From Beduinella massiliensis (lineage in GTDB: Bacteria; Bacillota; Clostridia; Christensenellales; Aristaeellaceae): a DNA stretch of 64,000 nucleotides. The DNA lies in NCBI RefSeq assembly GCF_900199405.1, contig NZ_LT963429.1, positions 1 to 64,000 on the forward strand. The letters are read 5' to 3'. Positions 1 through 64,000 of the stretch are shown here, one piece after another. Made by a program: the position numbers and the translations under genes. The first letter of the stretch is position 1. Each line of letters starts with the position of its first letter. The notes beneath the pieces are model-generated. The model did not search any database and was not told the DNA's origin. It was given only the letters and a program-made list of their open reading frames with translations.

Positions 1-75
1 CCCGTAGCCCGCCGCCCACCGCCTGCCGGCCACGTAGGGAAAACCCGAAATTCGGAAGCCGCCGTTCGGAAGTGG

Positions 76-1302
76 GTGCGGGCACCGCCCGCCGCCCGCC
101 CGCCTTTAATCGAATTTTCATTTGCTTTCCCCGGCCGGGTCGGGTACAATAAGACGACCCCGAGACGGGTACGGGAGGGGGAGAGATTTACGCGAAAAAC
201 GGACACAAAACGCGCGTGGCAGATCGTCAACATCGCGACGATCGCGATCGCGCTTGCGATATTGGTGGGGCTGGCCCTCACGTCAAACGGCCCCAAGGCG
301 CTGCTGGAGCGCATGCACACGCTGCACACGCGCTGGCTGCTGGGGGGCGTGCTGTGCATGGGGGGCTTCTGGGTGTTTGAATCGCTGCTGCTGCACTGCA
401 TCACGCGCAGCCTGTACCCCGGCGTGCCGCTCTCGTCGAGCCTGCACACGGTGATGATCGGCCAGCTCTACAGCGCGCTGACCCCCTTTTCCACGGGCGG
501 CCAGCCGGTGCAGCTCCTTTCCATGGTGAACGACGGCATGGACACCGGCGGCGCGGGCTTCGCGCTGACCATCAAGTCCATCACCTGGCAGGTCGGGCTC
601 ACGCTCAGCGCCGTATTGGGCGCGCTCTACGGCCTGCCCTTCTTCATGGGCCGCGTCGCGGGCTTCGCCGCGATGCTCGCCTTCGGCCTGGCGGTGAACG
701 CGGTCGTCATCCTCTCCATCGCGGCCTTCGCCTGCTCCGGGCGGGTGACGACGCGCGTCACGTCGGGTATCATTCGCCTTCTGAGCCGCGTTCACCTGCT
801 CAGCAACCCGGAAAAAGCCCGCGAAAAGGCCCTCAAACAGTTCGACATCTTTCACGCCAGCATCCGGCTGATCCTTAAAAGAAAGCGCGTGCTCGCAGCC
901 TGCGTGCTGCTCACCGCGCTGCAGTTTATCTGCTATCACCTCGTCGCCTTCATGGTCTACCGCGCGTTCGGCGGCGCGCCCGGCCAGGCGCCGCTCGTGC
1001 TCTCCGCTGCGGCGATCGTCGCCCTCGTCTCCTCCTTCGTGCCCCTGCCCGGCGGCTCCGGCGGCGCGGAGGGCGCCTTTTACCTCTTCTTCGCCCTCTT
1101 CTTTGCGCAGCAGGACGTCATCCCCGCCCTGCTCCTGTGGCGCCTCATCACCTATTACTCCGCCATCGCCATCGGCGTCGTCGCCCTCCTCTTCGAGCGC
1201 AGGGGCCGCCCCCGCGCCCCCCGGCTCGCGCGCTGCGCGGACGGCTGCGAAGGCGAACCCCGCGCGGAGACTTCCCCACCGGATAATCTCGACAATGCGT
1301 AA
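76..1302 (+). CDS. LPG synthase-like/flippase-type integral membrane protein
   Basis: This is a polytopic membrane protein of the UPF0104/lysylphosphatidylglycerol synthase transmembrane family. The family resembles the flippase half of MprF and is thought to move lipids or glycolipids across the membrane; the substrate here is unknown. About eight hydrophobic segments are visible, beginning with the one that starts VNIATIAIALAIL. A family-typical motif LPGGSGGAEGAFY lies near the C-terminus, and no aminoacyl-transferase domain follows. The N-terminus is doubtful: the only upstream canonical start is GTG 76, yet a good sigma-A promoter (122-150) lies inside that extension, and no ATG/GTG/TTG follows before the first membrane segment. 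A G-rich Shine-Dalgarno (171-185) precedes an in-frame ACG at 190. The gene converges on the next gene with a 2-nt gap. Confidence 0.75.
   Translation: MRAPPAARPPLIEFSFAFPGRVGYNKTTPRRVREGERFTRKTDTKRAWQIVNIATIAIALAILVGLALTSNGPKALLERMHTLHTRWLLGGVLCMGGFWVFESLLLHCITRSLYPGVPLSSSLHTVMIGQLYSALTPFSTGGQPVQLLSMVNDGMDTGGAGFALTIKSITWQVGLTLSAVLGALYGLPFFMGRVAGFAAMLAFGLAVNAVVILSIAAFACSGRVTTRVTSGIIRLLSRVHLLSNPEKAREKALKQFDIFHASIRLILKRKRVLAACVLLTALQFICYHLVAFMVYRAFGGAPGQAPLVLSAAAIVALVSSFVPLPGGSGGAEGAFYLFFALFFAQQDVIPALLLWRLITYYSAIAIGVVALLFERRGRPRAPRLARCADGCEGEPRAETSPPDNLDNA
122..150 (+). promoter_or_regulatory. sigma-A promoter for the flippase-like gene
   Basis: A TTGCTT -35 (122-127), 17-nt spacer and TACAAT -10 (145-150) precede the G-rich ribosome binding site at 171-185. 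The position argues that translation starts near 190 rather than at GTG 76. Confidence 0.5.
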
Positions 1303-1304
1303 TA

Positions 1305-2303
1305 TTATTGGCCGGCAGGCTCGAAGGGCGAGCCCGCTCCCGCGTCCCTGGCGGCGCGGAAGGCGGGCTTGTCCTTTTTCGTGACCACGCGCCGCTCTAA
1401 ACCCGCGCCCGTGCAGAGCGTGAGCGCGATGTGCCCGCCGTGTACCTCCGGATGGCGCAGCACGCGCGCGGCCGCCCGGCGCGGCGATTCCCGGCTCAGG
1501 GAAAGAAAGCTGAACTTCTCGTCCTCGTAGGGCGCCTCGCCCCCCTTGAGCGATCGGTGCAGGCGCGTTCGCTGCACCCGCACGGCGAAGTGGCACCAGT
1601 CCCCAGCCGCCTCGCAGCCCTCCGCCGCGTGCGGGCAGGGACCGTCCGTAGGGCAGGGGGCCGCGATGTGCGCGCCCAGCGGCAAGAGCAGCGCCCGCGC
1701 CCGCAAAAGGTGCGCGGCCCCAGCGGGCGTGCCCGGCTCCACCAGCAGCAGCACGCCCCGCGCCGCCTCCCATAGCCGCAGCAGCAGCGCGTCCATCGCC
1801 CCCGGCGTCAGCTCGCCCAGCACGTAGCACGCGGTCACGAGGTCCGCCTGCGCCAGCGCCTCGTCCCGCGAAAGGTCCGCCTCCCGGTACGCCGCGCCGG
1901 ACAGCGGCGCGGGCATCGCCCGCATCAGCGCAAGGCCCACCCCGCGCATCGCCGCCTCCCGCTCCAGACACAGGATCTCCCCAAGCGTCGGGCAGGCCGC
2001 CGCGCACGCGAAGGCCGCCGTGCCCGGCCCCGCGCCCACGTCCGTCAGGCTCCTGGGCGCAAAGCCCGGCAGGCAGGGAAGCGTCAGCGAAAGCGCGCGC
2101 GTCACCGCCGCGTACGTCGCGGGCATGCGCGATGCCGCGTAGGCCGCCGCCTCGCGCTGCGTCGTCAGCAGCCGCGCGCCCTCCCCGACGCGCCCCCGGT
2201 AGCGCTCGCTCAGCGCCAGCGCGTCCCGCCGCAGCGCCTCCTCGCCGTAGGGCGCAAGCAGCGCGCCGAGCGCTAAGGTCAGTTCCTCTGGCATTGCCGC
2301 CAT
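1305..2303 (-). CDS. Rsm22-like small ribosomal subunit methyltransferase family protein
   Basis: This 332-residue protein matches the Rsm22 family of class I SAM-dependent methyltransferases associated with the small ribosomal subunit; the exact bacterial substrate is not established. A SAM-binding glycine motif (DVGAGPGTAAFA) sits near residue 90. The C-terminal half carries the family's cysteine cluster (CPTDGPCPH, then WCHF) followed by an RxxLHRxxKGG stretch and YEDEKFSF, the Rsm22 signature. The start is ATG 2303, with GGAGGT seven bases upstream. It is divergent from the HTH gene, so the 135-bp gap holds promoters for both. An upstream reading frame continues open well beyond this start but is only a shadow of the opposite-strand gene. 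Confidence 0.85.
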   Translation of the reverse strand: MAAMPEELTLALGALLAPYGEEALRRDALALSERYRGRVGEGARLLTTQREAAAYAASRMPATYAAVTRALSLTLPCLPGFAPRSLTDVGAGPGTAAFACAAACPTLGEILCLEREAAMRGVGLALMRAMPAPLSGAAYREADLSRDEALAQADLVTACYVLGELTPGAMDALLLRLWEAARGVLLLVEPGTPAGAAHLLRARALLLPLGAHIAAPCPTDGPCPHAAEGCEAAGDWCHFAVRVQRTRLHRSLKGGEAPYEDEKFSFLSLSRESPRRAAARVLRHPEVHGGHIALTLCTGAGLERRVVTKKDKPAFRAARDAGAGSPFEPAGQ

Positions 2304-2326
2304 GGTATGCACCTCCGTTTTAGGGC

Positions 2327-2356
2327 AGTATAGCATAGCCCCGCCGCCTGCCACAA
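2327..2356 (-). promoter_or_regulatory. candidate promoter of the Rsm22-like gene
   Basis: On the minus strand TTGTGG (2356-2351), an 18-nt spacer and TATACT (2332-2327) precede the GGAGGT ribosome binding site. Confidence 0.45.
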
Positions 2357-2364
2357 GGTTTTTC

Positions 2365-2394
2365 TTGACAAGCCCCGGCAGCGTGTTGTATCCT
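2365..2394 (+). promoter_or_regulatory. sigma-A promoter of the HTH protein
   Basis: A perfect TTGACA -35 (2365-2370) is followed after 18 nt by TATCCT (2389-2394), about 45 bases before the start codon. Confidence 0.55.
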
Positions 2395-2438
2395 ATATTT
2401 ATTACTGAAAAGCCGCTTTTTGTGGCGATGGAGGCCCT

Positions 2439-4265
2439 ATGAGCGAGAACAAGCCCGTCGCGGACGAGACCAGCGCCTACGTTCACCTGGAGGAGGCGTA
2501 CGAGGCGGGCAAGCTGCCCCCGGAGCTCGTGCCGCGCCTGCTGACGCTGCGCAACCGCGCGGCGCAGCGCTTCGACCTGCTGGAGCCGGAGCTGCGGGTG
2601 GATTCCCTCTCCGTGTCGGACGAGCGGGTGAAGTCCGCGCTGCGGCGCGTGGTGCAGATGCAGGGCGAGAACGCGGACGTGGGCGAGGTGCAGTACATCG
2701 CCCGCCACCTGCGCGAGGTGCTGGAAGCGACGAAGGCGCGCCTCGGCGAGGAGCGCGCGGCGGTGGAGCGCGGGCACTACTGGACGTTTGCGTCGGGCGA
2801 GGACGGCAGCGTGCAGCGGGAAGGGGACGGCTACGTCTACATCGTGGACGGCAGGCGCAGGGTGATCCCCGCGGGCGGCGACCCCGCGCCCTTCGTGGGC
2901 GAGCGGCCCTTCATCCCCATCGAGGACATTCCCTACGTCATGGGCGGGGAGGAAGCGCCGGAGGAGAGCCCCGAGGCGGAGGAGTTCCTCTCGATCCCCA
3001 GCTACATCTGCTACCCCGAGCTGCTGCGCGCGCTGGCGAACGCGGAGGACAGCTTCCGCACGGACGACTACCACCCCCTGCCCACGCACGAGGTGGACCG
3101 CGCCAACCTGCGCGCGAGCTACACCATCGCGCCGCAGGGCTTCGAGGACGACCCGGCCTACTACGACATCGACCGCCCGCCCACGGGCATGATCGAGGAG
3201 GCGACCTGGTCGCTCAAGCACCTGGACGACCTGGCGGTGGACGTGCTCAACATCACGTTCGCGGAGTGGATCCGCTCGCACCCCGCCTCGCCCGACGCCT
3301 TCATCAAGATCAGCGCGGCGGACATCCTGCGCGCGCGCGGGCTCAAGGCGCGCAAGAACGGCGAGGGCAGGCGCGGCGGCTTCACGGAAAAGCAGTACCG
3401 CGACATCTCCGACCGCATGCAGGCGCTGCGCAACATCACGGCGCACATCCAGCAGATGAACGTCTACGAGACGGACAAGAAGGGCCGCCGGACCCAGCGC
3501 ACGTACAACCACCGCAGCTACATCCTGCTGATCTCCGGCTACGTGGAGCAGAACATCATCGACGGCCGGCCGCTGCAGTCGAGCTGGACCGTCCGGCCGG
3601 GCGACGTGTTTTCGCGGCTGCTCATGACCAACATTGGCCGCGAGACGGCCCTGCTCTCCGTCAAGGCGCTGCAGTTCGACCCCTACCGCCAGCAGCTCGA
3701 AAAGCGGCTGACGACCTACTTCTCCTGGCAGTGGCGCATCCGCCAGCTCCGCGGCGATTACGACACGCCCTACCGCGTCAAGACGCTGCTGGACTGGCTG
3801 GGCGAGACGCCCGACAAGAAGAACCCCCTGCGCACCAAGGAGCGGCTGGAGCGGGCGTTCAACACCCTCAAGCAGGAGAACATCATCGCGGACTGGTGCT
3901 ACGGCCGGGACGCTCAGCCGGAAATCGTCGGCAAGCGCGGCTGGGTCGATCACTGGCTGCGCTGGGGCGTGCATATTACCCCCGTCGAGGCCATCGTGGG
4001 GCATTACGCGGGCATCCAGAAGCCCGCGCCCATGAAGCTGAACGCCCGGGCCGACGCGGAGCCCGCGCCCGCGCAGGCGCACGTCTTCACGCCCGAGGGG
4101 CTCAAGGCGCTCAGAAAGCGCAAGGGGCTCAGCCAGGTGCAGCTCGCGCAGCTCCTGGGCGTCTCGCAGGGCTACCTCTCGCAGGTGGAAAAGGGCAGAA
4201 AGCCCATGGGCCCCGCCGCGGACCGCATCCTCAAGTGGGTGATGGAAAACGACGCAGAGGCATAA
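2439..4265 (+). CDS. 608-residue protein with C-terminal XRE-type HTH domain, function unknown
   Basis: I do not recognise a named family for the whole protein. The last 60 residues are a clear Cro/C1 (XRE) helix-turn-helix (LKALRKRKGLSQVQLAQLLG, then GYLSQVEKGRK). The first ~230 residues are acidic and helical. The middle (about 250-500) is rich in aromatic and basic residues, with DPYRQQLEKRLTTYFSWQW and a conserved-looking LERAFNTLKQENII stretch. This part is reminiscent of winged-helix replication initiators of Firmicutes plasmids, but that is only an impression. Start ATG 2439 follows GGAGG. The gene stands alone with its own TTGACA promoter and has no plasmid or phage genes beside it. 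Possible roles are a chromosomal relic of a replication protein or a large DNA-binding regulator. Confidence 0.85.
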   Translation: MSENKPVADETSAYVHLEEAYEAGKLPPELVPRLLTLRNRAAQRFDLLEPELRVDSLSVSDERVKSALRRVVQMQGENADVGEVQYIARHLREVLEATKARLGEERAAVERGHYWTFASGEDGSVQREGDGYVYIVDGRRRVIPAGGDPAPFVGERPFIPIEDIPYVMGGEEAPEESPEAEEFLSIPSYICYPELLRALANAEDSFRTDDYHPLPTHEVDRANLRASYTIAPQGFEDDPAYYDIDRPPTGMIEEATWSLKHLDDLAVDVLNITFAEWIRSHPASPDAFIKISAADILRARGLKARKNGEGRRGGFTEKQYRDISDRMQALRNITAHIQQMNVYETDKKGRRTQRTYNHRSYILLISGYVEQNIIDGRPLQSSWTVRPGDVFSRLLMTNIGRETALLSVKALQFDPYRQQLEKRLTTYFSWQWRIRQLRGDYDTPYRVKTLLDWLGETPDKKNPLRTKERLERAFNTLKQENIIADWCYGRDAQPEIVGKRGWVDHWLRWGVHITPVEAIVGHYAGIQKPAPMKLNARADAEPAPAQAHVFTPEGLKALRKRKGLSQVQLAQLLGVSQGYLSQVEKGRKPMGPAADRILKWVMENDAEA

Positions 4266-4365
4266 TCGCCACGCGATCATCTCGATGTTTATTACTATTA
4301 CAGACCGAGGGTCTCTTGAATCGGCGGGGGAAGGGGAAAATAAAGTCCCCAAATGTCGAATCATG

Positions 4366-4392
4366 GAAGAGACCATCGGTCTTCTTTCTTTT
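4366..4392 (+). terminator. weak intrinsic terminator candidate
   Basis: A short hairpin (AGACC-ATC-GGTCT, 4370-4382) is followed by a T-rich run to about 4392, 100 bases after the HTH gene. The rest of the 4266-4535 gap shows no convincing gene. Confidence 0.35.
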
Positions 4393-4535
4393 TGGCACAC
4401 CAAAATGGAACGAACGTCGGGCACGAGGGGTTGTGGTTTTTTGAAAAAGAATCACAAAATGTGGCATATCCCGCGAAATTCCTTCATATTATATACAGGT
4501 AAAGCCGCAAAGCGAAAAACGGGGAGGAATGGGAC

Positions 4536-4913
4536 ATGCTGACGGAGCGGGACGCGGGCGCCCTGCGGGGTCTGCTGGGTTGTGTGGATTTGAAGGAAGG
4601 GCTGAGCGCCTGCGGGGAAGACGCGGCGCTGTACTTTGCGCATCTGGGCAGCGCGGCGAGGCGGTATCAGCGCTATGCGCAGCATCTGGCGCTGGGCGCC
4701 GCGATGGCAGAGTGGGCGGCGGTGCGCCTGTCGCTGGGGGCGCTGGCGGTTTCGCTGCAATCCATCGGGGCGGTGAAGCTGGCGGACGACGCGGCGGGCC
4801 TGTGCGCGCGGCTGGGCGAGGGGGACACGCTCTACGCGCGGGAGGAGACGGAGGGCTTCTGTCAGGACCTGCTCTCGCTGTGCGGCGTCATCAACCGGTG
4901 CCTGGGGGATTAG
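4536..4913 (+). CDS. hypothetical protein, possibly a degenerate HPt-like helical bundle
   Basis: This is a 125-residue, mostly helical cytoplasmic protein. The stretch SLQSIGAVKLADDAAGLC (about residues 66-85) resembles the second half of the histidine phosphotransfer (HPt) helix pair, where the usual text is HxLKGxAxxIGAxxLxxxAxxLE. The phosphorylatable histidine and the following LKG are absent, so if the fold is right it would not be a phosphorelay carrier. Start ATG 4536 is preceded by GGGGAGGAATGGGAC. The gene ends just before a clear terminator, so it is probably monocistronic. The HPt reading is inference from a short match. Confidence 0.7.
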   Translation: MLTERDAGALRGLLGCVDLKEGLSACGEDAALYFAHLGSAARRYQRYAQHLALGAAMAEWAAVRLSLGALAVSLQSIGAVKLADDAAGLCARLGEGDTLYAREETEGFCQDLLSLCGVINRCLGD

Positions 4914-4980
4914 GGGGCGCGGGCGCCCCCGGCGGGTTTCGCGCCGCCGGGGGGGCTGGTTTCAAGGGGAAGAGGGCTTT

Positions 4981-5008
4981 CCGCAGCTTGATGAGCTGCG
5001 GCTTTTTT
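4981..5008 (+). terminator. intrinsic terminator
   Basis: A perfect 8-bp stem (CCGCAGCT/AGCTGCGG) with a TGATG loop is followed by CTTTTTTG. It ends the upstream 125-residue gene. A GC-rich hairpin (GGGGGCGC/GCGCCCCC) lies just before it at about 4913-4930. Confidence 0.85.
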
Positions 5009-5127
5009 GCGTGGCGTGGGGGCGGCGCGCAAAAATTAGCCCCGGATTGCCCGCGTTCCCCTTCCCTTTTGCCGTTTTCGGGCGTAAAATATACGTTAAA
5101 GAAAACATTAAGATGGGGAGATTTCGC

Positions 5128-6504
5128 GTGCAATTTTTACACAAGGGGCTGGTGCTGGATCATGCGGAAAAGCGCACGATCTGGCGCATTGTGCTGCCCG
5201 CGATGGTCGAGCTCGTGCTCTCGCAGCTCTTCGCGATGGTGGACACCATCATGCTGGGCCAGAGCAGCATGTCCGCCGTCGCCATCGCGGCGGTGGGGCT
5301 GACGAACAACCCGGTCAACATGGTGAACGGCGTGCTCACGGCGCTGCACATCGGCACCACGGCGGCCATCGCCTGGGCGGTCGGCGCGGGGGATCAGCAG
5401 GCCGCGCGCGCCGTCACGCGCACAGCGCTCACGCTTTCGCTGCTGCTGGGCCTGCTGGCCTCGGCGGTGCTGTTCTTCCCGGCCGGGCCGCTGGTGACCT
5501 TCATGGGCGCGCAGGCGGACACCTATCCCTACGCGAAGGAGTACATGCAGATCGTCGCGCTGGGCATGCTGCCCGCGATGGTGGGCTTCGGCTGCACGGC
5601 GTCGCTTCGCGGCGTGGGCCTCACGCGGCTGCCCATGGCCTACAACCTGGCGGGCAACCTGCTCAACGTCGTGGGCAACTACGCGCTGATCTACGGTCAC
5701 TTCGGCCTGCCGGCGCTGGGGGTCACGGGCGCGGCGATCTCCACGACGCTTTCGCGCTACGTCTCCTGCGCGCTGGCGCTCGCGGTCATCTTCTGCGGGC
5801 ATTCCAAGGTGCGCGTGCGCCTGGGCGAGGACTTTCGCCTGCACAGGCGGTGGCTCTCGCGCATCCTGGGCGTGGGCGTCACGGGCTCGCTGGAGCAGCT
5901 CGTCATGCAGGTCGGCTTCATCCTGTTCACGCGCACCGTCTCCGGCCTGGGCACGGTGATCTTCGCGGCGCACCAGATCGGCCTTTCGGTCAACGGCCTG
6001 ACCTGGATGCCGGGGCAGGCGTTCGCGGTCGCGGCCACCACGCTGGTCGGCCAGAGCATGGGCGCGGGCGAGCCGGAGCGCGCCAAGACGTTCACGCGGG
6101 TGATCTGGCGCTACTCGCTGCTGACGGCGGCGGGCATCGCGCTGCTGTTCCTCACCTGCTCGCAGTTCATCGTGCGGGCCTATACCAACGATCCCGAGGT
6201 CGAGCGCCTCGCGGCGACGGTGCTGAAGATCATCGCCGTGGGCATGCCCGGCATCGCGACGCAGCTGCCCATCGCGGCGGCGCTGCGCGGGGCGGGCGAC
6301 AGCCGCTTCCCGCTGTACGCGTCGGCCATCGGCATTTGGGTGTTCCGCGTGCTGGTCGCGCCGCTGTTCGTCTACACGTTCGGCTGGGGGCTGAACGGCG
6401 CCTGGTACACCATCGCGCTCGACCAGACCGCTCGCGCGGTGGTCGTGTACTGGCGGTTTAAGACGGACAAGTGGATGCACATGAAGGCGAAGCTCGCGGG
6501 GTGA
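5128..6504 (+). CDS. MATE family efflux transporter
   Basis: This 458-residue inner-membrane protein of the MATE (MatE/NorM/DinF) superfamily exports cationic drugs or metabolites in exchange for Na+ or H+. It has the usual 12 hydrophobic helices in two MatE repeats; the first repeat begins IVLPAMVELVLSQLFAMVDT and both contain the family-typical G-A-x-x-x-T stretches, with RGAGDSRFPLYASA in the second half. GTG 5128 is the preferred start because GGGGAG sits seven bases upstream; ATG 5113 would place the first codon on top of that ribosome binding site. It is the first of three MATE genes in the window and is not obviously in an operon. The substrate cannot be told from sequence. Confidence 0.92.
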   Translation: MQFLHKGLVLDHAEKRTIWRIVLPAMVELVLSQLFAMVDTIMLGQSSMSAVAIAAVGLTNNPVNMVNGVLTALHIGTTAAIAWAVGAGDQQAARAVTRTALTLSLLLGLLASAVLFFPAGPLVTFMGAQADTYPYAKEYMQIVALGMLPAMVGFGCTASLRGVGLTRLPMAYNLAGNLLNVVGNYALIYGHFGLPALGVTGAAISTTLSRYVSCALALAVIFCGHSKVRVRLGEDFRLHRRWLSRILGVGVTGSLEQLVMQVGFILFTRTVSGLGTVIFAAHQIGLSVNGLTWMPGQAFAVAATTLVGQSMGAGEPERAKTFTRVIWRYSLLTAAGIALLFLTCSQFIVRAYTNDPEVERLAATVLKIIAVGMPGIATQLPIAAALRGAGDSRFPLYASAIGIWVFRVLVAPLFVYTFGWGLNGAWYTIALDQTARAVVVYWRFKTDKWMHMKAKLAG

Positions 6505-6654
6505 GGCGCTCCGCGCGGGGAGCTACGGGAGGACGGAGGGAACGGGGGATTTATCCGGCGGGGGCGCTCCCATGGGCTTGCGTGCGCGGGGGAGACGGGA
6601 GATATCTGGCGAAGGCTGCATGGGTATAAGAAACAGGTACGCGCTGCGCTGAGC

Positions 6655-6702
6655 CCAGAGGGGTCAGGGGGGATTCCGATTTCCCCCCTTAGACCCCTCT
6701 GG
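6655..6702. repeat. long imperfect hairpin
   Basis: Arms CCAGAGGGGTC (6655-6665) and GACCCCTCTGG (6692-6702) are perfectly complementary and enclose a second 8-bp pair (AGGGGGGA 6666-6673 with TCCCCCCT 6682-6689). No T-run follows, so it looks like a dispersed palindromic repeat rather than a terminator. Confidence 0.6.
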
Positions 6703-6916
6703 ACACCCCTAACCCCCTTGAAACGGCCACTCACGGGGGCCGCACGGCCCCCTGGCGTGGAGCCGCCCCCATGGGTTTGCGCGCGCTTCGCGCGCGGGGT
6801 TACGGGGGTTACGAGGTCTGCGAAAGACCAGGGGGTATGAGATTTCCTGTGCCTCCCCCGCGCACGGGGGAGGTGCCCCGTGAGGGGCGGAGGGGCCTTG
6901 AAAACTGCGGCATTTA

Positions 6917-7077
6917 GCGAAATCGGGCCCTTGCCGATGATACGCCGCGCAAAAAATCCGGCGAGAGAGGCGCGTTCGTCGGAGGATGCCGACCGCAAAG
7001 CGGTCAATCAAAGGCATCCGTAGACATTTAAGCGCCCGCCGGATTTTTTCGCCTGAGCGGCAAGGGCCCGATTTCGC
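6917..7077. repeat. 161-bp nested inverted-repeat element (MITE/REP-like)
   Basis: A perfect 20-bp outer pair (6917-6936 with 7058-7077) encloses a perfect 13-bp inner pair (6951-6963 with 7037-7049). Inside that lie GGATGCC/GGCATCC and GACCGC/GCGGTC pairs. The whole unit can fold into a branched cruciform or RNA. There is no ORF inside, which suits a miniature non-autonomous element or a structured RNA; I could not identify target-site duplications. Confidence 0.55.
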
Positions 7078-7109
7078 GCGCCGCACGGCCTCTTTTGGTT
7101 CTTTTCGGC

Positions 7110-7202
7110 AAAGAAAAGAACAATCGTAACCTGATTGTTATACGCGCAGGGTCGCGGCCAAATTTCAAAGAAAAGAACAATCGTAACCTGATTGTTATAC
7201 GC
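7110..7202 (+). promoter_or_regulatory. duplicated 36-bp repeat carrying a dyad and an extended -10 promoter
   Basis: Two identical 36-bp copies (7110-7145 and 7167-7202) lie 57 bp apart just upstream of the ABC exporter gene. Each contains the dyad AACAATC-N7-GATTGTT followed directly by TGTTATACG, which fits an extended -10 (TG-n-TATACG). The layout suggests two tandem promoters or operators for an unidentified regulator. Confidence 0.5.
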
Positions 7203-7284
7203 ACGCGGCAGCGGCATCGGCACCCAGCCTGCCGCCGCCATGCTTTCCAATATATATAAAAGCGGAAAAGAGAAGGAGCACACC

Positions 7285-9042
7285 ATGGAAGAAGAAAAGA
7301 GCAAGAGCACCAAAGGCAATCTGCGCGCGTTCGCGCGCTACTATAAACCTCACTGGAAGCTGTTCGCGCTGGACATGGCCTGCGCGCTGGTCGTGGCGCT
7401 GGTCGATCTCATGTTCCCGGTCGTCACGCGCACGGTGCTGGAGACCTACCTGCCGTCCGCGATGTACCGCGCGTTCTTCATCATCATCGCGGTCATGGGC
7501 GCGGCCTACCTGCTGCGCTGCGCCATGCAGTGGATCATCGCCTACTTCGGCCACATGATGGGCGTGCTGATGGAGGCCGACATGCGCCGGGACATCTTCA
7601 CCCAGCTGCAAAAGCTCTCCTTCACGTTCTACGACAAGAACCGCACGGGCCGCCTCATGTCGCGCGTGACGACCGACCTGTTCGAGATCACCGAGCTCGC
7701 CCATCACGGCCCGGAGGACCTGTTCATCTCCGTGGTGACGCTCGTGGGCTCGTTCATCGTGCTCTTCTCCATGCAGTGGAAGCTCGCGCTCGTGCTGCTC
7801 ATCATGGTGCCCATCCTGCTCGCGTTCACCATCACCCAGCGCGAGCGCATGTCCAGCTCCAGCCGCAAGGTCAAGGAGCGCATGGCGGGCATCAACGCGG
7901 ACATCGAATCCTCCATCTCCGGCGTGCGCGTGGCCAAGGCCTTCACCAACGAGGAATACGAGATCGAGAAGTTCCAAAAGGGCAACGAGCGCTTTAAGGG
8001 CGCGAAGAAGGGCTTTTACAGCGCCATGGCCCGCTTCCACAGCGGCATGGAGCTGCTGCTCAACCTCATGGGCCTGCTGGTGCTGCTCTTCGGCGGCCTG
8101 CTCATCATGAGCGGCGAGCTGACGCTGGCGCAGCTCATCACGTTCAACCTCTACGTCGCCTCCATCCAGAGCCCGATCCGCCGCCTCGCGCAGTTCGTCG
8201 AGCAGTTCAACACCGGCATGGCGGGCTTCCATCGCTTTGAGGAGGTCATGAAGGAGCAGCCCGACATCGCGGACGCGCCGGGCGCGAAGGCCCTGCGCGA
8301 CGTGAAGGGCGACATCCGCTTTAAGGACGTCACCTTTTCCTACGAGGAGGGCCGCAGCGTGCTGCGGAACGTGAACCTGCACATCCCGCAGGGCGAGATG
8401 CTGGCGCTGGTCGGCCCCTCCGGCGGCGGCAAGTCCACGCTCTGCCAGCTCATCCCGCGCTTTTACGACGTGAAGGAGGGGGCGATCCTGCTCGACGGGC
8501 AGGACATCCGCACCCTCCGCCTGAAGGATCTGCGCGCGGCCATCGGCATCGTGCAGCAGGACGTCTTCCTCTTCGCGGGCTCGGTGCTGGAAAACATCCG
8601 CTACGGCCGCCCGGACGCGACGATCGAGCAGGTGATCGAGGCCGCGAAGCTGGCGGAGATTCACGACGACATCATGGCCATGCCCGAGGGGTACGACACG
8701 GTCGTGGGCGAGCGCGGCATCCTGCTCTCCGGCGGGCAGAAGCAGCGCGTCTCCATCGCGCGCATCTTTTTGAAGGACCCGCGTATCCTGATTCTGGACG
8801 AGGCCACCAGCGCGCTGGACACCGCGACCGAGGTGCGCATTCAGCGCGCGTTCGACCGGCTCGCCAAGGGCCGCACGACGCTGGTGATCGCCCACAGGCT
8901 TTCGACCATCAAGAACGCGGACGAGATCGTCGTCATCGGGGATCAGGGCATCGAGGAGCGCGGCACGCACGCGCAGCTCATGGAGAAGGGCGGCGCGTAC
9001 AGGACGCTGCACGACGCGCAGTTCAGGGCGCAGGAGGCGTAA
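7285..9042 (+). CDS. ABC exporter half-transporter (fused membrane and ATPase domains)
   Basis: This 585-residue MdlB/MsbA-type exporter has an N-terminal six-helix membrane domain (about residues 20-300) and a C-terminal nucleotide-binding domain. The ATPase motifs are complete: Walker A GPSGGGKST, signature LSGGQKQR, Walker B ILILDEATSALD and H-loop IAHRLST. It should work as a dimer exporting a drug, lipid or peptide; the substrate is unknown. Start ATG 7285 follows AAGGAG; an upstream in-frame start at 7192 falls inside the promoter repeat and is rejected. It is followed after 30 bp by a MATE gene, so a two-component efflux operon is likely, driven by the repeated promoter upstream. Confidence 0.93.
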   Translation: MEEEKSKSTKGNLRAFARYYKPHWKLFALDMACALVVALVDLMFPVVTRTVLETYLPSAMYRAFFIIIAVMGAAYLLRCAMQWIIAYFGHMMGVLMEADMRRDIFTQLQKLSFTFYDKNRTGRLMSRVTTDLFEITELAHHGPEDLFISVVTLVGSFIVLFSMQWKLALVLLIMVPILLAFTITQRERMSSSSRKVKERMAGINADIESSISGVRVAKAFTNEEYEIEKFQKGNERFKGAKKGFYSAMARFHSGMELLLNLMGLLVLLFGGLLIMSGELTLAQLITFNLYVASIQSPIRRLAQFVEQFNTGMAGFHRFEEVMKEQPDIADAPGAKALRDVKGDIRFKDVTFSYEEGRSVLRNVNLHIPQGEMLALVGPSGGGKSTLCQLIPRFYDVKEGAILLDGQDIRTLRLKDLRAAIGIVQQDVFLFAGSVLENIRYGRPDATIEQVIEAAKLAEIHDDIMAMPEGYDTVVGERGILLSGGQKQRVSIARIFLKDPRILILDEATSALDTATEVRIQRAFDRLAKGRTTLVIAHRLSTIKNADEIVVIGDQGIEERGTHAQLMEKGGAYRTLHDAQFRAQEA

Positions 9043-9072
9043 GGCCGCCCGCCCAGGAGGAGAGGGGAAAGT

Positions 9073-10449
9073 ATGAAGGGGATGAAGATCGGCGGGGATC
9101 CGTTCTACCGCCACCTGTTTCGCCTGACGCTGCCGGTCGTGGTGCAGAACCTGCTCAGCGCGGCCGTCAACTCCGCGGACGTGGTGATGCTCAACTACGT
9201 CAGCCAGTCCGCGATTTCCGCGGTCTCGCTGGCGAGCCAGTACGCGAGCATCCTGTTCATGGTCTACTACGGGCTGGGCACGGGCGCGACCATGCTGTGC
9301 GCGCAGTACTTCGGCAAGGGGAACATGCGCGCCATTCAGGTGGTGGAGGGCATCGCCATGCGCTTTTCGCTGGGGCTCTCCGTGGGCTTCGCGGCGCTGA
9401 CGCTCTTCGTGCCGGGCCAGCTCATGCGCATCTTCACCAGCGACCCGGAGCTGATCGCGCTGGGCAGCGAGTACCTGCGGGTGATGAGCGTCACGTACCT
9501 TTGCTGGGGCGTCATCGAGGTCTACCTCTCGGTGCTGCGCTCCATCGGCCGGGTCACGGTCTGCATGGTGCTCAACATCGTCGCCTTTACGCTGAACGTC
9601 GTGCTCAACGCGGTGTTCATCTTCGGGCTGCTGGGCGCGCCGCGGCTGGGCGTCACGGGCGTCGCCATCGCCACGGCCATCTCGCGCCTGGTGGAGCTGG
9701 CGCTGTGCGTCGTCGTCTCCGCGCGGAGCCGGGACATCAAGCTCAACCCCGCCTACATGTTCGTCAAGAACAAGCAGCTCTTCGGGGACTTCGTGCGCCT
9801 CTCGCTTCCGGCGCTCGGCAACGACATCGTCTGGGGCGTCGGCTTTTCCATGTACTCGGTCATCCTGGGGCATCTGGGCTCGGACGTGGTCGCGGCCAAC
9901 TCGCTGGTGTCGGTCGTGCGCAACCTGGGCACCATCGCCTGCTTCGCGCTCGCCAGCGCGGGCGGCATCCTGCTGGGCCAGGTGATCGGGGAAAACCGCA
10001 TCGAGGACGCGCGCAGGAACGCCTCGCAGCTCGTGCGTCTCACGCTCATCACGGGCGTGCTGGGCGGCGTGCTGATCCTGCTGCTCACGCCGTTCGTGCT
10101 GCGCTACGCGGACCTTTCCGAGACGTCGATGGGCTACCTGCGCGTGATGCTGCTGCTCAACAGCGTGTACATCATCGGCCCCGCGCTTAACACCACGCTC
10201 ATCGCGGGCGTGTTCCGCGCGGGCGGCGACAGCCGCTTCGGCCTCATCTGCGACGTGCTGGACATGTGGGTCTATGCCGTGCCGCTGGGCTTCATCGCGG
10301 CCTTCGCGCTGAAGCTGCCGGTCCTCTGGGTGTACGTGCTGCTGTGCACGGACGAGTTCGTCAAGCTGCCCTTCGTCATAAGGCACTACCGCAGCGGCCG
10401 GTGGCTCAAGAACATCACCCGCGAGCACCTCTTCGAGGAGACGGCGTAA
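9073..10449 (+). CDS. MATE family efflux transporter
   Basis: This second MATE exporter (458 residues) has two MatE repeats, the first opening with LTLPVVVQNLLSAAVNSADV. The start is ATG 9073, preceded by AGGAGGAGAGGGG. It sits 30 bp after the ABC exporter and shares no promoter-like sequence with it in between, so both are probably cotranscribed and controlled by the duplicated element at 7110-7202. The FRAGGDSRFG motif in the second half is typical of the DinF/NorM-like bacterial branch. It ends 110 bp before a strong terminator. Substrate unknown; joint regulation with an ABC exporter suggests a toxic-compound response. Confidence 0.92.
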   Translation: MKGMKIGGDPFYRHLFRLTLPVVVQNLLSAAVNSADVVMLNYVSQSAISAVSLASQYASILFMVYYGLGTGATMLCAQYFGKGNMRAIQVVEGIAMRFSLGLSVGFAALTLFVPGQLMRIFTSDPELIALGSEYLRVMSVTYLCWGVIEVYLSVLRSIGRVTVCMVLNIVAFTLNVVLNAVFIFGLLGAPRLGVTGVAIATAISRLVELALCVVVSARSRDIKLNPAYMFVKNKQLFGDFVRLSLPALGNDIVWGVGFSMYSVILGHLGSDVVAANSLVSVVRNLGTIACFALASAGGILLGQVIGENRIEDARRNASQLVRLTLITGVLGGVLILLLTPFVLRYADLSETSMGYLRVMLLLNSVYIIGPALNTTLIAGVFRAGGDSRFGLICDVLDMWVYAVPLGFIAAFALKLPVLWVYVLLCTDEFVKLPFVIRHYRSGRWLKNITREHLFEETA

Positions 10450-10455
10450 GGCGGG

Positions 10456-10557
10456 AAGGCCGCCACGCTGAAACGCGTCTGCGAAAAGCTCGCCATCCCC
10501 CGCGACGGGCTGCTCTTCGGAAATCCCGAAATAGACGATGCGGAATACCGCGGCGAG
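10456..10557 (+). pseudogene. remnant of an XRE-type HTH gene
   Basis: Directly after the MATE stop codon, in the same frame, about 34 codons read as ATLKRVCEKLAIPRDGLLFG followed by NPEIDD. This resembles the end of an XRE helix-turn-helix domain plus a short tail. There is no start codon or recognition helix upstream, and the frame runs into the terminator hairpin. I read it as the 3' relic of a deleted regulator gene, perhaps one that once controlled the exporter pair. The call rests on a short match. Confidence 0.35.
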
Positions 10558-10560
10558 GCA

Positions 10561-10604
10561 AAACCCCCGTTTACAGCGTATATGGCTGCAAACGGGGGTT
10601 TTTG
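10561..10604 (+). terminator. intrinsic terminator
   Basis: AAACCCCCGTTT (10561-10572) pairs with AAACGGGGGTTT (10590-10601), followed by a T-run. It closes the exporter operon; the A-run on the other side means it could act in both directions. Confidence 0.85.
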
Positions 10605-10657
10605 CGGCTTTTCGCGGCCCGTTTGGGGGCATGTCATGCGTTTGTTTTGTTTGCATC

Positions 10658-10686
10658 TTTACAAAAACAGGACGCAAAGTTATAAT
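10658..10686 (+). promoter_or_regulatory. sigma-A promoter of the HtrA-like protease
   Basis: TTTACA (10658-10663), a 17-nt spacer and a perfect TATAAT (10681-10686) lie 45 bp upstream of the TTG start. Confidence 0.75.
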
Positions 10687-10730
10687 GTTCCTATAAATCG
10701 CGCGTCCGCCGCGCAAAAGGGGAGAGGGAA

Positions 10731-12242
10731 TTGAGGACATTTCGCCGGGCGCTGCTGGGCCTGATTGCCGCGCTATCGCTGGTCGTGAGCGTCCATGCCT
10801 GCGCGGAAGGCTTTTTCGAGGATTACGAGGCCATCGACCGCGCGGCCAAGTCGGTGCTGATGCTGGAAGTGTTCCGGGACGGGGAGGACGAGCCCTTCGC
10901 GACCGGCAGCGGCTTCGTCGCGTTCGACAGCCGGACGCTGGTGACGAACTACCACGTCATCAAGGACGCGGACTTCGTGATCGCCTACAGCGACGAGGGC
11001 TACGCCTACCTCGCCAGCGACGTGCTGATCGCGGACGCGCGGCGCGACGTGGCCATCCTGCGCTTTCTCACCCCGACGGACCGCGCGCCGCTGACGCTGG
11101 CGGAGGATACGAACCAAATGCGCGGCCAGCCCGTCATGGCCATCGGCAGCCCGCGCGGGCTCGTCAACACGGTGAGCACCGGCATCGTCAGCGCGATTTT
11201 CACCGAAGACGGCGTCTGGGAGATTCAGACCAGCGCGCCCATCTCGCACGGCAGCAGCGGCGGGGCGCTCTTTGACGCAAAGGGGGCCGTCGTCGGCATG
11301 ACCTCCGCGCTGGTGGAGGACGGGCAGAACCTGAACTTCGCGGTGCACAGCGTCGAAATCCTCGACCTGTACGCGCGCGGAGAGGGGCTTCGGCCGGCGA
11401 AGATGTCGGGGTACACGCCGCCGGCCCAGAACTCGACGCCCACGCCGGTACCGACCCCGACGCCGCTCCCCAGCCCCCAGCCGGTCGAGACGCTACAGCC
11501 TACGCCGGTTCCGACCGCGCCGCCCCTGTCGCATTTCACGCAGGCGGACTTCGACGCCTATACGGCGCTTTCCGTCGGCAGCTCGGGCGAGGCGGTGACG
11601 GCGCTCAAGGAGCGGCTGTACGAGCTCGGGTACTTCAAGACGAATACCTTCAACGCCCAATACACGGAAAACACCGCGCAGACCGTGCAGGCGTTTCAGC
11701 AGGTGAACGGCCTTCCGGCGGACGGTGTGGCCGGCCCCGAGACGCAGGCGCTGCTCTTTTCCTCCTATGCGCAGGGCAAGCCCGTGCCGACCGCCGCCCC
11801 CACGCGCACGCCGAGGCCGACGAGGACGCCGCGCCCCACCGCGACGCCTTACGCGGAACCGGCGTATCCGCTGGAGCTGTGCGGCTACGGGGATTGTGAG
11901 TTTCATAACGGCAGCCCCAGCCTTGACGTGCAGGTGAGAAACCTCAGCGAAAAGACGGCGATCGACGGCTTTACGCTTCTCTATTGCGCCAGGGACGTCT
12001 ACGGCAACGACATACGGCCTTCGGGCGACGATTTTGAGGACTACGACGGGTTCAACGTGTACCACACCTTTAACGTCAAGATCAATCCGAAGGCCAAGCG
12101 CTACACGGGGTATCTGGATCTGGAGTGCTTTTCCGACGCCAAACGCATCTATGTGGCGGTCTACAAGGTGCATACCGCGACGGGCCGGACGATCGAATAC
12201 GATCTGGACGATTTGACTGTCTACTATTGGGAGATCGAGTGA
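10731..12242 (+). CDS. secreted HtrA-like serine protease with PGBD domain
   Basis: This 503-residue exported protein has a signal peptide (cleavage near VHACAEG), a trypsin-like S1 protease domain (about 30-210), a Pro/Thr-rich linker, a peptidoglycan-binding PGBD_1 domain (about 275-345), a second low-complexity linker (PTRTPRPTRTPRPTATP) and a C-terminal beta-rich domain of unknown type. The catalytic triad is visible: His in VTNYHVI, Asp in RRDVAILRF and Ser in SHGSSGGALFD. There is no PDZ domain, unlike classical DegP. The start is TTG 10731, with GGGGAGAGGG just upstream. It probably processes or protects cell-wall proteins while anchored to peptidoglycan. It is flanked by terminators, so it is monocistronic. 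Confidence 0.9.
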   Translation: MRTFRRALLGLIAALSLVVSVHACAEGFFEDYEAIDRAAKSVLMLEVFRDGEDEPFATGSGFVAFDSRTLVTNYHVIKDADFVIAYSDEGYAYLASDVLIADARRDVAILRFLTPTDRAPLTLAEDTNQMRGQPVMAIGSPRGLVNTVSTGIVSAIFTEDGVWEIQTSAPISHGSSGGALFDAKGAVVGMTSALVEDGQNLNFAVHSVEILDLYARGEGLRPAKMSGYTPPAQNSTPTPVPTPTPLPSPQPVETLQPTPVPTAPPLSHFTQADFDAYTALSVGSSGEAVTALKERLYELGYFKTNTFNAQYTENTAQTVQAFQQVNGLPADGVAGPETQALLFSSYAQGKPVPTAAPTRTPRPTRTPRPTATPYAEPAYPLELCGYGDCEFHNGSPSLDVQVRNLSEKTAIDGFTLLYCARDVYGNDIRPSGDDFEDYDGFNVYHTFNVKINPKAKRYTGYLDLECFSDAKRIYVAVYKVHTATGRTIEYDLDDLTVYYWEIE

Positions 12243-12292
12243 CCGGCGCTTTCCCGCGCGGAGGGATTGCCGCGGGAAAGGTACAGACGAAC

Positions 12293-12345
12293 ACCGCCCG
12301 CCGCCTTCTAAGAAGATATTTCTTAGAGGACGGCGGGCGGTTTCT
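12293..12345. terminator. bidirectional terminator hairpin
   Basis: ACCGCCCGCCG (12293-12303) pairs with CGGCGGGCGGT (12331-12341), with a second nested stem TCTAAGAA/TTCTTAGA. It lies between the protease gene and the convergent MmcQ gene. Confidence 0.75.
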
Positions 12346-12398
12346 GTCGCGGTTCATTTGAGGGCGCTACGGCGGCGGCGCGCTTTGCGCTCCTTCGC

Positions 12399-12779
12399 CT
12401 ATTTCAGCTCCCGCTGCACGTATTTGGGCAGCTTGGCGACCACCGCCTCGTAGCTGTGGTCGATCATCTCCGCGATCGCGTCGTCCGGCACGCGCCCGTC
12501 CAGGGGCAGCGTGTTGAAGTAGGGCTGCTGCACCGGCGGGCAGTGATAGCCGCGCACGACGACCTCCGGGAAGAGCCCCCGGTAGACGAACCCCATCTTC
12601 TCGGTGCAGCACAGCGTCACCGTGTCCTGCCCCCGCAGGCGGAATACCTGCGCGAAGATGCGGCCGGGCCTGTCGCCCAGGCGGCCCACCTTCACCACCG
12701 TGACCTCCGGCCCGAACGGGGCGTCCAGATACGCGCCCGGCTTTTGCAGGCAGCAATCGACGACCTCCTGCGGCGTCAT
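12399..12779 (-). CDS. MmcQ/YjbR family protein
   Basis: This 126-residue protein of the MmcQ/YjbR (CyaY-like fold) family starts with TPQEVVDCCLQKPGAYLDAP and continues with the family pattern (KVGRLGDRPGRIFAQ; YFNTLPLDG; IDHSYEAVVAKLPK). Members are single-domain proteins described as DNA-binding-like, and a biochemical role is not established. The length is normal. It precedes no other gene on its strand and sits just downstream of the membrane glycosyltransferase gene. Confidence 0.88.
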   Translation of the reverse strand: MTPQEVVDCCLQKPGAYLDAPFGPEVTVVKVGRLGDRPGRIFAQVFRLRGQDTVTLCCTEKMGFVYRGLFPEVVVRGYHCPPVQQPYFNTLPLDGRVPDDAIAEMIDHSYEAVVAKLPKYVQRELK

Positions 12780-12828
12780 ACATGCATCCTCCCTTCGCCG
12801 CGCGGGGCGCGGCTGTCGTATGTGTGGG

Positions 12829-14523
12829 TCAGCGCGGCGAAACCACCGCGAAGCCGCCGAAGCGAGCGGCCGGTTCGAGGCCCAGCGCGCCGGCCTGCTC
12901 CGCCGTGAGCACGTAGGCGGTGCGCTTCTCGAGCGCCTCCGGGCGCAGCGATTCCGCGTCCAGGTATTCGACCGTGAGGCGCTCCTCCGGGCGGCCCAGC
13001 GCGGCCTCCGCGAGGCTTTTTGCCGCGTCCTCGGAGGAATCCCACAGGTCGAAGCAGTCCGCGACCACGATCTGCTCCGCGCCGGTTTCGGCGGCGGCGC
13101 AAAGCGCCTCGGTCATGCCGGGCAGGTGCGTCCTTTGCAGCAGCGCCGCGTTCTCCGCGCCCAGCCACCCGGCGAGGAACTGGCCGCAGGCGACGGCGCC
13201 GAACAGCAGCAGCGCCGCGCCCGCCGCGGGCATGCGCCCCGCGAGGCGGCGGACGCCCGCCGCGCACACGAGGAGCAGGGGCAGGCTGAGCAGCAGCAGG
13301 TGATCCTCGCCCGGAATGCCCAGCAGGCAGATGCCCGCCGCGGTCAGCGCGGCCCACAGCAGCAGCGCGCGTCCCACGCCCGGGTGGCACACCGTGCCTG
13401 GGCGGCGCAGGCAGGCGAAGACGCCCGCGAGCGTCACGGGCACGAAGGCGATCAGCGCGCGGCCCATGCCGGGCAGCAGCGCGCCCTCGGCGGGGGGATC
13501 GCTGAAGAAGCGGAAGACCTCGAAGGAGAGCAGCGCGTCCACGCGGGCGATCAGGGTGGGCCGCAGGGCGTCCAGGCCCTGAAGCCACGCGGCCTCCACC
13601 CCGGGCAGGGAAAGCTCCGGCAGGGTGAAGCCCAGCACGCGCCTGCCGGGGAGGTACAGCGCCGCGCCGAGGAAGCAACAGGCCGGAAGCAGCGCGAGCA
13701 GCGCAAAGAGCAGGGCGGCGCGCCAAGGTGGCGTCCCACGCCTAGTAGGCGTCCCACGCCAAGGTGGCGTCCCACGCCCGGGGGGCGTCCCACGCCTGGG
13801 CGGCACACCGTGCCTGGGCGGCACACCGTGCCTGGGCGGCACACCGTGCCAGGGGGGCATCCTATGCCCGGGGGGCATGAGGAGCAGCGCGGCGAAGGGC
13901 GGCAGCGCGCAGACCTCCGCGCCCGGCAGCGTCCAGCAGGCGAGGCCCAGCAGCGCGCCCGCGAGCGTCAGCCTTCCCCGCACGCCCGCGCACGCGCCCG
14001 CCGTCAGCAGGAAGAGGGCGAAGGGCAGGGGGCGCAGCGCCGCGCCGCTCTGGATGAGGAAGGGGCACAGCGCGAACACCGCGGCCACGCAGACGGGCAG
14101 GGGGCTTGCCTCCTCCCGATTCGGCAGGGCGCAAAGGGCGGCGAGCGGCACCGTGGCCGCGCTCAGCAGCAGGGGGAGCAGGCGCAGCGCGCGCACGCTG
14201 CCAAAGCAGAGCAGGCTGAAGAGATGGGAGAGCAGCGCGGGCAGCGCGCCGGAGGCGGCGGTCGCGACGGGCAGGCCGTCCTGAAGGAAGCGGCGGCCCT
14301 GCACGAGCAGCGCGGCCTCGCCGGGCGAGAGGGAGGCGGGCACGGCGGCGGCGCACGCCGCGCGCAGCAAAAGGCCCAGCAGCGAAAACGCCGCCACGAG
14401 GCGCAGCCGCGCGCGCGGGGTCAGGGGACGCAGCCGCCCCGCCGTCAGGCGGTTCACGGCCCCGCAGCAAAGGGGCGAGGCGCACAGCACGAGCAGCAGC
14501 ACGGACAGCAAGAGCAGGGCCAT
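12829..14523 (-). CDS. polytopic membrane protein, GT-C glycosyltransferase-like, with an internal hexapeptide repeat
   Basis: This 564-residue membrane protein has about ten hydrophobic helices. Its first extracytoplasmic loop after helix 2 contains SPGEAALLVQGRRFLQDGLP, which fits the PMT/ArnT (GT-C) pattern in which an acidic residue in loop 1 is catalytic. Between helices (about residues 219-267) lies a hexapeptide repeat (PPRHGV, PPRRGT, PPWRGT) encoded by 18-bp DNA units at 13725-13868, most unusual for this family. The start overlaps the stop of the upstream gene (TGATG), so the two are translationally coupled. The pair probably transfers sugars from polyprenyl carriers onto an envelope polymer. 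Family assignment is by topology and motif only. Confidence 0.8.
   Translation of the reverse strand: MALLLLSVLLLVLCASPLCCGAVNRLTAGRLRPLTPRARLRLVAAFSLLGLLLRAACAAAVPASLSPGEAALLVQGRRFLQDGLPVATAASGALPALLSHLFSLLCFGSVRALRLLPLLLSAATVPLAALCALPNREEASPLPVCVAAVFALCPFLIQSGAALRPLPFALFLLTAGACAGVRGRLTLAGALLGLACWTLPGAEVCALPPFAALLLMPPGHRMPPWHGVPPRHGVPPRHGVPPRRGTPPGRGTPPWRGTPTRRGTPPWRAALLFALLALLPACCFLGAALYLPGRRVLGFTLPELSLPGVEAAWLQGLDALRPTLIARVDALLSFEVFRFFSDPPAEGALLPGMGRALIAFVPVTLAGVFACLRRPGTVCHPGVGRALLLWAALTAAGICLLGIPGEDHLLLLSLPLLLVCAAGVRRLAGRMPAAGAALLLFGAVACGQFLAGWLGAENAALLQRTHLPGMTEALCAAAETGAEQIVVADCFDLWDSSEDAAKSLAEAALGRPEERLTVEYLDAESLRPEALEKRTAYVLTAEQAGALGLEPAARFGGFAVVSPR
13725..13880. repeat. 18-bp tandem hairpin repeat inside a coding region
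   Basis: Eight units of exactly 18 bp (13725-13868) are followed by a partial ninth. Each unit carries a perfect 5-bp stem with a 3-nt loop, and the stems covary: GGCGT/ACGCC in units 1-4, GGCAC/GTGCC in units 5-7 and GGCAT/ATGCC in unit 8. About one and a half further units recur at 13368-13405 in the same gene. In frame they encode hexapeptides. Confidence 0.9.
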
Positions 14524-16277
14524 CAGGCGTCGCCCCCTTCCGGCAGGTACTGCGCGGGGTAAGCGACGACGAAGCGGCCGAAGGGCCTGAGCGCGAAGTC
14601 GAGCCCCTCGAAGGCCTCCTCCTCGCCCGCGCGCAGCAGATAGACCATGTTTTCGTCCTCGAAGGGCGTAAAGCCCCCGTCCTCCGTCCAGTACTCGTAG
14701 ATGTCGCTGTAATAGCCCAGCTCGTCGCCCGCGCCGTCGAGCAGGGGCTTCTTGTCCTGGAATTGCAGCGCGTCGATCCCGTGCACGAACAGCGCGTTGA
14801 TCTCCGCGACCACCCGCCGCTCCGGGTCCGTGCCCACGCTCAGACAGGCGTATTCAAAGGGCAGGGTGTCCATGTACTCGAGCGCCTCGATCTGGTCGGC
14901 TTCCAGCTCCTCCGTATGGGCCGCAAGCCGCGCCGGGTCGAAGTAGGCGGCGGTGAACAGCGCCGCGCCCACCGCGTAGACGGCCATCATCAGCGGAAGC
15001 AGCGCCTTCACCCGCCGCGCCGCCGCGTACAGCGCGTAGGAGACGAGCAGCAGCAGCGGGTAGTAGATGCCGTTGGAGCGCCAGGTGTTGGAAAGGTTCG
15101 TGAACAGCCCGCAGCAAAACATCGCAAACAGCCAGCACAGCACGAGATAGCCGCTGTCGGCACGGCCCGCCCGCTGCGCATCCGTCCCCCCGCCGAGGGC
15201 GTTTGCCCGCCGGTCCCGCCAGAAGAGGTACAGCCCGGCCAGCAGCGCCGGGGTGGAAAAGACGTACAGCGTGCCGAACCCTTCCACCACCGTCGGCCAG
15301 CCGCCGCTGGATTGCAGGAACGTGTGGTGCAGGAACGTCAGCAGGTTCTCGCGCAGCTGCACGAACATGTCCTTCTGGGCGAGAAACAGCGTGTCCGAGG
15401 CGCGCACCGAGGCGCTGAAGCGCTGCAGCGTGAGGGGGCCCAGGCGCATCGTCTCCAGCCCGAGCAGGTTGATCGCAAGCGTCAGCAGCAGCGGCAGGGC
15501 CACCAGCAGGTAAATCGCCGCGCAGCCGAGCAGCTGCCGCAGGCTGATCTTCCCGTGGGCGAGCAGGTACACGCCCGATGAGAGCAGCAGGATGGGCACG
15601 GAATAGGCGGCGATGGCGTAGGCGTACATCGTCAGCCCGAAGAAGACCATCGAAAGGGCGTAAAAGCCCCGCCGCCGCGTGCCCAGCACCAGGAAATAGG
15701 TGGAAAAGAGGAGCATGTGGCAGAACATGTGCGCGTCGATGGACCAGCGCGACTGCACCACGTGCCAGGGCAGCACCGCGCACAGCGCCAGCGTCATGAG
15801 CGCGTAGCCCCGCCCCGCCACGCGGCGCGCGAGGTCGAAGAGCACCGGCAGCGAGAGCAGCGCCACGCTCAGCATCGGCAGGCGCAGGCTCAGCTTGTTC
15901 AGGCCCAGAAAGCGCGTGAACAGCGACGCCCAGTAGGCGTACAGCGCGCTCTGCTGGCCGTAGCCCCAGCCCCAGAGCATCGTGGGGTAGGGCGTGCCGA
16001 AGCGGTCCGTGCCGTAGCTGGAAAGGGCCCAGGCGTCCAGCGTGGACATCACGCCGTCGGTGTTCATGCCGTAGGGGATTTCGGGAAAGCGGTAGACCCG
16101 AAGCGTCACCGCCAGCGCGAGCAGCAGCAGGGCGCACAGGGCGTACCTGCGGTCGATGAACGCCCAGAGCCTTTGCCCCAGCGCCTGCGCGCGGCCATCC
16201 GCGCGCGGGCGGCCGCGCACGCCCAGCGCCAGCAGCGCCGTCAGCAGCGCGGCGAAAATCGCGTTGACGGCGCTCAT
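14523..16277 (-). CDS. ArnT/PMT-like membrane glycosyltransferase
   Basis: This 584-residue polytopic protein has the GT-C layout: an N-terminal helix, then a large first loop with IPYGMNTDGVMSTLDAWALS, in which Asp residues can play the catalytic role seen in ArnT/PMT enzymes. About a dozen helices and a C-terminal soluble domain (about 450-584) follow. It would transfer a sugar from a lipid carrier to an acceptor outside the membrane. Start ATG 16277 follows GGAAGGAGGGGG; its ATGA overlaps the stop of a candidate 25-codon leader ORF. Its 3' end overlaps the start of the second glycosyltransferase-like gene, making a two-gene operon. Confidence 0.85.
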   Translation of the reverse strand: MSAVNAIFAALLTALLALGVRGRPRADGRAQALGQRLWAFIDRRYALCALLLLALAVTLRVYRFPEIPYGMNTDGVMSTLDAWALSSYGTDRFGTPYPTMLWGWGYGQQSALYAYWASLFTRFLGLNKLSLRLPMLSVALLSLPVLFDLARRVAGRGYALMTLALCAVLPWHVVQSRWSIDAHMFCHMLLFSTYFLVLGTRRRGFYALSMVFFGLTMYAYAIAAYSVPILLLSSGVYLLAHGKISLRQLLGCAAIYLLVALPLLLTLAINLLGLETMRLGPLTLQRFSASVRASDTLFLAQKDMFVQLRENLLTFLHHTFLQSSGGWPTVVEGFGTLYVFSTPALLAGLYLFWRDRRANALGGGTDAQRAGRADSGYLVLCWLFAMFCCGLFTNLSNTWRSNGIYYPLLLLVSYALYAAARRVKALLPLMMAVYAVGAALFTAAYFDPARLAAHTEELEADQIEALEYMDTLPFEYACLSVGTDPERRVVAEINALFVHGIDALQFQDKKPLLDGAGDELGYYSDIYEYWTEDGGFTPFEDENMVYLLRAGEEEAFEGLDFALRPFGRFVVAYPAQYLPEGGDA

Positions 16278-16351
16278 ATCGCCCCCTCCTTCCCCTGGGA
16301 AACGCAAAAAAGGCCGCGCGGGGCGGCCCTGAAAAGCGGAAAATCGTTCAT
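16274..16351 (-). CDS. candidate 25-residue leader peptide (attenuator)
   Basis: This small ORF starts at ATG 16351, eight bases after a perfect AGGAGG (16365-16360), and ends in a TGA that overlaps the downstream glycosyltransferase ATG. The peptide starts MNDFPLFRAAPRGLFC. The stem-loop and T-run of an intrinsic terminator lie inside codons 8-15, so ribosomes on this ORF should prevent the hairpin forming. A promoter begins immediately upstream. This is the layout of a translation-dependent antitermination leader. The alternative is that the terminator serves the upstream chromate genes and the ORF is chance. Confidence 0.5.
   Translation of the reverse strand: MNDFPLFRAAPRGLFCVSQGKEGAI
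16306..16328 (-). terminator. intrinsic terminator inside the leader ORF
   Basis: Read on the minus strand, a 6-bp stem (GGCCGC/GCGGCC, loop of 5) is followed directly by TTTTTT. It lies between the promoter at 16376-16404 and the glycosyltransferase start. Confidence 0.75.
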
Positions 16352-16375
16352 TCGCTTCGCCTCCTGTGATACTTC

Positions 16376-16404
16376 ATTGTAGCATAGGAGGGCGCGCAAT
16401 TCAA
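16376..16404 (-). promoter_or_regulatory. sigma-A promoter for leader and glycosyltransferase operon
   Basis: TTGAAT (16404-16399), a 17-nt spacer and TACAAT (16381-16376) with an upstream TG make an extended promoter. Its -35 overlaps the stop codon of the chromate transporter gene. Confidence 0.7.
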
Positions 16405-16970
16405 GCGAGGCCCGTGACGAGGTAGAGCAGCGTGCCCACGACGCCGCTGCCCAGGATGACGCCTACGGCGCTGACCTTCCATTTCCTGAGCAGGAACAGG
16501 CACGCGGCGAAGAGCAGCGCCTCGATGACGTGGAAGTTCGAGAGCTGCAGGGCGTCCATGCCGGCGCGGAAGACGCCGAGCAGCAGGATGGAGAGCCCCG
16601 CGGCGGCGATCAGGGCGACCACGGCGGGGCGCAGCGCGCCGAGCACGATCTGCACGCCGGAGACGCTGCGGTAGCGGTAGTACACGTAGGCGAGGATCAG
16701 GCAGATGCAAAACGACGGCAGCATGCAGCCCAGCGTGCAGGCCAGCGCGCCGTGAATGCCGGCGCAGCGCATGCCCACGAACGTGGCGGAATTGATCGCG
16801 ATGGGCCCGGGCGTCATCTCCGCGATGGTGATGAGGTCGGAAAACTCCGCGAGCGTGAGCAGGTGCAGCCGCTCCACGATCTGGCTCTGGATGAGCGGGA
16901 TGGCGGCGTAGCCCCCGCCGACGCTGAACAGGCCGATCTGAAAGAAGCTGAAAAAGAGGTCAAGCAGCAT
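16401..16970 (-). CDS. chromate transporter, single-domain CHR protein (second of pair)
   Basis: This 189-residue CHR-family membrane protein carries the diagnostic FFQIGLFSVGGGYAAIPLIQ and MTPGPIAINSATFVG motifs. Full-length ChrA has two such domains; here, as in many Firmicutes, they are split over two genes and the products should form a heterodimer. Despite the name, many such proteins may transport other oxyanions or have other roles. It overlaps the upstream partner gene by 11 bases, implying translational coupling. It lies in an apparent operon with a siroheme reductase gene. Confidence 0.9.
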   Translation of the reverse strand: MLLDLFFSFFQIGLFSVGGGYAAIPLIQSQIVERLHLLTLAEFSDLITIAEMTPGPIAINSATFVGMRCAGIHGALACTLGCMLPSFCICLILAYVYYRYRSVSGVQIVLGALRPAVVALIAAAGLSILLLGVFRAGMDALQLSNFHVIEALLFAACLFLLRKWKVSAVGVILGSGVVGTLLYLVTGLA

Positions 16971-17556
16971 GCGTCCTGCCTCCCTTCGAGCGCCCGCGCA
17001 GCCAGGCGGCCAGCGCCTCCGCGAGGCCGATCGCGAGGCAGCAGAGGATGAGGGTCATCGCGCTCACGTGAAAGAAGACCGTCAGCACGAAGGCGCAAAG
17101 CATCATGCCGATGTAGAGCGCGCGCCGCGTGCGGCACACGTTTGCCGTCAGGTTGATGACCACGTCGAAGATGACCGCCGCGACGCCCGCGCGCATGACC
17201 TGCAGCGCGATGGCGATGTAGCGGTTTTCCCGGAACTGCGTGTAGAAGACGGAGATGACCGAGATGATGACGAGCGGCGGCAGGGCCGAGGCCAGCGCGG
17301 CCACCAGCGCGCCCACGATGCCGCACACGCGGTAGCCGAGGATGACCGCGGCGTTGATCATGATCGGCCCGGGGGAGGACTGGGCGATGGCGGTGATGTC
17401 CAGCATCTCGTCCTCTTCCAGCCAGCCCAGGTCCTCCACGAACTTCTTCTTCATCAGGGTGACGATCACGAACCCCCCGCCGAACGTAAACGCGCTGAGC
17501 GTGAGCAGGGAGAGGAACAGCCGCGGCAGCCGCGCGGCGCGGGACGTTTGACCCAT
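16960..17556 (-). CDS. chromate transporter, single-domain CHR protein (first of pair)
   Basis: This 198-residue partner of the downstream gene starts with a cytoplasmic leader and then LLTLSAFTFGGGFVIVTLMK, the CHR domain signature, followed by QSSPGPIMINAAVILGY. About six membrane helices are present. Start ATG 17556 follows AGGAAAGGGG. It begins 43 bp after the siroheme reductase gene in the same direction, with no terminator between, so the three genes may form one operon handling an oxyanion such as sulfite, sulfate or chromate. The substrate link is inference. Confidence 0.9.
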   Translation of the reverse strand: MGQTSRAARLPRLFLSLLTLSAFTFGGGFVIVTLMKKKFVEDLGWLEEDEMLDITAIAQSSPGPIMINAAVILGYRVCGIVGALVAALASALPPLVIISVISVFYTQFRENRYIAIALQVMRAGVAAVIFDVVINLTANVCRTRRALYIGMMLCAFVLTVFFHVSAMTLILCCLAIGLAEALAAWLRGRSKGGRTHAA

Positions 17557-17599
17557 GGTAAAGGCCCCTTTCCTACGGTGCTATGCGGATGGGCGCGCC

Positions 17600-18967
17600 T
17601 CAGCAGGTCGCCCCGCCGACGACCCGGCGGCCCAGGATCTCCTCGCGGCGCGTGAGCAGCTCGCCGCTCAGAATCTGGCGCTCGGCCTCGTCAAACGAGA
17701 TGCGTGCGACGGTGTCCGCGAAGCGCTCGCCCGTCAAGCCCTGGTCGCGGAAGAGCAGGATCGCGCTCTCGACGGCGAGCAGCACCTCCTCCTCGCTCAG
17801 GAAGAGGTGGCGCAGCGCGCGTCCCTGGGCGAACGCCTTGCCCCAGCGCCCGCCGATCAGCACGCGGTAGCCCGGGCGCGCGGCGTCGTTCAGCTTGAAG
17901 ACGCACTTGCCGATGCAGCGCCCGCAGCTGTTGCAGCGCTCCGTGTCGATGACGGCGCGCGCGTCCGCGAGGCCGCGCCGCGCCGCCGCGCCCACGGGGC
18001 AGGCGTCGATCAGCGTGCACTTGCCGCAGGCGCGGCAGCGGTCCGCGTCGAAGAGCGGCACCCGCGCGCCCACGATGCCCAGGTCGTTCAGGTCGGGCTT
18101 GACGCAGTTGTTCGGGCAGCCGCCGACCGCGATCTTGAACTTGTGCGGCAGCTGCACGTCCCGGTAGCCCTCGTAAAAGCGGCGGTGAATCTTTTCCGAA
18201 AGCGCGTAGGTATCGATCAGCCCGTACTGGCAGGTCGTGCCCTTGCAGGAGACGACGGGCCGCACCTTCGAGCCCGTGCCGCCCGTTTCGAGCCCCGCCT
18301 CCCCGACGAACGCGCGGAAGGCGTCGATCTGGCCATAGGGCACGCCCGTGACCTCCAACGTGAGGCGCGTGGTCATAACGACGTGGCCGTCGCCGAAGCG
18401 CTCCGCCGCGTGGGCCACGCAGGCCATCTCGTGCGCCGTGACGCGGCCGTTGCGCGTGATGATGCGCGCGTTGAAGCGCCCGGTGCCCTTGTTATGCAGG
18501 AAGCCCATGCCCTTCACCCGCTTGATCTCCTCGGGCGGGACGGCGGCGTCTTCCTTCTTTTCGATCAGCCCGTTTTCGAGCAGGTAGCGCTCCAGCACCT
18601 GCGCGGCCAGCAGGACGGTCTTCAGGCACCGGTCGCCGTTTTCCTCGAAGTAGCGCGCCTTGAGCGACGCGCAGTCCCGGCTGCCCAGCTCGCGCTCGAA
18701 GCGGGCCACGAGCGCGGCGCAGCGCTCCTTGAAGCCCTCGGTCGCGTGCGCGCGGCCCTCGACCGCCACGCGGCCCAGCACGGCCAGCGCGCCCGCCAGC
18801 GCCCCGCAGGTGCCCCCGCACCCCATGCCGCCGCCGAAAGCCGCGATCAGCTTCGCGTCCCCGTCGGAAAGGTTCAGCCCGTATTCCTCGTTTGCCGCGC
18901 GCAGGATGGTTTCCGCGCAGTTGTTGTCCTCTTCCAGATAGATGCGCGCGATGCGCTGCTTCTCCAT
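17600..18967 (-). CDS. C-GCAxxG-C-C domain fused to a nitrite/sulfite reductase-like siroheme protein
   Basis: This 455-residue fusion has an N-terminal C-GCAxxG-C-C domain of about 140 residues (FGGGMGCGGTCGALAGALAV; later Cys at the DRCLKT site). The C-terminal part (about 145-455) has the nitrite/sulfite reductase layout: CKGTTC and GGCPNNC for the siroheme-[4Fe-4S] centre, then two ferredoxin-type clusters (CRACGKCTLIDACPVG and CNSCGRCIGKCVF). It resembles small anaerobic sulfite reductases (AsrC-like). Start ATG 18967 follows GGAGGT. It would reduce sulfite or a related substrate in the cytoplasm with electrons from ferredoxin. The fusion may let the Cys-rich domain deliver electrons or a metal; that is inference. 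Confidence 0.88.
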   Translation of the reverse strand: MEKQRIARIYLEEDNNCAETILRAANEEYGLNLSDGDAKLIAAFGGGMGCGGTCGALAGALAVLGRVAVEGRAHATEGFKERCAALVARFERELGSRDCASLKARYFEENGDRCLKTVLLAAQVLERYLLENGLIEKKEDAAVPPEEIKRVKGMGFLHNKGTGRFNARIITRNGRVTAHEMACVAHAAERFGDGHVVMTTRLTLEVTGVPYGQIDAFRAFVGEAGLETGGTGSKVRPVVSCKGTTCQYGLIDTYALSEKIHRRFYEGYRDVQLPHKFKIAVGGCPNNCVKPDLNDLGIVGARVPLFDADRCRACGKCTLIDACPVGAAARRGLADARAVIDTERCNSCGRCIGKCVFKLNDAARPGYRVLIGGRWGKAFAQGRALRHLFLSEEEVLLAVESAILLFRDQGLTGERFADTVARISFDEAERQILSGELLTRREEILGRRVVGGATC

Positions 18968-19007
18968 ACGTACCTCCGTCGATCCTTTTGTTTCAGTCGC
19001 CTATCCA

Positions 19008-19035
19008 TTATACGCGAAAACCTCCTGCCCGTAAA
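19008..19035 (-). promoter_or_regulatory. promoter of the siroheme reductase operon
   Basis: A perfect TATAAT -10 (19013-19008) with TTTACG 16 nt upstream (19035-19030) lies about 40 bp before the start codon. Confidence 0.55.
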
Positions 19036-19091
19036 ATATGGATTTGAAATGGGTTCCATAGGGATAAAGGTATGGGGCGCTGGCCGAAGGA

Positions 19092-20060
19092 TTATTTGTC
19101 CGGGGGGCGGACGCCGCCCGTGGGGCGGACGCCGCCCGTGGGACGGACACCGTCCGTGGGGCGGGCACCGTCCGGGGGACGGACGCCGCCCGTGGGACGG
19201 ACACCGTCCGCGAGGTAGGCCCGGAGCGCGAGGCTCAGAAAGCGGGCGGCGCCCTCGCCGTACTTGCGGTCGGTCACCTCGATGTACAGGGGGTTCGAGG
19301 CGTAGGCCTCCGCCATCGTCTGGGCGTATTCGCCCATGTCGAGGCCCCGGCTGCCCTCCTCGTTGAGGGCGAGCAGCTCGCGCAGCGCCGCCTGCACCGC
19401 TTCGTCCGCGGGGTCGCGCGTCAGGTCGGCCGTGAGCTTCCGCGTCCGCGCGTCCGTCTCCTCTATAAGCTCCTGCGCGCGCTCCTTCGTGACCGCCGGG
19501 CCGTCCTCCAAAAAGGTCTTCAAGCTCTTTTCCATGGCCTGGGCGTAGCGCCCGGCGTCGCCGTACTGGGCAAGCGCGCCGTCCGCCATCTCGGCCTGGC
19601 GCTGCCGGAGGTCCGATGCCATCTCGTCAAACTGTTCCATGCTGCCGAAGCGGCGGACGATCTCGTCCGCGTGGGTCTTTTTAAAGCTTTCGAGCATCCG
19701 AAAGTACGCGCTCATGTCAAATTCCGCAAAGCTCATGCAAGGTTCTCCCTTCAATAATCGGTCTATGAGGTGAAGCAGGCCGCTCAGGCGCTCGCGCTTG
19801 AGGGTAAGCAGCTCGCGCTGCGCGCGCAGCGCCGCGGAGCGGTCGAAGTGGGGGTCCTTCAGGATCGCCTGGATTTCCTTTAGCTTGAACCCAAGCTCCC
19901 TGAAAAAGAGGATTTGCTGAAGCGTTTCCAGCGCGGCCTCGTCGTAGAGGCGGTAACCGCCCTCGCCCGCCCGCGCGGGGCACAGCAGGCCGATGTCGTC
20001 GTAGTATTGCAGCGTGCGTACGCTGACGCCCGTGAGCGCCGAAACCTGTTTTACCGTCAT
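19092..20060 (-). CDS. MerR family regulator of the TipA type with a repeat-extended C-terminus
   Basis: This 322-residue regulator has an N-terminal MerR winged helix (TVKQVSALTGVSVRTLQYYD, then ARAGEGGYRLYDE), a dimerisation coiled coil (about 75-120) and a C-terminal TipAS domain (about 145-285) of the kind that binds thiopeptide-like ligands. The last ~37 residues are a hexapeptide repeat (GVRPTG/GVRPPD) encoded by six 18-bp DNA units, not part of TipAS. It should activate its own promoter, which has the distorted 19-bp spacer typical of MerR targets (20122-20152). No exporter gene lies directly beside it, so its other targets are elsewhere. Confidence 0.9.
   Translation of the reverse strand: MTVKQVSALTGVSVRTLQYYDDIGLLCPARAGEGGYRLYDEAALETLQQILFFRELGFKLKEIQAILKDPHFDRSAALRAQRELLTLKRERLSGLLHLIDRLLKGEPCMSFAEFDMSAYFRMLESFKKTHADEIVRRFGSMEQFDEMASDLRQRQAEMADGALAQYGDAGRYAQAMEKSLKTFLEDGPAVTKERAQELIEETDARTRKLTADLTRDPADEAVQAALRELLALNEEGSRGLDMGEYAQTMAEAYASNPLYIEVTDRKYGEGAARFLSLALRAYLADGVRPTGGVRPPDGARPTDGVRPTGGVRPTGGVRPPDK
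19104..19211. repeat. 18-bp tandem hairpin repeat at the 3' end of the MerR gene
   Basis: Six units of 18 bp each contain a 6-bp stem with a 3-nt loop. Units 1-2 use GGGCGG/CCGCCC and units 3 and 6 use GGACGG/CCGTCC, i.e. compensatory changes; units 4 and 5 mix the two arms. The unit length and design match the repeat at 13725-13868, though the sequence differs. Confidence 0.88.
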
Positions 20061-20121
20061 GCTGTTCGCGCCTTTCTTTCCCGCCGGGCCCGGCGGGGGA
20101 GTGTGATCCGGATCTGAGATT

Positions 20122-20152
20122 ACTTTACCCTATCACGTGGCGTGAGGGTCAA
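20122..20152 (-). promoter_or_regulatory. MerR-type operator-promoter with 19-bp spacer
   Basis: On the minus strand TTGACC (20152-20147) and TAAAGT (20127-20122) are separated by 19 bp. The spacer is filled by an imperfect dyad (ACCCTCACG...ACGTGATAGGGT), the classic site for MerR activators that untwist an overlong spacer. This predicts autoregulation. Confidence 0.75.
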
Positions 20153-20218
20153 TCCCCTTTTTGCACTTTTTTGCGGATTGGAGAAGATTTCCTGCCTTCT
20201 TTGGCCCGCCCGGCAGAC

Positions 20219-20248
20219 AAAAAAACCGTCCCGGAAAAACCGGGACGG
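20219..20248 (-). terminator. intrinsic terminator of the SGNH hydrolase gene
   Basis: CCGTCCCGG/CCGGGACGG stem with a 5-nt loop, followed on the minus strand by seven Ts. Confidence 0.9.
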
Positions 20249-20287
20249 GGAGAAAGGAGGGTTCAGGCGCCGCGCCCACCGGGGCCG

Positions 20288-20965
20288 TCAGATCGTCGCC
20301 AGCCGCGCCCTGGCCGCGCCCGCCATCAGCGCGTGCCCCTTGGCGTTGGGGTGAATGCCGTCCGCGCACATCAGCGAGGGCAGATCGCCCGCCTGCAAAA
20401 ACGCGTCCCGCAGGTCGAACAGCGCGCTGCCCGTGCGCGAAGCCACCGCGTACACCGCGTCCGCGTAGCGCTCCTGCCAGCGGTAGATGTGCTCCACGTC
20501 GCCCAGGTAGCGCAGCACCGCCTGCGCGTCGAGCCCGCGCGTCACCCAGTCGAAGTAGCGCTGCGCGCAAAGCGGCGGCGGCGTCACCAGCACCGGCCGC
20601 ATGCCGCCCGCCCGCGCCCGCTGCGCCAGGGCCGTCAGCCGCTCGCGGAACTCGTCCAGCGGCACCTTCGCCTCGTGCGCGGCCTCCGGCGCGGCGGCCA
20701 CCGCCTTCCAGTCCAGGTCGCAGTCGTTGCCCCCGAACTCGATCACCGCGAGCGCCCCCGGCGAGAGGACGTCCGGCGTCATCTCCTCCTCGCCCCCGGC
20801 GCTCGTCAGCCCCATGCGGGCGCGGTTGTCCACCGGGATGCCCAGCATCCGGGAGAGCGCCGTGACGAAGTTGTCGCGCAGGATCGCATAGCGCCCCCGC
20901 GTCTCGTCAAAAATAACGCCCTTGAAGATCGAATCGCCCCATATCGTAATCTTGCCATCGTACAT
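20288..20965 (-). CDS. SGNH/GDSL-family hydrolase
   Basis: This 225-residue cytoplasmic esterase/lipase-like protein has the SGNH blocks: GDSIF near the N-terminus (nucleophile Ser), an Asn/Gly block EFGGNDCD, and the C-terminal DGIHPN with the catalytic Asp and His. Members hydrolyse esters such as acylated carbohydrates or lipids. ATG 20965 (MYDGK) is chosen because GTGGAG precedes it; GTG 20980 is an alternative adding five residues. It has its own TTGACA/TAATAT promoter and terminator, so it is monocistronic, and it is divergent from the DUF1836 gene. Confidence 0.88.
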   Translation of the reverse strand: MYDGKITIWGDSIFKGVIFDETRGRYAILRDNFVTALSRMLGIPVDNRARMGLTSAGGEEEMTPDVLSPGALAVIEFGGNDCDLDWKAVAAAPEAAHEAKVPLDEFRERLTALAQRARAGGMRPVLVTPPPLCAQRYFDWVTRGLDAQAVLRYLGDVEHIYRWQERYADAVYAVASRTGSALFDLRDAFLQAGDLPSLMCADGIHPNAKGHALMAGAARARLATI

Positions 20966-21000
20966 GGTTATCAGCTCCACATAATCTAGTATTTAATATT

Positions 21001-21029
21001 ATATTACATCGTATTATATTCCATGTCAA
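21001..21029 (-). promoter_or_regulatory. promoter of the SGNH hydrolase gene
   Basis: TTGACA (21029-21024), 17-nt spacer, TAATAT (21006-21001) in an AT-rich patch. Confidence 0.7.
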
Positions 21030-21047
21030 GCCTTTTTAAACTCGTCC

Positions 21048-21076
21048 TTTTCATTTTCTACATTCCATGATATACT
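21048..21076 (+). promoter_or_regulatory. promoter of the DUF1836 gene
   Basis: TTTTCA (21048-21053), 17-nt spacer and TATACT (21071-21076), 22 bp before the ATG. Confidence 0.5.
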
Positions 21077-21097
21077 AAAGGCGATGGGGGGAAAGAA

Positions 21098-21613
21098 ATG
21101 CAGGATGTTGCGATGTTGCCGAACCTGAAAGGCGTGCTGGAAAGCATCCCCGCACCATGGGATCAGCTGCCGGATCTGGGGCTGTACATGGATCAGGTCA
21201 TCACATACGTGGAGCGTCAGTTCAGCCCCATGCGCCCGGGGCGCGAAGACCGGCTGCTGACGAGCGCGATGATCAATAACTACGTCAAGGCGGGGCTGAT
21301 GCCGCGCCCGGTGGGCAAGAAGTACGAGCGGCCGCACCTGGCGGTGCTGCTGATGATCTGCACGCTCAAGCAGTCGATGAGCATGGATTCCATCGCGCAC
21401 CTGCTGCGGATGCCGCAGGAGGGCGGCGAGGCGGACATCCGCGCGCTGTACGAGACGTTCCGCGCCGCGCAGGAGGAGATGCAGCGGGTGATCCGCGAGA
21501 ACCTGACGCTGGCGCGGGGGCGCTCCGGGGCGCTGCGCTTTGCGCTGGCGGCGGCGCTGTGCCGCATGGCGGCGGACGCGACGGCGGCGCAGCAGGACGG
21601 CGCGGAGGTCTGA
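21098..21613 (+). CDS. DUF1836 domain-containing protein
   Basis: This 171-residue protein has the DUF1836 pattern: LYMDQVITYVERQF, then LLTSAMINNYVKAGLMPRPVGKKYERPHLAVLL. The arrangement resembles a MerR-like winged helix (NNYVKAGLMPRP parallels the MerR 'YE-GLL-P' wing), so a DNA-binding regulatory role is often assumed but not proven. Start ATG 21098 follows GGGGGGAAAG. It is short and soluble, and probably monocistronic. Confidence 0.9.
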   Translation: MQDVAMLPNLKGVLESIPAPWDQLPDLGLYMDQVITYVERQFSPMRPGREDRLLTSAMINNYVKAGLMPRPVGKKYERPHLAVLLMICTLKQSMSMDSIAHLLRMPQEGGEADIRALYETFRAAQEEMQRVIRENLTLARGRSGALRFALAAALCRMAADATAAQQDGAEV

Positions 21614-21669
21614 GCGCCCAAGCGGCCCTATAATAAGGAAGCGCGGCCCTGACCCGGGGGCGATTTACA

Positions 21670-21698
21670 TTGACACGCGCAGGCTTTCATGATACATT
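21670..21698 (+). promoter_or_regulatory. promoter of the nitroreductase-like gene
   Basis: Perfect TTGACA (21670-21675), 17-nt spacer and TACATT (21693-21698), about 40 bp before the start. Confidence 0.7.
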
Positions 21699-21739
21699 AA
21701 TTCATGGCATTTTTTTATCAACTCGGAGGAATGAAACCG

Positions 21740-22456
21740 ATGTTTGAAATCAAGCTCGAAAAGCGCTGGTGCGACGCGGTGTACGCCCGCACCGCCGTGC
21801 GCACCTTTACCGGCGACCCGACGGACGAGCAGCTCGACCGCCTGGGGGAAGCGGCCCGCAAGTTCTCCTGGCAGGGCATCCGCATCCGTCTCTTCCGCGG
21901 CCCGGGCATGCGCGGGACGATCAAGGGGACGAACGTGTACGCGGTCGTCCTGATGAAGAAGGGCACGCCGCCGGAGCTGCAGGGCTTTTACGGCGAGGCG
22001 CTGGTGCTCGAGGCCGTGAGCATGGGCCTGGGCACCTGCTGGCTGGGCACCTACTATAAGGGCGTCGTGCAGCAGGCCGCGAAGCCCGAGAGCGACGAGA
22101 GCGTGACCGCGATCATCGCCATCGGCCAGTGCGTCGAGCAGACCTTCGCGCCCAAGCGCAAGGCGCTGGAAGACCTGACGGGCATGCAGCCCGCCGAGCT
22201 GGCGCAGCTCAAGGACTGGCAGCGCGCCGCGCTGGACGCCGCGCGCGTGGCTCCTAGCGCCATGAACCAGCAGCCGTGGCGCTTTTCGGCGGACGCGCAG
22301 AGCGTGACCCTCCTGCCGCGCCCCGCGATCCTGACGAAGAAGTACGCGCCCATCGACTGCGGCATCGCCATGCTGCACATGGCCGTCGGCGCGTACAGCG
22401 CGGGCCGCGAGGGCACGTGGAAGACGACCGACGTGGGCTACGCCTACCGCTGCTGA
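21740..22456 (+). CDS. nitroreductase family protein
   Basis: This 238-residue FMN-dependent nitroreductase-fold protein has the N-terminal YARTAVRTFTGDPTDEQL (FMN phosphate binding), a central GLGTCWLGTYY motif and a C-terminal SAMNQQPWRF block that packs on the flavin. The two halves look like the duplicated 'TM1586-like' NADH-oxidase/nitroreductase subfamily. Members reduce nitro compounds, quinones or related substrates with NAD(P)H; the natural substrate here is unknown. Start ATG 21740 has CGGAGGA eight bases upstream; ATG 21731 would abut that site. It ends before a strong hairpin terminator. Confidence 0.88.
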   Translation: MFEIKLEKRWCDAVYARTAVRTFTGDPTDEQLDRLGEAARKFSWQGIRIRLFRGPGMRGTIKGTNVYAVVLMKKGTPPELQGFYGEALVLEAVSMGLGTCWLGTYYKGVVQQAAKPESDESVTAIIAIGQCVEQTFAPKRKALEDLTGMQPAELAQLKDWQRAALDAARVAPSAMNQQPWRFSADAQSVTLLPRPAILTKKYAPIDCGIAMLHMAVGAYSAGREGTWKTTDVGYAYRC

Positions 22457-22491
22457 GCTCCAGGGCGCGGGTTCCTGCGCAAAGATCAAAG

Positions 22492-22528
22492 AAGCCGGCG
22501 CTGCCATTCAAGGCAGCGCCGGCTTTTG
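22492..22528. terminator. intrinsic terminator
   Basis: GCCGGCGCTGCC (22494-22505) pairs with GGCAGCGCCGGC (22512-22523), then TTTT. It separates the nitroreductase gene from the convergent secreted-protein gene. Confidence 0.85.
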
Positions 22529-22538
22529 CGTGGCGCGG

Positions 22539-23276
22539 TCATTCGGCCTCCCAATGGGAGGTGGTGATCTTTCCCGTTCCGTCGCAGGCCGGGCACCTTC
22601 CGGTGCCGCCGCAGTGGGAACAGGTCTGGGTCTCGCCCACCCGCAGGCCGGGGGTCTTTTTGCTTCCCTTGCAGACGAAGCAGCTCCCCCGTCCAAGACA
22701 GGCGGCGCAGTCCTTTTCTTCGGTCACCTGAACCAGGCGCGGCGTGCGCGATTCCTGCGCGGGCGCGGCGGTCTTAGCGGGAACAGCCAGAGGGGGCGCG
22801 TCCGTCTCTTCCGCCCCGCCCAGGCAGCCGGACGGGGGAAAGGCGAGGCTGCAGGCGGCATACCGCTCCCCATCGCCGGGCATATAGGTGAAGAGGTAGC
22901 GCTCCGCGTACCGCTCGGGCTCGAAGAGCCAGCGCAGCGTGCCGCTGCTTCGGGGCGGCACGATCAGCGGGCCGTCCTCCCGCTTCCAACCGCCTTCGCC
23001 CCTGGCGTTGAGCGCCTCGCCGGCATAGGTGGGGTTGGCATCCAGGTCGAGGAGGACAAAGTCGTCCATCAACAGCGTGACGGATTCTTCCGTCGGGTTG
23101 CCAATGAACAGGTCCACCGAGACGTTCCTGTCCGCAAGGCGCGCCTGCTCGACGCGCAGGTCCAGCGGTCCCTCCGTGACGAGCTCGCCCACCTCGTAAT
23201 AGACGGCGTCCGCGGCAAGCGACAGGGAGGGAAGCAGACACAGGGCCAGCAGAAGACGCCACATCCTCGAGCGCAT
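22539..23276 (-). CDS. secreted protein with DnaJ-type cysteine repeats at the C-terminus
   Basis: This 245-residue protein has a signal peptide (MRSRMWRLLLALCLLPSLSL, cleaved near AADA). Residues 25-150 form a beta-rich domain of unknown family, and the C-terminus carries four CxxC knuckles (CAACLGRGSC, CKGSKKTPG, CSHCGGTGRC, CDGTGK) like the zinc-binding CxxCxGxG repeats of DnaJ. DnaJ-like zinc domains are normally cytoplasmic, so an exported copy is odd. It is 14 bp downstream of another secreted-protein gene in the same direction, suggesting a two-gene operon. Function unknown. Confidence 0.8.
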   Translation of the reverse strand: MRSRMWRLLLALCLLPSLSLAADAVYYEVGELVTEGPLDLRVEQARLADRNVSVDLFIGNPTEESVTLLMDDFVLLDLDANPTYAGEALNARGEGGWKREDGPLIVPPRSSGTLRWLFEPERYAERYLFTYMPGDGERYAACSLAFPPSGCLGGAEETDAPPLAVPAKTAAPAQESRTPRLVQVTEEKDCAACLGRGSCFVCKGSKKTPGLRVGETQTCSHCGGTGRCPACDGTGKITTSHWEAE

Positions 23277-23290
23277 GCGATCGCCCTCCT

Positions 23291-24211
23291 TTAATAGTCG
23301 AGCACGAAATGAAAGACGCCGTCCGTCAGCTTCTTTTTGTTTTCGCTGTTGTTAAGGCCCGACATGCCCGTACCGAGCGTGAGCTCGAAGCGGCCCGCGT
23401 AGGAGCCGTCCGCCCCGATCGAATCGACGTAGACCGCGCCCGCGTCGTCCGTGGGATAATAAGCGGCGCTGAACTTGTCGCGGGTCATCGCGCCGTTCCA
23501 CATGTTCCCCTCTCCGATGAGGAAGAAGGTCAGCGTGGTATCTTTGTCCAGCGTGGATTTCGAGACGGTTTGCCCGGCCTGCGCGCTGTAGGGGATTTCC
23601 AGGCTAAGCTGAAGGACCTTTTCTCCCTGCTTGTTGTAGCAGTTGTAGGAGGCGGCGATGACCCCGTCCTTGACCTCGACGGCATCGAGCGTGAACGCGC
23701 GCGTCCGTCCGTCGATGGTGGCGGATGCGGCGTTGTAAAGCGGCTGCGGTTCGGCGGGCTGTTCGCTCACGGGCTGCGCGGGAGAGGCGGGCTGCGCGGC
23801 GCTGCCCGTCCCCTTGGGCGTCACGACGATGGCGGACTCGTCTTTGGGGGAGTAGATCAGCACGACGGCGTCGTCCCCAGAGGTCATGGTGCAGCCGATC
23901 ACGTCTCCCTCGCGCTCCGGTTCCCCGGCGTAGCCCCGCTCCGCCAACGCGTCGATGCAGGCCTGAACGCCCTCCAGTTGTACGTTTATGTAGAGCATGA
24001 CCTGCCCGCCCTGGATCGGGCCGATGTCGGCCGGTGCGTCCGCAAGGACGCCTTCACTGCCGAGCAGCGCGTCAAAGTCGGGACGCCCGCCGGATTCTGC
24101 GCCGGACACGATTTCGTGAAAAAGCTCCTGCAGGTCGCCCGCCTGTGCGGAAACGGCCCCGCATAAGAGCGCGAAGACCAGCAGCGCCAGGCCCATACGA
24201 CGAATTTTCAT
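23291..24211 (-). CDS. secreted protein of unknown function
   Basis: This 306-residue protein has a signal peptide (MKIRRMGLALLVFALLCGAV, cleavage near SAQAG), an N-terminal domain of about 110 residues (LGSEGVLADAPADIGPIQGG region), a short Pro/Ala/Gln linker (about 135-155) and a C-terminal beta-rich domain (FTLDAVEVKDGVIAASYNCY). I recognise no family. Start ATG 24211 follows AAGGAGGAGAT. A near-perfect promoter lies immediately upstream. It is probably cotranscribed with the DnaJ-zinc-like secreted protein that follows. Confidence 0.8.
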   Translation of the reverse strand: MKIRRMGLALLVFALLCGAVSAQAGDLQELFHEIVSGAESGGRPDFDALLGSEGVLADAPADIGPIQGGQVMLYINVQLEGVQACIDALAERGYAGEPEREGDVIGCTMTSGDDAVVLIYSPKDESAIVVTPKGTGSAAQPASPAQPVSEQPAEPQPLYNAASATIDGRTRAFTLDAVEVKDGVIAASYNCYNKQGEKVLQLSLEIPYSAQAGQTVSKSTLDKDTTLTFFLIGEGNMWNGAMTRDKFSAAYYPTDDAGAVYVDSIGADGSYAGRFELTLGTGMSGLNNSENKKKLTDGVFHFVLDY

Positions 24212-24240
24212 TCCGATCTCCTCCTTCGTGCATTATAACC

Positions 24241-24269
24241 ATTATAATACGCGTGGAAGGGATTGTCAA
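24241..24269 (-). promoter_or_regulatory. consensus sigma-A promoter of the secreted-protein operon
   Basis: TTGACA (24269-24264), 17-nt spacer and TATAAT (24246-24241): a perfect consensus, so strong constitutive expression is expected. Confidence 0.85.
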
Positions 24270-24276
24270 AACCCGT

Positions 24277-25011
24277 TTACACGACGAACCCACCGCTCAC
24301 GCCGAGCACCTGGCCGGTGACGAAGGCGGCGTCCTCGCCCGCGAGGTAGGCGATGGCGCGGGCGACGTCCTGCGGCGTGCCCAGGCGGCCGAGCGGCGTC
24401 TCCTCCGCGAGGGCGCAGAGCGTCTCCTCGCCCAGCGCGCGGTTCATGTCCGTGTCGATGACGCCGGGCGCGACGCAGTTGACGCGCACGCCGGAGGGTC
24501 CCGCCTCCTTGGCGAGCGCCCGGGTCATGCCGATGAGCCCCGCCTTGAGCGCGCTGTAGCACACCTCGCACGAGGCGCCGACCTGCCCCCACATGGAGGA
24601 GACGAAGACGACGCTGCCCGACCTTCGCGAGATCATGCCCGGCAGGAAAGCGCGCGTCACGTAAAAGGGGCCGCTCAGGTTTACGCCGACCATGCGCGCC
24701 CAGTCCGCGTCGGACACGTCGGTAAAAAGCTGCTGGCGGGCGACGCCCGCGTTGTTGACGAGCACGTCCACGCGGTGATACACTGATAGCACCTCGTCCG
24801 CCATGCGGGCGACCTGCGCGGGGTCGGAGATGTCCGCCTGCACGAGCGAGGCGGAAAGCCCTTCGGCGCGAAGCTGGCAGAGCAGCGCGCGCGCGGCCTG
24901 CTCCGATTCGTTGTAGTGAATGACGACCTGATAGCCGCGCCGGGCGAGCAGGCAAGCGGTTTCGCGGCCGATGCCGCGGGAAGCGCCGGTGACGAGGGCG
25001 GTCTTGAGCAC
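24277..25011 (-). CDS. SDR-family oxidoreductase (FabG-like)
   Basis: This 244-residue short-chain dehydrogenase/reductase has a cofactor motif TGASRGIG, structural NNAG, catalytic Ser (FVSSMWGQ) and YSALK (YxxxK), and a C-terminal ILGVSGGF-like end (VLGVSGGFVV). It is closest in outline to 3-oxoacyl-ACP reductases and would reduce a keto group with NAD(P)H. No other fatty-acid genes are beside it, so I do not call it fabG. The start is GTG 25011, with GGAGG upstream. It is divergent from the ArsC-like gene. Confidence 0.92.
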   Translation of the reverse strand: MLKTALVTGASRGIGRETACLLARRGYQVVIHYNESEQAARALLCQLRAEGLSASLVQADISDPAQVARMADEVLSVYHRVDVLVNNAGVARQQLFTDVSDADWARMVGVNLSGPFYVTRAFLPGMISRRSGSVVFVSSMWGQVGASCEVCYSALKAGLIGMTRALAKEAGPSGVRVNCVAPGVIDTDMNRALGEETLCALAEETPLGRLGTPQDVARAIAYLAGEDAAFVTGQVLGVSGGFVV

Positions 25012-25049
25012 GGGAAAAAACCTCCAATTTCATCAGGGGAGTGATGCGC

Positions 25050-25382
25050 GTGATACAGATTTACGCGGGCAAGGGCTTTGAAACGCAGAAGACGGAGCGC
25101 TTTTTCAAGGAGCGGCGCATCTCCTTTCAGCGGGTGGACGTGTTGAAGTTCGGCATCGGCAGGCGCGAGCTGGAGAGCGTGCGCGCGGCCGTGGGGCTGG
25201 GGGCGCTCATCGACCGGGAGAGCCGGGCGTTTCTGGAGTCGCCCTTTCGCTTTTCCGACGACGAGGCGCTGATCTTTTCGGCGCTCCTGGAGAACCCCAG
25301 GATGCTGCGCCTGCCCATCGCAAGAAACGGAAAGCAGGCGACCGTGGGCTACTCCCCGGAAGCCTGGGCGGACTGGAAGTAG
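25050..25382 (+). CDS. ArsC/Spx-family protein lacking the active-site cysteine
   Basis: This ~110-residue thioredoxin-fold protein has ArsC/Spx features: IQIYAGKGFETQKTERFFKE at the N-terminus, RRELESVRAAVG, and ENPRMLRLPIARNGKQATVGY, which matches the ArsC 'P-x-L-x-R-P-I...G-...VG' ending. The Cys that should follow the first strand (usual YxxxxCxTCRKA) is replaced by Gly-Phe, and there is no cysteine in the protein. It therefore cannot be an arsenate reductase of the usual mechanism and may be an Spx-like regulatory partner. The start is best taken at GTG 25050, seven bases after AGGGGAG; GTG 25041 and ATG 25044 are alternatives. Confidence 0.85.
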   Translation: MIQIYAGKGFETQKTERFFKERRISFQRVDVLKFGIGRRELESVRAAVGLGALIDRESRAFLESPFRFSDDEALIFSALLENPRMLRLPIARNGKQATVGYSPEAWADWK

Positions 25383-25384
25383 CC

Positions 25385-26272
25385 TCAGCGCGCCGGGGGC
25401 AGGAAGCAGAAGTAGTACGACACGCACAGCCGCCAGATCATGTCGCGCGGCACGCGCAGCAGGCCCGGCTCGCCGTCCACAAATTCGAGGATGTGCCGCT
25501 TGTCGCGCGGGTACGCTTCGCAGACGATGGGGTCGAGCACGTAGATGTACTCATCGTCGTAGTCCGCGACGACCGCGTAATGCCCGTCCGCCTCGGTGAA
25601 GGGCTGCTGCGCGCCCGCGCTCAGCAGCACGACCATGCCGCCCGCGTCGAGCGTCGCGTACAGGTCCGCGTCCTCGCGCGAGGAGGAAAGCGGCAGATCG
25701 TAGATCTCCGCGATCTTGTCAAAGAGGCGGTAGGTGGTGCCGCCGCCGCTGCCGTTTTCGCCGCGCTTGAGGCGGTATTTGACGCCGTCCTCGTTGAAGC
25801 CGAGCGCGAAGTGGCCGAAGGCCAGCGGCAGCAGCGCCCGGAACGATTCCGCGCTCCTGAGGGTGATTTTCTCGTCCTCGTCGTGGTTGGCGCAGTAGAG
25901 GTCCCCGACCGTGCCCGCGCAGATCGTGATGTCCGCGCCGTCCTTCGTGTGGCGCAGCAGGCGCGGCAGCTCCTCCTGCGGCAGGAGCGTGGCCACGGCC
26001 ATCGCCAGCGCCGTGGGGTTGCAGCCCCCGCCTCCAAACGTGCGGCGGTTGCGCTCGCGGTTGTGCAGCTCGTAGCGGGCCTTGTCCCAGACGGGGTCGT
26101 TCTGCGCGTAGTACTGCACCTGGCGGCCCGTGGGCAGCGTCACGGTGCGCGTGAGCGCCGAGGGCGGGAAGGGGAGCGCGGCCTCACCGGGCGTAGCCGC
26201 GGCGAGGGCCGAAAGGGGCAGCAGACAGAGGGTGAGCAGCGCGCACAGGGCGCGCGGGTAAAAGCGGTGCAA
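25385..26272 (-). CDS. secreted C39-like (papain-fold) peptidase
   Basis: This ~295-residue exported protein of the peptidase C39-like family has a signal peptide (LCALLTLCLLPLSALA), then QVQYYAQNDPVWD, in which Gln would form the oxyanion hole. GGGGCNPTALAMAVA carries the nucleophilic Cys, and DGHYAVVADYDDEYIYVLDP carries the catalytic His and a later Asp. Family members cleave bacteriocin leaders or cell-wall-linked peptides; the single-domain secreted form suggests an envelope hydrolase. The start is best placed at TTG 26272, eight bases after GGAGGT; GTG 26281 sits on the ribosome binding site. It converges with the ArsC-like gene, leaving a 2-bp gap. Confidence 0.85.
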   Translation of the reverse strand: MHRFYPRALCALLTLCLLPLSALAAATPGEAALPFPPSALTRTVTLPTGRQVQYYAQNDPVWDKARYELHNRERNRRTFGGGGCNPTALAMAVATLLPQEELPRLLRHTKDGADITICAGTVGDLYCANHDEDEKITLRSAESFRALLPLAFGHFALGFNEDGVKYRLKRGENGSGGGTTYRLFDKIAEIYDLPLSSSREDADLYATLDAGGMVVLLSAGAQQPFTEADGHYAVVADYDDEYIYVLDPIVCEAYPRDKRHILEFVDGEPGLLRVPRDMIWRLCVSYYFCFLPPAR

Positions 26273-26385
26273 GCGGGCCACCTCCGAACCTTCGTTTAGA
26301 AAGAAGACGAAACGGAGGGAGGGAATCCTTCCGCTGATGCGTGGGAAGATATGGGATCGACGAACAAGGGAAAGCGAGGGACAAC

Positions 26386-26988
26386 ATGCACGATGGATTT
26401 ATGAGCGTGACACAGGCCGTGCCCGACGCGGTGCTGGACATCCGTTATGCGGGCACCTATAACTTCGTGGGCGAGCCGATCGACGGCTATTTGGCGCATC
26501 GGGCGCTGCTGACGCGGGAGGCGGCCTCGGCGCTTTCGCGCGCTGCGGACGCGTTTCGGCGGGACGGATACCGCGTCGTGGTCTACGACGCGTACCGTCC
26601 GCAGCGCGCGGTGGACCACTTCGTCCGCTGGGCGGGCACGCCGGACGAGCGCATGCGCGCGGCGTTCTACCCGGACCTTGAAAAGGGAGTGCTCTTCGAG
26701 CGCGGGTACATCGCGCGCCGCTCCGGCCATTCGCGCGGGAGCACGATCGACCTGACGATCTGCCGCATGGACGGGGAGAGCGTGGACATGGGCGGGCCCT
26801 TTGACTTCTTCGGCCCGGTTTCCGCGCATGGGGCGCGGGGGATCACCGATCAGCAGGCGCAAAACCGCGCATACCTTTGCGGCGTGATGGAGGCAAGCGG
26901 CTTTTGCCGCTACGACGAGGAATGGTGGCACTACACGCTGGCGGGCGAGCCGTACCCGGAAACGTACTTCGACTTTCCGATCGATTGA
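26386..26988 (+). CDS. VanX-like D-alanyl-D-alanine dipeptidase
   Basis: This 200-residue M15D peptidase has zinc ligands in SGHSRGSTIDLTI (SxHxxGxxxD) and EWWH, and VVYDAYRPQRAVDHF carries the conserved Arg. It hydrolyses D-Ala-D-Ala (or related D,D-dipeptides) in the cytoplasm for recycling. In vancomycin resistance VanX is paired with VanH/VanA, which are absent here, so a peptidoglycan-recycling role is more likely. The chosen start is ATG 26386, after GCGAGGGA. A methyltransferase gene follows 15 bp after its stop. Confidence 0.92.
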   Translation: MHDGFMSVTQAVPDAVLDIRYAGTYNFVGEPIDGYLAHRALLTREAASALSRAADAFRRDGYRVVVYDAYRPQRAVDHFVRWAGTPDERMRAAFYPDLEKGVLFERGYIARRSGHSRGSTIDLTICRMDGESVDMGGPFDFFGPVSAHGARGITDQQAQNRAYLCGVMEASGFCRYDEEWWHYTLAGEPYPETYFDFPID

Positions 26989-27003
26989 AGGGGGAGAATG
27001 CGG

Positions 27004-27525
27004 ATGGTTCGCTTGGAAAAGACGCTTGAGGGCAGCATCCTGGACATCGGCGGCGGGGGAGAGGGCGTCATCGGCCGGCTTTACACAGACCAGGTGACGG
27101 CCATCGACAATCGGCAGGAGGAGCTGGACGAGGCGCCGGGGGGCTATCGCAAGCTGCTGATGGACGCGGGTGCGCTCGCGTTCGCGGATGCGTCGTTCGA
27201 CCACGTCACGGCGTTTTACACGCTGATGTACGTGGAAAAGGATCAGCACGAGAAGGTCGTCCGGGAGGCCTGCCGCGTCCTGCGCCCGGGCGGGCTGTTC
27301 TCCATTTGGGACGCCCGCATCGTCTCCGCCGACCCGCAGCCCTTCGTCGCGGAGCTCGACGTCCTCGCGGGCGGCCGGAAGATTCACGTGACGTACGGGG
27401 TGGGGAAGCGCGATGCGGCGCAGGATGCCGGGTACTTCGTCCGCCTATGCGAGGCCTGCGGCCTTTGCCTGACGGCCCATGAAGAGGCGGACGGCCACTT
27501 TTACCTGCGCTTTCAAAAGAAATGA
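27004..27525 (+). CDS. class I SAM-dependent methyltransferase
   Basis: This 173-residue methyltransferase has motif I ILDIGGGGEGVIG, an acidic residue ending strand 2 (AIDNRQEEL), DAGALAFADASFDHV and the CRVLRPGGLFSIWDAR post-motif. This is the Methyltransf_11 pattern without an identifiable substrate domain. ATG 27004 is eight bases after AAGGGGGA; ATG 26998 is too close. It is likely cotranscribed with the VanX-like gene. Confidence 0.9.
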   Translation: MVRLEKTLEGSILDIGGGGEGVIGRLYTDQVTAIDNRQEELDEAPGGYRKLLMDAGALAFADASFDHVTAFYTLMYVEKDQHEKVVREACRVLRPGGLFSIWDARIVSADPQPFVAELDVLAGGRKIHVTYGVGKRDAAQDAGYFVRLCEACGLCLTAHEEADGHFYLRFQKK

Positions 27526-27582
27526 GGAAACGGGCGTCTCCCGGCCGGTTTCATGGCCGCGGAGACGCACGCACGGTTTTGC

Positions 27583-28440
27583 TTACAGCCTTTCCCGCGC
27601 GCAGCGGCCGCAGGGCGTATTGGCGAGGCCGCCCTCGCCCGTCTCGCGAAGGCTCACGTCCATCTTTTCGCCCACCTCGCGCATGGCGTCCACGACCTCG
27701 TCCGGGGGAATGGCGGAGCGGATGCCGGCGAGCGCCATCTCCGCGCTGGAGAGCGCGGCCATGGCCCCGATGACGCCGCGCTTCACGCAGGGCACCTCCA
27801 CGAGCCCGGCGACCGGGTCGCACACCAGCCCCAGCAGGTTCTTGAGCGCCATGGCCGCCGCGTGTGCGACCGCCTCGCCGTCGCCGCCGCGCAGCGCGCA
27901 CAGGGCGCCCGCGCCCATGGCCGCTGCCGAGCCGACCTCCGCCTGGCAGCCGCCCGCGGCGCCCGCGATGAAGGCGCGCGTGGCGATGATCTGCCCGATG
28001 CCCGCCGCTACGTACAGCGCGCGCACCATCTCGTCTTCCGGCGCGCCATGCGCCGCCTGATAGGGCAGCAGCACCGCCGGCAGCACGCCGCATGCGCCCG
28101 CCGTCGGCGCGGCGACGATCCGCTTCATACAGGCGTTGGACTCGCCCATTTGCAGCGCCTGCGCGATCACCTGCCCCACAAACGCCCCCGAAATCGTATC
28201 GCCCGCCGCTACGTAGGCCGCCATCCGCCCGCCGTCGCCGCCGACGAGCCCGCTCTGCGAACGCTCCTCCGGCGCGTAGGCGTCTCGCGCGGCCGCCATC
28301 GCGCGGTACATGCCGCGCATCTTCTCAAACGATGTCCGTTCGTCCGTCTGCCGGTCCTCGCAGTCGCTTTTCAGAATCGCCTGCCAGACCGGCTGATGAT
28401 CGCACGCGCGCAGCAGCTGCGCGAAAGACGCGAATGCCAT
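27583..28440 (-). CDS. sdaAA: L-serine dehydratase, alpha subunit
   Basis: This 285-residue iron-sulfur subunit of the anaerobic L-serine ammonia-lyase converts L-serine to pyruvate and ammonia. Family hallmarks are AAYVAAGDTISGAFVGQVIA, APTAGACGVLPAVLL, and the Cys residues of GACG, GLVCDPVAGLVEVPC and the C-terminal CGRC that bind the [4Fe-4S] cluster. The start is ATG 28440, with AAGGAGGAAGC upstream. In most Clostridia sdaAB and sdaAA are adjacent; here 371 bp of hairpins and an 82-bp tandem repeat intervene. The ORF ends before the methyltransferase gene that converges on it. Confidence 0.95.
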   Translation of the reverse strand: MAFASFAQLLRACDHQPVWQAILKSDCEDRQTDERTSFEKMRGMYRAMAAARDAYAPEERSQSGLVGGDGGRMAAYVAAGDTISGAFVGQVIAQALQMGESNACMKRIVAAPTAGACGVLPAVLLPYQAAHGAPEDEMVRALYVAAGIGQIIATRAFIAGAAGGCQAEVGSAAAMGAGALCALRGGDGEAVAHAAAMALKNLLGLVCDPVAGLVEVPCVKRGVIGAMAALSSAEMALAGIRSAIPPDEVVDAMREVGEKMDVSLRETGEGGLANTPCGRCARERL

Positions 28441-28454
28441 GCTTCCTCCTTCTT

Positions 28455-28505
28455 GGGGGCGCTGCCCCCAATCCCCCGCTCAAGGGGCATCGCCCCTTGA
28501 GAATC
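28455..28505. repeat. dispersed bipartite hairpin element
   Basis: GGGGGC-GCT-GCCCCC (28455-28469) is followed by CTCAAGGGGC/GCCCCTTGAG (28479-28501) and AATCC. A related bipartite unit with different stems but the same order and AATCC end lies at 45292-45340, so it looks like a genome-wide repeat. Confidence 0.6.
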
Positions 28506-28507
28506 CG

Positions 28508-28771
28508 AACTTCGCCTCACGGCGGGGTTCGCCCCGCATTTCGCGGCGCTGCGGCCGTAAAAGAGCAAGGATACCCCCTTGGGGGCTTGAACTTCGCCTC
28601 ACGGCGGGGTTCGCCCCGCAGCTCGCGGCGCTGCGGCCGTAAAAGAGCAAGGATACCCCCTTGGGGGCTTGAACTTCGCCTCACGGCGGGGTTCGCCCCG
28701 CAGCTCGCGGCGCTGCGGCCGTAAAAGAGCAAGGATATCCCCCTTGGAGGCTTGAATTTCGCCTCACGGCG
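28508..28771. repeat. 82-bp tandem repeat between sdaAB and sdaAA
   Basis: Three full units begin at 28508, 28590 and 28672 (period exactly 82 bp), and a fourth, partial unit begins at 28755. Each holds the hairpin GCGGGGTTCGCCCCGC and a CCCCCTTGGGGG palindrome. Copies differ by only a few bases, so the expansion is recent. No ORF is convincing across it. Confidence 0.92.
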
Positions 28772-28781
28772 GGGGTTATAT

Positions 28782-28809
28782 ATAGTAACGCTTGGAACAG
28801 ATGTTACAA
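28782..28809 (-). promoter_or_regulatory. possible internal promoter for sdaAA
   Basis: On the minus strand TTGTAA (28809-28804), 16-nt spacer and TACTAT (28787-28782) sit at the end of sdaAB in an AT-rich patch. If real, the transcript of sdaAA would begin with the tandem repeat. Confidence 0.35.
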
Positions 28810-28811
28810 AA

Positions 28812-29474
28812 CTAGACTTCCGGGTTCAGGTACGTCACCTTGATAATGCCCTCCATCCCACGGATGCGCGCGGCGATCTCCTCGGTTACGGGCTGATCGA
28901 CCTCCACCACCATCACCGCGTAGCCGCCCCGGCGGTCGCGGTAAAGCTGCATCGTCGCCACGTTCACGCCCGCCTCCGCGATCACGCCCGTCACATGGGC
29001 TACGTGGCCGGGCCGGTCCTCGTTGTGCACCACCAGCGTCGGCAGCTCGCCGGAAAAGTTCGCTTCGAGCCCGTCGATGCCCACGACCTTGATGCGCCCG
29101 CCCCCCAGAGAGGAGGCGACCAGCTCCAGCGTCCGGCCGCTTTCGCCCGCCAGACGCAGCATCGCCGTGTTCGGGTGCGCCCCGCGGATTACCGTCGGGC
29201 CTACCGTGAAGGCGAGCCCCGCTTCCTTCGCGCGCTCAAAGCTGTCGGGGATGCGCTCGTCGTCCGGCGCGTAGCCCAGCAGCCCCGCCACCAGCGCCCG
29301 GTCCGTGCCGTGCCCGCGCCCCGTCGCCGCGAACGACCCGTGCAGCAGCAGTTCCGCCCGCACGGGCGCTTCGCCCAGCAGACGCCGCGCCACGTAGCCG
29401 ATGCGCACTGCGCCCGCCGTGTGCGAGCTGCTGGGGCCGACCATCACCGGGCCGAGGATGTCAAAAAGGTTCAT
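28812..29474 (-). CDS. sdaAB: L-serine dehydratase, beta subunit
   Basis: This 220-residue beta subunit has an N-terminal domain (LGPVMVGPSSSHTAGAVRIG, the serine-dehydratase signature SSSHT) and a C-terminal ACT domain (about 148-220; TLVVHNEDRPGHVAHVTGVI). ACT domains in this family bind L-serine allosterically. The start is ATG 29474 after GAAGGAGC. It lies upstream of sdaAA on the same strand and 60 bp after the glycosyltransferase gene. Confidence 0.95.
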   Translation of the reverse strand: MNLFDILGPVMVGPSSSHTAGAVRIGYVARRLLGEAPVRAELLLHGSFAATGRGHGTDRALVAGLLGYAPDDERIPDSFERAKEAGLAFTVGPTVIRGAHPNTAMLRLAGESGRTLELVASSLGGGRIKVVGIDGLEANFSGELPTLVVHNEDRPGHVAHVTGVIAEAGVNVATMQLYRDRRGGYAVMVVEVDQPVTEEIAARIRGMEGIIKVTYLNPEV

Positions 29475-29534
29475 CGGATGTGCTCCTTCTCAATGTCTTC
29501 GTAAAAGCGGTGTTTCGCGAAGAGTTTTTCGCGT

Positions 29535-30746
29535 CTATCCGTCCCGCTCCTCCGCGTCCAGGTCGCGGAAGCGCAGCAGGCGCCGGTCCTCGCGCCGCGC
29601 GAGCACGTCCTCGTAGACGGCCTCGACGTTGCGCGCGAAGGCGGCCTTGGAGAAGCGCTCCACGCTGTCCGGCGCGCGCGCGGCGATTTCGCGCCCCTCC
29701 GGCGAAAAGGCGCGGCGCAGCGCGCGCAGCATCGCCTCGTCGTCGTCCGGCGCGAGCAGGCCGTTGCGGCCGTCCTCGATGACGCCCTTGAGGCAGGGGT
29801 CGTCGTAGGCCACGACGCAAAGCCCCGAGGCCATGGCCTCGATGTAGGTCAGGCCCTGCGTCTCGGAGTGCGAGGCGCTGACGAAGACCTCGCCCATGCG
29901 GTAGTACTGGTCGATTTTTGCGTAGGGCTTGGGCCCGGTGAACGTCACGCGCGCCGCGCAGCCGAGCTCCCGCGCCTGCTCCTTTAGGTTTTGCGCCCAC
30001 GGACCCTCGCCCACGATGACCAGGCGCGCGTGCGGCTCCTCGCGGCAAAACCGCGAAAACACGCGCACCACCTGGTCGAGGTTCTTTTCCTTGGAAACGC
30101 GCCCGATGTTGATGAGCACCCGGTCGTCCGGCGCGATGCCGCACTCCGCGCGGCAGGCGGCGGTTTCCTCCGCGCTGTGGCGCGCCAGCTCGAAGCGCTC
30201 CAGGTCCATGCCCGAGGGCACGACCGAGATCGGGATGCGCACGCCGTAGCGGCGCAGCAGCACGTCGATCTTCTCCGTGGGCGCGATGATGCGGTCGCAG
30301 TGGTCGCAGAAGAGGCGGCTGTAGCGCTGGGCGAACGTGCGCGCCTGCTTGTCCGCGTGGCCGTGCGTCACGTAGTACATGTAGTCCTCCCAGACCGTGT
30401 GGTACGTGTGCACGCTCGCGCATTCGCGCGTGTGCGCGACGAAGCGGCCGAGGTAGCCCGCGGCAAACTCGCTGTTGGTGTGGATGATGTCGAACCGGTA
30501 TCGGCGCAGGCGGCGCACCAGCATGGGCCCGAACATGCCCAGGTGCCGGTCCTTCAGCAGCAGCAGCGGCATGCTCGGCAGGTAATGGACGTTCGGGTGC
30601 TGCTCCGCGCCCGGCAGGTTGCTGCGCGGGGCGAACACGTGCACATCGTGGCCCAGCGCCGTGAGTTCATGAAAAAGCGTGTACACCGAATTGGCCACGC
30701 CGTTGATCTCCGGATAGTAGGAATCTGAAAAAAGACCGATGCGCAT
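29535..30746 (-). CDS. GT4-family glycosyltransferase (1,2-diacylglycerol glucosyltransferase-like)
   Basis: This 403-residue GT-B enzyme has the N-terminal acceptor half typical of diacylglycerol glucosyl/mannosyltransferases (MRIGLFSDSYYPEINGVANS, GHDVHVFAPRS, HTYHTVWEDYMYY). The donor half has INIGRVSKEKNLDQVVRVF and the EX7E-type motif SETQGLTYIEAMASGLCVVA. It probably glycosylates membrane diacylglycerol from a UDP-sugar, giving a lipoteichoic-acid anchor or bilayer-modifying glycolipid. It has its own TTGCCG/TACAAT promoter and so is separate from the pgs genes upstream. Confidence 0.92.
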   Translation of the reverse strand: MRIGLFSDSYYPEINGVANSVYTLFHELTALGHDVHVFAPRSNLPGAEQHPNVHYLPSMPLLLLKDRHLGMFGPMLVRRLRRYRFDIIHTNSEFAAGYLGRFVAHTRECASVHTYHTVWEDYMYYVTHGHADKQARTFAQRYSRLFCDHCDRIIAPTEKIDVLLRRYGVRIPISVVPSGMDLERFELARHSAEETAACRAECGIAPDDRVLINIGRVSKEKNLDQVVRVFSRFCREEPHARLVIVGEGPWAQNLKEQARELGCAARVTFTGPKPYAKIDQYYRMGEVFVSASHSETQGLTYIEAMASGLCVVAYDDPCLKGVIEDGRNGLLAPDDDEAMLRALRRAFSPEGREIAARAPDSVERFSKAAFARNVEAVYEDVLARREDRRLLRFRDLDAEERDG

Positions 30747-30802
30747 CCTGCGCTCCTCTCCGCCCCCTCGCGGGCAGCTATGCCTTTAGGATTTACTTAC
30801 AC

Positions 30803-30831
30803 ATTGTAGCATATTCACCGAAACGCGGCAA
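30803..30831 (-). promoter_or_regulatory. promoter of the GT4 glycosyltransferase
   Basis: TTGCCG (30831-30826), 17-nt spacer and TACAAT (30808-30803), about 60 bp before the start codon. Confidence 0.7.
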
Positions 30832-30883
30832 GTTAAGCTTCGATGAGAGCGGAGGGCAGGGCGGGGATGCGCAAGGTCTCGCG

Positions 30884-31957
30884 TCACTTCAATTTTCTGC
30901 CCAGCAGCAGCAGCGCGGCGGCGGCGAGCAGCGCCAGGACGGCGTAGACGGGCGACTGGCGGGTGGCGTAGTACACGTTCGTCTCCCCCGGCCGGGTGAG
31001 CGGCACGGGGTCGAAGGGCAGGCCGTTGTCCTCCGCGAGCCCGCGCACGTTGAGCAGGTAGACGACCGGCACGCCGCGCGCGGCGTATTCAAACGACAGG
31101 CCCCGGTCCGCGTCCTGCGGAATGCGCGGCGGGTCGGTGACGAGCCCGTTGGGGAAGGTGAGCGTGTAGGGGCTGGTGCCGATGTTGGCGCTCGCCCCGC
31201 CGACGTTGACAAAGCAATCCACGTCCGTTCCGAACAGCGCAAGCCGCCTTTGCACGCTGTCCGGGATGTTCGCCTCGTCGATCATGGCGAGTCCGTCCGC
31301 CTCCGCCAGCGAGAAGATGATCTCCCGCGTCTCCGGGAACAGGATGCCGTTCCCCTGGTCGTAGTCGCCGCCCGGCGACACCGCGAGCAGGTCGTATTGG
31401 AGCGCGCCCGCCTGTTTTGCGACGTCCAGGATGCGCACGATGGGAAGCTGCGTGCGCGTCGCCCCGTACATCGACGAGCCGTAGGAGGCGATGACCTTGA
31501 CGTTCAGCTCCATCTGGTTGGCGGCCGCGATGGCGGCGATGCACAGGCCGGGAAAGGAACCGCTCGTGCCGCAGCACACCGTGTCCCCCGGCTTGAGCCC
31601 CGCCTCGTGGTAGTACTTCACCATCAGCGCGGCGAAGTCGGGCTGAAGCGACGTGCGCTTCGCCTCGACCATGCCCAGCGACGTGGTCAGCTCCGTCCAT
31701 TCGGGCCCGATGAGCCCCGTGCGGTTCAGGTCGTCCGGCTCGATCTCGATCCCCTGCTCCCGGACGTACGCGAGCAGCGCCTCCTCCGCGTCGGCCATCC
31801 GTCCGGCGGCGGCGAGCTGCTCGTCCGCGTAGGGAAGGCGCACCCGCGTCCCGCTGCGCAGGGTGAGGACCACGCCGCACAGGGACACCGCGAGCGCGAG
31901 CAGCATGCAAAGGACGCACGGCGCGGAAAGCCTGGGCCGGATGCCCCGTCTCTTCAT
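30884..31957 (-). CDS. pgsW: poly-gamma-glutamate system protein PgsW
   Basis: This 357-residue membrane-anchored protein has an N-terminal helix (about 12-32), a large extracytoplasmic domain and a C-terminal helix before RKLK. The stretches VCCGTSGSFPGLCIAAIAAA, VIASYGSSMYGATRTQLPIV and NVGGASANIGTSP fit the PgsW-type family found beside pgsB and pgsC in lineages that lack pgsA/capA. The biochemical role is not established. Its ATG overlaps the pgsC stop (ATGA), so it is the last gene of a tightly coupled pgsB-pgsC-pgsW operon. Confidence 0.88.
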   Translation of the reverse strand: MKRRGIRPRLSAPCVLCMLLALAVSLCGVVLTLRSGTRVRLPYADEQLAAAGRMADAEEALLAYVREQGIEIEPDDLNRTGLIGPEWTELTTSLGMVEAKRTSLQPDFAALMVKYYHEAGLKPGDTVCCGTSGSFPGLCIAAIAAANQMELNVKVIASYGSSMYGATRTQLPIVRILDVAKQAGALQYDLLAVSPGGDYDQGNGILFPETREIIFSLAEADGLAMIDEANIPDSVQRRLALFGTDVDCFVNVGGASANIGTSPYTLTFPNGLVTDPPRIPQDADRGLSFEYAARGVPVVYLLNVRGLAEDNGLPFDPVPLTRPGETNVYYATRQSPVYAVLALLAAAALLLLGRKLK

Positions 31958-32388
31958 AGCGCACTCACCACCATCAGCAGCACGCGCAGGAGCGCGCCAG
32001 AGAGCATCACGGCCAGCAGCGTGCGGAAAATCCCCTGTTTGTACATGTCGTTGGCGATGAGGCCCGGCACCACGTGGCCGATGATCCGGATGTCCTGCGG
32101 GATGACCGCAAGCCCCAGCAGGAACTTTTCGACCAGCCAGCCGAAGACGAGGCCGAGCACGAGGGTCAGCATGAACCGCCGCCTGCCGTATACGATCACG
32201 AACCGGGAGATCAGCCGGGTCAGCAGGTACACGAGGAGCGCGAGCAGCAGCGTGGAGACGATCCGCAGCGGCTGCTCGAGGTAAAGGCACAGGTATCCGG
32301 CGGACACCATGCCGCCGGTAAGCAGTCCGAATCCCTCATAGAGCGCGAAGCTGAGCAGCACGCTCAGGGCAATGGCCACATCATACAT
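31954..32388 (-). CDS. pgsC: poly-gamma-glutamate biosynthesis membrane protein PgsC
   Basis: This 144-residue integral membrane protein has four or five helices and begins YDVAIALSVLLSFALYEGFG with GGMVSAGYLCLYLEQPLRI, the PgsC/CapC pattern. With PgsB it forms the membrane synthase that polymerises glutamate through gamma-carboxyl links and moves the chain outward. It overlaps pgsB by 8 bases and pgsW by 4, so translation is coupled. Usual length for the family. Confidence 0.93.
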   Translation of the reverse strand: MYDVAIALSVLLSFALYEGFGLLTGGMVSAGYLCLYLEQPLRIVSTLLLALLVYLLTRLISRFVIVYGRRRFMLTLVLGLVFGWLVEKFLLGLAVIPQDIRIIGHVVPGLIANDMYKQGIFRTLLAVMLSGALLRVLLMVVSAL

Positions 32389-33490
32389 ATGTTTGCGCGT
32401 CCTTTATCAGTACTTCCAGAAGCTGCTGTCCCTCGCCGCGGATGTTGCCCGCGCACAGGAGGCGGCTTTCCCCCTCTTCGGCGCCGAGCGCGCGCACGTA
32501 GGCGGGCGCGTCGGCCACGGCCGCCGTCTCAAGGCCGGTCATGCGGCGCATGTACCGCGCGGCCCAGCGCTTTTCCTCGCCGATGACGCCGATGCGAAGG
32601 GGCGGCGCGGCGCAGCCCGCGATCGCCTGCGCGAACGCCTTGAGCCGGTAGCCGCGGTCCGCGCGGTGGTTGAACAGCAGCTGATAGGGCCCCTGTCGCG
32701 CGCAGTCGTTCAGCGCCGTGAGGAAGCTCTCCGGGTCGTTCGCCGCGAAAGCGTTCACCACGCGGCAGCGGCCCACGCGAAAGCCCGCGTACATCCCGAT
32801 GTCCGGCTTCGTTTGCAGGATGCCCCGAACCGCCGTTTCCCGCGCGATGCCGAGCTCCTCCGCCAGCGCCAGCACGAGCTGTACGTTTTTTTCGTGCACC
32901 GGGAACGCGCAGCGCGCGAACGCCTCCATGCCGGGCGCCTCGGAGGGCACGATGAGCCGCCCCGCGTAGGGGCGGAAGGACTCGTCGTGCGCGATGACGG
33001 CGGCGCCCTCGGGGATGGAGCCCGCGAGCACCTGCGCCGTCTCTTCCTCGGTGCGCCCGATCTCCTCGACGTGGTCCACGAAGACGTTGGTCATCACCAC
33101 GTAATGGGGCTTCACGAGCTTATCGGCCATGAGGCACTGGTTTTCCGGGCGGAGCGCCATGCACTCCACCACGATCGCCTGCGCCCCGCCCTTCGCGGCG
33201 AGGCGCACGAAGGGAAGCTGCTCCAAGATGTTCGCCGGGCGTTTTTTGCGGTATTCGCGCTCGCTGCCGTCCGGGAAAATCCTGCGCGCCTGCGACCCGG
33301 TGGTCTTGGCGTAGGTCTTCATGCCCGCGGCGCTCAGCGTCGAGGCGATCATGCGCACGACGGTCGTCTTGCCGCGCGTGCCGTTGACGAGGATGCGCAG
33401 CGGTATTTTGGAAAGCGCGCGCCTGTGCAGGCAATTTTGAGCGATCCCCAGCGCGATGAGGAGACAGACCGCGGTTGCGACGATGATCAT
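32381..33490 (-). CDS. pgsB: poly-gamma-glutamate synthase PgsB (Mur-ligase family)
   Basis: This 369-residue ATP-dependent amide ligase has an N-terminal membrane helix (IIVATAVCLLIALGIAQNC), then the P-loop LVNGTRGKTTVVRMIAS, the Mur-type MTNVFVDHVEEIGRT centre and VVECMALRPENQ. These are the CapB/PgsB hallmarks: it activates glutamate as a gamma-phosphate and adds it to the growing chain. No pgsA/capA or pgsE follows; instead pgsW is present. The start is ATG 33490 with a weak GGGGG site. A hydrolase and transporter operon ends just upstream on the same strand. Confidence 0.93.
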   Translation of the reverse strand: MIIVATAVCLLIALGIAQNCLHRRALSKIPLRILVNGTRGKTTVVRMIASTLSAAGMKTYAKTTGSQARRIFPDGSEREYRKKRPANILEQLPFVRLAAKGGAQAIVVECMALRPENQCLMADKLVKPHYVVMTNVFVDHVEEIGRTEEETAQVLAGSIPEGAAVIAHDESFRPYAGRLIVPSEAPGMEAFARCAFPVHEKNVQLVLALAEELGIARETAVRGILQTKPDIGMYAGFRVGRCRVVNAFAANDPESFLTALNDCARQGPYQLLFNHRADRGYRLKAFAQAIAGCAAPPLRIGVIGEEKRWAARYMRRMTGLETAAVADAPAYVRALGAEEGESRLLCAGNIRGEGQQLLEVLIKDAQTYV

Positions 33491-33573
33491 GCAAAAGCCC
33501 CCGTGCTGTGCGTTTGAGGAGGAACGTGCGGAATTTCAAAGTCCAAGCGCCCGAAGGGAACGCTTGGACAGGG

Positions 33574-33630
33574 AAAAACCCGGAGAGGCGGAGCTTCGCG
33601 GGATGTCCCGTAAAGCTCCGCCCGCTCCGG
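33574..33630 (-). terminator. terminator of the hydrolase/transporter operon
   Basis: A long stem pairs CCGGAG and GGGCGGAGCTT with AAGCTCCGCC and CTCCGG (minus strand) and is followed by GTTTTT. A second hairpin, GAGGCGGCCCC/GGGGCCGCCTC, lies just before it (33635-33662), and GTCCAAGCG/CGCTTGGAC lies just after it. This separates the operon from pgsB. Confidence 0.75.
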
Positions 33631-33686
33631 CTCAGGAGGCGGCCCCGCAGAGGGGCCGCCTCGCGTGCGGACCTTTGAAGCGCCGT

Positions 33687-35312
33687 TTACTTGGCCGCTT
33701 CGTCGGCTTCGCCGGGGTTCCTGGGCGCGTTGTCCAGGATGTCCTGCCACCACTGCGGATACGGGGCCGCCTTCATGTCGACGCGGTTGAACATGTAGGT
33801 GCCGTAGAGCTCGTCGCCGAACTCCAGCCAGTAGTCGTGCCAATCCTGCGCGTTGTTGTACGCGTAGGTGGTCAGCAGCTCGACCGCCTCATCCCGCTTG
33901 CCCGCTTCGATCAGGGCCGCGGCGGCTTCCTGCATCTCGGAGGCCACGATGTACTGCGCGTCCATGCGGCTGTCGCGCGCCTCGTGGATTTCCTTGATCG
34001 CGCTCTGATAGTTCTGCGTCGCGGTCTGCTGCACGTAGGAAGCGACCCACCACGCGCTGTCGCGGTCGAACTTGCCGTAACGGCTGCCGTTCTGGTAGAT
34101 CTGCGGCAGGCGCGTCATGGAAGCCCACAGCGGGACGATGTAGGTGGAGTCCGCGGCGCCATGGCCATACCACACCAGGCACTTCGCCTCGTTGGGCAGC
34201 CAGCCCTTGACGTTGGCGAGCATCTGGTAGGTCGCGCGGTACATGTTGATCGGGCGCTCCTTGTTGTACTCGTTGAGCGGGTTGCCGTACGGGCCCGCCT
34301 CGGGCGACAGGGAGACGTCGTAGTCGGTGCCCTGGTAGTAGTCGCCGTTCATCGCGTAGACGTCCTTCATGGACAGCTTCTTCTCCGGCGTGACGTACAG
34401 CGGGAAGCGGGTCGCGTCCGGATCGAGGTTCAGGCTGGGCGCGACGAGGTCGAACGCGCGCCACTCGCGGCGGGACGCGTACAGGCTGTTGTTCGGCGCG
34501 TAGATGTTCGCCGGCTCAAACGGTTCGCCGCTCTCTTCGCTCCAGAGGCCGTTGTCGATCGCGAACTGCTTGAAGTTCGGGGAGCACATGTAGTTTTCCG
34601 TGTCGTCAAAGTCGAACTCGTTGATGCGCGCGCGGTTGGCGCAAACGAAGAACGCGTCGTCCGGGATCTTCACGGCGCACCACAGGTCCAGGCCGTAGAA
34701 CTCGGCGATCCAGACCTCATTGCCGTCGCAGATGTTCATGTTTTCGCACATGGCGTTCCAGCCGTATTCCTCGACCAGGTCGCCCATGACCTGCACGGCC
34801 TCGCGCGCGGTCTTCGCCCGCTCCAGCGCGATGTGCTGCGCCTGGTAGCAGTCGATGATGCCGTTGTTCTTCTCGTAGAACAGCTCTGCGAGCTTCTTGC
34901 CGTGCTCGGTGCTGGTGTCAAACGAGCAGGTGGACTCGCCCATCGCAACGCCGTATTCGTTGATGATGGAGTAGTTCGTGTGCAGGTACTGATACGTGTC
35001 CTCAGGCTGCGGCATTTCGCCCAGCACGGTGCCGGAGCCGTAGTCCTTCACGGCGGGGTAGTTGGACCAGTCGCCCCAGGTGTTGCCGTCCATGACGATG
35101 TCGCGCGTCACGTCCGGGCCGCCCTTCATCGCGGGGATGATCCAGAGCCTGAAGTCGTCGCCGGTGGAGTCGCAGGTGTGCGTGACGATGGTGGACCCGT
35201 CCGCCGTCGCATCCTTGCCGATGCCGAACGTCGTGCAGGCCATCGCGCTTTGCGCCAGCAAAACGGTGATGAGCGCCACGGACAGGATAAGCCCAAACAG
35301 TTTTTTCTTCAT
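33687..35312 (-). CDS. secreted C69-family dipeptidase
   Basis: This 541-residue Ntn-hydrolase is related to Lactobacillus PepD (peptidase family C69/U34). It has a signal peptide (LFGLILSVALITVLLAQSA) that ends at MACTTFGIG; the Cys right after cleavage would be the N-terminal nucleophile. GSTIVTHTCDS and EYGVAMGESTCSF are family stretches. C69 enzymes cleave dipeptides of broad specificity. ATG 35312 (MKKKL) is preferred, 11 bases after AAGGAG. It is the last gene in an operon with a transporter and an M14-type amidohydrolase, so it should process the same substrate outside the cell. Confidence 0.9.
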   Translation of the reverse strand: MKKKLFGLILSVALITVLLAQSAMACTTFGIGKDATADGSTIVTHTCDSTGDDFRLWIIPAMKGGPDVTRDIVMDGNTWGDWSNYPAVKDYGSGTVLGEMPQPEDTYQYLHTNYSIINEYGVAMGESTCSFDTSTEHGKKLAELFYEKNNGIIDCYQAQHIALERAKTAREAVQVMGDLVEEYGWNAMCENMNICDGNEVWIAEFYGLDLWCAVKIPDDAFFVCANRARINEFDFDDTENYMCSPNFKQFAIDNGLWSEESGEPFEPANIYAPNNSLYASRREWRAFDLVAPSLNLDPDATRFPLYVTPEKKLSMKDVYAMNGDYYQGTDYDVSLSPEAGPYGNPLNEYNKERPINMYRATYQMLANVKGWLPNEAKCLVWYGHGAADSTYIVPLWASMTRLPQIYQNGSRYGKFDRDSAWWVASYVQQTATQNYQSAIKEIHEARDSRMDAQYIVASEMQEAAAALIEAGKRDEAVELLTTYAYNNAQDWHDYWLEFGDELYGTYMFNRVDMKAAPYPQWWQDILDNAPRNPGEADEAAK

Positions 35313-35336
35313 CTTTCCCAATCTCCTTCAAATATG

Positions 35337-36515
35337 TCAGATCTCAAACACCCTGGACGGATCCGATGTTTCCGGATTGTACAGATAATGCCCGCAGTCG
35401 TTTTCCATGAGCTCCTCGTACGTCGGCCAGCTGACTACAACCTCCTTTTCTGGCATCATCGAATTCATCCAGCTGATGACTTCCAGCGCGCCGGACAGGT
35501 GACGGCCCACGCGGTACTTCATGGGCGAGCCGGTCTCGGCGTTGTAATCCACATAGGTCAGCCCGCGCTTGGAGGCGGTGTCGAGGAATTCGTCCTTGCC
35601 CAGCGTCTGCAGCTCTTCCGTCATCGGGCCGACGATCCAGTCCGTGAAGGGCTGCGGCGTCTCCATCAGCACGGCCAGCGTGTCGCTGAAGTCGCCCCAT
35701 TCGCGGTGCGAAAGGCCGCGCAGCGTCTTGGGCGACGCCTCGCACTTCATGTAGAACTTGTCGGAGGAAAGGCTCATCGAGGCCATCATCGCGATGTCGA
35801 GCGCGCGGTCGTGCGCGACGTAGGTTTCGACGACCGGGTACATCACCGCCGCCTCGTGCGAGTCGATCGACAGGTCGATCTTCTCCGTGCGGATGAGCTC
35901 CATGATCGCGTAGCAGACCCGCTCGATCAGCGATCCGTTTTCGCGGCCCGGGTAGCACCGGTTCACGTTGCGGATGTCCTGATAGGTGAGCTGCACGTTA
36001 GAAGGATAGTGCCTGTAGGTGAACGGGTCCGGCCACGAATCCAGCGGGTTCGCCCAGCGGTCGCCGTTCTTGTACTCGACGGTGCCCCAGTCCGTCTCGA
36101 CCTTGTAATGGGTCGGGTACGCGTTGCCCAGCATGCCCAGCGTCGTTGCGCTGCGGTTGGCCTGCGGGATGATGAATACGCGGCCCTTTTCCACCTTGAT
36201 GTTTTCCAGCATGACGTAGGCCGACAGGCTGGCGGCGGGCTCGTACGGATGGGTGCCGCCCAGGTAGAGGACCGAGGCGCCCTCGACGCCGGAGTCAAAG
36301 ACGAAGATCGGCGTGTCCCCGAACGTCCCCTTCAGGCTGGGGACGTAGTCGCTGAGCATGCGCGTTTCGGTCAGCCCCTCCGCCGCGACAACCGTTTCCG
36401 GGGTGTGCCTGTAGGTGTAAAACTCCGCGCCGGCAACCCCCGCCAGCGTCAGCGCCAGGACCAGGCAGACGATCTTGCCGATCATGCTCTTTCCGATTTT
36501 CCCGTTTTTCGGCAT
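35337..36515 (-). CDS. membrane-anchored/secreted M14-type amidohydrolase (succinylglutamate desuccinylase/aspartoacylase-like)
   Basis: This 392-residue protein has an N-terminal membrane segment (MIGKIVCLVLALTLAGVAGA). The catalytic domain has LGGTHPYEPAAS (zinc His and Glu) and LSIDSHEAAV (second His). The AstE/AspA family removes acyl groups from amino acids; M14-type relatives also include phage poly-gamma-glutamate hydrolases. The export signal differs from the usual cytoplasmic aspartoacylases. The start is ATG 36515 with AAAGGAGTGGAGAG. It lies 15 bp after the 57-residue membrane peptide gene and 24 bp before the C69 dipeptidase. Confidence 0.85.
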   Translation of the reverse strand: MPKNGKIGKSMIGKIVCLVLALTLAGVAGAEFYTYRHTPETVVAAEGLTETRMLSDYVPSLKGTFGDTPIFVFDSGVEGASVLYLGGTHPYEPAASLSAYVMLENIKVEKGRVFIIPQANRSATTLGMLGNAYPTHYKVETDWGTVEYKNGDRWANPLDSWPDPFTYRHYPSNVQLTYQDIRNVNRCYPGRENGSLIERVCYAIMELIRTEKIDLSIDSHEAAVMYPVVETYVAHDRALDIAMMASMSLSSDKFYMKCEASPKTLRGLSHREWGDFSDTLAVLMETPQPFTDWIVGPMTEELQTLGKDEFLDTASKRGLTYVDYNAETGSPMKYRVGRHLSGALEVISWMNSMMPEKEVVVSWPTYEELMENDCGHYLYNPETSDPSRVFEI

Positions 36516-36530
36516 CTTCTCTCCACTCCT

Positions 36531-36704
36531 TTACTTGATCTGTAAAATTCGCAGGAGAAACGGGATGATGCAGTACGCGTACACGATGTCGTTGACGACA
36601 CCCTTGTGCTGTTCCCGCTTAAACAGGTGCTTCACCAGAAAGAAACACGTGACCGCCGCGAAAGCCATATAGATGTAGTAAATCACATTCTGCGCAAATA
36701 CCAT
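36531..36704 (-). CDS. 57-residue membrane peptide, probable transporter accessory subunit
   Basis: This small protein has one clear transmembrane helix (NVIYYIYMAFAAVTCFFLV), a basic linker (KHLFKREQHKG) and a second hydrophobic stretch (IVYAYCIIPFLLRILQI). The start is ATG 36704, preceded by GGGGAGGGG. It is embedded between the DctM-like transporter gene (17 bp upstream) and the M14 hydrolase (15 bp downstream), so it is almost certainly translated as part of the operon. It is much too short to be a DctQ subunit. I know no named family. Confidence 0.7.
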   Translation of the reverse strand: MVFAQNVIYYIYMAFAAVTCFFLVKHLFKREQHKGVVNDIVYAYCIIPFLLRILQIK

Positions 36705-36721
36705 GCTTATTCCCCTCCCCT

Positions 36722-38029
36722 TTACACGACCAGAAATGCGAACGCACTCGGCCAGATCATCATCACCAGCGCGACCAGGCCCAGCGCCAGGCAGGGTATC
36801 ACGATCGCCTTCAGGAACGAGCCGTAGCTGCCCTTGTAGCCGACCGTTTCGATGGCCAGGCGGCCCGTGATGCGGGAGGGCGGCAGGCAGTCGCCGATCG
36901 GGAACATCAGGCTCAGCGCGGCCGCGACGATCGTGACGTTGTAGCCCATCGAGTTGAACAGGAAGATCAGCGGCGCGCCGAACACGACCGCGCTGCCGTA
37001 GTTCAGGGAGCCCTGCAGGATCGGCGCGATGAACAGAATCGTCACGTAGATCCAGATCACGGGCAGCGTGATGAACGTGATGCCGATCAGGCCCTTGACG
37101 CCCGTGGCGGACAGGGCGTTTTGCAGCATGCCGACGCTCAGCACCGTCGCGATCAGCGGGAAGATCTGCTCGAACGTCTTGTTGAGGATCTTGCCGTATT
37201 CCTTGAGGCTCGTCTTCTTGGGATTGCACAGGATCGCTACGACCGTGGAGAGCACGAACATCAGCGGCAGGCCCAGCGTGGGAATGTAGAATGCGAAGTA
37301 GGAAGACGCGAGGAAGAGCGCCACCAGCGTGATGAGCGGCAGAAGGATGCGCACCCAGCTCACGTCCGGCGATCCGTCGGACAGCTTTTCGAGGATCTCT
37401 TCCTTGCTCTGGCGCTTGGTGCCCCAGCCCAGGTAGATGATCGCGAAGATGGAGACGACGGCGATCGGCACGAGCAGGGGCAGCGTGAAGCCGACATACG
37501 GGATGTCGGAGCCCGAGGCGATCATCATGGCCCACAGGTTGACGGGCGGCGCCGCCGCGCTCAGGATCGCGAAGATGAACACGAAGGCCGCGGTCTTCTT
37601 TTCAGAGAGGCCCATGGCGCGGACGATCGTCGCCACCATGGCGCCCAGCACGAAGATGGAGATGCTGCCGGCGCCCGTCAGCGCGCCGGGGATCAGCATG
37701 AAGACGGCCATGAACGCGAGCAGCACCCATTTGCTCTGAAAGCGCGAGACGAGCTTTCTCGTGACCGTCGATATGGCGCCCGTCGCGGAATACACGTTGA
37801 CGAAGACGGACGCGGCGATAAAGAGCAGCGCGATGTCCAGGTTGACGAACAGACCTTCCACGAGCACGCGCGAAATGGACGTCGTCCAGCCGAAACCGGC
37901 GCCGAACAGGACGCCCACGACCGCCGTGATGGCCATGGAGATGTCCGGCGACTTCAGGAAGATGCTGCTCAGGACGAATGCTACCACCATAGCAACAAGA
38001 ATTATCGATGTACTGATGTACATGGACAT
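36722..38029 (-). CDS. DctM/IT-superfamily transporter
   Basis: This 435-residue polytopic transporter has about 11-12 helices. GALTGAGSISIFVLGAMVAT and PPVNLWAMMIASG in the first half, and SLNYGSAVVFGAPLIFLFNS plus PIGDCLPPSRITGRLA in the second, fit the ion-transporter superfamily (TRAP DctM/DcuC/CitM-like), which moves carboxylates with Na+ or H+. No DctP or DctQ gene is present. The start is ATG 38029 after AAGGAGGG. The partners are a secreted 200-residue protein upstream and a 57-residue membrane peptide downstream. An anionic amino-acid derivative is a reasonable but unproven substrate. Confidence 0.85.
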   Translation of the reverse strand: MSMYISTSIILVAMVVAFVLSSIFLKSPDISMAITAVVGVLFGAGFGWTTSISRVLVEGLFVNLDIALLFIAASVFVNVYSATGAISTVTRKLVSRFQSKWVLLAFMAVFMLIPGALTGAGSISIFVLGAMVATIVRAMGLSEKKTAAFVFIFAILSAAAPPVNLWAMMIASGSDIPYVGFTLPLLVPIAVVSIFAIIYLGWGTKRQSKEEILEKLSDGSPDVSWVRILLPLITLVALFLASSYFAFYIPTLGLPLMFVLSTVVAILCNPKKTSLKEYGKILNKTFEQIFPLIATVLSVGMLQNALSATGVKGLIGITFITLPVIWIYVTILFIAPILQGSLNYGSAVVFGAPLIFLFNSMGYNVTIVAAALSLMFPIGDCLPPSRITGRLAIETVGYKGSYGSFLKAIVIPCLALGLVALVMMIWPSAFAFLVV

Positions 38030-38114
38030 GAATGTTGCCCTCCTTCATACTCCCCCGTTATCTGATTGAAATGACAGGAGCAGAGGAACTTGATCTCCCG
38101 TCATTTGAAAGGGC

Positions 38115-38717
38115 TTACTCCTTCGCGCAGGCCGCCTTGGCGAGTTCGATGAAGTCCATGGAGCCGTCCAGAATCGTCAGCGGAATGCCGTACTGTTCCT
38201 TGAGCGCGTCGAACCGGCCGTCCGTGTTGCCGTCAGCGACGACGATCATCCAGGAGGAGAAGGGGCACACAGCGTCGATGCAGCGCTCGTTGGCGTTCGT
38301 GGGGATGGTGGAGCGCTTGTCCTTTTCCAGCAGCACCGCGATGACCGGGATTTCCTTTTCCTTAGCGGCCGCCATCAGCTCGTCCACGCGCGCCACTTCC
38401 TGGTCGAGGGTGATGCCCGTCGCGCCCAGGCCCTTGTCCGTGGAGCCGATCACGATCACGATCGCGCCGTACTCGCGCTCTTCGAGGTCCTTGGCGTAGG
38501 GGACGTCCACGTAGTAGTAATCCGAATCCTCCGTGAGCGTGCCAGCGCGGCTGACGAGCAGACGGCCCATCTTGCCGCCCGGGCCCTGGCCCGCGTTGGT
38601 GATCATAAAGGGCGTCTTGATTTCCATGACCGGGTCGCCGGACATTTCCGCCGACGCGAACAGCGGCAGGGACAGGACAAGGCACAGAACCAGAATACTG
38701 CTAAGAATGCGCTTCAT
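38115..38717 (-). CDS. small secreted protein (DUF6305-like), first gene of the transporter operon
   Basis: This 200-residue exported protein has a signal peptide (MKRILSSILVLCLVLSLPLF, cleaved at ASA) followed by an alpha/beta domain (FMITNAGQGPGGKMGRLLVS, GAIVIVIGSTDKGLGATGI, RCIDAVCPFSSWMIVVADG). It resembles the DUF6305 family as I remember it, which has no known role. Position upstream of the transporter suggests an extracytoplasmic ligand-binding or sensing function. The start is ATG 38717, preceded by AAAAGGAGC. The transcript would begin 640 bases upstream, leaving a long leader. Confidence 0.8.
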   Translation of the reverse strand: MKRILSSILVLCLVLSLPLFASAEMSGDPVMEIKTPFMITNAGQGPGGKMGRLLVSRAGTLTEDSDYYYVDVPYAKDLEEREYGAIVIVIGSTDKGLGATGITLDQEVARVDELMAAAKEKEIPVIAVLLEKDKRSTIPTNANERCIDAVCPFSSWMIVVADGNTDGRFDALKEQYGIPLTILDGSMDFIELAKAACAKE

Positions 38718-39355
38718 TATTAATGCTCCTTTTCTTCACACAGGCCCCCGCAAGGCCGCCTTCCATGCGCCTGGCATGGCCGGCCCGCGGGCGCGGGATT
38801 TTTCGCGGGCAAACAAAAAGGGACCGCTGTCCAATCCAGCCGGATGAGCCGCTTTTAAAGAGAGAAAACCCTGAATCAGCCGAACACATCAACGACGCGA
38901 AGAACATAATCCCTTCCTTATTTCCTGAAGGCCCCCCGGCCTTCGCCCGCTCAGACGGGTACACGGTCGATGGCAACCCCACCGCATGCGCGAACCTCTC
39001 AATCCATCGGGCTTTCACCTCTCCCTGCTTCATGATTTTGTCTATGAATCCGCCGCTACGCCGCGGCGGGTTATAGCGTCCATCGCCCGCGCCGTTTTCC
39101 CGGCCGCCGCGCCCTCGTGAAACCGATATTCACGGCGCCGGGCGGATAGAACCGGCCGAAAGGAGAAGACGTATTCAAAATCGCGGGCGCGATTTTTCCG
39201 CGCGAAAATTCGACAGGAGTCGATTTTCTTATACATTTTGTGACTATTCAATAACGCTGAAAAATACTCCTGTATGGGAATATTTGAGGCGTTATTTTTT
39301 CTTTTGGACGGCAGTCAACAAACGTATGCTTTTTTTGAAATAACACAAATTTATA
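38718..39355 (-). other. long 5' leader of the transporter operon, possible RNA regulator
   Basis: Between the consensus promoter at 39362-39390 and the first ATG lie about 640 nt with no convincing gene on either strand. Several hairpins are visible: the AT-rich stem at 39250-39296, AAAATCGCG/CGCGATTTT near 39177-39198, TCGAC/GTCGA near 39210-39223, CCGCCGC stems near 39050-39066, and a hairpin followed by CTTTTTG about 100 nt before the ATG (38815-38845). This is the outline of a riboswitch or attenuator, but no known class was recognised. Confidence 0.45.
39250..39302 (+). terminator. AT-rich hairpin with T-run
   Basis: AATAACGC (39250-39257) pairs with GCGTTATT (39289-39296), with further A/T pairs inside, and runs into TTTTTT on the plus strand. 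It may end a short plus-strand RNA or be a folded domain of the minus-strand leader. Confidence 0.5.
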
Positions 39356-39361
39356 ATTGGT

Positions 39362-39390
39362 ATTATAGAGCAAAACGCAAAGAATGTCAA
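39362..39390 (-). promoter_or_regulatory. consensus promoter of the transporter/hydrolase operon
   Basis: TTGACA (39390-39385), 17-nt spacer and TATAAT (39367-39362) inside the most AT-rich stretch of the window. Confidence 0.8.
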
Positions 39391-39546
39391 ATTTTAAAAC
39401 GAAATTTTATTTATGTTTTTTATTTACAAAAACTTATAAAAAGTGGTAAATAAAAGCCCGGTTTCAGCCCCTTTGCGGGCGTCGTGGAAGCGGCGCGCCG
39501 CGCCCCCGAAAAGCGAGGCGCACCCCCGCTTTTATCGACAATTTTC

Positions 39547-39575
39547 TTGACAAAGCCGCGCGTTCCCGGTATATT
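39547..39575 (+). promoter_or_regulatory. promoter of lysA
   Basis: TTGACA (39547-39552), 17-nt spacer and TATATT (39570-39575), 38 bp before the ATG. An AAAAGCG/CGCTTTT hairpin lies just upstream at about 39508-39535. Confidence 0.75.
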
Positions 39576-39612
39576 TATGCGTATCTTCACATAGAATTAG
39601 AGGAGAACCCCC

Positions 39613-40878
39613 ATGAACGAAAAGCGTCCCTTCGTGACGGCCGAAAAGCTGCGCGAAATCACGAAGACCTATCCGACCCCCTTTCATCTGTACGACGAGC
39701 GCGGCATCCGAAAGACCGCCCGCGACCTGCATAAAGCGTTTTCCTGGAATCCGGGCTTCCGCGAGTTCTTCGCGGTGAAGGCGACGCCCAACCCCTACAT
39801 CCTTAAAATCCTGAAGGAAGAGGGCTGCGGGGTGGACTGCGCGAGCGAGACGGAGCTGATGCTCGCCTCCTCCGTCGGCTTTTCGGGCGATTACACCTTC
39901 TTTTCTTCCAACGTGACGCCCGCGGAGGAGTACCGCCGCGCGATTTCCCAGGGCGCGGTCGTCAACCTGGACGACTTCACGCACATCGCGTTCCTGGAGC
40001 GCGTCGCCTCCATCCCGGAGACCATCTGCTGCCGCTACAACCCCGGCGGGGACTTCGCCATCGGCAACGCCATCATGGATAAGCCCCAGAACGCCAAGTA
40101 CGGCATGACCTATCCCCAGCTCGCCGAGGCGTTCCGGCGGCTCTCGGAAAGGGGCGCGCGGCGATTGGGCATCCACGCCTTCCTCGCCTCCAACACCCTG
40201 ACGGACGCCTACTACCCCACGCTCGCGCGCATCCTCTTTGAAACCGCCGTGCGCCTGCAAAACGAGACGGGCGTCCGCCTCGATTTCGTCAACCTCTCCG
40301 GCGGCGTGGGCATCCCCTACCGCCCCGGCGAGCGCGCGAACGACATCTTCCAAATCGGCGAGGGCGTGCGCCGCGCCTTTGAGGAGGTGCTCGTGCCCGC
40401 GGGCATGGGGGACGTGAAGATCTACACGGAGCTGGGCCGCTTCATGCTGGGGCCCTACGGCCTGGTCGCTGCCACGGTGCTGCACCACAAGCACATCTAC
40501 AAGGAATACGTCGGGCTGGACGCCAGCGCCGTCAACCTCATGCGCCCCGCGATGTACGGCGCGTACCACCACATCACCGTCATGGGCAAGGAGGACTGGC
40601 CGCTCGACCACGTGTACGACGTGACCGGCGGCCTGTGCGAGAACAACGACAAGTTCGCCGTGGACCGCCCCCTGCCCCGCATCGACGACGGCGACCTCGT
40701 GGTCATCCACGACACCGGCGCGCACGGCTTTTCCATGGGCTACAACTACAACGGCAAGCTGAAGAGCGCCGAGCTCCTGCTGCAGGAGGACGGCGGCGTG
40801 CGCCTCATCCGCCGCGCAGAAACCCCGAAGGACTACTTCGCGACCTTCGACTTTCAGGACGAATTTCACTTCGCATAA
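39613..40878 (+). CDS. lysA: diaminopimelate decarboxylase
   Basis: This 421-residue PLP enzyme of the alanine-racemase/ODC fold (type III) has FFAVKATPNPYILKIL with the Schiff-base lysine, GVDCASETEL, IHAFLASN, a GGVGIPY glycine loop, the ELGRFMLGPYGL stretch and a C-terminal HDTGAHGFSMGYNYNGKLKS substrate loop. It converts meso-diaminopimelate to L-lysine and CO2. The sequence is somewhat divergent from the usual LysA (the commoner 'ExGR' and 'CxSxD' motifs appear here as ELGR and CENND), so another meso-DAP or amino-acid decarboxylase cannot be excluded. It is monocistronic between a promoter and terminator. Confidence 0.85.
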   Translation: MNEKRPFVTAEKLREITKTYPTPFHLYDERGIRKTARDLHKAFSWNPGFREFFAVKATPNPYILKILKEEGCGVDCASETELMLASSVGFSGDYTFFSSNVTPAEEYRRAISQGAVVNLDDFTHIAFLERVASIPETICCRYNPGGDFAIGNAIMDKPQNAKYGMTYPQLAEAFRRLSERGARRLGIHAFLASNTLTDAYYPTLARILFETAVRLQNETGVRLDFVNLSGGVGIPYRPGERANDIFQIGEGVRRAFEEVLVPAGMGDVKIYTELGRFMLGPYGLVAATVLHHKHIYKEYVGLDASAVNLMRPAMYGAYHHITVMGKEDWPLDHVYDVTGGLCENNDKFAVDRPLPRIDDGDLVVIHDTGAHGFSMGYNYNGKLKSAELLLQEDGGVRLIRRAETPKDYFATFDFQDEFHFA

Positions 40879-40900
40879 ATGCATCCATCCCGTCGTTTTT

Positions 40901-40946
40901 GAAAGGCGATGCAGGCAAAAGCCCGCCACCGCCTTTCTTCTTTTTG
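40901..40946 (+). terminator. intrinsic terminator of lysA
   Basis: GAAAGGCG (40901-40908) pairs with CGCCTTTC (40930-40937), followed by TTCTTTTT. Confidence 0.75.
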
Positions 40947-41055
40947 GGAAAATCGCGGGATACGAAGTTCTAGGCCATCATTCCTTCACTTTGCACTTTT
41001 TTTGAGCATCAAACATCCTGTTTTGAAAGAAAATGAATTAATGCCGTATTTACTG

Positions 41056-41084
41056 TTGCATTTTCCCTTTTGACGTGTTATACT
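41056..41084 (+). promoter_or_regulatory. promoter of the amino acid ABC operon
   Basis: TTGCAT (41056-41061), 17-nt spacer, TATACT (41079-41084). A leader hairpin with stem TCGCCG/CGGCGA and inner AAGGG/CCCTT follows at 41096-41124, just before the ribosome binding site GGAGG. Confidence 0.75.
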
Positions 41085-41152
41085 CTCTTTATCGCTCGCC
41101 GGAAGGGGTCTACCCTTTCGGCGAAAATCCCCCCTGAAAGGAGGCGAAGGGC

Positions 41153-41905
41153 ATGTCTGAAACGGCGGCGGCGAGGCCGATGATTTCCCTTTCGGACGTT
41201 CACCTGCACTTTGGTTCCCTGCACGTGCTGAAGGGCATCGATCTTTCGATCCCCGAGGCCTCCAAGACGGTCATCATCGGGCCGTCGGGCTCCGGCAAGT
41301 CCACGATGCTGCGGACGATCAACTGCTTTGAAAGGCCCCAGCAGGGCCATGTGACGGTGGACGGCAGGGACATGACGCGGCTGAAGCCGCGCGAGCTGCA
41401 CCGGGCGCGGCGTGAGATCGGGATGGTCTTTCAGTCCTTCAACCTCTACCCGCACAAGACGGTGCTGCAAAACCTGACGATGGCCCCCATCCTGCTCAAG
41501 AAGGAGCCGAAGGACGCGGTGACCGACCGGGCGCGGATGCACCTGAAAAACGTGGGCCTGCTCGACAAGGCGGACGCCTACCCGGCGCAGCTCTCCGGCG
41601 GCCAGCAGCAGCGCGTGGCCATCGCGCGGGCGCTGAACATGAACCCCAAGGTGCTGCTCTTCGACGAGCCGACCAGCGCGCTCGACCCGGAGATGATCAA
41701 AGAGGTGCTGGACATCATGATGGAGGTCGCGAGGGAGAACATCACGATGCTCTTCGTCACCCATGAAATGGGCTTCGCATCCACCATCGCCGACCGGGTG
41801 CTCTTCCTGGACGGCGGTGTGGTCATAGAGGACGGCTCGCCGGACCAGGTGTTCAATCACCCCAAGTCCGAACGGACGAAACTCTTCCTATCCAAGATTT
41901 TGTAA
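41153..41905 (+). CDS. polar amino acid ABC transporter, ATP-binding protein
   Basis: This 250-residue GlnQ/HisP-type ATPase has Walker A GPSGSGKST, Q-loop MVFQSFNLYPHKTVLQNLTM, signature LSGGQQQRVAIARAL, Walker B LLFDEPTSALD and H-loop FVTHEMGFA. It energises import by the two permeases encoded downstream. The start is ATG 41153 after AAAGGAGGCGAAGGGC. It is the first gene of the operon ATPase - binding protein - permease - permease. The substrate is a polar amino acid, not specified by sequence. Confidence 0.95.
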   Translation: MSETAAARPMISLSDVHLHFGSLHVLKGIDLSIPEASKTVIIGPSGSGKSTMLRTINCFERPQQGHVTVDGRDMTRLKPRELHRARREIGMVFQSFNLYPHKTVLQNLTMAPILLKKEPKDAVTDRARMHLKNVGLLDKADAYPAQLSGGQQQRVAIARALNMNPKVLLFDEPTSALDPEMIKEVLDIMMEVARENITMLFVTHEMGFASTIADRVLFLDGGVVIEDGSPDQVFNHPKSERTKLFLSKIL

Positions 41906-41917
41906 GGAGGGACTTTC

Positions 41918-42784
41918 ATGAAAAGGATTCTTGCTCTGGTGATGGCGCTCTGCCTGTTTGCCCTGCCCTGCCTGTCTCTGGCGGACGGCGAGCTGGACGC
42001 GATCAAATCCCGCGGCTACATCAAGGTCGGCGTCAAGGCGGACGTGCCGGGCTTCGGCCTGCTCGACCCGGCGACGAACGAGTACAGCGGCCTGGAGATC
42101 GACCTGGCGCGCCTGGTCGCGGCCAAAATCTTCGGCGTAGACGTAGCGGACGTGGCGAAGTACATCCAGTTCACCCCCGTGACCGCCAAGACCCGCGGCC
42201 CGGAGCTGGACAACGGCAACCTGGACATGGACGTCTCCACCTTTACGATCAAGCCCGAGCGCCTGGAGCTCTACGAGTTCTCCAAGCCCTATTACGTCGA
42301 TTCCATCGGCCTGATGGTGCTGAAGGATGCGGGCATCCAGTCCTTTGACGATCTGCTCGCGGACGACACCGTGATCGGCGTGGCCCAGGGCTCCACCACC
42401 CGCGACGCGCTGACGAACGCGGCGGCGGAAAAGGGCGTCACCTTCGGCCTCGACAAGTTCGACGAGATGGCCGACTACCCCACGCTCAAGGAAGCGCTGG
42501 TCGCGCACCAGATCGACTGCTTCTCCGTGGATAAGTCCATCCTCGGCGGCTACCTGGACGACGCGGTCGAAATCCTGGCCGACAGCTTCACCGAGGGCGC
42601 GCAGCCCTACGGCGTGGCGATCAAGAAGGGCAACACGGAGCTGCTCGCGCTGGTCGACGAGCTGATCGCCGAGCTGCGCGCGGCGGGCACCATCGACGAG
42701 CTGGCGGCGCAGTACCCGCAGCTCGCCAAGATCGACTGGGACGTCATCGACACCCACACCGCGGCGCTGTGGCCCGCGGCCTGA
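41918..42784 (+). CDS. amino acid ABC transporter, extracellular solute-binding protein
   Basis: This 288-residue family 3 binding protein has a signal peptide (MKRILALVMALCLFALPCLS, cleavage near LADGE; no good lipobox) and a bilobed domain with RGYIKVGVKADVPGFG, GLEIDLARLVAAKIFG, RGPELDNGNLDMDVSTFTI and RLELYEFSKPYYVDSIGLMV. This is the SBP_bac_3 pattern of glutamine/polar amino acid importers. It follows the ATPase gene by 12 bp. Two hairpins after its stop probably raise its expression above the permeases. Confidence 0.93.
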   Translation: MKRILALVMALCLFALPCLSLADGELDAIKSRGYIKVGVKADVPGFGLLDPATNEYSGLEIDLARLVAAKIFGVDVADVAKYIQFTPVTAKTRGPELDNGNLDMDVSTFTIKPERLELYEFSKPYYVDSIGLMVLKDAGIQSFDDLLADDTVIGVAQGSTTRDALTNAAAEKGVTFGLDKFDEMADYPTLKEALVAHQIDCFSVDKSILGGYLDDAVEILADSFTEGAQPYGVAIKKGNTELLALVDELIAELRAAGTIDELAAQYPQLAKIDWDVIDTHTAALWPAA

Positions 42785-42796
42785 AATCGATTCGGA

Positions 42797-42835
42797 AAGG
42801 GGGAAGGACGGCTGGTTCCGCCTTCCCCCTTTTTT
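42797..42835 (+). terminator. partial terminator between binding protein and permeases
   Basis: AAGGGGGAAGG (42797-42807) pairs with CCTTCCCCCTT (42821-42831), then TTTTT. It lies inside the operon, so it likely thins transcription of the permease genes. Confidence 0.85.
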
Positions 42836-42856
42836 CGGCGCCTCACGACACCGCTT

Positions 42857-42902
42857 GCCTGAAAACGGCTGCCTGCTCGGCGGCAGGCACCCGTTTTCAG
42901 GC
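42857..42902. repeat. 19-20 bp stem hairpin within the ABC operon
   Basis: GCCTGAAAACGG (42857-42868) pairs with CCGTTTTCAGGC (42891-42902), and TGCCTGC (42870-42876) pairs with GCAGGCA (42883-42889) inside it. It may protect the upstream mRNA end from exonucleases. Confidence 0.85.
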
Positions 42903-42964
42903 GGGGCGGGCTTTGCCCGCAGCCGCCGCATGGGGCTAAAAATGAAAAAAGGAGGGGGAGGTCT

Positions 42965-43657
42965 ATGGATTTTGTCAGCGGATTTCAGAAGATTTTCGGC
43001 GCCAAACGCTGGCTCGAGCTGTACGACGCGCGCGGCGAGGTCATGGCGGGCTTTGTGATGACGGTGAAGGTCTCGTTCTTTTCGCTGATCTTTGCGCTCG
43101 TCATCGGCGTTCTGGTGGGCCTTGCGCTCGCGTCCGGCCGAAGGTGGCTGGAGCGCATCTGCCGCGCCTACATCGCGTTCTTTCAAAACACACCGCTCGT
43201 CATTCAGGTCATCCTCATCTATCTGGTCATCATGCCGGCGATGGGCATCTACCGCAAAAAGGTGGAGGCGGGCATCATCGGCCTTTCGATCTACACGGGC
43301 GCGTACTGCGCGACGATCGTGCATTCCGCGATTCAAAGCGTACCGGCGGGGCAGTTCGAGGCGGCCAGCAGCCAGGGCTTCGGCTTTTGGCGGTCCATGG
43401 CGCACGTGATCCTGCCGCAGGCGGTGCGCATCGCCCTGCCGCCGCTCACGAACCAGGCGGTGAACCTCATCAAGAACTCGTCGGTGCTGGCGGTCATCAC
43501 CGCGCGCGACCTCATCTACTCGCTGGATTCCATCGCCGCGCGCAGCGACAACTACGGCCCCCCGCTGCTGATGACGGGGCTGCTGTACCTGTGCATCTGC
43601 CTGCCGATTTCCCTGATCGCGCGCCATTTGGAAGGGAGGCTGGTGCACCATGGTTAA
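42965..43657 (+). CDS. amino acid ABC transporter permease (first)
   Basis: This 230-residue HisM/GlnP-type permease has about five helices. FQNTPLVIQVILIYLVIMPA is the conserved early motif, and EAASSQGFGFWRSMAHVILPQAVRIALPPL is the EAA loop region that contacts the ATPase. The start is ATG 42965, preceded by AGGAGGGGGAGG. Its stop overlaps the next permease start by 8 bases. It forms a heterodimeric channel with the second permease. Confidence 0.94.
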   Translation: MDFVSGFQKIFGAKRWLELYDARGEVMAGFVMTVKVSFFSLIFALVIGVLVGLALASGRRWLERICRAYIAFFQNTPLVIQVILIYLVIMPAMGIYRKKVEAGIIGLSIYTGAYCATIVHSAIQSVPAGQFEAASSQGFGFWRSMAHVILPQAVRIALPPLTNQAVNLIKNSSVLAVITARDLIYSLDSIAARSDNYGPPLLMTGLLYLCICLPISLIARHLEGRLVHHG

Positions 43658-44345
43658 CCCCATCGACTGGATCGTCTCCTTCTTCCGGGACGAAATCTTC
43701 GTGGTGTACACGCCGCTGTTTTTCAAGGTGCTGGGCGAGGGCCTGATGGTGACGCTGAAGATCTCGCTGTGCACGATCGTCATCTCGTTCCTCGCGGGCT
43801 CGGCGCTGGCGATCATGCGCAACAGCAAGAACCCGGTGGCGCACTGGATCGCGACGATCTACGTGGAGACGGTGCGCAACATCCCCCTGCTCTTCTTCAT
43901 CACGATGATGGTCTTCTTCTCCCCCTTCCCCTCCAACAAGATCTTCAACGCCATCCTGGCGATGAGCATCTTCACCTCCGGCGTGGTGGCGGAGATCGTG
44001 CGCGGCGGGCTCAACGGCGTGCCCAAGGGCCAGTGGGAGGCGGCCAGCAGCCAGGGCTTCGGCACCTTTCAGGCGATGGTGCACGTCATCCTGCCGCAGG
44101 CCTACCGGCGCATCCTCGCCCCGATGATCGCCCAGTTCGTGACGACGATCAAGGACACGTCGTTTTGCGCGGTGCTGGCCATGGGCGACCTGTACGACCG
44201 GGCCAAGCAGGCGATCAACCAGCTCAATCTGCGCGACCACACGGCCATGGTCTACGTCACCGTGGCGCTGGTCTACTTCGTGGTATGCTTTACGTTTACG
44301 AACATCGCAAAGCGCGTGCAGCGCAGCACCTACGTCATCAAATGA
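43650..44345 (+). CDS. amino acid ABC transporter permease (second)
   Basis: This 231-residue partner of the first permease has about five helices, VETVRNIPLLFFITMMVFFS in the N-terminal half and the EAA loop WEAASSQGFGTFQAMVHVIL. It starts at ATG 43650 inside the end of the first permease gene, with GGAAGGGAGG upstream. The operon is closed by a terminator 10 bp after its stop codon. Confidence 0.94.
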   Translation: MVNPIDWIVSFFRDEIFVVYTPLFFKVLGEGLMVTLKISLCTIVISFLAGSALAIMRNSKNPVAHWIATIYVETVRNIPLLFFITMMVFFSPFPSNKIFNAILAMSIFTSGVVAEIVRGGLNGVPKGQWEAASSQGFGTFQAMVHVILPQAYRRILAPMIAQFVTTIKDTSFCAVLAMGDLYDRAKQAINQLNLRDHTAMVYVTVALVYFVVCFTFTNIAKRVQRSTYVIK

Positions 44346-44354
44346 TTTCGCCGC

Positions 44355-44388
44355 GGGCTCCCGGTCTTGCCGGGGGCCCAACTTTTTT
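44355..44388 (+). terminator. intrinsic terminator of the ABC operon
   Basis: GGGCTCCCGG pairs with CCGGGGGCCC around a TCTTG loop, followed by AACTTTTTT. Confidence 0.85.
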
Positions 44389-44418
44389 GAAAGACCCTAT
44401 ACACATTTGCCCCTAAAT

Positions 44419-44439
44419 CTGCTATCATACAGATAGCAG
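44419..44439. promoter_or_regulatory. inverted repeat, possible operator
   Basis: CTGCTATC (44419-44426) and GATAGCAG (44432-44439) are perfect inverted arms around a possible TATCAT -10 box, 65 bp before the TIM-barrel gene. This fits an operator for a repressor of the isomerase/oxidoreductase genes. Confidence 0.5.
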
Positions 44440-44504
44440 GGCAAACGTGTGCACGGCTTGCCCGACAGGCGCAAACGACCGAACGGATTGGGAGGCGATA
44501 TCCC

Positions 44505-45281
44505 TTGGTTCCTGTAGGACTTCAGCTTTATTCCCTGCGCGACATCGCGCAGACGGACCTGCCCCGGGCGCTCGAGATGACGGCGCGGGCGGGGTATGAC
44601 TGCGTGGAATGGTACGGCTGCCCAGCGGTCGTGAACGACCCCGCGGGCGCGAAGGCCGCGTGCGACGCGGCGGGGCTTTCGTCGTACAGCATGCACGTGC
44701 CGGGCGACTGGCTCAAGGCGGAGGCGCTCGAAAAGACGCTTGAAACGCTCCAAATCCTGGGCGTGCGCTACGCGATCCTGCCCTGGTCGAAGGCGGACAG
44801 CGCGCAGGCCTGCGAGGAGACGGCGCGCCTGCTCGCGCAGGCGAAGGCGTTCTTCGCGCCGCACGGCATCGAGGTGGGCTACCACAACCACGGCCACGAG
44901 TTCAAGGCGCTGCCGGACGGGCGGCTGCCGATGGACGTGCTTTTGCGCACCGGCGGCGTGCTGGGCGAGGTGGACACCTGCTGGGCGCTCTACGGCGGCG
45001 TGGACCCGGACGCGTACATCGCGTCGCTGGGCGCTTTGACCGGGCCCGTGCACTTCAAGGACATCAACGCGGACTACGCGACGCGCGACCCGGAGAAGAT
45101 CGACGTGCCGGTCGGCGGCGGAATCATCGACTTTGAGAAGATCGCACGCACGCTCCTGGCTGCGGGCAGGCTCGAGGCAGGCCTGATCGTGGAGCAGGAG
45201 GCCTACGCGGGCGATGTCGCGGCGGACATCGCCGCCTCGTGCGCGCACATCCGCGGGATTTTAAAGAAGCTGGGCGCCTGA
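44505..45281 (+). CDS. sugar phosphate isomerase/epimerase family (TIM-barrel)
   Basis: This 258-residue AP endonuclease 2-like TIM barrel (xylose isomerase-like family) has the start VGLQLYSLRDIAQTDLPRAL, a metal-site motif GYHNHGHEFK, EVDTCWALYGGVDP, and HFKDINADYATR followed by VGGGIID. Such proteins isomerise or epimerise sugars or inositols with a divalent metal. The start is TTG 44505, nine bases after GGGAGG. The Gfo/Idh/MocA oxidoreductase that follows is a typical partner, together handling a keto-sugar or inositol-like substrate. A hairpin element (45292-45340) lies between them, so coupling is not assured. Confidence 0.9.
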   Translation: MVPVGLQLYSLRDIAQTDLPRALEMTARAGYDCVEWYGCPAVVNDPAGAKAACDAAGLSSYSMHVPGDWLKAEALEKTLETLQILGVRYAILPWSKADSAQACEETARLLAQAKAFFAPHGIEVGYHNHGHEFKALPDGRLPMDVLLRTGGVLGEVDTCWALYGGVDPDAYIASLGALTGPVHFKDINADYATRDPEKIDVPVGGGIIDFEKIARTLLAAGRLEAGLIVEQEAYAGDVAADIAASCAHIRGILKKLGA

Positions 45282-45291
45282 TATAAGGGCA

Positions 45292-45340
45292 GGGGCTCCG
45301 CCCCCGCGCCCCCGCCTAAGGGCTTCGCCCTTAGGAATCC
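45292..45340. repeat. dispersed bipartite hairpin element (second copy)
   Basis: GGGGC-TCC-GCCCC (45292-45304) is followed by CCTAAGGGC/GCCCTTAGG (45315-45335) and AATCC, the same order as the element at 28455-28505. Confidence 0.6.
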
Positions 45341-45436
45341 CTTCCTATTCTTAAAACAAGGTAAGCGCAAAAAAGACGAGGCCATCGGGCGTCTGCCCGT
45401 GGACGATAGACAGCGACTGACAAGGAGGAGTTTCCC

Positions 45437-46519
45437 ATGGCTAAGGAATTTCGTGTAGGCATCGTAGGCTGCGGCGGCATCGCCAACGGCAAGCATCTGC
45501 CGGCGCTGAAGGCCCTGCCCAACGTCAAAATGGTCGCCTTCTGCGATCTGATCCGCGAGCGCGCGGAAAAGGCCCTGAAGGAGTACGGCGCGGAGGGCGC
45601 CAAGATTTACGACACCTATGAAGAGCTGGTCGCGGACCCGACGATCGACGTCGTGCACGTGCTGACCCCCAACAAGGCGCACGCGCCCATCTCCATCGCC
45701 GCGATGGAGGCGGGCAAGGACGTCATGTGCGAAAAGCCCATGGCCAAGACCGCCGAGGACGCCCGCGCCATGGTCGAGGCGGCCAAGCGCACCGGCAAGA
45801 CCCTCACCATCGGCTATCAGAACCGATTCCGCCCCGACAGCCTCTACCTCAAGAAGTGCTGCGAGGCCGGCGATCTGGGCGAGGTGTACTACGCGCGCGC
45901 ACACGCCATTCGCCGCCGCGCCGTCCCGACCTGGGGCGTGTTCCTCGACGAGGAAGCCCAGGGCGGCGGGCCGCTGATCGACATCGGCACCCACGCGCTG
46001 GACCTCACCCTCTGGGAGATGAACAACTACGAGGTCGAGTCCGTCATGGGCAGCGTCTACCGCAAGCTGGCGGACACCAAGGACGCCGCCAACGCCTGGG
46101 GCCCCTGGGACCCGGAGAAGTTCACGGTCGAGGACTCCGCCATGGGCTTCATCAAGATGAAGAACGGCGCGACCATCGTGCTCGAGGCCTCCTGGGCGCT
46201 CAACACCCTCGACATCGACGAGGCCAAGACCTCCCTTTGCGGCACCAAGGCGGGCGCGGACATGCGGGACGGCCTTCGCATCAACGGCGAGCGCTTCTCC
46301 AAGATGTACGTCACCAAGCCCGAGCTTGAGGCGGGCGGCGTCGCCTTCTACGACGGCACCGTCAAGGACGCCAAGGACGTCGAGGCCGAGCAGTTCTACG
46401 CGGCGCTCGAAAACGGCACCCAGCCGACCGTCCTGCCCGAGCAGGCGCTGGTCGTCACCGAGGTGCTCGAGGCGATCTACACCTCCGCGAAGACCGGCAA
46501 GCCCGTGTTCTTCGACTGA
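45437..46519 (+). CDS. Gfo/Idh/MocA family oxidoreductase
   Basis: This 360-residue NAD(P)-dependent sugar or inositol dehydrogenase has an N-terminal Rossmann fold with VGIVGCGGIANGKHLPAL, the diagnostic GKDVMCEKPMAKTAEDA, and a C-terminal beta-rich domain with GGGPLIDIGTHALDLTLW carrying the catalytic Asp/His. The start is ATG 45437 after AAGGAGGAG. It probably oxidises the product of the TIM-barrel enzyme upstream. The specific sugar is unknown. Confidence 0.94.
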   Translation: MAKEFRVGIVGCGGIANGKHLPALKALPNVKMVAFCDLIRERAEKALKEYGAEGAKIYDTYEELVADPTIDVVHVLTPNKAHAPISIAAMEAGKDVMCEKPMAKTAEDARAMVEAAKRTGKTLTIGYQNRFRPDSLYLKKCCEAGDLGEVYYARAHAIRRRAVPTWGVFLDEEAQGGGPLIDIGTHALDLTLWEMNNYEVESVMGSVYRKLADTKDAANAWGPWDPEKFTVEDSAMGFIKMKNGATIVLEASWALNTLDIDEAKTSLCGTKAGADMRDGLRINGERFSKMYVTKPELEAGGVAFYDGTVKDAKDVEAEQFYAALENGTQPTVLPEQALVVTEVLEAIYTSAKTGKPVFFD

Positions 46520-46537
46520 TCGATTTTTCAGCACAGA

Positions 46538-46585
46538 CAAGACCGGCGGTATGCCCCCTTTTCGGGGCATACCGCCGGTCTTTTG
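46538..46585. terminator. strong bidirectional terminator
   Basis: A 17-bp perfect stem (AAGACCGGCGGTATGCCCC with its complement) around TTTTC ends in TCTTTTG on both strands. It separates the oxidoreductase from the convergent dcd gene. Confidence 0.9.
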
Positions 46586-46638
46586 TCGCAGGCGGGCACA
46601 TGCCGGGCCCGCCGCCTGCGGGCGAAAGCGCTCCACCC

Positions 46639-47175
46639 TTATCGGATCTCCGCGTCCAGGAACGCCCGGGAGCCGGTCGCGCCCCTTTGCCCCTGATACT
46701 TCCCCCGGTAGGGATGCAGGGCGCTCGCGTCCATCCTCGCGAACACCAGCTGGCCGACCCTGCGCCCGGCCTGCAGCTCGATGGCGCAGCGGTTAGCGTT
46801 GAACAGCTCCAGCGTGATTTCCCCGCTGAACCCGGGGTCCACCCAGCCCGCGTTCTGGATGAACAGCCCCATCCTGCCCAGCGAGCTGCGGCCCTCGACG
46901 AAGGCCGTCACGTCGTCCGGCAGCGTCACGTATTCCACGCTCGTCGCCAGAACGAACTGCCCCGGCAGCAGGAGGTACCTGTCCGCGCGGAGCTGCTTGT
47001 AGCGAATCTCCTGCGCCATCGAGACGACCCCGCCCGACGTGTCCTCCACGACGCTGAACGTGTCCCCGAGGCGGATGTCCACGCTCGCCGGCTGCACCTG
47101 CTCCCGCGTCAGAGGCGAGATGGAAAGCGTCCCCTCCTCCATCATCCGAAGGAGCGTTCCGTCCGATAAGATCAT
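46639..47175 (-). CDS. dcd: dCTP deaminase
   Basis: This 178-residue trimeric dUTPase-fold enzyme deaminates dCTP to dUTP (or, in bifunctional members, on to dUMP). Motifs: QPASVDIRLGDTFSVV, AFVEGRSSLGRMGLF with the catalytic Glu and the SSxGR motif, and NAGWVDPGFSGEITLEL. The start is ATG 47175 after GGGGAGGGAAG. It follows the exonuclease gene by 14 bp, so the two are probably cotranscribed as a nucleotide/DNA metabolism pair. Confidence 0.93.
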   Translation of the reverse strand: MILSDGTLLRMMEEGTLSISPLTREQVQPASVDIRLGDTFSVVEDTSGGVVSMAQEIRYKQLRADRYLLLPGQFVLATSVEYVTLPDDVTAFVEGRSSLGRMGLFIQNAGWVDPGFSGEITLELFNANRCAIELQAGRRVGQLVFARMDASALHPYRGKYQGQRGATGSRAFLDAEIR

Positions 47176-47189
47176 GGCTCTTCCCTCCC

Positions 47190-48143
47190 CTACGCGTTTC
47201 GCTTCCCGTAGCGCCGGGGCGGGCATTTCAGCGCCGTCTCGTGGCGGCGCAGGGCCTCGGCCTGCTGCTCCGGCGGGGCGATGTAGGCGCGCTGGTGCAT
47301 GAGCAGGCGCGTGTTCACCATGCGCTTGAAGTGCATCTGGCACAGCGCCACGCCGTGCTCCGGGCAGGCGGAAAGCGCGAGATACCGCTCGTGCCCCGTG
47401 TCGAACCACGGGAGCTTGAACGTCGTCTTCCCCCCGCAGACCGGGCAGCGCACGCGCACCAGCGCCTCGTCCGCCACGGCCTCGGTCTGGTACTTGTAAT
47501 GCGTGGGCACGCTGCGCGCGTCCGAGGCGGCGACGCGCGCCTCCTGCATCACCGTCTCCTGCAGGCGGAGGAGCGCCTCCGCCGGGGCGCTTTCATAGGC
47601 CGCGCGAATCCTCGGCAGCACCTGCGCCGTGCACAGCGCGTCGTACACCGCCCGGTGCGCGGGCAGCTCCGGCTCGATGCCCAGCGCCTCCATCGCCGCG
47701 TGCAGCCCCACCTGGCGCGCCGGCGTGTTCGTGAGCAGGTGCGCGTACAGGAGCTGCGCGTCCAGCGGCGGGTCAAACGGCAGCTTCACCCCGAAGTAGC
47801 GCGTGTTGCGCAGCAGCACCGGGTAATCGTCCCGCCCCCAGGTGCAGAGCTGAACGTCCTCCCCGCAAAAATCGATAAACGCGGCGAACGCCTCCTGAAA
47901 CGGCACGCCCGCGTCGAGCTCCTCCTGCGTGATGCCCGTCACCTCGCGGATGTGGCGGTCGAGCGCCGGGTAGACGGCCGGGCGCACCACGTACTGCGCG
48001 CTGCCCAGCACGCGCATGTCCGGCCCGAGCTTCGCCACGCCGATTTCGATGATTTCATGCGGCATCTCGTAGCGCGTGTGGCTGGCGCTCTGGTTCCACT
48101 CCAGATCCACCACGGCGAGCGGCCGGTCAAAAAGCCTGAACAT
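47190..48143 (-). CDS. DEDDh-type 3'-5' exonuclease with C-terminal zinc-ribbon domain
   Basis: This 317-residue protein has an N-terminal exonuclease domain (AVVDLEWNQSASHTRYEMPH gives the first DxE; CTWGRDDYPVLLRN and LPAHRAVYDALCTAQVL give the later Asp and His-x-x-x-x-Asp), similar to KapD/ERI-like nucleases. The C-terminal ~110 residues add a zinc finger (VRCPVCGGKTTF, CPEHGVALC) probably for nucleic acid binding. The substrate may be RNA or DNA. It is followed by dcd. Start ATG 48143. Confidence 0.88.
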   Translation of the reverse strand: MFRLFDRPLAVVDLEWNQSASHTRYEMPHEIIEIGVAKLGPDMRVLGSAQYVVRPAVYPALDRHIREVTGITQEELDAGVPFQEAFAAFIDFCGEDVQLCTWGRDDYPVLLRNTRYFGVKLPFDPPLDAQLLYAHLLTNTPARQVGLHAAMEALGIEPELPAHRAVYDALCTAQVLPRIRAAYESAPAEALLRLQETVMQEARVAASDARSVPTHYKYQTEAVADEALVRVRCPVCGGKTTFKLPWFDTGHERYLALSACPEHGVALCQMHFKRMVNTRLLMHQRAYIAPPEQQAEALRRHETALKCPPRRYGKRNA

Positions 48144-48214
48144 AGGTTCCCTCCAAAACAGCAGCTCCCCCTATTGTAGCGGATAATGCGCGCTTTGACG
48201 ACCCCCTATTTCTG

Positions 48215-48256
48215 TCAACCAAAATAATTTACTTTATTTTTTGTTTTTTTGGTTGA
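48215..48256. repeat. AT-rich inverted repeat
   Basis: TCAACCAAAA (48215-48224) and TTTTGGTTGA (48247-48256) form a perfect pair in the gap between the exonuclease gene and the small ORF. It may be an operator for either divergent gene. Confidence 0.5.
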
Positions 48257-48319
48257 AAAAAACGCAAATGTTGGTAAAACATAGGGCGCAAAAATTACGT
48301 CTATAAAGGGGGCGCTCTA

Positions 48320-48484
48320 TTGGTTACAAAGGAATGGCCGGACGAATCGCTCAGCAGTCTGCTCAGGTACTTGCCGCTCATCAACCGCACCGACCTGCGC
48401 GAGGCCGTCCTCCGCGCTTTACAGGAGGAACCTTCGCGCAAAAAGAACCCGCAATCATTACAAAATTATGACGAAAACGCTTGA
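48320..48484 (+). CDS. 54-residue small protein
   Basis: This small ORF starts at TTG 48320, seven bases after AAGGGGG, and ends at TGA 48484. The product begins MVTKEWPDESLSSLLRYLPL, continues INRTDLREAVLRALQEEP and ends in a polar tail; it is soluble, helical and without a known family. It lies between the exonuclease and the PGBD protein, and the -35 of the next promoter overlaps its stop. Codon usage follows the GC-rich norm in its first 40 codons, which supports a real gene. Confidence 0.55.
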   Translation: MVTKEWPDESLSSLLRYLPLINRTDLREAVLRALQEEPSRKKNPQSLQNYDENA

Positions 48485-48509
48485 TATATTACAAATTATC
48501 GTTTATACT
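48481..48509 (+). promoter_or_regulatory. promoter of the zinc-ribbon/PGBD gene
   Basis: TTGATA (48481-48486), 17-nt spacer, TATACT (48504-48509), about 45 bp before the ATG. Confidence 0.7.
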
Positions 48510-48553
48510 AAGATCAGAAGTGAAGTATCGGGGATGTTAAAGGAGGTCTGCAT

Positions 48554-49231
48554 ATGATCTGTCCCGTTTGTCATACAGAAATTCCGGAAGGTTCAAATAT
48601 TTGTCCGCATTGCTACACGGATCTGATGAAGACGCAGCAAAACCGCTATCACAAGAGCGCGAAGGCGAGCTCGCCGGTCAAGCTCAACCCGCAGGCGCTG
48701 ATCGTGGCTGGGGGCCTGTTCATCGTGCTGCTGGTGCTGGTGGTCGTGCTGGTGCGCTTCCTGTTCAGCGGCGGCACGCCGGACCCACAGGCGCCGCAGG
48801 GCGGCGCAGCGCAGCCCTCCGCCCAGCCCGCGGAGACGTTCGCGGTCTTCGGCTCGACGACGGTGCCCGTGGAGATCACCACGCCCGAGCCCATCGCCAC
48901 GCCCGCACCGACGCCCGCGCCGGTGGTCACGCCGGAGCCCAGCTACACGACGCTCAAGAAGGGCGACAAGAACGACAACGTGAAGACATTGCAGCAGGCG
49001 CTGATCACGCTGGGTTACCTGAGCGGCAACGCGGACGGCATCTTCGGCGCGAACACCGAAACCGCGGTCAAGGAGTTCCAGAAGGCCAACAGCCTCAAGG
49101 ACGACGGCATCGCGGGCGCGCAGACGCAGTCCGCGCTGTACAAGAAGTACTCCGCCATCTCCAATGCGCAGGGCCAGACGCAGACGCAGGCGCCCGTTTC
49201 AAACGAGCAGGTGCCGAACCTGCCGGGCTAA
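48554..49231 (+). CDS. membrane protein with N-terminal zinc ribbon and PGBD domain
   Basis: This 225-residue protein starts with a four-Cys zinc ribbon (CPVCHTEIPEGSNICPHC), then a transmembrane helix (LIVAGGLFIVLLVLVVVLVR), a Pro/Thr/Ala-rich extracellular linker and a PGBD_1 domain (about 135-200; LKKGDKNDNVKTLQQALITL, NADGIFGANTETAVKEFQ). The ribbon lies in the cytoplasm and the PGBD outside, so it could sense or tether the cell wall. The start is ATG 48554, with AAAGGAGGTCTGCAT. Function unknown. Confidence 0.88.
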   Translation: MICPVCHTEIPEGSNICPHCYTDLMKTQQNRYHKSAKASSPVKLNPQALIVAGGLFIVLLVLVVVLVRFLFSGGTPDPQAPQGGAAQPSAQPAETFAVFGSTTVPVEITTPEPIATPAPTPAPVVTPEPSYTTLKKGDKNDNVKTLQQALITLGYLSGNADGIFGANTETAVKEFQKANSLKDDGIAGAQTQSALYKKYSAISNAQGQTQTQAPVSNEQVPNLPG

Positions 49232-49353
49232 GCGGCGGGCAGGCGGGGGCTTCGGCCCAGTCCGCCTGGCATGAACCCGAAAGTACATAAAACGCGCGCC
49301 GGCAGGGGGAAATCCCCCGCCGGCGCGCTGTAAATTCCCCGCGATTCCGCGCT

Positions 49354-50514
49354 TCACTGAAACGCCCACGTTCCCCCGGCCAGCACGGCCTTCACGTGCG
49401 CGCGCGCGTCGAGCGGGTCGCGGTCGTAGAGCGCGATGTCCGCGTCCTTGCCGGGCGCGATGGAGCCGACGCGGTCCTCCGCGCCCACGGCCCAGGCCGC
49501 GTTCTTCGTGACGGCGAGCAGCGCGCCGCGCTCGGAGAGCCCCTCGCGCACGGCGACGATGGCGGTCACCAGCAGGTGCTGCATGGGCGTAACCGGGTGG
49601 TCGGTCATCAGCGCGAAGCGCACGCCCGCGCGCTCCAGCAGCGCCGGGGCCTTGTAGGACTGCTCCCGCAGCTCGGGCTTCGACCGGTCGGTAAACAGCG
49701 GCCCCACGATGACGCGCACCCCGCGCGCCCGCTGGGCCGCGAGCAGCTCGTCCGCGATCAGGTAGCCCTCGGTGCAGTGCTCCAGCGACAACCGCAGGCC
49801 GAATTCCTCCGCGATGCGCAGCGCGGTCATGATGTCGTCCGCGCGGTGCGCGTGCGCCTTGACCATGAGCTCGCCCGAAAGCGCCAGGGCCAGCGCCTCC
49901 TTGCCCAGATCGCGGTCGGGCCGGTCGCCCTCGTCCTCAAGGCGCATCTTCGCAAGGTAGGTCTGCGCGTCCACGAGCGCCTGGCGCAGAATCGCCGCCG
50001 TCGCCATGCGCGTCATGGGCGTCTCCTTGCGCTCGTTGTAAACGGTCTTGGGGTTTTCCCCGAACGCGACCTTGAGCGCCAGGGGCTCCCGCACGACGCG
50101 TTCCCGCAGCGTCCTTCCGTAGGTCTTGAGCAGCGCAAACTGCCCGCCCACCACGTTCGCGCTGCCGGGGCCGGTCGCGCAGCAGGTGACGCCGCCGCGC
50201 AGCGCCTCCTCAAAGCAGCGGTCGCGCGGGTTGATCGCGTCGATCGCGCGCATCTGCGCGGTCACGGGCGCCGTCTCCTCGTTGCCGTCCGCGCCCTCGA
50301 AGCCCAGCGCGTCCTCCCACATGCCGATGTGGCTGTGGGCGTCCACGATGCCCGGCATGGCGTACATGCCCCGGGCGTTGAACACCTCCGCGTCCGGCGC
50401 GGGCAGGTCGGCCCCCACCGCGAGGATCTTCCCCTCGTCCACGAGGATGTCCCCGCCGTCCAGATAGTCCTGATCCTCCATGGTGAGGATTTTTGCGTTT
50501 CGGATGAGCAGCAT
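49354..50514 (-). CDS. amidohydrolase family protein
   Basis: This 386-residue metal-dependent amidohydrolase of the imidazolonepropionase/dihydroorotase superfamily has MPGIVDAHSHIG, whose HxH would bind metal, a conserved His (VKAHAHRADD), SLEHCTEG and the C-terminal MTDHPVTPMQHLL with the Asp. The VGSIAPGKDADIALYD ending is the standard superfamily closing strand. The substrate is unknown. The start is ATG 50514 after GAAAGGAAGG. It is convergent with the upstream PGBD gene, separated by a 13-bp-stem hairpin (about 49288-49331). Confidence 0.9.
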   Translation of the reverse strand: MLLIRNAKILTMEDQDYLDGGDILVDEGKILAVGADLPAPDAEVFNARGMYAMPGIVDAHSHIGMWEDALGFEGADGNEETAPVTAQMRAIDAINPRDRCFEEALRGGVTCCATGPGSANVVGGQFALLKTYGRTLRERVVREPLALKVAFGENPKTVYNERKETPMTRMATAAILRQALVDAQTYLAKMRLEDEGDRPDRDLGKEALALALSGELMVKAHAHRADDIMTALRIAEEFGLRLSLEHCTEGYLIADELLAAQRARGVRVIVGPLFTDRSKPELREQSYKAPALLERAGVRFALMTDHPVTPMQHLLVTAIVAVREGLSERGALLAVTKNAAWAVGAEDRVGSIAPGKDADIALYDRDPLDARAHVKAVLAGGTWAFQ

Positions 50515-50650
50515 GTCGTCCTTCCTTTCCGGCTGCCCGCCGCCCGCGGCGGGACGCCGTTAAATGCGTGGTTTTATTGTAGCCCATCCGCAAATGCCTG
50601 TCAATTCTGCGCGCGGACGCCGATTTTTCTTTCCACTCCCCGCGCAGCCC

Positions 50651-50680
50651 TTGAGGATGCGCACGCCTTTGTGATATAAT
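50651..50680 (+). promoter_or_regulatory. promoter of the L,D-transpeptidase gene
   Basis: TTGAGG (50651-50656), 18-nt spacer and perfect TATAAT (50675-50680), leaving a 5' UTR of about 108 nt in which I see no gene. Confidence 0.65.
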
Positions 50681-50794
50681 GTCTTTGATTGCCGCGCGGC
50701 AGGGTTTTGGCCCCGTCGCCCGTTACATAAAAGGATCACCCGCGCCCCGCGCGCAGGGTTTCATCATCGATCGAAATCATACGGAGGTTCCACG

Positions 50795-52504
50795 ATGGCA
50801 AAACGCATCCTTTCCCTCTTCCTCGCGCTGCTGCCCGCGCTGCTGCCGCTGCCTGCGGTGCTGCCGCTGTCTGCGGTACTACCGCTGGCCCTCGCGGAGG
50901 ACGCCGCGCCGCAGCTGACGAACGTGCTGGCGGAGGATTCCGTGCTCGTGCCCGGCAGCAGCTGGTACATCGAGTTCGATTCCAGCGTCGCGGGCACGGT
51001 CACGGCGACGCTGATCAACCTCTCCGACGGCTCGGAGCACAGCGAGCTGGGCCAGATCCCCGTCAAGGAGGGCCACGGCATCCTGCGCTGGGACGGCCGC
51101 CTGTCCGAGACGGAGACGCTGTCCGCGGGCCCCTGGGGCATCGTGCTGCGCCTCACGGACGGGGCGGGCAACGAATCCGCCGCGCAGATGATCGCCTTCG
51201 ACGTGGAGGCGGAGGGGGGCGCCCCCGCCGCGGCCGCGCAGGACGATGAAGCGGACGCGGGCGACGGCGAAGCGCCCGGGGACGGCGAAGCAGAGCCGGC
51301 GGACGAGCCCGAAAAGACGACGCCCGCGCCCACCCGGACGCCCGCGCCCGAGGCGACGAAGAAGCCCGTGCCCACGGCCAGGACGTATTGGGAGATGAAC
51401 CCGGACGACTACGACCTGGACGACCCCGAGCACCAGCAGGCGATCTGGGACATCATGATGCAGCCCATCACCGTGCTGGAAAAGGATCAGCGCGAGCACG
51501 TCTACCCGACCTACGAGGCCGGAGCGGAGCTGCGCCCCCGCACGAACATCGCGGGCGAGCTGCACGGCACCTCGCAGGGCGTCAACATCCTTTCCGAGGA
51601 TCAGGACGGCTACACGCTGATCGAGGCGTACTCCAACGACGGCACGGCGATCGAGTCGCAGCACGTCATCGACCAGGCGGCCAAGCTGATTCAGGGCTAC
51701 GTGAAGACCAGCCTGCTCAAGAGCGTGACGCCCTCCGACAAGTACGCGCTGCTCGTAGACAAGCTGACGCAGAAGCTCTACATCTTTGAAGACGGCAAGA
51801 TCATCGGCGAGCTGATCTGCTCCACGGGCTTCCCCACGAAGGATCAGCCCTACAACGAGACGCCCGCGGGCGAGTTCATCGTCGTAAGCTGGGTGGGCCA
51901 GTTCGAGAGCGGTTCGGGCTCCGGCCTGATGTACTGCGACCTGGCGATGCGCATCAACGGCGGAACGCTGCTGCACGAGGTGCCGCACAAGCTGAGCTCG
52001 GACGGCTCCACGCGGCGCTACGCCAACTTCGAGGCGTACCTCGGCCAGAAGGCGAGCCACGGCTGCATCCGCATCCAGCGCGCCAAAAACGAGCAGGGGC
52101 AGAACATGCGCTGGCTGTGGGACAACCTCAAGAAGAACACCAAGGTGCTCATCTGGGAGGACAAGGGCCGCACCATGCCCGACCCCGAGCTGCCCGCGGA
52201 CGACACGCCGCTTTACCGCAACCTGGACGGCGGCAAGATGTACCACGCGGTGGCGGAGTGCCCGAACGTCAAGAAGCGCTTCCTGCCGCTGACGGGCGAC
52301 TTCACCTACGGCGACCTGGACACCGCGCCGTTTGACAAGCTGACCCCCTGCCCGGACTGCCACGCGCCCCTGCGCAAGGAGACCATTCTGGAAAACTGGA
52401 AGAAGGCCGCCGAGCAGATCGGCGCGGCGATCCCCGACGACGTGCTCGGCTCCAGCGACCAGACCGCGGACGAAATCGAGGGCGCGGACGCGCCGGACGA
52501 ATAA
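50795..52504 (+). CDS. secreted L,D-transpeptidase (YkuD) with Ig-like and SH3-like domains
   Basis: This 569-residue exported enzyme has a signal peptide (very Leu/Pro-rich), an Ig/FlgD-like domain (about 45-135), an acidic Ala/Glu linker, an SH3-like repeat region (about 235-300), a YkuD domain (about 320-455) with SHGCIRIQRAKNE (catalytic HxxxxxxSHGC pattern), and a C-terminal Cys/His-containing segment (YHAVAECPNVKKRF, CPDCHAP). It makes 3-3 cross-links in peptidoglycan or attaches proteins to it. The start is ATG 50795. The alarmone synthetase-like gene follows 32 bp later. Confidence 0.93.
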   Translation: MAKRILSLFLALLPALLPLPAVLPLSAVLPLALAEDAAPQLTNVLAEDSVLVPGSSWYIEFDSSVAGTVTATLINLSDGSEHSELGQIPVKEGHGILRWDGRLSETETLSAGPWGIVLRLTDGAGNESAAQMIAFDVEAEGGAPAAAAQDDEADAGDGEAPGDGEAEPADEPEKTTPAPTRTPAPEATKKPVPTARTYWEMNPDDYDLDDPEHQQAIWDIMMQPITVLEKDQREHVYPTYEAGAELRPRTNIAGELHGTSQGVNILSEDQDGYTLIEAYSNDGTAIESQHVIDQAAKLIQGYVKTSLLKSVTPSDKYALLVDKLTQKLYIFEDGKIIGELICSTGFPTKDQPYNETPAGEFIVVSWVGQFESGSGSGLMYCDLAMRINGGTLLHEVPHKLSSDGSTRRYANFEAYLGQKASHGCIRIQRAKNEQGQNMRWLWDNLKKNTKVLIWEDKGRTMPDPELPADDTPLYRNLDGGKMYHAVAECPNVKKRFLPLTGDFTYGDLDTAPFDKLTPCPDCHAPLRKETILENWKKAAEQIGAAIPDDVLGSSDQTADEIEGADAPDE

Positions 52505-52536
52505 TCCCCATCACGACTTGAGAAGAGGGCTGCCCC

Positions 52537-53583
52537 ATGTCGGAACTGGCGATCCCCGAACAGTTTGAAGAGAGCATCATGGCCGAGTTCGCGCAAAAGC
52601 GCGAGCTCTTCGGCCACATGGCGTCGGACCTGGAGGACATCCTGCCCACGCTGATCGCGCGCGAGGGCATCGCGATCTCCAACCTGTCCATCCGCATCAA
52701 GAACGAGGAAAAGCTGCGGCGCAAGGTGCGCTTCAAGCACAAGTACGAGCGCCTGTCCGACATCACGGACGTGATCGGCTGCCGCATCATCACCCTGTTC
52801 GAGGACGACGTGGACCGCGTGCAGAACCTGATCGCGCGCGAGTTCGACGTCGTGGAAATCGTGGAGCGCAGGCGCAAGATGCAGGAGAGCGTGGACTTCG
52901 GCTACAACTCGCTGCACATGATCGTGCGCTTTTCAGGCGCGCGCGTGCAGCTCGCCGAATACCAGCCCTACGCGGACGTGGCCTTTGAAATTCAGATTCG
53001 CACGGTTCTGCAGCATGCGTGGGCGGAGATCGAGCACGGCCTGGGCTACAAGAACGACTTCGAGATTCCGCGCGTGGTGCGCAGGCGGCTTTCGCGCCTT
53101 TCCGCCTCCCTGGAGCTGCTCGACGAGGAGTTCTGCAACGTGCGCGACGAGGTGGAGCGCTACAACCACTCCATCGACCGCATCGAGCGCGTGCTCAAGA
53201 CCGACATCAACATCACCTCGCTTTGCAAGTACCTGGACACGTCGGACACCGTGCGCGCGATGAACGCCGACATTGCCGACGGCCAGACGATCCCCATGAC
53301 GTTCGACACGGAGTTCATCATCCGCCAGAAGGTTCCCCAAAAGCTCGCGTTCCTGGGCATCCACTACATCAACGAGCTGGACGACCTGCTGCAAAAGAAC
53401 CGCGAGCGGATCGTGCGTTTCGGCCGCTACTGGCTCACGATGCGGCGGCCCACGGGCATCAACTACTACAGCATCGTGCACTACGCGCTGGCCTGCCTGG
53501 CGATGGAGGGGCAGGAGCTGCCCGATGCGTCGCAGTTGGGGATGCTGATGGATTCCATCTACACGCTTTCCGACCGAAAATAA
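52537..53583 (+). CDS. RelA/SpoT-domain (p)ppGpp synthetase-like protein with long C-terminal extension
   Basis: This 348-residue protein has a RelA/SpoT synthetase domain in residues ~30-200 (KYERLSDITDVIGCRIIT; FGYNSLHMIVRF; EIQIRTVLQHAWAEIEHGLG). The G-loop Tyr and the EIQIRT catalytic Glu are intact, so alarmone synthesis from GTP/GDP and ATP is plausible. Small alarmone synthetases of Firmicutes are ~210-250 residues; here about 145 extra residues with no recognised domain follow. Such extensions occur in regulated or toxic synthetase families. No HD hydrolase, TGS or ACT domain is present. Start ATG 52537. Confidence 0.88.
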   Translation: MSELAIPEQFEESIMAEFAQKRELFGHMASDLEDILPTLIAREGIAISNLSIRIKNEEKLRRKVRFKHKYERLSDITDVIGCRIITLFEDDVDRVQNLIAREFDVVEIVERRRKMQESVDFGYNSLHMIVRFSGARVQLAEYQPYADVAFEIQIRTVLQHAWAEIEHGLGYKNDFEIPRVVRRRLSRLSASLELLDEEFCNVRDEVERYNHSIDRIERVLKTDINITSLCKYLDTSDTVRAMNADIADGQTIPMTFDTEFIIRQKVPQKLAFLGIHYINELDDLLQKNRERIVRFGRYWLTMRRPTGINYYSIVHYALACLAMEGQELPDASQLGMLMDSIYTLSDRK

Positions 53584-53600
53584 GACCGCAGGCATCTTCG

Positions 53601-53784
53601 CTCCCTTCGGGGAGCCTTCGGGCCATCGACTTTGTCGATGGCCTCGTGCAAAATGAAGTTTATTTTGCACGAAGATTACGGGTCATGTTTTCCTACGCAA
53701 ATGCTGCGCATTTGTCTGCGGAAAACGCCCCCTTCATACATCCCCTTTGGCTTTACGCTGCTTTCTCACTCCCCTTCGGGGGAG
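53601..53784. repeat. array of five hairpins between two genes
   Basis: CTCCC/GGGAG (53601-53614), GGCCATCGAC/GTCGATGGCC (53621-53643), TCGTGCAAAAT/ATTTTGCACGA (53644-53672), GTTTTCC/GGAAAAC enclosing CAAATGC/GCATTTG (53687-53726) and CTCCCC/GGGGAG (53769-53784). None is followed by a T-run on the plus strand. There is no gene in this 237-bp gap. Confidence 0.75.
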
Positions 53785-53820
53785 CATCTTTCTGCCCGCG
53801 CGCCGCACAAGGAGACGACC

Positions 53821-55209
53821 ATGCGCCTGAAAACACTCTTCGCGGACCGCAGCTTCTGGCGGTCCGCCCTGCGCCTCGCGCTGCCCATCGCGCTGCAAAA
53901 CCTGCTGCTCTCGTCCTTCACGCTGGTCGATACGGTCATGATCGGCTCCCTGGGCGACATCCCCCTCGCCGCCGTCGGCATGGCCGGCCAGTGGTCGTGG
54001 GTGATGAACATCCTCTTCTTCGGCGTTTCCAGCGGCGCGGCGGTCTTCCTCGCGCAGTACTGGGGCGTGCGCGACATCCGGGGCATCCACCGCACGTTCG
54101 GCCTGCTGCTCACCGGCGCATGCATCCCGGCGGTGCTGTTCATGCTCGTCGGGCGCCTGGCCCCGGGGTTCGTCATGCACCTGTTTACGAAGGACCCCGT
54201 GGTCGTGGAGCAGGGCGCAAGCTACCTCACCGTGGTCTGCTTCTCCTACCTCGGCCTCGCGCTCAGCCAGGCGGCGAGCACGCTGCTGCGCTCCACGGAG
54301 GAGGTGCGCCTGCCGGTGCTCGCCTCGCTGTGCTCCGTGCTCACCAACGCCGCACTCAACTACGCGCTCATCTTCGGCAAGCTGGGCGCGCCCGCGATGG
54401 GGCTGCGCGGCGCGGCCATCGCCACCACCATCGCCGCGTGGGTCAACGTCGTCGTGCTCTACGCCGCGGCGTTCCTTCGCCGCACGCTGCTGCGCACCGA
54501 CGTGCGCCGGCTCTTCGACTGGGACGCGCCCTTTCTGCGCCGCTTTCTGTACGTGAGCCTCCCCGCGCTCGTCAACGAGGGCATGTGGGCCGTGGGCACC
54601 ATGGGCTACAACATGATCTACGGGCACATGGGCACGGACAACTACGCCGCCCTCACGATCTTCCGCACCGTGGAAAACCTCGCCTTCGTGTTCTTCGTCG
54701 GCCTGTGCCACGCCTGCTCCGTGCTGATCGGCAAGCGCATCGGCGCGGGCGACTTCGACCGCGCGCGGCTCGACGCCCGCCGCTTCACCGTGCTGATGAC
54801 CGTCCTGTCCGTGACCGTGGGGCTGGCCCTCATCGCGCTCAGAACGCCCATCCTCTCCCTGTTCAACGTCTCGGACGCGGTGCGCGGGCTCACCCGCAGC
54901 ATCATCCTGCTCTACGGGCTGGAGATCGGGCTTCGCAACATCCCCTACATCACCATCGTCGGCGTCTTCCGCGCGGGCGGCGACACGCGCATCGGCGTCA
55001 TCCTCGACACCGTCTGCGTCTGGTGCATCGCCCTGCCCCTCACGTTCCTGTGCGGCATGGTGCTGCACCTGCCCTTCATCGCCGTCTACCTCGTGATGCT
55101 GCTCAGCGAGGACGCCGTCAAGACGTTCTTCGCCCTGCGCTACTTCCTGCGCGACCGGTGGATCCATCCCGTCACCGAAGAGGGCATGCGCGCCGCCGGG
55201 AAGTCCTGA
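53821..55209 (+). CDS. MATE family efflux transporter (third in window)
   Basis: This 462-residue MATE exporter has two MatE repeats (ALRLALPIALQNLLLSSFTL at the first; RFLYVSLPALVNEGMWAVGT at the second) and an AGGDTRIGVILD motif. The chosen start is ATG 53821, after AAGGAGACGACC. Its upstream reading frame stays open to 53632, but that region is the hairpin array. It is followed by a long 15-bp-stem hairpin (55228-55273). It shares the same family as the genes at 5128 and 9073 but is clearly divergent from both. Confidence 0.92.
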   Translation: MRLKTLFADRSFWRSALRLALPIALQNLLLSSFTLVDTVMIGSLGDIPLAAVGMAGQWSWVMNILFFGVSSGAAVFLAQYWGVRDIRGIHRTFGLLLTGACIPAVLFMLVGRLAPGFVMHLFTKDPVVVEQGASYLTVVCFSYLGLALSQAASTLLRSTEEVRLPVLASLCSVLTNAALNYALIFGKLGAPAMGLRGAAIATTIAAWVNVVVLYAAAFLRRTLLRTDVRRLFDWDAPFLRRFLYVSLPALVNEGMWAVGTMGYNMIYGHMGTDNYAALTIFRTVENLAFVFFVGLCHACSVLIGKRIGAGDFDRARLDARRFTVLMTVLSVTVGLALIALRTPILSLFNVSDAVRGLTRSIILLYGLEIGLRNIPYITIVGVFRAGGDTRIGVILDTVCVWCIALPLTFLCGMVLHLPFIAVYLVMLLSEDAVKTFFALRYFLRDRWIHPVTEEGMRAAGKS

Positions 55210-55227
55210 CAGAAGCATAAAAATAAG

Positions 55228-55273
55228 CAGGCCGCGGCGTACGCTCCCAAGAAGGAGGGTACGCCGCGGCCTG
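55228..55273. terminator. long hairpin, likely bidirectional terminator
   Basis: CAGGCCGCGGCGTAC (55228-55242) pairs perfectly with GTACGCCGCGGCCTG (55259-55273). T-runs are weak on both sides. The rest of the gap to 55501 shows no gene. Confidence 0.55.
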
Positions 55274-55501
55274 TTCGCCGTATGACGCGGTAAGCCTTGG
55301 CCGCGCGCACCCAAAACGAGCGGAATACGGCGCTTCGGAGATGGCACCGGGCCCTGCCCGGGCATAAGGAAAAGGCGTCCCTCCCCCGCATACAGCACTC
55401 TGTATACGTCGTCCGTGGGTGAAACGCCCTTCCGATTTTATTATAGCGGTTGATCTGCGCAAATGCAAGCTATTTTTCCAAATTCTGTGTGACCAATGCT
55501 G

Positions 55502-56437
55502 TCAATCCATGCGGCTTCCAAGCACTTTAAACACCGGGGTGTGTTCCAGCACGAAGGGCTGGTCGTGCACGAAGAAGAGGGTGCCCGTGATGGGGGTGCG
55601 CAGCACCTCGCGCACGGAGCCGTCGTAGGGGTCCATGATGAAGGCGAGCTGCTCGCCCCGGCGCACGTGCGCGCCCGCGAACTTCACCCGGCGCAGCAGG
55701 CCGCCGCTGGTGGAGGACACGGCGTGCATGTCCTCGTCGGTGATGACCACGCTCGCGTGGCCCGGCGGCATGTCGCACTTCACGATGCCGCGCAGGTTGA
55801 GGAAGCGCACGATGGAGCGGATGCACAGCTCCGCCGCGTTTTCGTCGATGGTGTCCGTCTTGCCCGCGTAGAGCGAGAAGGCGTCCGTACCGCTCACCTG
55901 CCAGTTGTAGTTGAGCGTCACCGTGTCGTAGGGCTTGGGCGTGCGCACGTAGACGTAGGGCAGGCCGAAGTCCTTGGCCAGCTCCGTGTCCTGAAAGCCG
56001 GTGTCCATCATGCGCACGTGCGGGATGAACGTGCCCGGCATGTAAAAGGAGGCGAGCTGAATGCCGCTCTGATACCCCCGCAGGCGCTCGAACACCTCGT
56101 AGGCGATGCGCTGCGTGGTTTCGCCGTCCTTCTTGCCGGGGTACATGCGGTTGATGTCCGTGTTGTCCATCGACCAGAAGCGCTTGCCCAGGTTCATGGA
56201 GAAGTTGTTGACCGTGGGAATGACCAGCACGCTCCTGCCGGGCACGAGGCCGCCCTCCTGCTCGACCTCGCGCAGCATGGCGACCAGGCGCGAACAGACG
56301 TAGAGCTGCTGCACCTCGTTGCCGCGCATGGCCCCGATGATCGCGCAGGAGCGCTCGCCCTTGCCGAAGCGGTAGCCCGTGACGCGCATGGTGTCGCGGT
56401 AGGGCGAGGGCAGGGAAAAGAGGATGTCCTTCTTCAT
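55502..56437 (-). CDS. M14-type (AstE/AspA-like) protein that has lost zinc ligands
   Basis: This 311-residue paralog of the gene just upstream lacks the metal site. Where that partner has GTHGDE and DIHASS, this protein has GAMRGNE and IQLASF, so both zinc histidines are missing while the Glu is kept. The rest of the fold, including NRMYPGKKDG, MPPGHASVV and the C-terminal barrel-like half (ITDEDMHAVSSTSGGLLRRV, VRRGEQLAFIMDPYDG), is conserved. It begins in an ATGA overlap with its partner. I infer a pseudoenzyme that forms a heterodimer with or regulates the active paralog. Confidence 0.85.
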   Translation of the reverse strand: MKKDILFSLPSPYRDTMRVTGYRFGKGERSCAIIGAMRGNEVQQLYVCSRLVAMLREVEQEGGLVPGRSVLVIPTVNNFSMNLGKRFWSMDNTDINRMYPGKKDGETTQRIAYEVFERLRGYQSGIQLASFYMPGTFIPHVRMMDTGFQDTELAKDFGLPYVYVRTPKPYDTVTLNYNWQVSGTDAFSLYAGKTDTIDENAAELCIRSIVRFLNLRGIVKCDMPPGHASVVITDEDMHAVSSTSGGLLRRVKFAGAHVRRGEQLAFIMDPYDGSVREVLRTPITGTLFFVHDQPFVLEHTPVFKVLGSRMD

Positions 56438-57387
56438 GCGTCGCCGCCTCCCGTCTTCATCAGCCGGGCGATGAGCGAGCCCTGATAGACCACCGGGTAG
56501 GCGCGCATGCTGAACACCAGCGCGTCGCAGGGGGCGAGCACGTCCGACAGGACCGTTCCGTGCAGCGGGTCGAGGATGCGGCCCAGGCGCCCGTCGCGGG
56601 CGACGCGGTCGTCCTGAAGGTCCTCGGGCACGAAGATGCCGGACGCCTCCGCGTTCACGAAGACCACCCCCTCGTCCTTCGTGGAGACGATGGGCTCGCC
56701 CACCCTGGGCGCTTCGCTCTTCCAGATGCCCAGATCCACGAGCAGCGCGAGGATGCCGTCCACCAGCCGGTCGCCCATGCGCCTATTGATGCGCATGCCC
56801 ACGTCCATCTCCACCACGATGCAGGGCGTGCCCAGGGAGTTGAGCGTATGCGACAGCGTGGCCTTCATGACCGTCGCCGCGGGATAGGACCAGATGAATT
56901 CCAGGTTCAGCCGCCTGGCGAGGGGCATCAGCCGCTCCTCGCACTCGTGCATGATGCGGCCCTGCAGCACCTCGCGCAGGAAGATGCTGCTCGCGTGGAT
57001 GTCGAGCACCAGGTCCGCGCCCGTGAGGCTTTCCACGATGTCGCTGGCGATTTCCTCAAAGGCCGAGCCGCTCTTCGAGCCCGGAAAGATGCGGTTCATG
57101 TCCAGGTCGAACGCCGGGATGCCGCGGGTGACCGAGTCGATGCCCATGGGGTTCAGCGCAGGGTAGATGTCCACGATGCCGTTCAGGCATTCGGGGCTCT
57201 GCTGAATGCGCTGGGCCAAGGCGAAGCAGACGTACTGCCCCTCGAGCTCGTCGCCGTGCGTGCCCGTGACGATGCACAGACGGCGCGCCCCTTCCCCGCC
57301 CTTATACCGGCAGCGGCGGACCATCAGCCGCTCGTCCACCGGCAGCGCCACCGAAGCCACGGTGGACACTTGCTTCAGGTTGTCCAA
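56434..57387 (-). CDS. M14-type deacylase (succinylglutamate desuccinylase/aspartoacylase family)
   Basis: This 317-residue cytoplasmic zinc hydrolase has VTGTHGDELEGQYV with the zinc His and Glu, NRIFPGSKSG with the substrate-binding Asn-Arg, DLVLDIHASSIFLREV with the second zinc His, and CIVVEMDVGMRIN with the catalytic Glu. The family removes acyl groups from amino acids or related compounds. The start is TTG 57387, eight bases after GGAGGG. A TTGCAT/TATTCT promoter lies upstream. It is translationally coupled to the ligand-lacking paralog. Confidence 0.9.
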   Translation of the reverse strand: MDNLKQVSTVASVALPVDERLMVRRCRYKGGEGARRLCIVTGTHGDELEGQYVCFALAQRIQQSPECLNGIVDIYPALNPMGIDSVTRGIPAFDLDMNRIFPGSKSGSAFEEIASDIVESLTGADLVLDIHASSIFLREVLQGRIMHECEERLMPLARRLNLEFIWSYPAATVMKATLSHTLNSLGTPCIVVEMDVGMRINRRMGDRLVDGILALLVDLGIWKSEAPRVGEPIVSTKDEGVVFVNAEASGIFVPEDLQDDRVARDGRLGRILDPLHGTVLSDVLAPCDALVFSMRAYPVVYQGSLIARLMKTGGGDA

Positions 57388-57432
57388 TGTTCATTCCCTC
57401 CGAAATTCCATACAGGGGCATAATCCACTCGC

Positions 57433-57461
57433 AGAATAGCACAAAGCATGCGTAAATGCAA
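57433..57461 (-). promoter_or_regulatory. promoter of the deacylase pair
   Basis: TTGCAT (57461-57456), 17-nt spacer, TATTCT (57438-57433). Confidence 0.65.
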
Positions 57462-57473
57462 GCGTTCCCCGTG

Positions 57474-57500
57474 CAAATTTCGTCTTCCTGCCGAAATTTG
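57474..57500. promoter_or_regulatory. inverted repeat, possible shared operator
   Basis: CAAATTTCG (57474-57482) and CGAAATTTG (57492-57500) form a perfect 9-bp dyad between the two divergent promoters, 13 bp upstream of the deacylase -35. Confidence 0.5.
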
Positions 57501-57576
57501 GATAAAAGTGACCCTTTCCCGGGCGCATAAGCGCATGATTCCTTTCACTTATGCAAAAGATAAGCCCTGCGGGCTC

Positions 57577-57605
57577 TTGACGCGGGGGCGCGCTGCTGCT
57601 ATGCT
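57577..57605 (+). promoter_or_regulatory. promoter of the alpha-galactosidase gene
   Basis: TTGACG (57577-57582), 17-nt spacer, TATGCT (57600-57605), about 70 bp before the ATG. Confidence 0.6.
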
Positions 57606-57672
57606 GATGCTGCAAAGGCCGCCCGGCCAGACGCTGCCTGAACGATCCGACTGAAACGGAGGGATTTTTTAC

Positions 57673-59859
57673 ATGCCGATCTTCCTCTCCCCCGACGCCC
57701 GCTGCTGCCACCTGCAGGGCCGGCGCCTGAGCATGGTGCTGTGCGCCTACAAAGTGCAGGACGGCGCGGACGAGCTCATCATGCCCTACTTCGGCGCGCG
57801 CCTCGAGGACGCCGACGTGCCCGCTGCGCTGCTGACCTCAGAGCGCCTCGCTTCCTTCGACACCGACAACGCGACCCTGCCCTTTGCCCTGCCGACCGCC
57901 GGGCGCGGCGATTTCCGGCCCGCGCAGCTTTGCGCTGTGGGACGGGGCGGCCAGCGCACCACCCGCCTTTCGTTCCTGCGCGCGGAGGTGACGCCCGGCA
58001 AGCCCCCGCTCGCGGGCCTGCCCGCCACCTATGTGGAGCGGGAGGACGAGGCGCAGACGCTCAGCGCGCACCTGCGCGACGAGGTGACGGGCCTCGAGGC
58101 CACGCTTTGCTACACGCTCTTTTCGCGCCACGATGCCATCGCCGTGAGCCTTCGGGTCCTCAACGCGGGCGGCGCGCCCGTGAAGCTGCGCGCGTGCGCA
58201 AGCGCCTCCATCAACCTCTTCGGCGCTTACGACCTGCTGCACCTGCACGGCGCCTGGGGCAAGGAGCGCCAGATCGAGCGCGTCGGCCCCATGCACGCCG
58301 AGCGCGTCATCCGCTCCGCGCGCGGGGCGAGCGGGCACCAGCACAACCCCTTCTGCGCGCTGATGGAGCCGGAGGCCACCGAGCGCACGGGCGGCGTCTA
58401 CGGCATCAGCCTGGTGTACAGCGGCGACTTTCAAATCGCCGTGGACGAGGACGCCTACGGCCAGACGCGCGCGGTCTGCGGGCTGAACCCCGAGACGTTC
58501 GGCTGGACCCTGCTGCCGGGCGAGTCGTTCCAGACGCCGGAGGCGGTGCTCGCCTACAGCGACGCGGGCCTGAACGGCATGTCGCAGATCTATCACGCGC
58601 TGTACCGCACGCGCCTGTGCCGCGGCTACTGGCGCGACCGCGAGCGCCCGATCCTCATCAACAACTGGGAGGCGACCTACTTCCGCTTCGACCACGAGAA
58701 GATCCTGCGCATCGCGCGCACGGCGGCCGGCCTGGGCGTGGAGCTGTTCGTGCTCGACGACGGGTGGTTCGGCGAGCGCGACAGCGACGACCGCTCGCTG
58801 GGCGACTGGGTGGTCAACCCCCGCAAGCTGCCCCGGGGCCTCAAGGGTCTGGCGGAGGACATCGAGGCGCTCGGCATGCGCTTCGGCCTCTGGGTGGAGC
58901 CGGAGATGATCTCGCCTAACTCCGACCTTTGCCGGGCCCACCCGGACTGGGTGCTGCGCGTGCCCGAGCGCACGGCCACGCAGGCGCGCAACCAGTGGAT
59001 CCTCGACATGTCGCGCGCGGACGTGCAGGATTACGTCGTCGAGGCGATCTGCGCGGTGCTCAAAAGCGCGCCCATCTCCTATGTCAAGTGGGACATGAAC
59101 CGCAACTTCGCGGAGTACGGCTCGGCCGCGCTGCCCCCGGAGCGCCAGGACGAGGCACCCCACCGCTACATGCTGGGCGTGTACCGCGTGATGGAGTCGA
59201 TCACGTCCGCCTTCCCCGAGGTGCTCTTCGAGTCCTGCTCGGGCGGCGGCGGGCGCTTTGACCCCGGCATGCTCTACTACATGCCCCAGACCTGGACGAG
59301 CGACGACACCGACGCGGCGGAGCGCCTGAAGATCCAGTACGGCACGAGCGTCGTCTACCCCGCCAGCACGATGGGCGCGCACGTGTCCGCGGTGCCGAAC
59401 CATCAGGTCGGGCGCGTGACGGACATGAAGATGCGCGGCGACGTGGCGATGAGCGGCAACTTCGGCTACGAGCTCGACCTGTCGCAGCAGACGCCGGAGG
59501 ACCTGGAGATCATCCGCCGCCAGATCGAGCGGGTGAAGCGCATCCGCCGGGTTACGCAGCAGGGCGCGTTTACGCGCCTGATCAGCCCCTTCGAGGGCAA
59601 CCTGTGCGCCTGGCAGTTCCAGTTGGAGGACACGGTCCTGCTCTTCGCGTTCGTGACGCTGCAAAGCGCGAACCCGCAGATGCGCCGCGTAAAGCTCGCG
59701 GACATCCCCGACGGGCGCTGGCGCGACGAGGAGACCGGGGCCGAATACGACGCCTCGGTGCTGACGGGCGCGGGCGTGCGCCTGCCCTTCATCCAGCCGG
59801 GCGGCCAGCCCGTGGGCGACTTCAAGAGCCTGGTGATGGAGCTGCGGCGGATCGGATAG
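57673..59859 (+). CDS. alpha-galactosidase, GH36 family
   Basis: This 728-residue cytoplasmic glycosidase has an N-terminal beta-supersandwich (1-330), a TIM barrel with VLDDGWFGERDSDDRSLGDW, KWDMNRNF carrying the nucleophilic Asp, CSGGGGRFD and SDDTDAAERLKIQYG with the acid/base Asp, then a C-terminal beta domain. It removes alpha-1,6-galactose from raffinose-type sugars or galactomannan. It has no signal peptide and no transporter beside it, so substrates must be imported elsewhere. It is divergent from the deacylase pair, with a shared dyad between. Confidence 0.95.
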   Translation: MPIFLSPDARCCHLQGRRLSMVLCAYKVQDGADELIMPYFGARLEDADVPAALLTSERLASFDTDNATLPFALPTAGRGDFRPAQLCAVGRGGQRTTRLSFLRAEVTPGKPPLAGLPATYVEREDEAQTLSAHLRDEVTGLEATLCYTLFSRHDAIAVSLRVLNAGGAPVKLRACASASINLFGAYDLLHLHGAWGKERQIERVGPMHAERVIRSARGASGHQHNPFCALMEPEATERTGGVYGISLVYSGDFQIAVDEDAYGQTRAVCGLNPETFGWTLLPGESFQTPEAVLAYSDAGLNGMSQIYHALYRTRLCRGYWRDRERPILINNWEATYFRFDHEKILRIARTAAGLGVELFVLDDGWFGERDSDDRSLGDWVVNPRKLPRGLKGLAEDIEALGMRFGLWVEPEMISPNSDLCRAHPDWVLRVPERTATQARNQWILDMSRADVQDYVVEAICAVLKSAPISYVKWDMNRNFAEYGSAALPPERQDEAPHRYMLGVYRVMESITSAFPEVLFESCSGGGGRFDPGMLYYMPQTWTSDDTDAAERLKIQYGTSVVYPASTMGAHVSAVPNHQVGRVTDMKMRGDVAMSGNFGYELDLSQQTPEDLEIIRRQIERVKRIRRVTQQGAFTRLISPFEGNLCAWQFQLEDTVLLFAFVTLQSANPQMRRVKLADIPDGRWRDEETGAEYDASVLTGAGVRLPFIQPGGQPVGDFKSLVMELRRIG

Positions 59860-59882
59860 CCAAAGCGAACCGGCAAATCGGC

Positions 59883-59934
59883 AAAAAAGGGCGCGGGCGG
59901 TCTTCTCCTCACGGCGGAGAGGCCGTCCGCGCCC
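59883..59934 (-). terminator. terminator of the coiled-coil gene
   Basis: GGGCGCGG and CGG pair with CCG and CCGCGCCC around a nested loop; on the minus strand the stem is followed by CTTTTTT. Confidence 0.7.
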
Positions 59935-59946
59935 CTGTGTTCGCGC

Positions 59947-60354
59947 TCAGCTTTCCTTTTCCTGCTTGTGCCCCAGCGCCTCGTCCACGGCCGTGGTGGC
60001 GTTGTAAAGCACCTGGGCCATGTCGAACCCAAGATGATCGAGCTTGAGCTCCATGGAATTGACGCGCTTTTGCAGCAGAATCTGCCCTTCGCGCAAAATG
60101 TCCTGGCCCGCCTTCAGCTCTCTGATGTCGCCCTCCATCGAGTCCATGCGGCCTTCCATCGAGTCCATCCGGCTCTCCATCGAGCTGATATGGCTCTCCA
60201 TCGAGTCCATCCGGCTTTCCATCGAGCCGATATGGCTCTCCATCGAGTCCATCCGGCTCTCCATCGAGCTGATATGGCTTTCCATCGAGTCGATATGGCT
60301 CTCCACCGAGCCAAGCTTTTCTAGTACGAGGCGTTGAAACTCTTCGTTTTCCAT
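59947..60354 (-). CDS. coiled-coil protein with a 7-residue (21-bp) repeat
   Basis: This 135-residue protein starts MENEEFQRLVLEKLG and then has about nine SMESHIS/SMESRMD heptads, matching a coiled coil with Met and Ile in the core positions, followed by a different helical tail (LREGQILLQKRV, ALGHKQEKES). The DNA repeats with a 21-bp period between about 60130 and 60310. The start is ATG 60354 after AAAGGAGC. The family is unknown; similar short coiled-coil proteins occur in phages and Firmicutes. Its repeat number could vary between strains. Confidence 0.75.
   Translation of the reverse strand: MENEEFQRLVLEKLGSVESHIDSMESHISSMESRMDSMESHIGSMESRMDSMESHISSMESRMDSMEGRMDSMEGDIRELKAGQDILREGQILLQKRVNSMELKLDHLGFDMAQVLYNATTAVDEALGHKQEKES
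60130..60310. repeat. 21-bp tandem repeat within the coiled-coil gene
   Basis: About nine copies of a 21-bp unit resembling CATCGAGTCCATCCGGCTCTC, each encoding one heptad. Copies differ at a few third positions and at one His/Arg alternation. Confidence 0.85.
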
Positions 60355-60545
60355 AACCGTGCTCCTTTTGTTTCTTCCATTTCCAGGCTTTTGCAGCGTT
60401 TCAGGCGCAATCCCCGCCGTGATATCTGTGCCGATTATACCACATTCTCCTGCGCGGGGAAAGTGTAAATCCGCACCGGTGCAGGGGAATGCCCGTTTGC
60501 GAGGCCCCAAAACAGGGCGTTCCCCCCGAAACTGGAGGGAGCCCC

Positions 60546-60728
60546 TTATTTTGTCTGTTCGTCGTCCTCCTCCAGGCTGTCCAGCGCGTCGCGGACGGCC
60601 TGCACGACAAAGGCGGAAAACGTCGTTTGCTTCCCGGTGATGGCCTGTTCGATCCGTTCCAGCACGTCATTGGGGAATCGGATACACTTGTTTGTCGTCG
60701 CCGGGACGGTTGGGATTTTGAATTTCAT
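60546..60728 (-). CDS. small ribbon-helix-helix-like protein
   Basis: This 60-residue protein has a short basic start (MKFKIPTVPATTNKCIRFPN), whose strand NKCIRFPNDV resembles the Arc/CopG DNA-contact strand, followed by VLERIEQAITGKQTTFSAFV and a second helix (VQAVRDALDSL) before an acidic tail. This is the RHH pattern of small repressors or antitoxins. The start is ATG 60728, with AGGTGG upstream. It is divergent from the hypothetical protein at 60838, with an AT-rich control region between them. Confidence 0.65.
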   Translation of the reverse strand: MKFKIPTVPATTNKCIRFPNDVLERIEQAITGKQTTFSAFVVQAVRDALDSLEEDDEQTK

Positions 60729-60837
60729 TTCCGCCACCTGCAATGCATTTGTATGATTTTTCTTTATTATGACAAATTGTATAATCATTGTAAGCATCAC
60801 AGATGTATAACATTTGCATGACAAAGGAACGACGCAT

Positions 60838-61194
60838 ATGCAGAACAAAAAGGCCGGCCGGCCAGGCGCGGCAAAGCTGGAGTCCCTGCGCAAGCGATAC
60901 CGCAAATACCACGAGAAATACCCCTTCCTGGAGCTTCCCGTAGACGAGGCGACCCCTCAATTCCCCAGCACCATGAAATCCTGCATCCGCAGCGCCGTGA
61001 TCTGCCGCCTGCCCAAGCCGTCCCATCCGGGCTGCTACAGGGACGAATGCGCCCAGGGCGCCTACGACCTCCTGTACGGCGTTCACATGGCGCTGCTGGA
61101 CGGCGAGCTGGACGACTTCGACTGCGTGGAGCGCGTCATCTGCCTCTTCGAGGCGTTCGGCATCGCATGCGGCGACCGGCACAACTTTACCTGA
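60838..61194 (+). CDS. hypothetical 118-residue protein
   Basis: A soluble protein, basic at its N-terminus (KKAGRPGAAKLESLRKRYRK) with a helical C-terminal region (CAQGAYDLLYGVHMALLDGE, DDFDCVERVICLFEAFGIAC). It contains four or five cysteines. The start is ATG 60838, preceded by AAAGGAAC. It is divergent from the RHH-like gene, which may control it. Its 3' end meets a convergent gene across a hairpin with AAGGG/CCCTT arms (61203-61228). Confidence 0.7.
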   Translation: MQNKKAGRPGAAKLESLRKRYRKYHEKYPFLELPVDEATPQFPSTMKSCIRSAVICRLPKPSHPGCYRDECAQGAYDLLYGVHMALLDGELDDFDCVERVICLFEAFGIACGDRHNFT

Positions 61195-61234
61195 ACCGCC
61201 CAAAAGGGCCCCCTTTCGGGAGCCCTTCCGCGCC

Positions 61235-61672
61235 TCAGCGGCACACGACCTCGATGGTATCCGCGCCGCGTTCCCGGCAGCCGGACTTCACCAGGCAGGC
61301 CAGGTAGCAGTACAGGCCGAAGACCGTGTACGTGAACAGCGCGTAGAGCAGGAACGCCAGGATCAATCCGATGACCAGATTGGTCAGGGCGAAGACCAGC
61401 GTGAAGGCGGAGACGAGCATCAGAAGCAGCGCGGGCCAAAGCAGGCGCATGCCCTTGCGGCAGACGCAGGCGTTGATCGCGTCGTTCTGGCGCAGCAGGC
61501 TGACCGCGCCGAGCGTGAGCAGAACCAGGCAGAACGCGCCGAACGCGATGCCCAGAATCGGCGTCAAAAGCCCGGCGGTCAGGAAGTTGAGCAGCGCGAG
61601 CACGGAAAACGCAATGCCCACCAGAATGCTGACGGCGACGGAGATCACATCATAATAACGGCTGTTGCACAT
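61235..61672 (-). CDS. four-helix membrane protein, unknown function
   Basis: This 145-residue membrane protein has four hydrophobic segments (VAVSILVGIAFSVLALLNFL; GIAFGAFCLVLLTLGAVSLL; LLWPALLLMLVSAFTLVFAL; AFLLYALFTYTVFGLYCYLA) and a short Cys-containing tail. It starts 15 bp after the next upstream gene ends, so the two form an operon. I do not recognise the family. Confidence 0.8.
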   Translation of the reverse strand: MCNSRYYDVISVAVSILVGIAFSVLALLNFLTAGLLTPILGIAFGAFCLVLLTLGAVSLLRQNDAINACVCRKGMRLLWPALLLMLVSAFTLVFALTNLVIGLILAFLLYALFTYTVFGLYCYLACLVKSGCRERGADTIEVVCR

Positions 61673-61687
61673 GGCCTTGTTTCCCCC

Positions 61688-62182
61688 TTACCGCATCGTC
61701 ACGCACGTGTCCACGTTGTGCGTGGCCGCGCGCAGGATGAAGTGGCGGCGCCCGGAGCAGACGCCGGCCGCGCCGTCCACGCGCAGATCCTCCGGGAGGA
61801 TAAAGCGCATGCGGGGGGTTCTCAGGTCACAGCAGCTTTCGTTCTGGTGCGCCGGCACCGTCACGCACTTGAAGCCGCGCGCGTATTCGCGGCCCGCGGC
61901 GTCCACCTCGGTCAGCGTCACGCCGATCGCCGTGCGCTTGTGCGGACAGACGTTCCTGAGCGTCAGCGACACGTCCAGAATGCGGCCGCCCTGATCTACC
62001 TCCACGCTGCCCATGTCGACCGTCTTGGCCTCCTCGCAGCGCTCGAAATAGACGTGCGTCTCCTCCGGCGTGGGCATCGGGCACTCCCTCGTTTCCTGCA
62101 CAGGCACGGCCTGAACCGGGATATTCTGCACGGGCGTCGCCTGCCCCTTGATGTCGAGGGTCCTGATTTCAATCGGTTCCAT
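61688..62182 (-). CDS. hypothetical protein with conserved Cys-rich beta domain
   Basis: This 164-residue protein starts with a low-complexity region (TPVQNIPVQAVPVQ), then a beta-rich domain with ILDVSLTLRNVCPHKRTAIG, TEVDAAGREYARGFKCVTVP and HQNESCCDLRTPRMRF. The VCPHKR and CCDLRTP stretches look like a conserved family of short Firmicutes proteins often beside small membrane genes, but I cannot name it. The start is ATG 62182 after GGGGAGGAAAC. It is the first gene of a two-gene operon with the membrane protein. Confidence 0.75.
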   Translation of the reverse strand: MEPIEIRTLDIKGQATPVQNIPVQAVPVQETRECPMPTPEETHVYFERCEEAKTVDMGSVEVDQGGRILDVSLTLRNVCPHKRTAIGVTLTEVDAAGREYARGFKCVTVPAHQNESCCDLRTPRMRFILPEDLRVDGAAGVCSGRRHFILRAATHNVDTCVTMR

Positions 62183-62306
62183 TCTGCGGTTTCCTCCCCA
62201 TAGTTTAGATGCCATACGGGGTCGCCCCCCGTATGTACCGAGTCCCGGGAAACCGCAGTCCGCCTTCGCTTCTTACATTATGCGGCGGCGCGAAAGATGT
62301 GCGCCG

Positions 62307-62849
62307 TTAAAGCCGCCCCGTGCGCCGCACGAGCAGGCCGCTCGCCGCCATGCATACGCCCTCCAGGGCGAAGACCGCGCCCGCCGTAAAGCTCCGCGGG
62401 AACAGCGAGGCGAAGGGCGAGGCCATCGTCACAAAGCCGCCCAGCACCGAAGCCGCGCCCATCGCCGTGAACCAGCCCCAGCCGCGCACGCCGGCGCGCC
62501 GCAGCTCCAGCGAGCGCACGAACCGGCTGACGCCCAAAAAGAGCATCCACAGGGAAAAGAGCGCCGCCAGCCCGAGCGGCGGGAACAGGCGGTTCAGGAG
62601 CACGAGCGCGGAAAGCAGGACCGTCAGCACGCCGTCCAGCAGCAGATAACAAGCGCCGTGAACCGCGTCCCCGCACAGCGCGAAGCCGACGACGCCGAGG
62701 ATGCCCGACACGAGCATCGAGACGCCCAGCAGCGTCGAAAGCGCCGGCAGCGCCGCCCCCGGCCGCAGGATGCACAGCGCGCCCGAGACGATCAGCAGGA
62801 CGCCCGAAAGCACCGACAGCAGGCGCAGAAAAACGTGTTTCTCCTCCAT
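62307..62849 (-). CDS. HdeD/DUF308-like membrane protein
   Basis: This 180-residue membrane protein has six hydrophobic helices in repeated pairs. LLSVLSGVLLIVSGALCILRP and LLGVSMLVSGILGVVGFALC fit the DUF308/HdeD (acid-resistance membrane protein) pattern in which each repeat ends in a small-residue helix. The role in Firmicutes is unknown. The start is ATG 62849. A TTTCCG/TATAAT promoter lies upstream. Confidence 0.8.
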   Translation of the reverse strand: MEEKHVFLRLLSVLSGVLLIVSGALCILRPGAALPALSTLLGVSMLVSGILGVVGFALCGDAVHGACYLLLDGVLTVLLSALVLLNRLFPPLGLAALFSLWMLFLGVSRFVRSLELRRAGVRGWGWFTAMGAASVLGGFVTMASPFASLFPRSFTAGAVFALEGVCMAASGLLVRRTGRL

Positions 62850-62887
62850 AAAAGAAATCCCCTCCGGAATGTGATGTCCCGGGGGGG

Positions 62888-62916
62888 ATTATACCGTCTT
62901 TCGCTTTACGCGGAAA
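62888..62916 (-). promoter_or_regulatory. promoter of the HdeD-like gene
   Basis: TTTCCG (62916-62911), 17-nt spacer and perfect TATAAT (62893-62888). Confidence 0.6.
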
Positions 62917-62971
62917 CCTTTATCGTTTCAAAACCTGTACGTGCCCGCCGAAATGACGTTTCCGCGCGCGC

Positions 62972-64000
62972 TCAGCGCCCCGCGCGGGCCTCCTTTACCC
63001 GGCCCTCCCGGTACGCGCACAAGAGCTCCTCCAGATCCGCGATGCGTCCGCGCAGCTCGTCGCCCTGGTCGGTGTCCGACACCAGCAGGCGGCGGGGCAT
63101 CTTCTCCACCACCGTCTGCACGGAGTGGATGTCCTGCTCCTCGGTGATGGCGCGCGCGGTCGATTCAAAGGGCTGGTGCGCGACGAGCGAGAGCTCGTGC
63201 GAGTTGAAGATCAGCGTGTAGCCCGCGATGCCCGTGACCGGCTGATACGCGCGGGAGAGCCCCCCGTCGATCACCAGCAGGCGGCCGTTCGCCTTGACGG
63301 GGCTTTCGCCCTTCTTGAGCTGCACCGGCACGTGGCCGTTGACGATGTGCCCCCGGTCGGGCGAGAGGCCGAAGGCCGCGAGGATGCGCCGCGCCATCTT
63401 TTCGTCGTCCAGCAGGCTGTAGTAGAGGTTCTTCGTCTCCTTCCACGTCTCCCTGTCCGCGACGAAGCAGCGCTCGAACGTCGCCATGCGGTCCTTGCCG
63501 AACAGCGGCGAGTAAGGCCCGCAGCCCAGGTACCAGAGGAAGTCCTGGCCGTCCATGCGGGCGCGGCTGCCCGCGCGCGCGAAGAAGCCCTGGCGCGCGA
63601 GCCGGTCGGCCCGGTCGATCGCCTCCGGCCCCACGGGCGGGGCCTCGCCCCCGGCGCACGGCAGGGGGATCGGCGCGAAGTCGCCCTCCGGCGTCAGCGG
63701 GATGCAGCCGTGATACAGGAGGTTGCCGTTGCAGCGCAGGTACATGCTGCCCGCGCTGTAGAGGAAGCGCACGTGGCGCTGGAGCTTTTCGCTGTGGGCG
63801 AAGGCGGTCACGAGCCGGTCCATGACCTCGCGCTCCTGCGGGCTCAGGGCGTAGGGGTCGTTCCAATCCACGGTCGGGAAGCGGCAGGAGCGCAGCGGAA
63901 CCGTCCGCTCCCCGATGCGAACCGTTCCGGCCGCGGGATCGACGCGGTGCAGCAGCCGCCTGTCCTCCATGCCGTACTCCGGGTGGCGGGCGATGAGCTG
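62972..64000 (-). CDS. fbp: fructose-1,6-bisphosphatase class III (partial, N-terminus outside the window)
   Basis: The last 342 codons of a class III FBPase (usual length ~640 residues). Visible features include LYHGCIPLTPEGDF, GGEAPPVGPEAIDRADRLAR, NGHVPVQLKKGESPVKANGR followed by LLVIDGGLSRAYQPVTGIAG, and NSHELSLVAHQPF. These match the C-terminal metallophosphatase half of Firmicutes FBPases, which hydrolyse fructose-1,6-bisphosphate in gluconeogenesis. An internal ATG at 63970 is not the start: the frame stays open to the window edge. The gene ends about 55 bp before the HdeD promoter. Confidence 0.93.
   Translation of the reverse strand, partial: QLIARHPEYGMEDRRLLHRVDPAAGTVRIGERTVPLRSCRFPTVDWNDPYALSPQEREVMDRLVTAFAHSEKLQRHVRFLYSAGSMYLRCNGNLLYHGCIPLTPEGDFAPIPLPCAGGEAPPVGPEAIDRADRLARQGFFARAGSRARMDGQDFLWYLGCGPYSPLFGKDRMATFERCFVADRETWKETKNLYYSLLDDEKMARRILAAFGLSPDRGHIVNGHVPVQLKKGESPVKANGRLLVIDGGLSRAYQPVTGIAGYTLIFNSHELSLVAHQPFESTARAITEEQDIHSVQTVVEKMPRRLLVSDTDQGDELRGRIADLEELLCAYREGRVKEARAGR

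Follow-up and report, generated by a model that had tools for sequence, protein, structure and literature searches.

The window, by which we mean the whole 64,000-nt stretch of DNA analyzed here, holds two genes on its reverse strand that contain tandem arrays of short hairpin-forming units within their coding sequences. The relevant features are listed by window coordinates, with stems written on the sense strand.

12829-14523, reverse strand: orphan multi-pass membrane protein gene (564 aa), host of array 1
about 13721-13880, reverse strand: array 1, eight full 18-bp hairpin units with partial units at both ends
13730-13796, reverse strand: four units of array 1, stem GGCGT/ACGCC
13802-13850, reverse strand: three units of array 1, stem GGCAC/GTGCC
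13856-13868, reverse strand: one unit of array 1, stem GGCAT/ATGCC
13369-13409, reverse strand: detached copy, roughly two units long, also within the membrane protein gene; hairpin at 13386-13398
19092-20060, reverse strand: MerR/TipAS-type regulator gene (322 aa); array 2 encodes its C-terminal tail
19098-19210, reverse strand: array 2, six 18-bp hairpin units encoding DGVRPT-type hexapeptides

The 564-aa host protein of array 1 contains ~10-11 hydrophobic segments, has no Pfam match, and has no homologue at E≤1e-10 among 60 relatives; its gene is preceded by a PMT_2 family gene (14523-16307). The array itself encodes residues ~215-268, which lie in a loop between hydrophobic segments. Each unit is built from a perfect 5-bp stem, a 3-nt loop (GGG, GGT or AGG on the sense strand) and a 5-nt spacer, giving a period of 18 bp, and the full units appear as 13-mers at 13730, 13748 and onward to 13856 (span 13730-13868). 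A sequence-only reading of this DNA had described eight hexapeptide-coding units with 5-bp stems, in three versions that change on both arms together. This description is borne out, as eight units are present, each with five of five positions paired, and 40 of 40 stem pairs are Watson-Crick, a level that was reached with p=0.0005 when the arms were shuffled within the array. Tandem Repeats Finder splits the array into two period-18 repeats (13721-13797 and 13794-13859). A further stretch that had been placed about 330 bp away in the same gene was also recovered, as a 41-bp copy located 312 bp from the array; it matches positions 13785-13825 of array 1 at 38 of 41 positions and, because it is offset by 416 bp, is read in a different frame. 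No Rfam family matches the 64,000-nt window at the gathering score, and a known RNA family was rejected on this ground; a plasmid origin of array 1 was rejected, as no match was found in the plasmid collection.

The second gene had been reported to carry repeats of equal unit length and design (19104-19211), and six units are indeed present, the full ones at 19106-19208, with a layout like that of array 1 but different bases. Their stems are GACGG/CCGTC and GGCGG/CCGCC, two units are half-changed, and 28 of 30 pairs are Watson-Crick. In other genera, the MerR homologues that were inspected stop at about the position where array 2 starts, and lack the repeat tail.

The sequence-only reading had also proposed a genome-wide search for 18-bp units of the stem-3 nt-stem form. 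This search used array 2 as a query, a scan of sampled stretches, and two separate covariance models (R1 and R2), as aligning all units jointly by sequence moved the registers by two bases. It uncovered further arrays in at least four other genes of this genome (G000), in both congeners tested (G001 and G002), and in a single genome from a different family. The clearest additional loci in G000, besides which weaker arrays were also detected, are given by contig.

C3:795966-796236: pair of arrays; the host is a TPR protein carrying chitobiase C-terminal-like domains
C3:758712 onward: array A5, stem AAGAT/ATCTT beside GGGAC/GTCCC
C3:704974: array in the tail of a large primase-looking protein, mostly with 4-bp stems
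C1:1494: array in TelA

Among the 60 relatives, model R2 located arrays in the two congeners and in G057, which belongs to another family of the same order, whereas model R1 added only G025, with a single weak match, and G026. The G026 matches were set apart from the 18-bp class, as they represent a different repeat of ~31 nt with GGGGC-GGA-GCCCC stems that is likely non-coding and recurs at several places in that genome (L132, L136-L142). In a collection of species genomes, at least 119 stretches match the pattern, but among the matches listed only congener G001 has at least three perfect stem versions. A viral source was also considered and rejected: six viral contigs match the three-unit pattern, but no contig shows more than one perfect stem version. 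In total, some two dozen arrays, spread over unrelated genes of some gut-type Clostridia, share one design and contain 20 different perfect stem sequences. A literature search, which mostly excluded subscription papers, found no published account of such 18-bp arrays and is thus weak evidence of novelty.

The arrays show a strong preference for one period. When periods of 13 to 30 were scanned in sampled stretches of four genomes, some of which were chosen for holding matches so that array densities are biased upward, runs of at least three perfect 5-bp stems with 3-nt loops occurred only at periods 18 and 27, and the period-27 signal is mostly a second register of period-18 arrays. No such runs were found in 0.70 Mb from eight other genomes of the same family, most of which have lower GC; control G033 (66.7% GC, 80 kb sampled) contains 18-bp repeats without stems. 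Tandem repeats in the array-bearing genomes favor period 18 generally, and some of their 18-bp coding repeats are stemless. Nearly all in-gene stem arrays have period 18, while the likely non-coding hairpin repeats have periods of 22 and 31 bp. The 22-bp repeat (L032:6393-6500; G000 C2 ~70,400) forms CAGGG/CCCTG hairpins with 5-nt loops, and the same stretch contains a ~200-base run of N in the genome record from L032:1103 (C2 ~65,100). Within the window we also observed an 82-bp tandem repeat (28507-28774, 3.3 copies) that contains several hairpins and lacks a clear coding frame, a 21-bp coding repeat without significant hairpin stems (60133-60312) whose SHIDSME-type heptads probably form a coiled coil, and an 18-bp repeat without significant stems in an apparent signal peptide (50830-50887). 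Collagen-like (L040) and GEPDNF-type (L029) repeats were put aside as ordinary coding repeats.

Nearly all arrays lie in frame within genes, at termini, linkers or loops, and their unit length preserves the reading frame. Several hosts are supported by Pfam: the array lies inside the domain in NTP_transf_3 and DEAD_2 proteins and at the protein end in RNase J, TelA, DUF1385 and HD proteins, and TPR proteins are also among the hosts. In G057 an array lies within the DEAD_2 region of an XPD/DinG-like helicase (L122, C20), and in G001 one occupies the loop preceding the VGDQP motif of a MobA-like transferase (L134, C51). The units run head to tail and their copy number differs between related genomes, a comparison made at the species level only: the MobA-like enzyme has zero, three and four units in G000, G002 and G001, respectively, and a second gene, 'gene X', has zero, two and eight. 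The MobA-like proteins of G002 and G001 are 97% identical, and their stems differ at synonymous sites. Arrays occur in all three codon phases, and the encoded peptides are usually rich in Ala, Pro, Gly, Arg and Glu and are probably disordered. However, 12 of 16 rows share one phase, most of these arrays encoding xxSAPx-type linkers, so filtering at the protein level is not nil.

One alternative is that a mobile or copied DNA element, akin to REPs or Rickettsia palindromic elements (RPEs), underlies the 18-bp unit, inserting in frame and then expanding. The detached 41-bp copy, which lies in the array 1 gene but is read in another frame, is what such an element might leave behind, as is the presence of very similar units, e.g. 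GGCGGACTCCGCC, in arrays of different genes and of another family. On the other hand, the architecture is constant while the stems vary widely between arrays, fixed ends are not evident, and in the MobA-like gene the array grades into native codons at its edges. Moreover, PF01797 (Y1_Tnp, the REP-associated RAYT transposase) is absent from G000, G001 and G002, with one partial match in G057, and a REP/RAYT system was therefore rejected. Taken together, we consider a mobile element unlikely. We think it similarly unlikely that a previously unrecognized, lineage-specific process writes or spreads 18-bp hairpin units of 5-3-5-5 layout into coding sequences, seeds new sites such as the out-of-frame copy, and keeps the arms complementary, in which case unrelated proteins would continually gain in-frame segments.

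The stem arms covary. Across all arrays 592 cells are paired, as compared to 548.7 on average, and 574 at most, over 5000 within-array shuffles. The fourth stem pair of phase-2 arrays joins two synonymous third codon positions: 25 pairs are G-C, 26 are A-T and only 5 are mixed. A within-array shuffle over all 77 synonymous cells gave p=0.00065, and a pooled Fisher test gave p=3e-10, although its units are not independent; as units share ancestry by duplication, independent paired changes are far fewer than the cells counted. With 51 matched and 5 mismatched cells, covariation at this doubly synonymous pair is not explained by protein selection. At unit boundaries where the arms differ, pairing is higher within units (0.887) than between neighbors (0.786). 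Independent variation of the arms, which the sequence-only reading had named as evidence against its view, does occur in some units (in A2, A4, gene X and TelA), but covariation holds overall. The peptide is not what is conserved in the arrays, as indicated by the synonymous covariation, the use of several frames and the existence of orthologues that lack an array, and in this respect the sequence-only reading, which favored selection on structure rather than on protein, was correct.

Its second half fared less well. If mRNA structure were selected, whether for slowing ribosomes, shielding transcripts or a similar role, half-changed pairs on the sense strand should tolerate G·U and avoid A·C; we counted 26 G·U and 30 A·C (26 and 24 without one mis-registered array), which gives no sign of such selection. 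While arm covariation, including that of synonymous pairs, and the predicted RNA folds agree with a role in the transcript, the fold of array 1 improves only modestly on those of shuffled sequences (RNA z -2.1), the arrays occupy N-termini, middles and C-termini of unrelated genes, and array-free orthologues exist. Selection on mRNA structure therefore seems quite unlikely to us. We judge it improbable that these are ordinary protein linker repeats, in which hexapeptides are selected as disordered linkers and the stems arise incidentally from GC-rich codons for Ala, Pro, Gly and Arg. The shared codon phase of most arrays and their xxSAPx-type products fit such linkers, stemless 18-bp coding repeats occur in the same genomes, and same-pattern matches in other taxa mostly look like ordinary repeats; yet synonymous third positions covary, the same DNA yields different peptides in different frames, and array 1 combines three stem versions with complete pairing. 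A DNA-level function, in which cruciforms serve as protein-binding sites or as signals for topology or replication, agrees with the strand-symmetric covariation and with the folds obtained using DNA parameters (z -3.1 for array 1, and -3.3) but is very improbable, as placement inside genes is irregular and lineage-specific and copy number at one site ranges from 0 to 8 among congeners.

The arms change together even at sites that leave the protein unaltered, which suggests that a DNA-copying process, rather than protein function, shapes the repeats. On balance, we favor a model in which the arrays are in-frame palindromic minisatellites that are born locally, expand by slippage, and have their arms maintained by template switching, with the reading frame acting as the main filter. 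The starting point would be a short sequence prone to form hairpins, located at a site of a gene that tolerates it (a terminus, linker or surface loop); replication slippage would duplicate this sequence into 18-bp head-to-tail units. A point mutation in one arm would then often be copied to the other arm, or removed, by polymerase template switching within the hairpin, such that the arms remain complementary as the stem sequence drifts. The main selective filter would be the reading frame and the tolerance of the host protein, in keeping with in-gene unit lengths divisible by three, and the peptide would be a by-product of a nearly neutral process.

Slippage with template-switch correction is preferred because G·U pairs are not in excess and because template switching is known to make hairpin arms complementary: it is established at quasipalindromes in E. 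coli (PMC7202029), homogenizes the arms of inverted repeats in yeast genes, in coding DNA (PMC8604942), has been proposed for RNA genes (PMC8794818), and yields the same kind of paired changes when it occurs between hairpin arms (PMC8794818, PMC7202029, PMC8604942). Its expected product is found here, namely arms that are complementary through paired changes the protein does not explain; the role of template switching is inferred from these changes rather than seen directly. Other features accord with it only partly. The covarying states differ by 23 transitions and 2 transversions, as expected from point mutation followed by copying, whereas bacterial template switching favored transversions (PMC8604942), which counts against the model. 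Loop inversions, its clearest footprint, were not noticed on inspection of the array units, and the array stems, at 5-6 bp, fall short of the arms studied in yeast (7 bp or more; PMC8604942). The model also leaves the strong preference for 18 bp over 15, 21 or 24 bp without an account.

Covarying stems are usually read as proof of selection on structure. As some of the paired changes described here are doubly synonymous and occur in unrelated genes, the arrays provide a natural test of whether complementarity can be kept by replication. They also show new peptide segments entering conserved enzymes, including a MobA-like transferase, an XPD/DinG-like helicase and RNase J.

The arrays resemble several known systems without coinciding with any of them. 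Like PARCEL (PMC2996958), they are repeated in tandem inside genes and show dyad symmetry at the DNA level; however, the PARCEL unit is 75 nt long and encodes an amphipathic motif of 25 residues that is conserved. Assignment to PARCEL was rejected, as the 18-nt units of the arrays are read in several frames and encode differing hexapeptides. Rickettsia palindromic elements and intragenic REPs (PMC10969869, PMC3733652) similarly place in-frame palindromic DNA at tolerant sites of unrelated genes. RPEs are ~100-150 bp long (PMC10969869), and the arrays were not classed with them, as they consist of 18-bp tandem units with 5-bp stems and contain no insert of that size. REPs are 20-40 bp long with a GTAG or CGTC tag (PMC3733652) and do not form 18-bp tandem arrays; no constant tetranucleotide was evident by eye beside the hairpins of the listed units. 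Template-switch mutation at quasipalindromes (PMC7202029, PMC8794818, PMC8604942) likewise generates paired changes and complementary arms in the absence of selection on structure, but the known cases are single quasipalindromes, as opposed to fixed 18-bp hairpins arrayed in tandem across many genes. Closest in their working are the in-gene tandem repeats of Borgs (aaTRs; PMC9879509), which are also recent and genome-specific, have units divisible by three within genes but mostly not between them, and produce disordered peptide stretches. The Borg repeats differ in being near-perfect and A-rich and in having units of varied length, and palindromic units with covarying arms are not described for them, whereas the arrays reported here have GC-rich units of 18 bp and add to this mode of repeat growth a unit that is self-complementary.
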